Translations under genes and position numbers: made by a program
Notes under the pieces: model-generated
What the model saw: the letters and a program-made list of their open reading frames with translations, nothing else
What the model was told of the DNA's origin: nothing
Databases searched by the model: none
Source: a virus
Length of the DNA: 26,445 nt
Reading direction: 5' to 3' (one strand)
Virus record (IMG/VR): IMGVR_UViG_3300028197_000132
Location: 1-26,445 of that record
In this document: piece by piece, positions 1-26,445 of the stretch
Position numbering within the stretch: the stretch's first letter is position 1
Layout: each line of letters starts with the position of its first letter

Positions 1-127
1 CGAGTGCGACCGTATCCAATTCACCGAATACATTAAACCCTATATCCGCGTATGAACTCCCGTTGTAAACCTCTACCGCTGAACCAACGTAGGAACTCGA
101 TAGCCGTCGCAATGAATACGCAGCCGC
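1..127. repeat. Terminal direct repeat, copy 1 (circular-contig overlap)
   Basis: The first 127 bases are identical to the last 127 (26319-26445). The repeat lies inside the coding sequence of the tail fibre, and the fibre frame runs through it unbroken when the ends are joined. A length of 127 equals a common largest k-mer of short-read assemblers. I therefore read it as the overlap of a circular assembly rather than a true terminal repeat. The real unit would be 26,318 bp. Confidence 0.93.
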
Positions 128-3043
128 TGCACCGCTGTACGTGTCGAGGAGTGGCGTGTTTTGGGTGAAGTAGTCGCCTATGTTTTGCCGTACATCGTCA
201 ATGTCTCCGCTTGTGTATTTATCCACTCCAAATAAAATTGCTTCATTCATATTGCCGCGAAATACTACAACACTGTATGTACTGCCGCCAATTGCCAAAT
301 CCAAGCCGTTTGTGGAAAACGTTTTTCCGCCTCCTGTAGCCGATGCCACACCGTTAAAGGTGCTTGTGGTTAATGAAGTTGAACTAGCAATATCATGCAA
401 AAACCTTTGCAGCAAAAGGCTTTCGTCTGTAATATTCACGTCTCTATTGCTGCCTGTTGTTCTGTTTCTAACTACAGAACCTTGATAATGATTGCGAAAG
501 CCGTCATTATTATCGCTTTGCATTACTATACCCCAACCCTGTGAACCTGATTGACTTATTTCCCGCCCTACCATTGTCGCAGTAACGGCAGACAAATTAA
601 GGTCCTGCCCCGTGTATTTTAGCGGAGAATATGCGGTGTTGAAATCAATTGCAACCTTCCCTTCATTCTTTACAATTGCGCCACCCGTGTAAATAATCGG
701 TTCAGTTCCCGTCGTTGTCGCGTGGTTGTCGTTTCCTGATTGGTCAAGCCAAGAACTGACCGTGCAGCTTGTACCCGTGCAGAACGAAATAATATCTGCC
801 TCGCTTATGTTTCCTGAACCGTCGAAGCCTATCGTTGTGGTCGTGCTATCCGATGCCCTGCGAATGACCATGCAATCCGTGACGTTGCCGTTCAGCCTTC
901 GCGTTGAATACGCGGCTTCTGCTCCGCTGCCATACGTCTCGTTAAGTAACCCCGTGAACGCTGGCGCTGCTGTTACCTCTTCCCACGTTTGCTTTAAGCT
1001 GATTGGAACTGTGCCGCCCGTCCTCGCTTTGAGATACTCCAAAAGAGCCGCCTTTGCATTAGCGAAAGTAATATCGTCCGCGAGTGTCGTAAACTCAACC
1101 CATGTCCCTGTATCGGGATCTGCGAACGCAGCCTCTGAGTAGTATATCTTTCTTTTGATAACCTTGCCCGCTGTTGGGGTGTCGCTTTCTGCATCCTCTG
1201 CGAGTCCGTCTCCGTCCGCTTTGGCCGTATAGTACAGCTCAACAGTTGCTGTAGCACCGCTTCGGAAAGTCTCAGCGTCTGTTTGAAAACGATCGTGGTA
1301 TTTTGTACCGACTGCAACGTCTGAGAATGACAGCGTTCCCGCTCCGTCAGTTGTTAACGCTTGTCCGTTTGTACCTGTATCAGTGGGAAGAACAAGAGTG
1401 TATGTCGCTCCTGCTGAATGGGGGGGAGATTGTATCTTAACACCGTGTAAATTCTGGTTGCAATTGAGTTGAATTGCTCCATCGTTTGTATCTCCCTTAA
1501 CTTCTAAAACTCCTGTTCCGTTAGGAGCAACAATAATGTTTCCGTTCGTTGTTGACGTGTCTATCTCACGAGCCTGAACGTCGAGGTTGCCTCCGAGTTG
1601 TGGTGAAGTATCATCGACGACAGTTGCAATCTTTGCGTTGTTCGCTGTAATGTCTGAGGCTTGTTGTGACGTGATGCCTGTCTTCGCGTTGTTCGCTGTT
1701 ATATCGTCCGCTTGTTGAGTAGTGATCCCAACCTTTGCCGTGTTGGCTGTGATCTCGCTCGCTTGCGTGGGAGTGATACCTACCTTCGCGGTGTTTGCTG
1801 CGACTGCGCTATTCGCTGCAACCCGTGCATCTGTAAAGTAGAGATTGCCGTTCTCGTCAATGTCTCCCGTATCCAATACAACAACGCCCGTTTGTCCGTT
1901 TACCGAGTCAACAGGAACGCTCGGGATATCGGTTGTGAGTGCAAGCGTACCCGCTGAGCTTGGAAGAATAACTGTGATGTTGCCAGCGTTAGGAGCGCGA
2001 AGCCAAATCTTGCCCGTCGCGTTCTCCCAATACGTTAACGCTCCTTGCTTGAAGTTTACATCTGCGATCGTAGAAAGAGCGTCGCTTCCTTCGATGGTCA
2101 TAGCCTCGAACTCGACTTCGTTCCCATCGGTACCCGCTGCAACCGTGAACGACATAACCCCAGGACTTGCCTCACTCACAGTCAATCCCGAGTGGTTGAC
2201 CTTCATCTTTGCACTCGATGCGAGTATATCGATATAACCCTTTGTCGTATCGTTTAGGGTGTCATAGACTTGCGCCCCTGTTCCGCTGGCTTTGAAACGT
2301 GTCAAAAGCTCTTGGAGTCCGTTGTTGACCATCCACTTCTGAACACCTGAGTTGTAAGATATGACGCTCCCTTGAACCGGGGTATTGATATCAACATCGG
2401 ATAGATCGTCGAGCGTTTCCGCTCCTCCCGTGTTTAGAGTGACAACCCCGTCTCCATCATCAGTAAGGGTGCCGTTGGTTACGTTGATAGTGCGAACGCT
2501 AAGGACATCGGTTGCACCGTCAATCGTCAACATACGCAAGAACCCACGTCGAGCAAAAGCGGGTTCGGTGCCGCCTTCAGGAGTTACCCCATCAATTGGA
2601 GCATTGCAAGCGTCCCACTCGTAAGGGATCTCAACAGACAAATCCAAGAGAACACCCGAGAGGACATTCTTCGTCTCTTCTTCGAGTGGGGTTGTTGTAG
2701 CGTTTACGACCTCATAATCTTGGGCAAAGGTGAAGATATTCCCACCCATGCGGATGTCTGCGATAATGTCCTCCGCGCATTGCTCCGCATCCGATACGAC
2801 CTCCCGTTGTCGTTCTACTTTATCCGTCTTATCTGCGGGTACGTCCAAGATATAAACCTCGATGTTGTAAGTCTTCGTCCCGCTGTCGTACGTTGCACCG
2901 GTGTAAACCAAATGCATGAGGGGGAACTCGGTAAACTTTGCGAGGTCTACGTCATCCGGAGAGCCGAAAGAGAAGCTCTTGATAAAGAAATGACTTGTTG
3001 CGAAGTCTTCAAACCTTTCGACGATGTTGTTAAACGTGATCAT
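1..3043 (-). CDS. Tail fibre / receptor-binding protein, N-terminal 1,014 residues (continues at 26318)
   Basis: This large host-recognition protein is cut by the linear ends of the window. My translation from the ATG at 3043 stays open to base 1 and resumes at 26318, ending at 25675, for 1,228 residues in all. Residues 1-200 are probably the virion attachment part. At about 207 there is a TLDDLSDV motif common in phage fibres. Residues 418-468 are three tandem 17-residue repeats (pattern TAKVGITPTQASEITAN), likely a trimeric stalk, followed by DDTSPQLGGNLD. From about 697 to 955 lies a lectin-like domain with AAYSTRRL and SSWLDQSGND. This resembles the arabinofuranosidase-B-type, concanavalin-fold modules of phage fibres. 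A second copy follows in the other fragment. The start overlaps the -1 frame extension of the upstream gene by 14 bases, which suggests coupling. Fold and role are inferred from motifs. Confidence 0.85.
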   Translation of the reverse strand, partial: MITFNNIVERFEDFATSHFFIKSFSFGSPDDVDLAKFTEFPLMHLVYTGATYDSGTKTYNIEVYILDVPADKTDKVERQREVVSDAEQCAEDIIADIRMGGNIFTFAQDYEVVNATTTPLEEETKNVLSGVLLDLSVEIPYEWDACNAPIDGVTPEGGTEPAFARRGFLRMLTIDGATDVLSVRTINVTNGTLTDDGDGVVTLNTGGAETLDDLSDVDINTPVQGSVISYNSGVQKWMVNNGLQELLTRFKASGTGAQVYDTLNDTTKGYIDILASSAKMKVNHSGLTVSEASPGVMSFTVAAGTDGNEVEFEAMTIEGSDALSTIADVNFKQGALTYWENATGKIWLRAPNAGNITVILPSSAGTLALTTDIPSVPVDSVNGQTGVVVLDTGDIDENGNLYFTDARVAANSAVAANTAKVGITPTQASEITANTAKVGITTQQADDITANNAKTGITSQQASDITANNAKIATVVDDTSPQLGGNLDVQAREIDTSTTNGNIIVAPNGTGVLEVKGDTNDGAIQLNCNQNLHGVKIQSPPHSAGATYTLVLPTDTGTNGQALTTDGAGTLSFSDVAVGTKYHDRFQTDAETFRSGATATVELYYTAKADGDGLAEDAESDTPTAGKVIKRKIYYSEAAFADPDTGTWVEFTTLADDITFANAKAALLEYLKARTGGTVPISLKQTWEEVTAAPAFTGLLNETYGSGAEAAYSTRRLNGNVTDCMVIRRASDSTTTTIGFDGSGNISEADIISFCTGTSCTVSSWLDQSGNDNHATTTGTEPIIYTGGAIVKNEGKVAIDFNTAYSPLKYTGQDLNLSAVTATMVGREISQSGSQGWGIVMQSDNNDGFRNHYQGSVVRNRTTGSNRDVNITDESLLLQRFLHDIASSTSLTTSTFNGVASATGGGKTFSTNGLDLAIGGSTYSVVVFRGNMNEAILFGVDKYTSGDIDDVRQNIGDYFTQNTPLLDTYSGAAAAYSLRRLSSSYVGSAVEVYNGSSYADIGFNVFGELDTVAL
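1640..1792 (-). repeat. Three tandem 51-bp repeats encoding a 17-residue fibre stalk unit
   Basis: Units are 1792-1742, 1741-1691 and 1690-1640, read on the minus strand. Each encodes a variant of TAKVGITPTQASEITAN, and a fourth partial unit (NAKI) follows. The units differ at many third positions, so the protein pattern is kept while the DNA has diverged. Repeats of this kind occur in the stalks of marine phage fibres. Unit number probably sets stalk length, but that is inference. Confidence 0.85.
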
Positions 3044-3251
3044 GTGAGCTTCTGTCTTTTAAATAACTGAGGTGCTGGAAGATGACTTGGACAGGGAGTT
3101 CCGTAATCGTGTCCATCTTGAGGATGTCTTCTCCTGAGAGGGAATAGAGGAGATGGTACCATCCCCATTTTTCACCGACTGGATCGCTTTGTCCGCCACC
3201 TCCAGCAAAGAGAACTGCATATCGTGAAGCAGTTGATTTCTGGAAGTCCAA
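3030..3251 (-). CDS. Probable -1 frameshift extension of the chaperone-like gene
   Basis: This 73-residue reading frame lies in the -1 frame relative to 3715-3059 and has no ATG of its own near its 5' end; its first codon is TTG at 3251. It contains KWGWYHLLYSLSGEDILK and TELPVQVIFQHLSYLKD, which look like a folded helical domain. The last codons overlap the fibre ATG at 3043 by 14 bases, the tight spacing seen elsewhere in this genome. A slip at the poly-T run would give a 228-residue fusion. A slip at AAAAAT (3172-3167) would join the frames later and keep more of the zero frame. An assembly indel is the main alternative. Confidence 0.55.
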   Translation of the reverse strand: MDFQKSTASRYAVLFAGGGGQSDPVGEKWGWYHLLYSLSGEDILKMDTITELPVQVIFQHLSYLKDRSSHDHV

Positions 3252-3715
3252 AAAAAAAGCAGCATCCCCGATACCAAGTCCGCTGGCATCTCTTCAAATA
3301 TACTCGCGTCTTCTTTGGCGCTGTACTTCTTTATCTCGTATTTGTCTCCGAGTTCGTAAGTCACCTCTCGATAGAGGAGAGCGGTAATTTTATGAGCGTT
3401 CTTCCAAAAGTCTTCGAGGTGGTTTTCCATATCGATCCACTCCCCCGCTGTAAACTCATCCCAGCTCGGAATAAAGCCAAAGCGTTTTCCGTCCATCTGA
3501 ACGACTTTCTCGTGTCGTGCGGTCTCTTGGGTCAGGAGATTATCCAAATGCGCTGAGGCGGCTTCTATGAGCTTCTGAGGCATTGCCCTGAGTTTCTCCA
3601 CCGAGTACCCCGAGCAGATGGATATCTTCTCGAGGGGGTTGTCTGCGGTCATCATGATTTGGAGTTCTCCGAGTGAGAGATCCGACCATCGGTGCGGGAG
3701 TTTGAGTTCCATCAT
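3059..3715 (-). CDS. Tail-assembly-chaperone-like protein (zero-frame product)
   Basis: This 218-residue protein lies just after the large terminase. It looks like Bacteroidota phage proteins with a short N-terminal motif (LPHRWSDLSLGELQ), a middle FIPSWDEFTAGEWIDME segment and an HKITALLYREV segment. I associate this pattern with tail assembly chaperones, but I could not search it. Its last 20 residues are low-complexity and Ser-rich (SSSSTSVI), unlike the rest. A second frame over the same bases reads much more like protein (3251-3030). A run of nine T (3258-3250) sits where a -1 slip would join the two. This mirrors the gpG/gpGT arrangement of lambda-like tails. Its place next to the terminase rather than the tape measure is odd, so the chaperone role is tentative. 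Confidence 0.6.
   Translation of the reverse strand: MMELKLPHRWSDLSLGELQIMMTADNPLEKISICSGYSVEKLRAMPQKLIEAASAHLDNLLTQETARHEKVVQMDGKRFGFIPSWDEFTAGEWIDMENHLEDFWKNAHKITALLYREVTYELGDKYEIKKYSAKEDASIFEEMPADLVSGMLLFFWTSRNQLLHDMQFSLLEVADKAIQSVKNGDGTISSIPSQEKTSSRWTRLRNSLSKSSSSTSVI
3250..3258 (-). promoter_or_regulatory. Candidate -1 ribosomal slippery site (T9)
   Basis: On the minus strand the zero-frame codons here are CTT TTT TTT TGG, giving U UUU UUU in the mRNA, a textbook -1 slippery heptamer. Slipping back one base gives TTG at 3251, the first codon of the alternative frame. Homopolymers also attract sequencing errors, so this may instead mark an indel. Confidence 0.5.
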
Positions 3716-3742
3716 TCTAATAACTTGATTTGTTTGGTTTCC

Positions 3743-4894
3743 TTACCCGATAGCGTAAGAGCCGAAGTTCGGGTTTGTTTGGTTGAATGTTATCGCGTAC
3801 CTCATCGCGTCGATAGCGTGGTTGAATGAATCGACCGGGTCATTGAGTTGCTTCCCGTTCTTGTCTTCCTTCCATTTGTAATTGCGAAGCTCCCGGATGA
3901 GGTTCACACTCCGAGCCGTGACAAGAAGCGGTCGCGAATGGAGGAACTGGATTCCATTTTTAACCGAATCTTTTCCCTTTCTTGCTCCGTGAGTATTGAA
4001 TCCGTGAGCGTGTATCTCGTCGATGCTCTTTGGTTCAGCGCTGTCACAGATGACAACATCCGATCGATTGACTTGATTATCTCTGAGGACTTTTGATATA
4101 TCTGAATTAGTAAGTCGAGTCGCGTAGCAGAGTTCGTCGACTGCGAACCCGTGCCCGTCTGTATAGACTCGGACGATTGCGGTTGGGTCGTTTGTATATC
4201 CAAAGTCCAGTCCGATGTTGAGGAATTTAAATTCATTGGGTATTTGGTTTATTTCTTTCCAGTGGGTAAAGATGGTGCTTTGTGCGGTGCCTCGTTCTCC
4301 GAGACCGTAAACCTTCCAAAAGTTCTCGTCTGCTGTTTTAAACCGCTCAATTTCCATGACCACACTTTCTGGTAAGAACGGGTTGTCTTTGTACGTGGTT
4401 CGGAAGAACTCTGCGTCTTCTCGTGGGATGACTTCTTCATAGATCCAATGGAATTCGTCTGATGGGTTGTAATCGATTAAGACCCTTCCCGTAGTTCGTA
4501 GGAGGAGTTGCCGCCAATCTTCGAGGTTTATCTCGTTGGCTTCGTTGATGAATAGAACGTCTCGCTTGCGTCCTCTTACCTTTTGCGGTTGGTCGATGCT
4601 TATGAACTCAACCATGTTACCCCACAGTTGATAGGTCGCGTCGCTCTTGTTGTGGAGGTCGGGGTTGTATATGTCTTCGTTGTTGAGTATCTCAAAGAAG
4701 TCTCTCATCGCTGTTGCACGAAGTGCTGGGAATGTCTTTCGGCATATGGTGATAACGAGACCCGAGTTCTTGTGACAAAGCTCAATGAGTGCGGTCAGGA
4801 TGGAGTACGTCTTTCCGGATCGTGTCCCGCCTTGGTGGATTTGAATCTTCGACGTGCATTCTTTGACGTGGTAATATGTCGCGGGGAGTTTCAC
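3743..4894 (-). CDS. terL: Terminase large subunit (DNA packaging ATPase/nuclease)
   Basis: This is the motor that packages DNA into the prohead through the portal and cuts the concatemer. The ATPase domain has a Walker A motif GGTRSGKT at about residues 22-29 and a Walker B-like DVLFINEAN near 113-121. The C-terminal RNase H-like nuclease shows GLDFGYTNDPTA, CDSAEPKSIDE and DPVDSFNHAIDAMRYA, which supply the acidic residues. The pattern matches the PBSX/Terminase_3 group, and 383 residues is slightly short but complete. I chose GTG at 4894 because it overlaps the stop of the upstream 45-residue ORF (GTGA); a TTG at 4897 is possible. It follows the small subunit and a Bacteroidota-type promoter. 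Confidence 0.95.
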   Translation of the reverse strand: MKLPATYYHVKECTSKIQIHQGGTRSGKTYSILTALIELCHKNSGLVITICRKTFPALRATAMRDFFEILNNEDIYNPDLHNKSDATYQLWGNMVEFISIDQPQKVRGRKRDVLFINEANEINLEDWRQLLLRTTGRVLIDYNPSDEFHWIYEEVIPREDAEFFRTTYKDNPFLPESVVMEIERFKTADENFWKVYGLGERGTAQSTIFTHWKEINQIPNEFKFLNIGLDFGYTNDPTAIVRVYTDGHGFAVDELCYATRLTNSDISKVLRDNQVNRSDVVICDSAEPKSIDEIHAHGFNTHGARKGKDSVKNGIQFLHSRPLLVTARSVNLIRELRNYKWKEDKNGKQLNDPVDSFNHAIDAMRYAITFNQTNPNFGSYAIG

Positions 4895-5028
4895 CAAGGA
4901 CGAGGGTACTTTCTACCGTTTTGTTTTTCCCTCTTCTGTATCTCCTCCTCGATAATTTTCTTTGTGTCTGCCTTGCTACTTCGGAGTAAACCCAATAAAC
5001 CCGGTACGCTGTAAAGATGAAGATTCAT
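4891..5028 (-). CDS. Small ORF between the terminase subunits, unknown (45 aa)
   Basis: An ATG at 5028 opens 45 codons ending in a TGA that overlaps the GTG start of terL. It fills the gap between terS and terL and starts about 16 bases below a good promoter. The product begins MNLHLYSVPGLLGLLRSS, followed by a charged helix rich in Lys and Glu and a basic end. I recognise no family. Support is its position, its overlap with terL and the absence of another gene here. It could instead be a leader that couples terL translation to the promoter. Confidence 0.5.
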   Translation of the reverse strand: MNLHLYSVPGLLGLLRSSKADTKKIIEEEIQKREKQNGRKYPRPW

Positions 5029-5043
5029 GCTCGTTTGTTTTGT

Positions 5044-5073
5044 CAAATATACCAAATAAATTTAGCTATCCAA
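5044..5073 (-). promoter_or_regulatory. Bacteroidota-type promoter before terL
   Basis: On the minus strand TTG (5073-5071) is followed by exactly 19 bases and then TATATTTG (5051-5044). This fits the Bacteroidota consensus of TTG/TTTG, about 19-21 bases and TAnnTTTG for the primary sigma factor. Transcription would start near 5037, just above the 45-residue ORF. The -33 part lies within the end of terS, so the promoter could boost terL and late genes separately. This is the best promoter match I found by eye. Confidence 0.65.
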
Positions 5074-5406
5074 CCACGAGAGCGGCTTTTTCTCTGTTAC
5101 CTCTATCTCTTGTCGTTCGATATATCCGCGCTTCTTGCCTTTGGTCTTGAGGAAGAAGATAGTCGCGGCTGGGTTGCCTTCCTTCACGAGCTTGTAAAGG
5201 TGCGATTCTGCGAAGTCGAGGACACCGTCTTGAATGGAGTTGACCGCGCTCTTATATTCTTGGTCTGACTTGAGCCATGCGTAATGGGTCGAGCGATCAA
5301 TCCTAACCATCTTCGCGGCTGTGGAGACGATACCAAGCGACTTCTCCAAGGCTTCCAACATAGCCTCTTTTTTAGTGTTGGATGTGTTGGTCTTAAGTGC
5401 TTCCAT
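5062..5406 (-). CDS. terS: Terminase small subunit
   Basis: This 114-residue protein recognises phage DNA and loads the large subunit for packaging. Residues about 20-50 form an HTH (LGIVSTAAKMVRIDRSTHYAW), followed by an oligomerisation part with the family pattern LYKLVKEGNPAATIFFLKTKG and then KRGYIERQEIEV. This matches small terminases of phages and prophages closely. The ATG overlaps the stop of the ParB-like gene (TAATG), so the two are probably translated together. Only a 45-residue ORF separates it from terL. Confidence 0.92.
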   Translation of the reverse strand: MEALKTNTSNTKKEAMLEALEKSLGIVSTAAKMVRIDRSTHYAWLKSDQEYKSAVNSIQDGVLDFAESHLYKLVKEGNPAATIFFLKTKGKKRGYIERQEIEVTEKKPLSWLDS

Positions 5407-5810
5407 TATTTACCGCATAATTCACATTTGACTTTTTCTTCTTTCTCTTCGGGTTCCTCTTGGGGATCCCATACGTTAAGCATCCAATCGTTCAATTCGG
5501 TTGCATCCCATTCGTTCGCGAGAATATCCATGTCGTGTTCTCCTGCGTTGGTGTTGTCCTTTATCGTAAACTCTCGGTCTTTTAGTTCGCCCCATGTAGC
5601 GACATAGACCGGAGCCTCTTTGAGTCCCGCTGCTTTGCACGCTTTGAATCTCATGTTCCCTCCGATTATAACCATGTCGGGGTTGACAACGATGGGTCGT
5701 GCTTGGAGCATCTCGGGGAACTCTCGGATTGATTGAACGAGCTTGTCGAACCTCTCCTCTTTAATCGTCCTCGGATTCCGGGGATTCTCCCTTATCGCTG
5801 AGAGTTTCAT
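5406..5810 (-). CDS. ParB/sulfiredoxin-like domain protein
   Basis: This 134-residue protein has a ParB-like N-terminal domain: MKLSAIRENPRNPRTI, then a helix with FDKLVQSIREFPEML, then ARPIVVNPDMVIIGGNMRFKAC with the GGNMR motif. In phages such stand-alone domains sit near methyltransferases and terminases and may bind or cut DNA; their role is poorly known. The C-terminus is acidic (EEPEEKEEK) and ends CELCGK, a possible half zinc site. I chose the ATG at 5810, where the ParB motif begins and a GGAA lies about 9 bases before, over one 45 bases upstream. It overlaps the preceding gene by 50 bases and terS by TAATG. Confidence 0.8.
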   Translation of the reverse strand: MKLSAIRENPRNPRTIKEERFDKLVQSIREFPEMLQARPIVVNPDMVIIGGNMRFKACKAAGLKEAPVYVATWGELKDREFTIKDNTNAGEHDMDILANEWDATELNDWMLNVWDPQEEPEEKEEKVKCELCGK

Positions 5811-5982
5811 TGGCTTGTTCCAAGACGGCTTCGAGGGTATATCGGAAGTCTGCATTATGAACGGCTAGGGTTAGAAGTAAAGTCGCGGGGTCGTCCCCGG
5901 CATGGAGTCGAATTGCTTTGTCATTCTCCGTGATGAGAAGGAAGTTCTTCGCATGGAGGAGGGCTTTTCTTGCGTTTCTCAT
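5761..5982 (-). CDS. Hypothetical protein, 73 aa
   Basis: I do not recognise this short acidic protein. From the ATG at 5982, which overlaps the methyltransferase stop (ATGA), it begins MRNARKALLHAKNFLLITEN and is mostly helical by composition, with an Asp/Glu/Ser-rich tail. An ATG 36 bases upstream is possible but would overlap the methyltransferase by 40 bases. The overlaps on both sides place it firmly in the operon. It contains DPATLLLTLAVHN, which looks like a packed helix. Confidence 0.7.
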   Translation of the reverse strand: MRNARKALLHAKNFLLITENDKAIRLHAGDDPATLLLTLAVHNADFRYTLEAVLEQANETLSDKGESPESEDD

Positions 5983-6602
5983 ATCGTCAAAGATGCGCTT
6001 TTTATTATCTCGATACAAAGATCGTTCGGAATTTTGCTTCTCTCATAGTTGCCTTTGAGTCCTTGCGTACCTGTCCGACTACCTCTCGGTGCTGCCTCGT
6101 GACACGGTGCGCCATTCTTGCACATGGGGCGCGGATTCCATGTGCGGGAGTTCGTCCATATATCCGTGGGTTTCATTCGGGTGTCACCGTATTGACAATA
6201 AGTGACCGTCTTTCGATGTTTGCCTTCAAGCTCTGGCATCTTTCGCATCAATCCCCGAGGGTTCTCAATGAACCAAACCTTCGGATTGATTTCGTCAATG
6301 ATTCGAAGCGTTTCTCTGAGAAGTTGGATTCCGAGTTTTGCGGTTTCTGTTTTTGGGATATATGCTCCGCGTCCGCCTGTCCAATGGTGACCAATAGCGG
6401 CAACGCTGAATCCAGTACATGGAGGAGATGCCCAAACCATTTCAGGCTGAAATGGCATCTGTTTTACATCAAACATAAGAACGTCACAGAGGTAATCGAT
6501 TCCGGGAAAGTCGTTGATATCAGAACTAAAAACTTCATGCCCTAACGATTCAGCCGCCTTGCCTATCGAGCGGCTCCCGGCAAATAACTCGAGGACTTTC
6601 AT
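5979..6602 (-). CDS. C5-cytosine DNA methyltransferase (orphan, compact)
   Basis: This protein transfers methyl from S-adenosylmethionine to carbon 5 of cytosine in DNA. Motif I is LELFAGSRSIGKAAESLGHE (residues 4-23), and the catalytic motif IV is ASPPCTGFS with Cys62. Motif VI appears as ENPRG (113-117) instead of the usual ENV, motif VIII as QYGDTRMKP, and the final helix as RSKIPNDLCIEII. At 207 residues it is short for the family and has little room for a target-recognition domain. No restriction enzyme lies next to it, so it probably protects phage DNA from the host or marks it for packaging or regulation. The start is coupled to the upstream gene by ATGA. Confidence 0.88.
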   Translation of the reverse strand: MKVLELFAGSRSIGKAAESLGHEVFSSDINDFPGIDYLCDVLMFDVKQMPFQPEMVWASPPCTGFSVAAIGHHWTGGRGAYIPKTETAKLGIQLLRETLRIIDEINPKVWFIENPRGLMRKMPELEGKHRKTVTYCQYGDTRMKPTDIWTNSRTWNPRPMCKNGAPCHEAAPRGSRTGTQGLKGNYERSKIPNDLCIEIIKSASLTI

Positions 6603-6802
6603 GGGTGTAAGATTCTGCCCTCAACATCTCGTGCGATATTCTCGAGGGTCTCTTTGTCGTATTGGGTTATGGGAAGAACCCGCTTCACCAAGAAGGGATC
6701 GCCTCCGAAGTGCTGATGTTCAAATTTCTCTTTCTGGTCTTGTTTAAGAAATTGGCGGATGTTCTCCGCTATCTTCTCGCGTTCCGTTGTAGTGTAACTC
6801 AT
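6599..6802 (-). CDS. Hypothetical protein, 67 aa
   Basis: I do not recognise this small protein. The frame is open for 65 codons upstream, but the ATG at 6802 overlaps the preceding stop exactly (ATGA), and the extra part is a shadow of the Cys-rich gene. The product starts MSYTTTEREKIAENIRQFL and continues with a charged stretch (KQDQKEKFEHQHFGGDPF), then LVKRVLPITQYDKETLENI. It is likely helical and DNA- or protein-binding by charge, but no function can be assigned. It is coupled to the methyltransferase by another ATGA. Confidence 0.78.
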   Translation of the reverse strand: MSYTTTEREKIAENIRQFLKQDQKEKFEHQHFGGDPFLVKRVLPITQYDKETLENIARDVEGRILHP

Positions 6803-7182
6803 TCTGTTTCGTTTACTAGTTTTTGAAGCTCCTGAAGCATCCGACGGTTGCACGAACTGCATTGACTTGCTTGGGTGTTTGTTCCTGTCACCTTCGAATA
6901 GAGCTTCGCGAGTTGTCCGTTTGTTCTGAATTGGTTCTCTGTCTGAAGAAATGTCTTGATCGCGTCGATGTCTGCTTGTTTTATTTCTGCTTCCCACTTA
7001 CCGAGAGGACAAGACGCAACCTTGAGACGTGTCTTCGTGGGCATATGGCATCCGCACAACTTCGAGTCGGTGAAGGCTTCTGTCACGAGGTCTCCGCAAC
7101 TCTTGGTCTTCTCGACGAAGTGTTCGCAAGCGTTGCAGATCGTGAGTCGGTCAGTCCTCTTTTGTGCCGTTACGAAGAACAT
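6799..7182 (-). CDS. Cys-rich, probably zinc-binding protein
   Basis: This 127-residue protein has two cysteine clusters. The first comprises C16 and C19 (ICNACEHF), C29, C43 and C45 (LCGCHMP) and C58 (CPLGKW), spaced like a double zinc site. The second is C108 and C111 (CSSCNRRM) near the C-terminus. The order CxxC, CGC and CPLGKW recurs in small proteins of Bacteroidota phages as far as I can recall, with no known role. It overlaps the sigma-like gene by 32 bases and the next gene by ATGA. Position among regulatory genes suggests nucleic-acid binding, which is inference only. Confidence 0.78.
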   Translation of the reverse strand: MFFVTAQKRTDRLTICNACEHFVEKTKSCGDLVTEAFTDSKLCGCHMPTKTRLKVASCPLGKWEAEIKQADIDAIKTFLQTENQFRTNGQLAKLYSKVTGTNTQASQCSSCNRRMLQELQKLVNETE

Positions 7183-7636
7183 CTTTCAGGATTTTTCGGG
7201 TGATGTGTAGTGAGCGATAAAGGGTCGATTCTCCAACGCCAGACCGTCGAGATACGTCAGCCATGTTCCACCCTTGCAGGTATAGAGAGAAGATAGTTCT
7301 ATCGAACCACGATAGGCGGTCAAGGATGAGTTGCATCTGTTCGCGTTGGATGGCTTTCGTCCAATCGCTTTCGAAGGTTTGTTCTTTGGGGTCAGCATCG
7401 GTGACGTGATATAAGTCTTTAAATTTTCCTCGTGTGGCTTCGGTGTACATCGCTTTCACAAAGTACCCGAGCGGGTTGTCATTATCCCCATCGGGAAAGC
7501 GTTTGTCTACACATCGAAGATACGTGTGATGTACAAGGTCGGAAGGGCTGTCCGTCCATCGTCGAGCGATTCGAACAAGTTTTGAATAATGCTTCGTTAA
7601 GAAGCTATTCCAACCCTTTCGACTTCCTGAGTTCAT
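7151..7636 (-). CDS. Sigma-70-like (ECF-type) transcription factor
   Basis: This protein resembles a small sigma factor. The N-terminal part (FLTKHYSKLVRIARRWTDSP, then SDLVHHTYLRCVDK) looks like region 2, which melts the -10 element. The C-terminal part (MADVSRRSGVGESTLYRSLH) looks like the region 4 helix-turn-helix that binds the -35 element. In a phage it would direct host RNA polymerase to phage promoters, most likely late ones. I chose the ATG at 7636, which gives 161 residues and a 31-base overlap with the NinG-like gene. An ATG at 7684 would add 16 basic residues and overlap by 80. It could instead be a DNA-binding regulator without sigma activity. Confidence 0.75.
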   Translation of the reverse strand: MNSGSRKGWNSFLTKHYSKLVRIARRWTDSPSDLVHHTYLRCVDKRFPDGDNDNPLGYFVKAMYTEATRGKFKDLYHVTDADPKEQTFESDWTKAIQREQMQLILDRLSWFDRTIFSLYLQGWNMADVSRRSGVGESTLYRSLHITRKILKDVLRNGTKED

Positions 7637-8006
7637 CGACTTTCTTCTTGTATATTTTGCAAAGGTCTTCCAATTCGTGAACACTGAATCGCTTCGTTTC
7701 GTTGCTTAACCGAACAAGGTAATCCGCTGTCCCTTCTCCGTGTAGTTCGTCGAGACGTTTCGCGAATTCGTATTGTGCTCCCCCTTCGAATCCGTTGCAA
7801 GCCTTGCATTGAAATTGAACGTTGAGTTCATCGAAGCGGGTGGGCATCTTTTGCCGTACCATGAAATGCCCAGCGTCCGCGTTCTTGTAGAATCGTAAGC
7901 GCCCGCAAGTGAAGCACTCTCCCCACCCTTCATCGTTGACCGCGCGAATTCGGATGAACTGGGAGAATATCTTATCGAGCTTCGCTTTCGCTTTCGCTAC
8001 TGTCAT
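7605..8006 (-). CDS. ninG: NinG-like recombination nuclease
   Basis: This 133-residue protein matches the lambda NinG (Rap) family, which in lambda acts on branched recombination intermediates. It has two zinc pairs, C31/C34 (ECFTCGR) and C67/C70 (QCKACNGF), with DAGHF (H47) and TRFDELNVQFQC between them, as in the family. Its place after the replication genes agrees with a role in resolving or recombining replicating phage DNA. It overlaps the upstream gene by 35 bases; the overlap is a short GCGAAA repeat that codes AKAKAK here and SESESE upstream. Confidence 0.9.
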   Translation of the reverse strand: MTVAKAKAKLDKIFSQFIRIRAVNDEGWGECFTCGRLRFYKNADAGHFMVRQKMPTRFDELNVQFQCKACNGFEGGAQYEFAKRLDELHGEGTADYLVRLSNETKRFSVHELEDLCKIYKKKVDELRKSKGLE

Positions 8007-8541
8007 TCTTTCCGGGTATCAAGAAGGGGTTGTTCTTCATGCGCCATTTGAGTCGAGCTTCTTCGGGATCGTAAGGCTTTACGTTCTTGGGGTCTTCGGC
8101 TCCTCGTGTCACCGTCTTATGTTGTTGTTCAAGAATGGCGGCTCGTTCTTCTTCGTGCTTAATGATGCAGTCGCGAAACTCCTGAATCTTGAGTCGCTCG
8201 TAGAAATTGCCGTAATATCCTTGTTTCATCCTCTCGCAAATTAAGCGAAGCTCCTCGAGTTTCAAAACCGGGAAGACTTCAAAGATAGTTTCTGCGCAAA
8301 GTGCCATGTCTTCGAATGAGTGAAGGGTCTTCTTTGCGTCTATGAATTGAACCGTCTTGTTGATCATGGTCACGACTGCCGCCCGAGTCTCTTCGGGATG
8401 GTGTCGGAGGCTGGTCAGAATGTTAGTTCCTGCCCACGCCTGTTCGTTGGTGGGTTTAAAGATGCCCGTGCTTGAGATATGCTGTAAGCTGGTCTTGGCT
8501 CGGTTGCTTTGGAGTTGCTTTTTTGTTTGTTGTAAATTCAT
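7972..8541 (-). CDS. Hypothetical replication-associated protein, 189 aa
   Basis: I cannot name this protein. The N-terminus is polar and Gln/Lys-rich. The middle is helical, with HSFEDMALCAETIFEVFPVL, then LKLEELRLICERMKQGYYGN and FYERLKIQEFRDCI. The C-terminus is charged and ends in Ser/Glu repeats. The middle part resembles a group of Bacteroidota prophage proteins found beside replication genes, possibly primosome accessory or helicase-loading factors; that is a weak memory-based link. The ATG at 8541 overlaps the end of the replication initiator by 86 bases, unusually long here, but no later start fits. Position between initiator and nuclease supports a replication role. Confidence 0.72.
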   Translation of the reverse strand: MNLQQTKKQLQSNRAKTSLQHISSTGIFKPTNEQAWAGTNILTSLRHHPEETRAAVVTMINKTVQFIDAKKTLHSFEDMALCAETIFEVFPVLKLEELRLICERMKQGYYGNFYERLKIQEFRDCIIKHEEERAAILEQQHKTVTRGAEDPKNVKPYDPEEARLKWRMKNNPFLIPGKNDSSESESEAR

Positions 8542-9127
8542 TGCTTCGTTTTATCCAGTTTCGCGCAGCAGCATTCCAATTCTTCATCTTGTTTCTGCCG
8601 GCTTTCCATCCGTTTGCTTCGTAGTAGTTCCAAAATTTCTCGCCTTCGTCGCGAGATGATCCCGCAAGTTCGAACGAATTCATCGCTTCTTCCAAACTTG
8701 GTTCCTTGAAACGTACTCTCTTAACTCCATCTATACTCTTCTCTTGACTCTTCTCTATACTCTGCGCAACTGTAGTTGCTTCTTTTGCAACAGTAGTTGC
8801 AACTTTTGCAACGATAGTTGCTTCTTCTTGCAACGATTGTTGCTTGTTCCTATCGTTGCTTGTTCCGATTGTTGCTTCTACGAGAACTGTCATCTTCCTT
8901 CGGTGACCGTACCCTTCGCATTTGATGTGTTCGGTCTCGCAAAGGTCTTTGCGCATCTTGCGGATATACTGAGAAGAGACCCCAAGAGACTCAGCGAGGA
9001 AGTCATCTCCCGCCCAACACGATCCGTCTTTGTGACTGAGCGCGTGAATTTTAGAGAGTAGAATTCTTTGCATGGGAGAGAGGTCATCCAACAACCAAAT
9101 CTCTTGGGGGATCCATATTCCGTTCAT
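8456..9127 (-). CDS. Replication initiator (winged-helix, origin-binding type)
   Basis: This protein probably binds the phage origin and recruits the host helicase. From the ATG at 9127 it starts MNGIWIPQEIWLLDDLSPMQ, the typical opening of Bacteroidota phage HTH_36-like initiators. A winged-helix part follows with CWAGDDFLAESLGVSSQYIR and KMRKDLCETEHI. A repetitive linker (ATIVAKVATTVAKEATTVAQ) comes next. The C-terminal domain has FWNYYEANGWKAGRNKMKNW and AAARNWIKR, the WKxGxxxMxxWxAAxxxW pattern of phage replisome organisers. A GTG at 9181 would add 18 residues but overlap the HTH gene. The linker codons form an iteron-like DNA array, as in lambda O. The C-terminal codons overlap the next gene. 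Confidence 0.85.
   Translation of the reverse strand: MNGIWIPQEIWLLDDLSPMQRILLSKIHALSHKDGSCWAGDDFLAESLGVSSQYIRKMRKDLCETEHIKCEGYGHRRKMTVLVEATIGTSNDRNKQQSLQEEATIVAKVATTVAKEATTVAQSIEKSQEKSIDGVKRVRFKEPSLEEAMNSFELAGSSRDEGEKFWNYYEANGWKAGRNKMKNWNAAARNWIKRSNEFTTNKKATPKQPSQDQLTAYLKHGHL
8766..8875. other. Probable replication origin: iteron-like palindromes inside the initiator gene
   Basis: Four copies of GCAAC-N4-GTTGC lie at 8766-8779, 8787-8800, 8808-8821 and 8830-8843. They are 21, 21 and 22 bases apart, two helix turns, so all would face the same side of the DNA. Two half sites (GTTGC at 8855-8859 and 8871-8875) follow at 16-base steps. Each whole site is a palindrome, as expected for a dimeric initiator. 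Lambdoid phages place origin iterons inside the O gene in the same way. The repeated protein linker alone would not require palindromes. Confidence 0.7.
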
Positions 9128-9158
9128 TCCGTCAAAGTTAATGAGGAAAAAGAAAGGG

Positions 9159-9374
9159 TCATTCGACCCCCTCTCTTTCACATATTAAAACCTCTTCGAC
9201 GATTTCCGCAAATGTCGCTCCGCACGTCTCAGATATTTCTGGGAGGTGCTTGAGGATATTACGGGGATTGCGTCCGCACCAATTACGAACGGTGTTGGGT
9301 GTGACATCCAGCGTCTTTGCTGCTGTCAATGTAGAACCGTAGTTCCTAACGATAAAGAGCTTTATATTATTCAT
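9159..9374 (-). CDS. Small helix-turn-helix DNA-binding protein
   Basis: This 71-residue protein has an HTH at about residues 15-43 (TLTAAKTLDVTPNTVRNW). Its pattern is like Cro/CI- or Fis-type single-domain regulators: Ala-Ala before the turn and TPNTVRNW as the recognition helix. It probably represses or switches early transcription around the replication genes. It overlaps the Myb-like gene by 8 bases and ends 31 bases before the initiator ATG. With no integrase in the genome, a lysogeny repressor role is unlikely, though not excluded. Confidence 0.8.
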   Translation of the reverse strand: MNNIKLFIVRNYGSTLTAAKTLDVTPNTVRNWCGRNPRNILKHLPEISETCGATFAEIVEEVLICEREGVE

Positions 9375-9654
9375 ACCGCGTAACCTTTACCGCTCCCCAA
9401 AGGAACGAGCGTGAGACTTTGATTCGCTTATTCAACACCTTCTTCTTGGACGATTTCTTCTTAGGCGTGTATCGATAGCCGTTGAAGTTGTAATCGGGTT
9501 GGATAAACTTTGCCCATCGCGTTTGCATCCCCGCCACTGTGTGTCGTTCCATCGGTCGAATATTCTTCCATTGAATGGGACGCTTGCTGTCTCGGTAGAT
9601 GTTGCGGTTGATCGTGTCAACGAGTTGTCTGTCTTCTTGAAGTGTCCAATTCAT
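9367..9654 (-). CDS. Myb/SANT-like DNA-binding protein
   Basis: This 95-residue protein opens with MNWTLQEDRQLVDTI, then IQWKNIRPMERH and MQTRWAKFI. The Trp residues at 3, 29 and 47 and the acidic EED-like start match the helix pattern of a Myb/SANT repeat, in which three spaced aromatic residues build the core. A Lys-rich stretch (KKKSSKKK) follows near residue 65, suitable for DNA contact. Myb-like folds are common in eukaryotes but less often noted in phages. It is coupled by ATGA to the OB-fold-like gene and by overlap to the HTH gene, so it may be a regulator or DNA-binding architectural factor. Confidence 0.72.
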   Translation of the reverse strand: MNWTLQEDRQLVDTINRNIYRDSKRPIQWKNIRPMERHTVAGMQTRWAKFIQPDYNFNGYRYTPKKKSSKKKVLNKRIKVSRSFLWGAVKVTRYE

Positions 9655-10025
9655 AGCTTTGAGATTAGGGTTGAACGGATAGACAAGAGGAACTCAGCCG
9701 CTTCGAGAATCTTCTCAGGGTCGCTCTCTTGGTTGATGGCGTGACCGATTGCCCAACTTGCGTCAATCCTCTTTTGAATGTCAGGGTTGTTTGCCTTCGA
9801 TTGATTCGGAGTGAACCCCGGTTTCGTCAGTCGCATCTTATCTCCCCACTTCGAGGGGGTGACTTCGAATTCTACTTCGTCTCCGACACTCCAACGGCTT
9901 TCGCTCTTTGCAGATACTTCTCCGCTGTCTCCGGATTCGAGTTCGATTTCGAACTTGTACATCAAGCCGTTCTGGCTGTCATAGGTGCCATTCGGTTGAA
10001 TGGTCTTGATTTTAGATTGTCCCAT
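9651..10025 (-). CDS. OB-fold-like, possibly single-stranded-DNA-binding protein
   Basis: From the ATG at 10025, with an A-rich leader and no strong Shine-Dalgarno, this protein is 124 residues long. Residues 1-70 look like a small beta-barrel: KIKTIQPNGTYDSQNGLMYK, then FEIELESGDSGEVSAKSE and WSVGDEVEFEV. This pattern recurs in Bacteroidota phage proteins that I would place with OB-fold ssDNA-binding proteins. The C-terminal half is helical, with WAIGHAINQESDPEKILEAA, and may mediate contacts with the replisome. Its place before the replication genes agrees with this. The reading frame extends 30 codons upstream, but that part covers a separate small gene. Confidence 0.7.
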   Translation of the reverse strand: MGQSKIKTIQPNGTYDSQNGLMYKFEIELESGDSGEVSAKSESRWSVGDEVEFEVTPSKWGDKMRLTKPGFTPNQSKANNPDIQKRIDASWAIGHAINQESDPEKILEAAEFLLSIRSTLISKL

Positions 10026-10044
10026 TTTCTTTGGTTTTAGGGAT

Positions 10045-10167
10045 TTATTTCGTCCGCGCTCTGCGGATGGATTCTTTGAGTTGAGAGATGAGGCGATCGA
10101 ATTCCGCGTCTTCATCTCTTAGGTTTTGGGCGAAGTCGTTGTAGTCCTTCGCGGGATTTACGTTCAC
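10045..10167 (-). CDS. Small hypothetical protein, 40 aa
   Basis: A GTG at 10167, one base after the stop of the upstream gene, opens 40 codons to a TAA at 10045. The product (MNVNPAKDYNDFAQNLRDED, then a helical EFDRLISQLKESIRRA) is acidic, then basic, and probably one or two helices. It fills the gap between neighbours with no intergenic space. I recognise no family. The non-ATG start lowers confidence, but the spacing is typical of this operon. Confidence 0.55.
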   Translation of the reverse strand: MNVNPAKDYNDFAQNLRDEDAEFDRLISQLKESIRRARTK

Positions 10168-10168
10168 G

Positions 10169-10324
10169 CTACTTCGGACACATATTGGCTTTCTCATTGA
10201 TTGCTTTGTTTAACTGTTCGAGTGTCGATTCAAGGTCGAAGATAAGGCGATCGATATCTTCTGAGTTGTGTTCTGCCTGCGCCCATTTGTAGAACGCGAA
10301 TGCATCGGGTCGGAGTTCATTCAT
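10169..10324 (-). CDS. Small hypothetical protein, 51 aa
   Basis: The ATG at 10324 overlaps the stop of the preceding gene by 8 bases, and the frame ends in TAG at 10169. The product begins MNELRPDAFAFYKWAQAEHN and continues with a helix, DIDRLIFDLESTLEQLNKAI, suggesting a small coiled coil. An ATG three codons upstream is also possible. The frame is open further upstream, but that part is a shadow of the 93-residue gene. Function unknown. Confidence 0.65.
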   Translation of the reverse strand: MNELRPDAFAFYKWAQAEHNSEDIDRLIFDLESTLEQLNKAINEKANMCPK

Positions 10325-10598
10325 TGATGTCATAGAATAAACAGAAGTTTGGATAATCCATCTTGACGTAGATGAGCTCCTTGAACTCGTCCCGTGGTAG
10401 CTTGGAAAGGAAGTGCTTGTCTCCTCCTCCGTAACCCTTTGTCCACAGATACGACTGCCAACCCGCATCAATATACTTCTGTCGGTTGTCGTTTAAATCG
10501 TCTTCGTCAACGGGTGTCCAGATACTTGTTCGGTATGCTGACGCGGAGCGAGTATGCGTCTTACCCGTGACCCAATTTTCTTGTTGTGTATGGATCAT
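10317..10598 (-). CDS. Hypothetical protein, 93 aa
   Basis: I do not recognise this protein. It begins MIHTQQENWVTGKTHTRSAS and is rich in aromatic residues: WTPVDEDDLNDNRQKYIDAG, WQSYLWTKGYGGGDKHF and a final MDYPNFCLFYDINE. No signal peptide or membrane segment is visible. The ATG overlaps the preceding stop (ATGA), which fixes the start. As part of the first genes after the intergenic region it may act early in infection, for instance in host takeover; that rests on position alone. Confidence 0.7.
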   Translation of the reverse strand: MIHTQQENWVTGKTHTRSASAYRTSIWTPVDEDDLNDNRQKYIDAGWQSYLWTKGYGGGDKHFLSKLPRDEFKELIYVKMDYPNFCLFYDINE

Positions 10599-10798
10599 TT
10601 TTTTACGGTTTTTGCAAACTGCTTCGCATCTGCAAGTGTTTTGAAAGTCTTAAACACCCTCACAAATTTTTGATGTGGAAAGAACTTGGATTCTATTTTG
10701 TTAGGTGGTCTCACGTCTGTTACTACTTGATACTCCTCTTTTTTTGTAGATAATGATATGATTACTTCAATATCTCCAACCTTTGGTAATTTGTTCAT
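10595..10798 (-). CDS. Small early protein, 67 aa
   Basis: From the ATG at 10798 (ATGA overlap with the upstream gene) the product begins MNKLPKVGDIEVIISLSTKK and ends with a basic helix, TFKTLADAKQFAKTVKK. The first half looks like beta strands and the end like an amphipathic helix; the whole is strongly basic and may bind nucleic acid. The frame stays open for 92 codons upstream, but the region there codes another small gene in a different frame. I recognise no family. Confidence 0.68.
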   Translation of the reverse strand: MNKLPKVGDIEVIISLSTKKEEYQVVTDVRPPNKIESKFFPHQKFVRVFKTFKTLADAKQFAKTVKK

Positions 10799-10938
10799 TG
10801 CTCGATGTTTTCTTCTACGATGTCCATCGCCATTTGTAGCGCGGTACGTGTGAGACGATGGGTTGTTGGTTGCTCTTCTCGGAGAGCGTGCAAGGTCAAA
10901 AACGCTTGCTTCAGTGCTGTTTGTTTGTTGTTGTTCAT
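10795..10938 (-). CDS. First gene of the early operon, 47 aa, unknown
   Basis: An ATG at 10938 opens 47 codons ending in a TGA that overlaps the next ATG. The product begins MNNNKQTALKQAFLTLHALR and ends with the helix ALQMAMDIVEENIEQ, so it is likely an all-helical small protein. It is the first ORF after the largest gap in the genome and lies below a terminator and a candidate promoter, hence probably the first early gene. I see no family match. Support comes from the start position and overlap. Confidence 0.6.
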   Translation of the reverse strand: MNNNKQTALKQAFLTLHALREEQPTTHRLTRTALQMAMDIVEENIEQ

Positions 10939-10952
10939 GGGGCAATGATACG

Positions 10953-10985
10953 CAACTTATTTCGTTATCCAAGCATAAAAGCAAA
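10953..10985 (-). promoter_or_regulatory. Candidate early promoter
   Basis: On the minus strand TTTG (10985-10982) is followed by 22 bases and TAAGTTG (10959-10953). This is an imperfect match to the Bacteroidota TTTG/TAnnTTTG pattern, with a spacer slightly long. The region is AT-rich, lies just after a terminator and just before the first small early gene, so a promoter is expected here. The exact elements are uncertain. Confidence 0.35.
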
Positions 10986-11004
10986 TTATTTTTCTTTTTT
11001 ACGC

Positions 11005-11037
11005 AAAAAAAGAGGGAGACCCCGTTGAGCCTCCCTC
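11005..11037 (-). terminator. Strong Rho-independent terminator after the lysis genes
   Basis: On the minus strand GAGGGAG-GCTC (11037-11027), loop AACG, and GGGT-CTCCCTC (11022-11012) form an 11-pair stem with two G-U pairs, followed at once by seven T (11011-11005). It ends the transcript that runs from terminase to holin and insulates the early operon. The plus strand has no T run, so it acts in one direction. Confidence 0.9.
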
Positions 11038-11090
11038 CTAACAAACGTAACACTGGGTAGTCTACACCCAACAAAGCAGATTCAAATATA

Positions 11091-11519
11091 CTACTTTTTC
11101 GCAGAACCGAAATAATAATTCACGACTTGCCCAACAAGAGTCCCTTCAGCGAACCCGAGGATATGAAAAAAGATCTCTTTGTCTTGAACCCCGGTCTTCG
11201 CCCAAACAACCATAACGATTCCGATGATCATAGCTGCCGAACCAACAAAGACCTGCATCCAATCGCGTTGACCAAGATTCTTCGTTATCTCAATCTCTCG
11301 GTTTCTTGCGTTGGCTCTGTCCGCTGTCTCAAGCTCCTCCATCAACAGCTTCGCTTTTGTCTTTTCTTCGTCGCTGGTTTCGGTGTTGTCGATTAGAGCA
11401 TTGAGAGCCTTGAGCGCGTCCGCACCGGGGACAATTTCCGCTATTAGGTTGAAGACCTTCGGACTTTTCTCTTTGAACCATTTACCGAGCTTCGTTTCTT
11501 TTAGTGGAGTTCCTCGCAT
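11091..11519 (-). CDS. Holin-like protein (3TM-holin type)
   Basis: This 142-residue protein probably opens the inner membrane for lysis. After a short basic start it has an amphipathic stretch (FNLIAEIVPGADALKALNAL), a charged helix, and two clear membrane segments: WMQVFVGSAAMIIGIVMVVW and FHILGFAEGTLVGQVVNYYF. The pattern, including the charged middle helix and RDWMQ before the first segment, resembles the Holin_3TM family of phages and gene transfer agents. I chose the ATG at 11519 (MRGTPLKETKLGKWF), which overlaps the preceding gene by 19 bases; the frame is open 29 codons upstream. It is the last gene before the terminator. Confidence 0.82.
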   Translation of the reverse strand: MRGTPLKETKLGKWFKEKSPKVFNLIAEIVPGADALKALNALIDNTETSDEEKTKAKLLMEELETADRANARNREIEITKNLGQRDWMQVFVGSAAMIIGIVMVVWAKTGVQDKEIFFHILGFAEGTLVGQVVNYYFGSAKK

Positions 11520-12349
11520 TGGATGTCGTATGATTTGCCGTGAGGCTTGATTGAAAACTTCCAACCGCCCAACCTCGGAACCGAGAAGCCTTTCTCGACT
11601 TCCCACCCGATTGAACGGTCTTTCTTTTTGTATGATCCCGTCTGTACTACGTGAACGGTCTCTTGTCCGTGGTTAAAGTTGGAGGTAAGTACATCGCGCA
11701 TAACGGGAACATACCACTTTTGATGCGTGTGCCCGCGTGCAATGATAACCGCTTGCGGGTAGTCCTTCATATCAATGTCTACATTTAATACACCCTTCGA
11801 GCGTTTGGCGTTGCCTCCGTACCCGTGATGATAATGAAGCGGGTAACTCCTTCGGGTGCCTTTTCCCTTCATGCTACATTTCAAAATAACCCACCCCGCG
11901 TAATAACCAGCAATGATATTACCACCGTTCGCGTTTAAGATGCCGACGGTTCGTTGTATAGGATCAACGCCATGTCGTTTCGTGATGTTGGTCTCGTGGT
12001 TTCCTTGTCCGATGAGCTTGATGATGTCCTTGTATGGTTCGAGTTTATCGGTACAGTCCTTTATGACCTCATCGATATACGCCATCGCTTTGAGTTCAGG
12101 GCGCAGAGAGTCGTAAGAACCGCGAGGGTCAAACTTCATATTCATCAAATCGTACAAATCGCCCAATATCAAAACAACCGCGTTCTCTGCTTTTGCCCTG
12201 TCGAGGTGCTTGAAGAAGAGTTTGCGGTCGCATTTGATAGAATCGAAGTGAACGTCTGAAATAAGGTAGACACTTCGCACATCTTCGAAGTTCTGAAAGT
12301 CGAACGGGAGAACGTGAATGTCCCGGTCTTTGGTTATTAGTTCATGCAT
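11501..12349 (-). CDS. Calcineurin-like metallophosphoesterase
   Basis: This 282-residue enzyme has the full metallophosphoesterase set: ISDVHFDS (D32, H34), LGDLYD (D64), GQGNHET (N117, H118), LHYHHGYGG (H174/H175) and ARGHTHQKW (H207, H209). These ligands hold two metals and hydrolyse phosphodiester or phosphomonoester bonds; the substrate cannot be told. It sits between the endolysin-like peptidase and the holin-like gene, overlapping both. That is an unusual place for such an enzyme. It might act on cell-wall or membrane phosphates, nucleotides or host signals; none is shown. No signal peptide is visible, so it should be cytoplasmic. Confidence 0.92.
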   Translation of the reverse strand: MHELITKDRDIHVLPFDFQNFEDVRSVYLISDVHFDSIKCDRKLFFKHLDRAKAENAVVLILGDLYDLMNMKFDPRGSYDSLRPELKAMAYIDEVIKDCTDKLEPYKDIIKLIGQGNHETNITKRHGVDPIQRTVGILNANGGNIIAGYYAGWVILKCSMKGKGTRRSYPLHYHHGYGGNAKRSKGVLNVDIDMKDYPQAVIIARGHTHQKWYVPVMRDVLTSNFNHGQETVHVVQTGSYKKKDRSIGWEVEKGFSVPRLGGWKFSIKPHGKSYDIQCEELH

Positions 12350-12713
12350 ATGTCCAGATTCGGTTTTCGGGTTTCATCTCATCAACGTCACAGTGTATGA
12401 AATTTTTGCCTATCCCCAACCGATTGATTCCAACTTCCATCAACGCATCGATGATGATAAAACGCTCTTGGGAATTCGTGACTTCAATATCTGCCGCGAG
12501 TCCGAGAAGGTGCGAAGAGTTACGGGAAGCGGGTAAACCTTTAGCAATGAGGGAGCGGTTATAATCTACCGTTCTAAATCCCGACGAAATACGAATCGGA
12601 ATTGAAGCGCAGTCTCGAGCTTCGTCGAGCAACCGAAGGAAGCCTCTGTCCATCATACGACCCGACCCGGGTGCATCGGGTGAATCGAATTCGCTTAACT
12701 TGAAGTGTCTCAT
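12342..12713 (-). CDS. Peptidase M15-type endolysin
   Basis: This 123-residue zinc peptidase should cut peptide cross-links in host peptidoglycan. It shows the M15A pattern: SSGFRT (43-48), then SSHLLGLAADIE with zinc ligands H68 and D75, and FIHCDVD with H108. The length is normal for the single-domain M15_3 type found in phages of Gram-negative hosts, with no wall-binding domain. It has no signal peptide, so release needs the holin. The ATG overlaps the stop of the 66-residue membrane protein (ATGA), and it overlaps the phosphoesterase start by 8 bases. Confidence 0.92.
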   Translation of the reverse strand: MRHFKLSEFDSPDAPGSGRMMDRGFLRLLDEARDCASIPIRISSGFRTVDYNRSLIAKGLPASRNSSHLLGLAADIEVTNSQERFIIIDALMEVGINRLGIGKNFIHCDVDEMKPENRIWTYA

Positions 12714-12910
12714 CGTTCTGCAAGCATTAGTTCGATCTTATGAACTGCCTTGACTACTTCTTTCATCATGTCTTTCAGTTCGTCTTTGTCGCTCTCCACG
12801 CGAATGATTCGCCCCTTGAGCTTCTCAATTTCACGGTTTAGATTTACCCACACCCCCACGATCGCGACCGCGCTTGGGAGTAACATTAGTATGATTTCGG
12901 TGGAGGTCAT
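12710..12910 (-). CDS. Small membrane protein of the lysis cassette
   Basis: This 66-residue protein has one N-terminal membrane segment (IILMLLPSAVAIVGVWVNL) followed by a charged coiled coil (REIEKLKGRIIRVESDKDEL and KDMMKEVVKAVHKIELML). Its place directly before the peptidase, with ATGA coupling, suggests an accessory holin, antiholin or spanin-like part. It resembles XhlA-like proteins in composition, but with the membrane segment first. Function is inferred from place and topology. Confidence 0.72.
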   Translation of the reverse strand: MTSTEIILMLLPSAVAIVGVWVNLNREIEKLKGRIIRVESDKDELKDMMKEVVKAVHKIELMLAER

Positions 12911-12955
12911 CGAGGAACTTTTTCAATAAGGTTATATTTTCTTTCCGGCTCTTTC

Positions 12956-13516
12956 TCATCCGAAAAACTGTTTTAGGTCAACGATATTCGGAACGCCTCC
13001 GCTACTGATGCTCATCCCGCTCTGGAAGTAGTCCGCTGGTTGTGGGAGCATATCCGCACCCGTGTTTGAACTGTACTCAGGAAAGAGAGACGAGTTGTTG
13101 CAGAGATATTGATACATTCTATAAGTGTAAAATTGGGCGTTCTGACGCGCTCTTTCTACTTCCCTATGTAAATCGTCCGGTGAGATGCTTTGAGTGTCTT
13201 CAGATACCCTTAAAACGAGCGAGCCGTTGTCCATCTTGACGTAAAGAGATGGGATCAGTTCAACCATCGACCACCAAAGGGTAGCTTTTCGAACGTAGTC
13301 ATTCATCAAAGTAGCGTAATCGCCCGACAACCCACCGCCCGAGATATCGGTCTTCAGCTTCTCGAGGAGGTCGGTACCGAGATAGAGTTGGATGTACTTG
13401 TCTTGAGATAGAATAATCGAAGGAACGAGGTAAGCGTCTTCGATGCTTCCGTTTATGTTGGTGATCCGCTTGATGTAATCCGGATTCACGAAGAGGACTT
13501 CTGCTTGTAGTGACAT
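12956..13516 (-). CDS. Probable head-tail connector protein (DUF6712-like)
   Basis: This 186-residue protein begins with FVNPDYIKRITNINGSIEDA, then LVPSIILSQDKYIQLYLGTD, then LLEKLKTDISGGGLSGDYAT. The sequence pattern is that of a family common in Bacteroidota phages (I recall it as DUF6712), usually next to portal or capsid genes. By size and helical content it would be an adaptor on the portal ring. A Gly/Ser-rich tail ends VDLKQFFG. It starts one base from the portal stop, so the two are coupled. The name is from memory and could not be checked. Confidence 0.7.
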   Translation of the reverse strand: MSLQAEVLFVNPDYIKRITNINGSIEDAYLVPSIILSQDKYIQLYLGTDLLEKLKTDISGGGLSGDYATLMNDYVRKATLWWSMVELIPSLYVKMDNGSLVLRVSEDTQSISPDDLHREVERARQNAQFYTYRMYQYLCNNSSLFPEYSSNTGADMLPQPADYFQSGMSISSGGVPNIVDLKQFFG

Positions 13517-15345
13517 TATCGGGGATTTATGAAGCCTTCGTTCGGCATATCGATGGGACGTTGTGCAACTCGCTTATCGTTCTCAGGTAATCGCTTCGCA
13601 TCGACTCCCGCTTCTCGGATGAGTTTCTTCGCTTGGTTGACCGAGATTTTCTTGTTGTTCTTTCGTAAGTATGTTTGGCGGCTGAAGTAATGGTGACACC
13701 TCGCCCCGCCTTTGAATAAGAAAAGGTCATATGTGTCTTTACCTCCCGCACCGAGTCCAGGGTTTACAGCTCGCAAGCTAGCCGCCTCGATGTCTTCCTT
13801 GCGGTAAACTTTGCCAGCGGCAACCATCTTTTTACAGAAGTCGCGAGAGTTCTCTTGCGTGGACTTGGGAGCGTACGTATAACGAACTTTGATGATCTCA
13901 GTATCTTGTTCGCTCTTGCCGTTGGGATTCGAAGAAGGTACACTTGCAAATGCCCACAGCGCATCGCGTGCTTTCTCAAGGTCGTAATCAACGGGAGATT
14001 CGTCTATCAATTCCCATTCATCCGACATCTCTTCGCCTTTGTCGGTGAGATAGTCGACGCATCCATCGAGGTTGACTTCATCGCTTGACAATTCGCAACA
14101 CCCCTTCTCTTTCGATAGTTGAATGTCTTTCTCGAACATGGCTTCGGCTTGTTCTAAACCGAACCCAAGCATCGAGACAAGGATTTGAATCGCTTGAGCG
14201 CGGGTGAGTTCTCCAGTTCCAACCTTCGAGATAACGTCAACCGCTGAGCTGATTTGAATACCTGTATATGATTGTTCGACGTTGGCTTCTTCTACAGCTG
14301 CTCCGATCGGTTGAATATTCGCGTCGATTCCTGCGGCTCGCATCAGCGTATAAACCGACTCAACAACGACCTCGCGATAACCTGAGATGACATTCTCTTC
14401 AAAGAGTTCTGCGCTTGTCTCAAGCTCTCCACCGCCTCCCAGTTTACCCGGTACCGCAACCCCGAACATCTGCGGAGAAGTCACACGGTGTCCGACCATA
14501 ATCTTTGAGGTAACTTCTTCCGAAAGGAACTGATATTGATTGTGAGCGTCCGACAATTGAAACGGCTCAAAGTCTGGCTTTCTATCGGGATCGTCTGAGT
14601 ACGTGACAATGAACTTCCCCGCGTTGCTTGCTCCGCTGAGTTGTCTTTCGATATCCATTCGGATTCGGTTTCTTTCCTCTTGGGGTGGGATGCCGTTCTT
14701 AAAGTGTATGGAGAACGAAGGACTCATCCCGTTCTTCATGTTGTTGATGTGATAAACCCCGATTTCTTTGTCGAGTTCGATGTAATTAATCGAGCCAACA
14801 TAGTCGGGTTTAGGATAGTAGAACGACCCCGGAGAGAACGGCTTCACATAAAGTATTTGAGTCGGGTGTTCGATATTCCTCTCAGGGTTAAACGTGCATA
14901 TCTCCGAAGGCTCTTCGCGCTTATCGTTCCAATCCTTTGAGTAATAATAGTACTCGACTTTCTCGTCTTCATTGACAAACCCCGATCGGATATTCTCAAA
15001 AGGGAGGTGTGAGACGTTGGCAATAGTCGTTCGGTCGATACTCCAATTCACCTCAAGAGCAAACCCGCCTTGAATCTTAAAGTCGAGACACGCCTTGCGG
15101 AGTTCGTCGTTTAGATTCCATTGGTCAAAAGCGAGCCTTCCATCGAGCGTCGTAGCGTCGAACCCTTCACCAAATATCATCATCGCAATAGTTGTTGACA
15201 ATGCGTTGTGAGTAGCAGACGAATGATAGAGGTCGACGAGGTATTGCGGGAAGAGGTTGTCATCTCCGTAATTGACGAAGCCCATCTTGTTTGCTGTCTC
15301 CCGATAGGATCGCTCTTCGTATTGGTTGAGTTGAATTAATTCCAT
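13516..15345 (-). CDS. Portal protein with an extra C-terminal domain
   Basis: Residues 1-410 are the portal, the dodecameric ring for DNA entry: GDDNLFPQYLVDLYHSSATH, FKIQGGFALEVNW, SPSFSIHFKNGIPPQEERNR, and GHRVTSPQMFGVAVPGKLGG near 285-303, the usual portal wing and stem pattern in Bacteroidota phages. A Cys- and acid-rich linker (415-480) follows. Residues 485-609 form another domain: ENSRDFCKKM (C504), GKVYRKEDI, AVNPGLGAGGKDTYDLFLFK and GGARCHHYFSRQTYLR (C550, H551, H552), ending DMPNEGFINPR. This end resembles the NCRH-type C-terminus of Mu gpF/SPP1 gp7-like minor head proteins, so it may be a portal-minor head fusion. It stands far from terL, which is unusual. Confidence 0.87.
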   Translation of the reverse strand: MELIQLNQYEERSYRETANKMGFVNYGDDNLFPQYLVDLYHSSATHNALSTTIAMMIFGEGFDATTLDGRLAFDQWNLNDELRKACLDFKIQGGFALEVNWSIDRTTIANVSHLPFENIRSGFVNEDEKVEYYYYSKDWNDKREEPSEICTFNPERNIEHPTQILYVKPFSPGSFYYPKPDYVGSINYIELDKEIGVYHINNMKNGMSPSFSIHFKNGIPPQEERNRIRMDIERQLSGASNAGKFIVTYSDDPDRKPDFEPFQLSDAHNQYQFLSEEVTSKIMVGHRVTSPQMFGVAVPGKLGGGGELETSAELFEENVISGYREVVVESVYTLMRAAGIDANIQPIGAAVEEANVEQSYTGIQISSAVDVISKVGTGELTRAQAIQILVSMLGFGLEQAEAMFEKDIQLSKEKGCCELSSDEVNLDGCVDYLTDKGEEMSDEWELIDESPVDYDLEKARDALWAFASVPSSNPNGKSEQDTEIIKVRYTYAPKSTQENSRDFCKKMVAAGKVYRKEDIEAASLRAVNPGLGAGGKDTYDLFLFKGGARCHHYFSRQTYLRKNNKKISVNQAKKLIREAGVDAKRLPENDKRVAQRPIDMPNEGFINPR

Positions 15346-15749
15346 TATTGGTAATATATGATATTATCCGGGATTGTGATTGATGGGATGTCGTATCCTG
15401 TCGCACCCGATACATTGAGAGTCCCTTGTTCGATAAGTGCAACAATTACGGCATTCGTTGGGTCTAAGTTAGTCGACGAATTTTGACCCCATACTTTGTA
15501 AGTGTAAAGACCGCTCTCAGTGAGAAGAACCTTCCCATCGGTTGCGCTGTCTTGATTTGTATATACTTCAAGGGTAGTATATCGGGGATTGTCAGTGTCC
15601 ACGTTGCCGATGAAATAGTAATTCTCTTTCGATGCCATTGATTGAAAGAGGACAAGGTAATTCGTAAACGTGGCAAAGTCCTTCCGCATCTCCGAGAGAG
15701 TCAAATAAATGGACTGAGGACTTGAGCTGTTTGGGTTGAGGTGTATCAT
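15345..15749 (-). CDS. Probable virion protein, 134 aa
   Basis: I do not recognise a named family, but the pattern is one seen beside capsid genes of Bacteroidota phages: a start rich in Asn/Ser (MIHLNPNSSSPQSIYLTLSE), a beta-rich body with YTTLEVYTNQDSATDG and LTESGLYTYKVWGQNSS, and a final strand, IPSITIPDNIIYYQ. It may be a small beta-sandwich decorating or connecting protein. I chose the ATG at 15749. An in-frame ATG at 15773 lies inside the terminator hairpin and would add 8 residues. It overlaps the portal ATG by one base. Confidence 0.68.
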   Translation of the reverse strand: MIHLNPNSSSPQSIYLTLSEMRKDFATFTNYLVLFQSMASKENYYFIGNVDTDNPRYTTLEVYTNQDSATDGKVLLTESGLYTYKVWGQNSSTNLDPTNAVIVALIEQGTLNVSGATGYDIPSITIPDNIIYYQ

Positions 15750-15758
15750 GATGAATCG

Positions 15759-15783
15759 AAAAAGGGAGAGCATATGCCCTCCC
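15759..15783 (-). terminator. Intrinsic terminator after the tail tube gene
   Basis: On the minus strand GGGAGGGC (15783-15776), loop ATAT, and GCTCTCCC (15771-15764) form an 8-pair stem with one G-U pair, followed by five T (15763-15759). It would end much of the abundant capsid and tail-tube transcript, with some read-through to the portal genes. The short T run makes it weaker than the one at 11005-11037. Confidence 0.75.
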
Positions 15784-15815
15784 CCTTCCTTTATATTCTA
15801 ACCAAAGAAAATCAA

Positions 15816-16331
15816 TTACGAACCAGCCGTCAAAGTCAAGTTGGCATCGGTTGGGTCTGCAAACGCTGCTGGGGAAGCCTCTTCCGCTGTCAATTGGATT
15901 TGATAGCCGTTGAAGTCACCCTTTGCCGTTCCCGTTCCTACCGTTCCGCCTGTTGCCTCAGCACCAGTCGTGACTCCCATCGCGAGATAATTATCATTCA
16001 CATCTTGAACGAGAACAGTCAAGCGGTTACGAAGCAAGTCCGATACCTCTTGGTTGTCTCCAACTGTCAGGTTTGGAAGTGAGAACTCGAGAACCTGAGA
16101 GTAAAAAACCGTCCCATTCTCAACGGAAGCGTTGACGCTCTGTTGAAGTGATCCGTTGTTCTTTGTAATCTCAAAACCGAAGAGCGTAATTCCCGAAGCG
16201 TTCGCGGCAACCGCGCCCCCTGTCTTTACCCAGTCATCCGACGCGAATTGTTTAATCCAGACGCGCTTGATTCCTCCGATCTTATCCTTGCAGGGAAACG
16301 CCCTGCCGTTGATTGTTAATGTACAAGCCAT
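15816..16331 (-). CDS. Major tail (tube) protein
   Basis: This 171-residue protein follows the capsid gene and probably builds the tail tube. It begins MACTLTINGRAFPCKDKIGG and has GSLQQSVNASVENGTVFYSQ, then VLEFSLPNLTVGDNQEVSDL. It ends with a beta-rich region, FNGYQIQLTAEEASPAAFAD. In Bacteroidota phages I know the same pattern (start with CKDKVGGIK; ENGT.FY.Q; GY.LTF.A.E..PA) as the tail-tube-like protein beside the capsid gene. A hairpin lies before it and a terminator after it, as for a highly expressed gene. Confidence 0.78.
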   Translation of the reverse strand: MACTLTINGRAFPCKDKIGGIKRVWIKQFASDDWVKTGGAVAANASGITLFGFEITKNNGSLQQSVNASVENGTVFYSQVLEFSLPNLTVGDNQEVSDLLRNRLTVLVQDVNDNYLAMGVTTGAEATGGTVGTGTAKGDFNGYQIQLTAEEASPAAFADPTDANLTLTAGS

Positions 16332-16345
16332 ATTTGAGGAATTTA

Positions 16346-16370
16346 GGGGAGGGATTTAACGCCCCTCCCC
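16346..16370 (-). promoter_or_regulatory. Hairpin between capsid and tail tube genes
   Basis: On the minus strand GGGGAGGG (16370-16363), loop GCGTTAAAT, and CCCTCCCC (16353-16346) form a perfect 8-pair GC-rich stem. The next bases are TAAATTCC, not a T run, so it should not end transcription efficiently. It may protect the 3' end of the capsid message or serve as a processing site, or it may be a weak attenuator. Confidence 0.65.
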
Positions 16371-16377
16371 GAATGAA

Positions 16378-17304
16378 TTAGGATGATCGACGAGCAATGG
16401 CAACAGAGTCCAAGTCAACGACTTGTGTACCTCCTGAGAATTGCATGATTACACGAGTAACATCGTCACCCGTTACCCCTGTCAAATCCAAGACAGACGC
16501 TTGGATGTGGTCAGTTAGAAGGTTAGTTCCGAAGTACAGGTTTTCACCTTTTGCGAAGATGAAAGTGTCGTTCGGCATTCCGCCCGGTGTAATAATCTCA
16601 TAGCCGTTGTAATTGCTTGCAGCCCCTTCTGCGTGGAATGGCAAGTTATACGTGTCAGCCAAAGCGTTGTAATACAACTGCTTCATCGCGCGGCTCATGA
16701 ACAGCTTCGTGTTAGGGTCTCCTGCGATAACCGAAGGAACTTCGAGACCGCCAATGCGCGCCAAGATGTTTGCGGCTGACGTTGCACCTGTCAACAAGTC
16801 TTCATCTCCCGGTGTTCCTGCTACCAACTTCGCGCAGATTCCATCGAAAGATGTATATGAACCATCGGTACCTCCGTCGGTGTGGTTGTAATTACCGTGC
16901 CAGATATTGCGCTCGATTCCCTCAGCAACCTTGGCGGCTACGTATTGAGCAACGAAAGAAGTGAAGTCAGCGGGAGCCGCTGAAGATTGTCCGCGCATCT
17001 GTGCAGATTCCCAAGTCGCTCGTAGGTCAGCGTTGCAAACTTGCTCGTTGACTTTCAAAGCAGATGCTTCCAAAACAGCTTCACCCAAAGTCAATTTACC
17101 TGCGGAAGGTGTTGTGAATGCGCAATCGTCGTTGGCTTGGATTGCTGCTCCTGAGAACTTGCGGAGAACCGCTTTCGAATGAACATTTTCAAGAACGGAA
17201 ATGTAACCGTTTGCGAGAGTGTCAGCAGACAAAATCGCTGCGGCAACGTAAGGACGTGCCGCTTCGCCAGCATAGGTGCCGACTGCTACTGTAGCGTTAG
17301 CCAT
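16378..17304 (-). CDS. Major capsid protein
   Basis: This 308-residue protein should form the icosahedral shell. It begins MANATVAVGTYAGEAARPYV and has an N-terminal arm-like part. Later segments include EQVCNADLRATWESAQMRGQ, KVAEGIERNIWHGNY and MSRAMKQLYYNALADTYNLP. The end is Gly- and Val-rich, with GMPNDTFIFAKGENLYFGTN. The length, the place straight after an acidic scaffold (sharing one base at 17304), and the composition fit an HK97-fold capsid of Bacteroidota phages. There is no N-terminal delta domain, consistent with a separate scaffold. A GC-rich hairpin follows the gene. Confidence 0.85.
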   Translation of the reverse strand: MANATVAVGTYAGEAARPYVAAAILSADTLANGYISVLENVHSKAVLRKFSGAAIQANDDCAFTTPSAGKLTLGEAVLEASALKVNEQVCNADLRATWESAQMRGQSSAAPADFTSFVAQYVAAKVAEGIERNIWHGNYNHTDGGTDGSYTSFDGICAKLVAGTPGDEDLLTGATSAANILARIGGLEVPSVIAGDPNTKLFMSRAMKQLYYNALADTYNLPFHAEGAASNYNGYEIITPGGMPNDTFIFAKGENLYFGTNLLTDHIQASVLDLTGVTGDDVTRVIMQFSGGTQVVDLDSVAIARRSS

Positions 17305-17897
17305 TATTTAGAGAATTGATTGTGGATCGCGGCAACGCGCTCCTGGATTGATAAACTTTTCAAATCGACGGAAACGGGTGCTTCCATCTTTGGCGCGCGT
17401 GGGATGCTCGGGGTGGCTTGCTTGCTCAACTCCGTGATCTTCGCGTCCCGCTCTTCAATTTGTGAAGAGAATTCTTTCTTCGTTGCTTCGATAGCTTCGG
17501 CGATCATGCCCTCAACAGCTTCACGAGTCAACACCTCAGATGATGCTTGAACCTCTTCAGTTACTTCTTCAGCCTTCATCTCTTCTTCCTTCTCCTCTTC
17601 GGCTTCGACTTCGGCTTCTGCCTCTTTCATCTCAGCGACAGCGCCTTCTGCTACTACGAGCATCGAGCCGTCTTGGAGTTTATAGTCTCCATCCGGGAGA
17701 GGGATTCGTTCGCCTTCGTCATTCACGACAAAAGCAGAAACACCGACAGCGAATGCGTCCGCGTCGGTTTGGATTTCCTGTCCGCTTTCGAGGACAGCCG
17801 TCGCAAATGCGACTTCTTTTGGTTCCTCCTTCTCTTCGACAGCGAGTTCGACGCTGTACTTTTCAAAGATGTCGGAGATGCGTTCTTTCAGAGTCAT
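17304..17897 (-). CDS. Capsid scaffolding protein
   Basis: This 197-residue protein is very acidic and probably guides capsid assembly before removal by the protease. It opens with MTLKERISDIFEKYSVELAV. Residues about 90-115 are almost all Glu, Ala and Lys (KEAEAEVEAEEEKEEEMKAE). A coiled-coil region follows (MIAEAIEATKKEFSSQIEER, DAKITELSKQ), and the basic C-terminus SLSIQERVAAIHNQFSK would bind the capsid. It lies between the protease-like gene and the capsid gene, the standard place. A 71-base AT-rich gap precedes it. Confidence 0.85.
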   Translation of the reverse strand: MTLKERISDIFEKYSVELAVEEKEEPKEVAFATAVLESGQEIQTDADAFAVGVSAFVVNDEGERIPLPDGDYKLQDGSMLVVAEGAVAEMKEAEAEVEAEEEKEEEMKAEEVTEEVQASSEVLTREAVEGMIAEAIEATKKEFSSQIEERDAKITELSKQATPSIPRAPKMEAPVSVDLKSLSIQERVAAIHNQFSK

Positions 17898-17968
17898 CTT
17901 CTGGGGTTTTTATATATAACGATTTCAGAACCTTAATCCTTACTCGTTAATTGATTTTTTTAAAAAAC

Positions 17969-19075
17969 TTAAATTTTGAGTTCATGAGTAGCTCCCGGCA
18001 TGTACCACGTTTTGCCGTCTAATTCATGTGAATGAATTCCTTCGAGACCCATATCTTCTGCCGCTTTTTGTGCCGCGGCTTCTGTTGAGTACGCGAGACG
18101 GTCATTGATTATGGCCTGTTCATCGCTTATGACTTGCGTAACCATATGAAGCAACTCTTCGAGGTGTTCCAATCCAAGTTCGACTTCGATAGCTGACAAA
18201 AGCTCCAATTCCTTGAGTTTGGATTCCGACCAACGAAGAGCCGCCTTCCCACCCCATGCCATATACATAAGATACCCGCATCCGTCAGAGAATGAGGTTG
18301 ACGATTCAAGGTCGGCTTCGTGACGTATCAGATAAGACCTCATGCGCTTGATCGTTTCGACGCTGATATTCTCACCCTTTGCGAGTTGGCTTGCTCGTTG
18401 CTTTCCTACGTCCGTCCCGCATGACCCCCACCCGTTCTTCTCAGCGTATTCAACCGCCTTCCTTGCGTTGTTCTTCACTCCGTCGGGGTAATCGTTATAA
18501 GACTCCATATCGACGCGCTTCCCGTCTTTATATCGCTTGTCCTTTTTGACGGTTGCCTTTGCGAGTTCATACTTGTTGGTGAAGAATCCCTCAATCGAGA
18601 ACCCTTTGACGCTGCCTTCCTTTACGTACTTCTCCCATATCGCGTCGTTATCGACCTTCATTGAGACCATCCACGTACCGACCGGGACATCGAGTCCATA
18701 CATTCGGGATTTGTCCTGCTCTCCTTCGACGATCCAACTCTCGACAACGTGCAAGCCGTTTAACGTATGCTCGTGTTCGAGGGTCGCGTTCGCTTGGTTC
18801 CCGTTTTGGAAGTAGAGTTCCATCGCCCGTCGGACGGTCTTCTTTGAGAAATACACGTAATATTCCTCCTCCCCGTTTTTTCGATAGATGGGTTTGTCTG
18901 GAATGAGTGCCGCACCCATGACAAGACGCTTCTCCGTGTCTTGGGTTTTGAATTGTATCTGTTCGTTCTTCAGAGCTACGAAGTCAGACTCGATGGCGGG
19001 TTGTTCTACAAGTGAGATAGCGTCGATTCCGTACATCTCCGCTTCTTCGTCGATTATGAGTTCAATTATGTTCAT
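17969..19075 (-). CDS. XkdF-like prohead protease with extra head-associated domains
   Basis: The N-terminal 170 residues look like a XkdF-type serine protease that matures the prohead: YGIDAISLVEQPAIESDFVA, then NATLEHEHTL with candidate His101 or His103, then SVKGFSIEGFF with candidate Ser160. A second domain (190-290) has ESYNDYPDGVKNNARKAVEY, GWGSCGTDVGKQRASQLAKG and GCGYLMYMAWGGKAALRWSE, a module found in head proteins of many phages, function unknown. The C-terminus ends GIHSHELDGKTWYMPGATHE, another small recurrent motif. The three parts together give 368 residues. It lies before scaffold and capsid, as expected for the protease, and overlaps the tape measure end by 4 bases. Confidence 0.82.
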   Translation of the reverse strand: MNIIELIIDEEAEMYGIDAISLVEQPAIESDFVALKNEQIQFKTQDTEKRLVMGAALIPDKPIYRKNGEEEYYVYFSKKTVRRAMELYFQNGNQANATLEHEHTLNGLHVVESWIVEGEQDKSRMYGLDVPVGTWMVSMKVDNDAIWEKYVKEGSVKGFSIEGFFTNKYELAKATVKKDKRYKDGKRVDMESYNDYPDGVKNNARKAVEYAEKNGWGSCGTDVGKQRASQLAKGENISVETIKRMRSYLIRHEADLESSTSFSDGCGYLMYMAWGGKAALRWSESKLKELELLSAIEVELGLEHLEELLHMVTQVISDEQAIINDRLAYSTEAAAQKAAEDMGLEGIHSHELDGKTWYMPGATHELKI

Positions 19076-20655
19076 CCTACTAATGACGCTTGGTCGTTTA
19101 TTCGTTGATTTGCCTGTTGGCTGTTCGATACTTCCGAGGCTATGACGTAACTCCTGAAGCCGGTTTGTCCTGCTCCGGCTCCCAAGAACCCGAGGTCGAG
19201 TTGTGGGGTTGGTGGTGTTGATGGCGCGGTAAGGTTTGGAGCCGATGGAGATTGTACGTTTCCACCTGCACCGCCCGCGTTGAATTCTTGTCTCTTGATG
19301 GTTGCCACTTGAGCGGCTCCCGCAAGACCTGCGGCAGCGGCTGCAATAAACCGAGACCCGGGGAAGGTGCCGTCTTTAGCAAGTGCAGACCCTACGGCTT
19401 CGGCTGTGTTCATAATAGTCGAAACGATAGCAAGTTTCTTCCCTATCTCAAAACTTCGCTTTGCCCTCTTCTCTTCGTCTTTGGTGAACAGCGTGTTCAG
19501 GCTCCCCATAATGTCAAGGGTCATTGAAGCAAACTCCAACGCTTGATGTCCTGCGAGTTCTGCACCGTTTTTGAAGTCCTCAAATGTCTCTCGTCGTTGC
19601 CTTCGGATAGCTTCCTCCGTAGTCTCCGACCCGAGCACTTGATCCGCGAAGTTCTGCGTCCTTGTTTGAAGAACCGCACCCTCCGTCTCTTGCGTAACGG
19701 TCAGAGTTTTGACTTCTTCCTCTTGTCGCTTCTGCATCCCTTCGACCGTCTCATTGGCAAGGTCGATTTCGGCTTGTAATTGTTGCCGCGTGAGGTTGAT
19801 CGCTTCGAGTTTCAGCGTATTCAACTTATTTTGGAGGGTCGTTTGTAGTTCTAAAGACTCTGCCGCAAGGTTGAAAACGTCCGCTTCTAATTCAGCTCGC
19901 CTTTGAATGTCCTCTTCTGAGTTCTCGCCCAATGACATTTGAGCTTCGAGAAGTGACAACTCTTCTTCTGCGTTGGCTTTGCGTTGCTCAAAGAGTGCGC
20001 GTTCCTTTGCTCCGGCTTCGTCCGCCGCTGCGATTCGGTCGTTGATGTTCTGGGTCGTGTCCTCTGCGATGAGGTTCAACGCCTTAATTTCAGAGCGTTC
20101 TTTTGCCGTGGTGACAAGCTGTTCTCTTTGTCTATCGACCAACGCTTGTCTTGCCTCTTCTAATGATTTAGCGGCTGCGGTTTCAAGAAGTATTTCGTCC
20201 TTGAGGTTTGCTGTTGCTTTTCTGAAGTCTTCTGTTGCTCCCGTGATGTCACCCGAGAAGAGGTTGACCAATGCGCTACCAAGAGAAGAGAAGCGGTCTG
20301 TAATAACTTGAACCCCTGCCGACAACCCCGCGAGGATAGCTTTAAATTTTCGCGCTCCCTCAAAAGATTTCGTGAAAAAGGTAACGATTGAACCCAAAGC
20401 CAAAACGAGAACACCGATTCCCGTTCCTGCGATTGCGACCTTGGTAAGGTTCAACCCCTTGATAAACGTACCAACCCCTTTGGCAGCTCCTAAAAACTTC
20501 GAAGCAAGTCCGCCCGTCAACCTATCCAACCCACCGACAACCGTTTGTCCGGTAGTACCCAAGTCCTTGACAGCATTTTCTGAGGCTTCAATCGAGCGAT
20601 CGAGGTTGCTTGTGTCTGCCGATACTTTTAAGATTACTTCTTCTTCACGAGCCAT
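19072..20655 (-). CDS. Tail tape measure protein
   Basis: This 527-residue protein sets tail length and helps DNA entry. It begins with VILKVSADTSNLDRSIEASE, typical of tape measures. A hydrophobic segment lies near residues 70-95 (AIAGTGIGVLVLALGSIVTF), a long coiled coil covers about 130-370, and an Ala/Gly-rich membrane-like part follows (FIAAAAAGLAGAAQVATIKR). The end, SYVIASEVSNSQQANQRIND, is the usual tape-measure C-terminus in Bacteroidota phages. At about 1.5 angstrom per residue the tail would be roughly 80 nm, a short siphophage tail. It starts just inside a small membrane protein gene. Confidence 0.92.
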   Translation of the reverse strand: MAREEEVILKVSADTSNLDRSIEASENAVKDLGTTGQTVVGGLDRLTGGLASKFLGAAKGVGTFIKGLNLTKVAIAGTGIGVLVLALGSIVTFFTKSFEGARKFKAILAGLSAGVQVITDRFSSLGSALVNLFSGDITGATEDFRKATANLKDEILLETAAAKSLEEARQALVDRQREQLVTTAKERSEIKALNLIAEDTTQNINDRIAAADEAGAKERALFEQRKANAEEELSLLEAQMSLGENSEEDIQRRAELEADVFNLAAESLELQTTLQNKLNTLKLEAINLTRQQLQAEIDLANETVEGMQKRQEEEVKTLTVTQETEGAVLQTRTQNFADQVLGSETTEEAIRRQRRETFEDFKNGAELAGHQALEFASMTLDIMGSLNTLFTKDEEKRAKRSFEIGKKLAIVSTIMNTAEAVGSALAKDGTFPGSRFIAAAAAGLAGAAQVATIKRQEFNAGGAGGNVQSPSAPNLTAPSTPPTPQLDLGFLGAGAGQTGFRSYVIASEVSNSQQANQRINDQASLVG

Positions 20656-20804
20656 ATCAAGGTGATTATCGGGATGAGTGCGATACTAACTGAGATGAGA
20701 ACGTCCAAAGCCTTGAACCAAAGCGGGACTTGAACCCTCTCGCCTTTGTTCTGGAGTAATTGAATCGCTTCTCCTATATAACGATGATTGTCAAGATTCC
20801 TCAT
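20634..20804 (-). CDS. Small membrane protein, 56 aa
   Basis: An ATG at 20804 overlaps the stop of the tail gene (ATGA), and the frame runs 56 codons to a TAA inside the tape measure start (overlap 22 bases). The product starts MRNLDNHRYIGEAIQLLQNK and has a C-terminal membrane segment (ALDVLISVSIALIPIITLIW) ending LVKKK. I see no family. The membrane segment and basic end suggest an inner-membrane protein facing the cytoplasm with its tail. Its location among tail genes is odd for a lysis protein. Confidence 0.68.
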   Translation of the reverse strand: MRNLDNHRYIGEAIQLLQNKGERVQVPLWFKALDVLISVSIALIPIITLIWLVKKK

Positions 20805-23014
20805 TGTTCGAAGGGTTGAAAGCAGTTGGACGAATCGTTATCGTAGAAATATCCGTAACGTTCGCAGCATAATCGAGATACTTGAGTCACCGTCTGTCCG
20901 CTCGGGTTGCTGAACTGAATCTTGCCAGTTGCTTTATCGATCCCTGTTGGAATGAATGTGCAGTCTCGAATATCTCCCAAGACCTTTAAAAGTTCAACCT
21001 TTACGAGGTCTTCACTTGTCGCATCATAGGAGATTGATAGAATCCTCCAATACGTGTCTTTGATATAAATCTTATCCGAGAATTCGAACGTCGCTAATTC
21101 GGAGCGTGTAAGCCTGAAGAACGCGGTCAGCTTGCGAGCGTCTGAAGAATACAATTCATTCACGAACGGTCTCCAATAGTGATAGTATAAAGAATTTAAT
21201 GGAAATGCCTCAATCGTATGAAACGGAGGTTCTTGTCCAAAGCTCAAGTCTTCATCATCGACAGACGCGTTCAGTTCGCTATATTGAGAAAATGCGGGAT
21301 AACTCGAGGCAATAACCGAGGCGGTGTTCGTGTCGTTCTGATATCTGAAAGCACCAGCAACTAAGCCATTCCAAAACGCCAACCGCGGAAGCGGTTTTTG
21401 AATTGTTTTCTCGTCTTGGGTTGTGTCAATTAACATCCTGTGAACGACATATCCAGTTTGAGGAATTCGCGAAACTACATGAGGTGCAAACGGGGTTTTT
21501 ATTTGTTTATTACCTGCTGCAAAGTCGTTTTCTGGGTCAGTTACTCGATACCTTCCATATACCCGAGAAGCATTTTTAAACACCAAGTCGTTGACAAGGT
21601 CCTTACCATTTGAATGAGTCCAATCATACTGTCTCGCTTGTAGGTCTGTCGTGGGTGCTAGGGTGATGTCTTTCGACAGGTCTATCTTATTTGACCAGTC
21701 CTGCTGAGACCCGCTTGCCATGTAATCATTGAACGGCTCAATTGAAAGATGTTTCGGGTTGTTACGATTCGGAATGAATACGAGGTTGAACATTTTCTGA
21801 AGACCCGAGACGAAATCGATTTGTTTCATCTCCGGGAGGTTGCCCGTTACGTTTATGTTTCCGCTTGTGACGTTTGAGATGTAAGGCACTTGCCACCACG
21901 TTGTAAGGTTGCTTATTTCACCGTTTCCATCAAGCGTCAAGGGGTGCGAGGAATTATCAACGAAATATTGAAATTCAATTGTATCGCCTTGATCGAGTAT
22001 AAAGTCAGGTGTCAAGAATGCGTGTTGTGAATCATTGAATTCAGCGCTTCCCATATCATCGATAATCTGAAAAAGCTCTGAGCCATTTTTCGAAAGTCGC
22101 ATAGAGACGGAGTTACTAGCGTGACTCATCCGCCCAAATATGTTTATTCGAAAACGATAATAAGCGCGATACGGTACTGTAAAAGTTGTGCCGCTTGTAA
22201 ATTGATTACCCTCGTCAAAGAACGGGGTCGATTCACTCCATCCCGTGATACTTGTATAATTGGGATGCGCATTGAGTCCGGTCAAGTTTGATTGTAATCC
22301 GACAAGCATCAAATTGGCACCCTGAACAACATTGCTCGCAGGGGTTAAAGTACCATTGTACAGAGTGAGATATAAATCATCAAGATTTGAACCTAAAAAA
22401 GTAGAGTCATAACTATAACCCGCCTCGGTCAGTATCTCATCGAATAACTTTGAAGCTCTGAAATACGGTGTGAAATCTCCGTGTTCCAGTGGGTTGCTGG
22501 TAGACCAAAGATTCTGACTCGTCCAGTTCTGCCCTTTATCGGGAATCCCGTATTTTATTACACCGCCCGACAAAGTACCCGCCCAACTAGCCTCCAGCTT
22601 TGTCGCGTTTAAGTCGTGATCATAAGCAGACAAATCGAGGTCGGTGAGCATACCGTCTCCGATATCTCGTGAGAGATTAGCCGTCTCACCAAAGACAACA
22701 AGCTCAACGTCTGCATATCTGCCTTTCTGAACGTATACCGCTTTCACTTGGGCAAAACCTCGCATGACCGGAATCGTGTTATAAGTCAATTCCGCATCGA
22801 CTTTAACCTTCGGATTCCATGTCGTAATGAGACCGAACTCATTCACCGCCCCGAAGTAATCTTGGTTCTTCTTAGTCAAGGGAACTCGAAAGGTCTGCGA
22901 GAAGCTACTCGAAGAAGCGTTGATGTCTTGTATATCCGAGAACTGATAGCTCAGATTCACAGGCTCGTTCTCGTAGAGTTCAATCTCGTTTCCCGCAAGT
23001 GTTAGTCTTAGCAT
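20801..23014 (-). CDS. Large tail-tip / baseplate structural protein
   Basis: This 737-residue protein probably forms the hub or central part of the tail tip. The N-terminal 120 residues (LTLAGNEIELYENEPVNLSY, SSSFSQTFRVPLTKKNQDYF) match a start common to Bacteroidota phage tail proteins. Residues about 245-385 look like an inserted C1q/TNF-like jelly roll (TFTVPYRAYYRFRINIFG, then VSMRLSKNGSELFQII), which could bind glycans. The rest is hub-like, with KQIDFVSGLQKMFNLVF and SDKIYIKDTYWRILSISYDA. The C-terminus carries C716, C717 and C731 (RLCCERYGYFYDND). It follows the 423-residue tail protein after a structured gap. Confidence 0.78.
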   Translation of the reverse strand: MLRLTLAGNEIELYENEPVNLSYQFSDIQDINASSSSFSQTFRVPLTKKNQDYFGAVNEFGLITTWNPKVKVDAELTYNTIPVMRGFAQVKAVYVQKGRYADVELVVFGETANLSRDIGDGMLTDLDLSAYDHDLNATKLEASWAGTLSGGVIKYGIPDKGQNWTSQNLWSTSNPLEHGDFTPYFRASKLFDEILTEAGYSYDSTFLGSNLDDLYLTLYNGTLTPASNVVQGANLMLVGLQSNLTGLNAHPNYTSITGWSESTPFFDEGNQFTSGTTFTVPYRAYYRFRINIFGRMSHASNSVSMRLSKNGSELFQIIDDMGSAEFNDSQHAFLTPDFILDQGDTIEFQYFVDNSSHPLTLDGNGEISNLTTWWQVPYISNVTSGNINVTGNLPEMKQIDFVSGLQKMFNLVFIPNRNNPKHLSIEPFNDYMASGSQQDWSNKIDLSKDITLAPTTDLQARQYDWTHSNGKDLVNDLVFKNASRVYGRYRVTDPENDFAAGNKQIKTPFAPHVVSRIPQTGYVVHRMLIDTTQDEKTIQKPLPRLAFWNGLVAGAFRYQNDTNTASVIASSYPAFSQYSELNASVDDEDLSFGQEPPFHTIEAFPLNSLYYHYWRPFVNELYSSDARKLTAFFRLTRSELATFEFSDKIYIKDTYWRILSISYDATSEDLVKVELLKVLGDIRDCTFIPTGIDKATGKIQFSNPSGQTVTQVSRLCCERYGYFYDNDSSNCFQPFEQ

Positions 23015-23032
23015 CTCAAGAGTTTTTTAGGG

Positions 23033-23089
23033 GTTCGAGAACTGTCCCGTTCAGGTACCCAAGCGGGACAAATGACGTTTTTCTCGAAC
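23033..23089 (-). promoter_or_regulatory. Long two-part hairpin between tail genes
   Basis: On the minus strand GTTCGAGAA (23089-23081) pairs fully with TTCTCGAAC (23041-23033). Inside it TGTCCCG (23070-23064) pairs fully with CGGGACA (23049-23043). A 10-base bulge separates the stems on one side, and the loop contains GGTACC. It fills nearly all of the 75-base gap. No T run follows, so it is not a standard terminator; mRNA processing, stability or control of the next gene is possible. Confidence 0.7.
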
Positions 23090-24361
23090 TCAACATCGGA
23101 TAGGCTGTGCGAGTTCTACATTAAACGAAGTGATGAACACCTTTGAGACGGTCTCCTCTTCGATTTGCATCGAGTTCGTTTGGATAGTTACCGGAACCCA
23201 GCCGCTCGTCAATTTAGCGTCAAAGGGAAGCCGTAACATTACGTTCTTTGACCTCATGCAGTATTGAAGCAAGGTCACCTCCTCAATGGTTAGGATGCTG
23301 TTGAGTTGATAGGTATCTTTCGCTTCCAATTGATATGGCGTGATTTCTCTGTCAAAGTCTTGAAACGTGAACGCATTACCCGCGTAATCTCCGACGAGCT
23401 TTCGATATGTCTTCTCTTCGCGTGAAACCGTCTTTTGTTTCTTCCCATCAAAGCGAAGGTAGTCCCATCCCCCGACCGAATTCGTCCATCCTAATTGGAC
23501 GCTGGCTTGTTTGGCTGGAGTACACTTGTTGTTGATGCGAATGGTGTTCCCTTTCTGAGATGGTGTCGAGCTGAACGGAGTCACTTCGTAATATGCCCAC
23601 GTCGGGTTGTTGTTGAATATATCGTCAATCTCAGCGATGTTCCCCGGATAGATTCCAAAGTAACAGAGGAATCCTTTGGTTGGGGTTGATGCGCTTGGAA
23701 GTTGTGCGCCATTTGCCGTGTTGATGGCAATGTTAACTGTATCGAGAAGCGTGTCGGATGAGTTGTAAACCTTTACGACAAAGTCTTCGACTTGGCTTAT
23801 CGTGCTGCGGTTCAAGAAAGCGACAACGCCTTGATCTTCGATGGATGCATCTATCGTAATGGTATTTGAAACGTCCCTTCTATTGGTGAGCCAAAACGTC
23901 CTTCCAGATGCCGTCCCGTAATAATCAGAGAACGAAGGCTCAAACCCATCGGATATTTGAAAATGTCCGTCAATCAAATGAATGGTTGAAGTTGCTTGGT
24001 CGAGGGTCTCGGTAGTTCCGTTCCACTCGCCAATTCCAACAATGAATTTATTTATGTTGTCGTTGCTCCTCGTGAAGTAGTTACTGGTGAAAGAGTGTAT
24101 CAAGTTATTCGAACCCTCTTCTTTTACATCGACAGCGCATAAATCCCGAACCACTTCCGAAAGGTTGAAAAAACCATATTCATTCGTGTTCGCTGTGATG
24201 TAGAATTTACCAAGTAGATTAGACGATGATACCGAGTCTTTATATACCGTATAAACAAAACGAAAGTTGTCATCGATCGTTGTTCCTGTTTCTGCTTGGT
24301 AGATGAGATGTTGATCTGCTACCGTAAACGTTGCCGAAGGGTTGGAGGCGAAGTTTGCCAT
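23090..24361 (-). CDS. Tail structural protein (distal-tail-like)
   Basis: This 423-residue protein starts MANFASNPSATFTVADQHLI and contains RFVYTVYKDS, YGFFNLSEVVRDLC, QLGWTNSVGGWDYLRFDGKK and REEKTYRKLVGDYAG. Near the end come LQYCMRSKNVMLRLPFDAKL and the strand-rich PVTIQTNSMQIEEETVSKVF. I recognise this as a frequent beta-rich virion protein next to the tip protein in Bacteroidota phages, probably the distal tail ring, but no firm family name. It begins at the base where the tail-completion-like gene ends. The VGGWDYLRFDGKK motif is highly characteristic. Confidence 0.7.
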   Translation of the reverse strand: MANFASNPSATFTVADQHLIYQAETGTTIDDNFRFVYTVYKDSVSSSNLLGKFYITANTNEYGFFNLSEVVRDLCAVDVKEEGSNNLIHSFTSNYFTRSNDNINKFIVGIGEWNGTTETLDQATSTIHLIDGHFQISDGFEPSFSDYYGTASGRTFWLTNRRDVSNTITIDASIEDQGVVAFLNRSTISQVEDFVVKVYNSSDTLLDTVNIAINTANGAQLPSASTPTKGFLCYFGIYPGNIAEIDDIFNNNPTWAYYEVTPFSSTPSQKGNTIRINNKCTPAKQASVQLGWTNSVGGWDYLRFDGKKQKTVSREEKTYRKLVGDYAGNAFTFQDFDREITPYQLEAKDTYQLNSILTIEEVTLLQYCMRSKNVMLRLPFDAKLTSGWVPVTIQTNSMQIEEETVSKVFITSFNVELAQPIRC

Positions 24362-24921
24362 TAGTTCTTGATCGTTATGTTTCCGAGGTTTGCTTTGAAT
24401 TTACCCGCGATATCTTCTGCGAATGCTGCTCCGAGTTTCTTGGTGTATCGTTTAGAGACTGCCGTATATGCTTTCTCATAAAACCGAAGTCCAACGATTC
24501 CCTTCCGTTTGACTGCTCGCGCCATGAGGAAAGCAGCCGACTTTATATTCGACTCTGTTCGCTTTTTAAAGCGTCCCTTTTCATCTCTGAGCTTGATTCC
24601 TTTGGCTTTCATCCACTTCACAAAGACAGAAGACGGCGGTTGCTTGCGGAATGTGAAGGGTGACCCTTGATTCTTGCGCGTACCGTTCACTCCGAAGCTA
24701 ATAAAGGGAGCGTAATTCTTCGCCTTGCCTTTGGCTCCGAAGTTGATTTCTCTTATCTCATTCCCCCGTACCCGGACGCGGTAATTCAAAGACCGCTTCA
24801 GAGTACCCGTTGCAACTCCGTAGTTCTTATTCTTGCCGATCCTACGCCCTCCGAGGTGCCTCTTCGCACTCTTGAGGATATCATCTGCAAACGCGATAAG
24901 CGTCTCGTTTACTTTGCTCAT
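24361..24921 (-). CDS. Tail completion / head-tail joining protein (HK97 gp10-like)
   Basis: This 186-residue basic protein resembles HK97 gp10-type proteins that close the tail or join it to the head. It has an early helix (NETLIAFADDILKSAKRHLG), a Gly/Arg-rich loop (GVATGTLKRSLNYRVRVRG), INFGAKGKAKNYAPFISFGV (the GxxxYAxxxxxG pattern) and a basic end. The ATG at 24921 overlaps the stop of the upstream gene (ATGA). The frame is open 10 codons further up, but that part lies within the previous gene. The tail neighbours support the call. Confidence 0.75.
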   Translation of the reverse strand: MSKVNETLIAFADDILKSAKRHLGGRRIGKNKNYGVATGTLKRSLNYRVRVRGNEIREINFGAKGKAKNYAPFISFGVNGTRKNQGSPFTFRKQPPSSVFVKWMKAKGIKLRDEKGRFKKRTESNIKSAAFLMARAVKRKGIVGLRFYEKAYTAVSKRYTKKLGAAFAEDIAGKFKANLGNITIKN

Positions 24922-25280
24922 ATCCCTGCGCGTTCGGATGCCTTGCGACAATGGTTCTTCTCGATGCTATCGAGTAACAAGGTCAGCCATAATCCAAGAC
25001 CCGTGAGCGTTCGTTCTCGTTGGTTGGCTCCCAAGACAGCCGAAACGGAATGATTCCCGAAAGGAACTCCCGAATCCATTAGAAGCCGATTAAGGAACTT
25101 TGACGCGGTTACCGATACAATTATCGACACGTCTCGAAAGAGGTGGTATATAGCTCTCCAAATGCTTCTGAGTATATCTGAGGTGATTAAGAAGAGCGAC
25201 TCACCAAACGAGTAAACAATCCCAACGGGGATTGCTACGATTGCGAGGACTACGAGAAAGAGGATTTTGATAGCTTTCAT
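24918..25280 (-). CDS. Membrane-anchored protein, 120 aa, unknown
   Basis: The first 25 residues (IKILFLVVLAIVAIPVGIVY) form a membrane anchor or uncleaved signal. After a Ser/Ile-rich second hydrophobic stretch the C-terminal half has GVPFGNHSVSAVLGANQRER, TLTGLGLWLTLLLDSIEKNH and C. The pattern with SAVLGxNQRxxTLT and LDxIxxxHC recurs in small proteins near tail genes of Bacteroidota phages, as I recall, but with no known role. The ATG overlaps the stop of the preceding gene (TAATG), and its own stop overlaps the next ATG. Confidence 0.7.
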   Translation of the reverse strand: MKAIKILFLVVLAIVAIPVGIVYSFGESLFLITSDILRSIWRAIYHLFRDVSIIVSVTASKFLNRLLMDSGVPFGNHSVSAVLGANQRERTLTGLGLWLTLLLDSIEKNHCRKASERAGI

Positions 25281-25678
25281 TATTCCGGGTCTTCAGGGAA
25301 CCAACCGTTTTCTTCCATATACTCTTGATCCCGAACAGTGACATCGCTTGGGATGATATAACCGAACGGGAACTTCTGATTTGTTTGGACAAATGCAGAC
25401 AGAGAGAAGCGTTCATCGTTCGACAGCTCAGGAAAGCAAGCGACAAGGCGTTCGAGTATCGCTGCTGGGTGTACGTTGATGAGGTAGTCCGTATCAACCT
25501 GCAAGGCGTTCTGTACTCCGTCAGGGTGTACGATAATCCCGAACACGGTTGAAGCCGCTTCCCCGTCTGCCTGTATCAATACAGGGCGTGAGATGTTGTA
25601 CAGTTCGCGCGTGATTTGGTACGCTCTGCGCTCGCTTGTCTGCGTGTCCGTTGGTAGGACTATGATGTAGCCGTTCAT
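25280..25678 (-). CDS. Hypothetical virion-associated protein, 132 aa
   Basis: I do not recognise this protein. It begins MNGYIIVLPTDTQTSERRAY and appears globular, with NVHPAAILERLVACFPELSN and FPFGYIIPSDVTVRDQEYME. It has no membrane segment. The ATG overlaps the fibre stop (ATGA), so it is translated right after the fibre. Small proteins in this place are often fibre chaperones or attachment helpers; that is a guess from location. Confidence 0.65.
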   Translation of the reverse strand: MNGYIIVLPTDTQTSERRAYQITRELYNISRPVLIQADGEAASTVFGIIVHPDGVQNALQVDTDYLINVHPAAILERLVACFPELSNDERFSLSAFVQTNQKFPFGYIIPSDVTVRDQEYMEENGWFPEDPE

Positions 25679-26445
25679 GAGTATATGTTGTAGAACGTGT
25701 TAATATTGTCTTCGATTCCTGCGCGGTTGCCTGCTGTGTCTTGGTCGGAGTCGTAAATTATAAATTCTTGAGCTGTACCCTTGAAAAAGTTACCAGTGCC
25801 TGCGTTTGCGCCAAGACTATAACCTGATAAGGTTCGCCCTCCAAAGTTTCCAGTTGAGATAGACTGACCTTGTAGAAAATACTCACTTGACGAATTATTG
25901 AAAACTACGGTGTGCAAGTTTTGACTATTATTAGCCGCAACATTTGTTTTAACTAAAAGACCTGCGGCTGCTTGGAATTCATCGGGTGTATAATTATTCT
26001 GCATTAATATAGTCGCTTGCCACGCAGAATTTGCACTGCTCAGTATAACTCTATCTTGGTCGTCATTGACGGCAGAAGCGTCCACAGTTGCAACTGTGGA
26101 AGCCGTGAATGGATTTGTTAGTGCTGTAAGTGTAGACGTATTGATTGAGTCATCACTTCCATCAAAATAAACCGCAGGCTTCCCGTTCTCCGTCACCACG
26201 CCCGTTGTCCCGTCGTAAATCTTCGGCATGTTCGAAGTCGTGGTTTGCACCGCGTCGTTGCTTCCTGTCTGTGAATACCACTTCGAGACAAACCCATTAT
26301 TTGAACCGCAATGCGCTGCGAGTGCGACCGTATCCAATTCACCGAATACATTAAACCCTATATCCGCGTATGAACTCCCGTTGTAAACCTCTACCGCTGA
26401 ACCAACGTAGGAACTCGATAGCCGTCGCAATGAATACGCAGCCGC
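25675..26445 (-). CDS. Tail fibre / receptor-binding protein, C-terminal part (continues from base 1)
   Basis: This is the 3' end of the 1,228-residue fibre whose start is at 3043. An apparent TTG start at 26430 is only an internal Leu codon, since the frame is open upstream through the junction. The segment holds the second lectin-like domain (about residues 963-1228 of the full protein), with AAAAYSLRRLSSSYVG, DIGFN, FVSKWYSQTGSNDA and ENGKPAVYFDGSDD. These line up with AAYSTRRL, TIGFD, VSSWLDQSGNDNHA and NEGKVAIDFN of the first domain, so the two are tandem, diverged copies. The pattern resembles the ArabFuran-catal/LamG-like modules that bind surface glycans. No catalytic activity is claimed. 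The stop overlaps the next ATG (ATGA, 25678). Confidence 0.85.
   Translation of the reverse strand, partial: AAAYSLRRLSSSYVGSAVEVYNGSSYADIGFNVFGELDTVALAAHCGSNNGFVSKWYSQTGSNDAVQTTTSNMPKIYDGTTGVVTENGKPAVYFDGSDDSINTSTLTALTNPFTASTVATVDASAVNDDQDRVILSSANSAWQATILMQNNYTPDEFQAAAGLLVKTNVAANNSQNLHTVVFNNSSSEYFLQGQSISTGNFGGRTLSGYSLGANAGTGNFFKGTAQEFIIYDSDQDTAGNRAGIEDNINTFYNIYS
26319..26445. repeat. Terminal direct repeat, copy 2 (circular-contig overlap)
   Basis: This is the second copy of the 127-base terminal repeat, identical to 1-127. It holds the same codons of the tail fibre as copy 1 and should be counted once. Removing it and joining 26318 to 1 restores one open frame from 3043 to 25675 across the junction. 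Confidence 0.93.

Follow-up and report, generated by a model that had tools for sequence, protein, structure and literature searches.

Palindromic iterons within the coding sequence of an HTH_36 initiator: a probable replication origin of an uncultured phage group

Where might the replication origin of an uncultured phage be sought? An origin inside the gene for its own initiator is an already known kind of arrangement, as in lambda O, SPP1 oriL and the rep genes of pSK41 and pPR9. The lambda ori has four palindromic iterons in the middle of gene O (PMC5043065). In the staphylococcal pSK41, the winged-HTH N-terminal domain of the RepA_N-type Rep binds four Rep boxes in the middle of its own gene, and the linker is dispensable; in the hybrid rep of pPR9, HTH_36 (PF13730) and its origin segment have together taken the place of RepA_N and its origin, and the C-terminal domain has been retained (PMC5703833). 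SPP1 oriL, within gene 38, which encodes the origin-binding protein, has repeats and an AT-rich unwinding element, and the loader gp39 is required (PMC6316719). In the iteron plasmids P1, RK2 and F, helically phased initiator sites lie beside an AT-rich block (PMC5043065).

The window analysed here, a whole stretch of 26,445 nucleotides of viral DNA, very probably carries a phage replication origin of the lambda-like kind inside an HTH_36 initiator gene. The first-pass annotation had placed an origin there; comparison among relatives supports this placement, and the HTH_36 domain, the AT-rich block and the lambda parallel strengthen it. The features concerned are as follows.

8456..9127, minus strand: initiator gene, 223 aa, assigned by HTH_36 (PF13730), phrog_270 and structure prediction
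8701..8765, minus strand: AT-rich, purine-strand-biased 12-base repeats (AGTAWAGARNN), a candidate unwinding element, adjoining the array towards the 3' end of the initiator gene
8766-8779, read on the plus strand: palindromic iteron 1, GCAACTGTAGTTGC, perfect GCAAC-N4-GTTGC
8787-8800, read on the plus strand: palindromic iteron 2, GCAACAGTAGTTGC, perfect GCAAC-N4-GTTGC
8808-8821, read on the plus strand: palindromic iteron 3, GCAACGATAGTTGC, perfect GCAAC-N4-GTTGC
8830-8843, read on the plus strand: palindromic iteron 4, GCAACGATTGTTGC, perfect GCAAC-N4-GTTGC
8846-8859, read on the plus strand: hybrid site GTTCCTATCGTTGC, at a 16-base step
8862-8875, read on the plus strand: hybrid site GTTCCGATTGTTGC, at a 16-base step

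The four GCAAC-N4-GTTGC palindromes reported earlier at a pitch of 21, 21 and 22 are present exactly, at 8766, 8787, 8808 and 8830, and they are the only exact matches to this motif in the 26.4-kb window. Two further sites had been described as half sites at 16-base steps; their position and step are right, but the label is not, as they are hybrids of a GTTGC arm and a GTTCC arm. The sites at 8846 and 8862 read GTTCC-N4-GTTGC on the plus strand, equivalent to GCAAC-N4-GGAAC on the coding strand, and their GGAAC arm is the iteron arm of distant relatives (GTTCC-N4-GGAAC in L127 and L147). The array falls, as had been claimed, in the linker codons of the initiator, within the part of the 8456-9127 gene that encodes a predicted disordered linker. 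When the protein was held fixed and synonymous codons were drawn at random according to window codon usage, four palindromes appeared in 3 of 200,000 trials; when the synonymous codons of the gene itself were shuffled, four appeared in 10 of 50,000. On the plus strand, an antisense ORF with cysteine-rich repeats (CSCFFCNSSCNFCNDSC) runs over the array at 8744-9061 and is open in close relatives too; it most likely results from the palindromes.

The initiator protein matches HTH_36 (PF13730) with a Pfam E-value of 3.4e-6 and 27.2 bits against a gathering cutoff of 25, and among the PHROG profiles it matches phrog_270 (replication initiation protein, 1e-11), phrog_19658 (7e-7) and phrog_2880 (1e-6), with O-like families also represented. 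Its predicted structure has a confident winged HTH at residues 1-82, a linker at 84-138 with pLDDT below 50, which is predicted to be disordered, and a helical C-terminal domain. In Foldseek, a DNA-binding N-terminal domain comes first, at E=1.6e-3 (just above 0.001) and with a TM-score below 0.5 over the HTH only, and an entry titled 'Structure of initiator' ranks just after it. Pfam finds no RepA_N (PF06970) match in the window initiator, whose winged HTH has only a distant fold resemblance to that family. Sequence searches of the PDB with profiles of the initiator and of the next gene gave no match.

How well is the array kept among relatives? Homologs were collected by protein search too, avoiding selection on the motif itself, and the set comprises 54 genes with at least 49% identity to the initiator and the linker covered. 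All 54, which are not fully independent since some loci overlap the same contigs, hold at least two palindromes (two to five). No palindrome copies lie outside the initiator at the examined loci, 555 kb around initiators, and none lie outside the array in five larger records (25.5-40.3 kb). In viral_contigs, 61 contigs have an exact palindrome pair at 21-base spacing, amounting to 20 fixed bases, and on inspection about 50 of the matches are in homologous initiator genes. In 45 distinct genes the palindromes are spaced only by 21, 22, 32, 42 or 43 bases, corresponding to 2.0, 2.1, 3.05, 4.0 and 4.1 helical turns, in eight spacing and phase patterns. The array is kept in proteins down to 40% identity, with the N4 cores and flanks diverged. 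Within the recognition helix of the HTH, Gln53 does not vary among the clades with GCAAC arms.

The AT-rich repeats accompany the array. In the window their 12-base units are at 8754-8765, 8742-8753 and 8730-8741, and the AT content of 8701-8760 is 62-65%, a modest enrichment; some 210 bases beyond, in the same gene, a 40-base stretch is slightly AT-richer. Every clade has AT-rich 12-base repeats next to the array, towards the 3' end of the initiator gene. The 60 bases 3' of the array average 67% AT, compared with 55% for the whole gene, and are AT-richer than the gene as a whole in all 44 measurable genes. The same computation applied to lambda as a control places the AT-richest 40-base window 2 bases past iteron 4.

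Is it the DNA or the peptide that is under selection? A spacing of 21 bases is seven codons, so the array could be read as a functional seven-residue linker repeat, ATTVAK(E/V), with the palindromes as a codon accident, and seven-codon ATTVA repeats do yield GCAAC-N4-GTTGC pairs in unrelated Ala/Thr/Val-rich proteins (L027, L057). In the window gene, however, the first palindrome of the array is in phase 2 and the other three are in phase 0, and because of this frame change a repeat in the peptide is not enough to account for the one in the DNA. Across the 45 distinct genes the palindromes divide between two codon phases, 92 against 89, and the point at which the frame switches differs between clades. 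Phase 0 is read as ATTVA and phase 2 as QPQLQ or QQSLQ, unrelated peptides, such that identical DNA is translated as ATTVAKVATTVA or as QPQLQKKQPQLQ, depending on the clade. Spacings of 22, 32 and 43 are out of step with a codon repeat, the linker is disordered by prediction, and synonymous change in the arms is suppressed: among the 16 closest genes, 1 of 16 arm codons varies synonymously, compared with 55 of 132 codons outside the array (Fisher p=0.005). We consider a functional linker repeat very unlikely and dropped it, as frame switching contradicts it; on comparison of the sequences, the repeated peptide is ruled out as the cause. The earlier proposal that the linker peptide is a by-product of selection on the DNA is supported by the frame switching and the suppressed synonymous arm change. 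The comparison of related genomes that had been named beforehand as a test, whether spacing is kept as the linker drifts, found the palindromes and their phasing kept and the peptide rewritten. Selection at the DNA level within a coding gene is seen here with unusual clarity: the sites are conserved, and the reading frame and peptide change.

Around the initiator gene lie the following.

7972..8541, minus strand: next gene, DUF6633-like, phrog_35728, all-helical, with an 86-base overlap with the initiator gene
7605..8006, minus strand: NinG/Rap-like recombination endonuclease (PF05766, 3.5e-14; phrog_5034, 1.7e-28)
9159-9374: Cro-like HTH gene, adjoining the initiator
5406-5855: ParB_N-domain protein

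The parallel with lambda O that had been drawn at the outset holds: there too the iterons lie mid-initiator gene, not confined to one codon phase (0, 2, 2 and 1 in lambda), the AT-rich block (40 bp in lambda) directly follows the last of them, an overlapping gene comes next (P in lambda, a candidate loader here), and a NinG-type gene belongs to the cluster (the lambda nin region). Unlike in lambda, the iteron, of another sequence, is a 5-4-5 palindrome rather than 18 bp, the pitch is more regular (21/22 against 20/24/23), the N-terminal domain is of the HTH_36 type and the next gene is not recognisably P. With the pSK41 and pPR9 rep genes the locus shares a winged-HTH N-terminal domain, iterons central in their own gene, and an HTH and origin that are swapped together; those, however, are Firmicutes plasmids, and here there are other C-terminal types and 14-base palindromic iterons. 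SPP1 oriL likewise combines origin repeats and an AT-rich element within an initiator-type gene, but its repeats are direct, and SPP1 has a second origin, oriR, elsewhere and a phage-encoded helicase, gp40. The helical phasing beside an AT-rich block is also that of P1, RK2 and F, whose iterons, unlike those of the window, are mostly direct repeats bound by monomers.

The next gene encodes a candidate helicase loader, in the slot of lambda P and SPP1 gp39. Its profile and predicted fold gave no match to a loader by sequence or profile and no significant fold-search match, so the proposed role comes from its position. The gene is kept alongside both C-terminal types of the initiator, and two cultured phages that share the initiator C-terminal domain have, in the same slot, a gene annotated as a DnaC-like loader or a DNA helicase. 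No polymerase or helicase was recognised among the searched genes of the window; as the window is a 26-kb contig fragment, this does not establish the step that the first-pass annotation had taken from a lack of such genes to recruitment of the host replisome. Right past NinG, at 7151-7684, there is a Sigma-70/ECF-like protein that is kept in relatives and is possibly a phage late-gene regulator.

Could the array serve another purpose? Palindromic HTH sites are typical of operators, and with a Cro-like HTH gene next to the initiator the array might be an autoregulatory operator, bound within the gene as a roadblock by the initiator or another regulator, and no origin. We think this improbable: the palindrome is absent upstream of the initiator gene, elsewhere in the window and, outside the array, in the five larger records, four or five phased copies with an AT-rich repeat block form an origin architecture, and the array is co-inherited with the HTH. 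That co-inheritance, the change of motif with the HTH and the AT-rich repeats that follow also weigh against a site for partition, packaging or recombination whose place within the initiator gene is fortuitous, which we regard as highly unlikely. Phage packaging sites can lie in genes and the window does encode a ParB_N-domain protein, but the latter matches methyltransferase-linked families here, and in relatives the ParB_N region is the head of a larger protein with methyltransferase-like sequence. Tandem arrays can arise through slippage, and recent duplications or mobile repeats without function might thus leave such palindromes; retention of the array down to 40% protein identity with diverged N4 cores and flanks, together with suppressed arm variation, makes this scarcely credible.

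Two general marks of origins were sought as well. The first-pass annotation had suggested that cumulative GC skew should switch at the array, and this was not borne out, as the curve does not turn at the array, either in the window or in a 40-kb relative. The global skew minimum of lambda, computed as a control, also misses its proven origin; skew is therefore uninformative, and we counted no refutation. There is no DnaA-like box near the array, and the single consensus match in the window, far off at 311, is fewer than expected by chance. The lambda origin is not known to need a DnaA-like box.

If the array is an origin, how would it work? The N-terminal winged HTH of the initiator, probably as a dimer, would bind each palindromic iteron in the DNA that encodes its own linker. 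With the sites on one face of the helix (a pitch of 21/22 bases, and also 32, 42 and 43 in relatives), the bound protein would form a stacked nucleoprotein complex that could strain and melt the neighbouring AT-rich 12-base repeats. The C-terminal domain and the product of the next gene may then recruit the replicative helicase, and the disordered linker peptide would be free to follow whatever the DNA sites dictate.

The initiators of this group appear to be modular. In L041 and L037 the HTH is 89% identical and the C-terminal region 35%, and the array is present in both. In L127, L129, L146 and L147, at 36-39% identity, the palindromes are instead GTTCC-N4-GGAAC, with mostly similar pitch and some 16-base steps, and L146 and L147 retain the AT-rich 12-base repeats. 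A second initiator in a 40-kb relative has GCGCA-N6-TGCGC sites at 22-base pitch, followed by its own AT-rich repeats and phrog_35728 gene; this second pair and its array lie at L187:10825-12070 in G001, a 40,311-base viral contig that may join two phages or prophages, since a second tape-measure gene is present. The linkers of three cultured phages that share the C-terminal domain, Chlorobiaceae CV-1-33, Vibrio Seahorse and Porphyromonas 005b, contain no such array. Because the array is retained while the C-terminal domain is swapped and the motif changes with the HTH, the iterons go with the DNA-binding domain rather than with the C-terminal one.

In the light of this modularity, the HTH and its own iterons could tentatively be viewed as a general, exchangeable replicator cassette of HTH_36-type phage initiators, in which the arms change from GCAAC to GTTCC to GCGCA types, the helical pitch is kept, and the GCAAC-N4-GGAAC hybrids of the window are intermediates between two specificities. 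We hold this broader reading with less assurance than the origin itself; if it is true, the initiator gene could directly reveal the origins and compatibility groups of many uncultured phages. The arrangement suggests a route to new origin specificity that does not break the initiator, with a single gene holding the DNA-binding domain together with its iterons and the helicase-recruiting domain swapped.

The probable replication origin of an uncultured phage group has thus been located from sequence alone. The host is likely of the Bacteroidota type; this is only likely because no close relative was found in genome_contigs and the terminase is 42% identical to its nearest counterparts, from Flavobacterium and Bacteroides phages. 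Similar arrays are seen elsewhere. At L060:9600-10322, an initiator of another type, lambda-O-like by look, has TAGGCAACCACAGTTGCCTA sites, some of them complete and others half copies, in several frames, with an AT-rich stretch after them, and this is apparently an independent case of a nearly identical core motif. In a relative at L169:8001-8582, on a bacterial genome contig from an uncultured Croceitalea sp., four GACCCCTTCGG repeats at 21-base spacing lie in an initiator linker, where they encode TPSENRQ units, and these are possibly another origin array.
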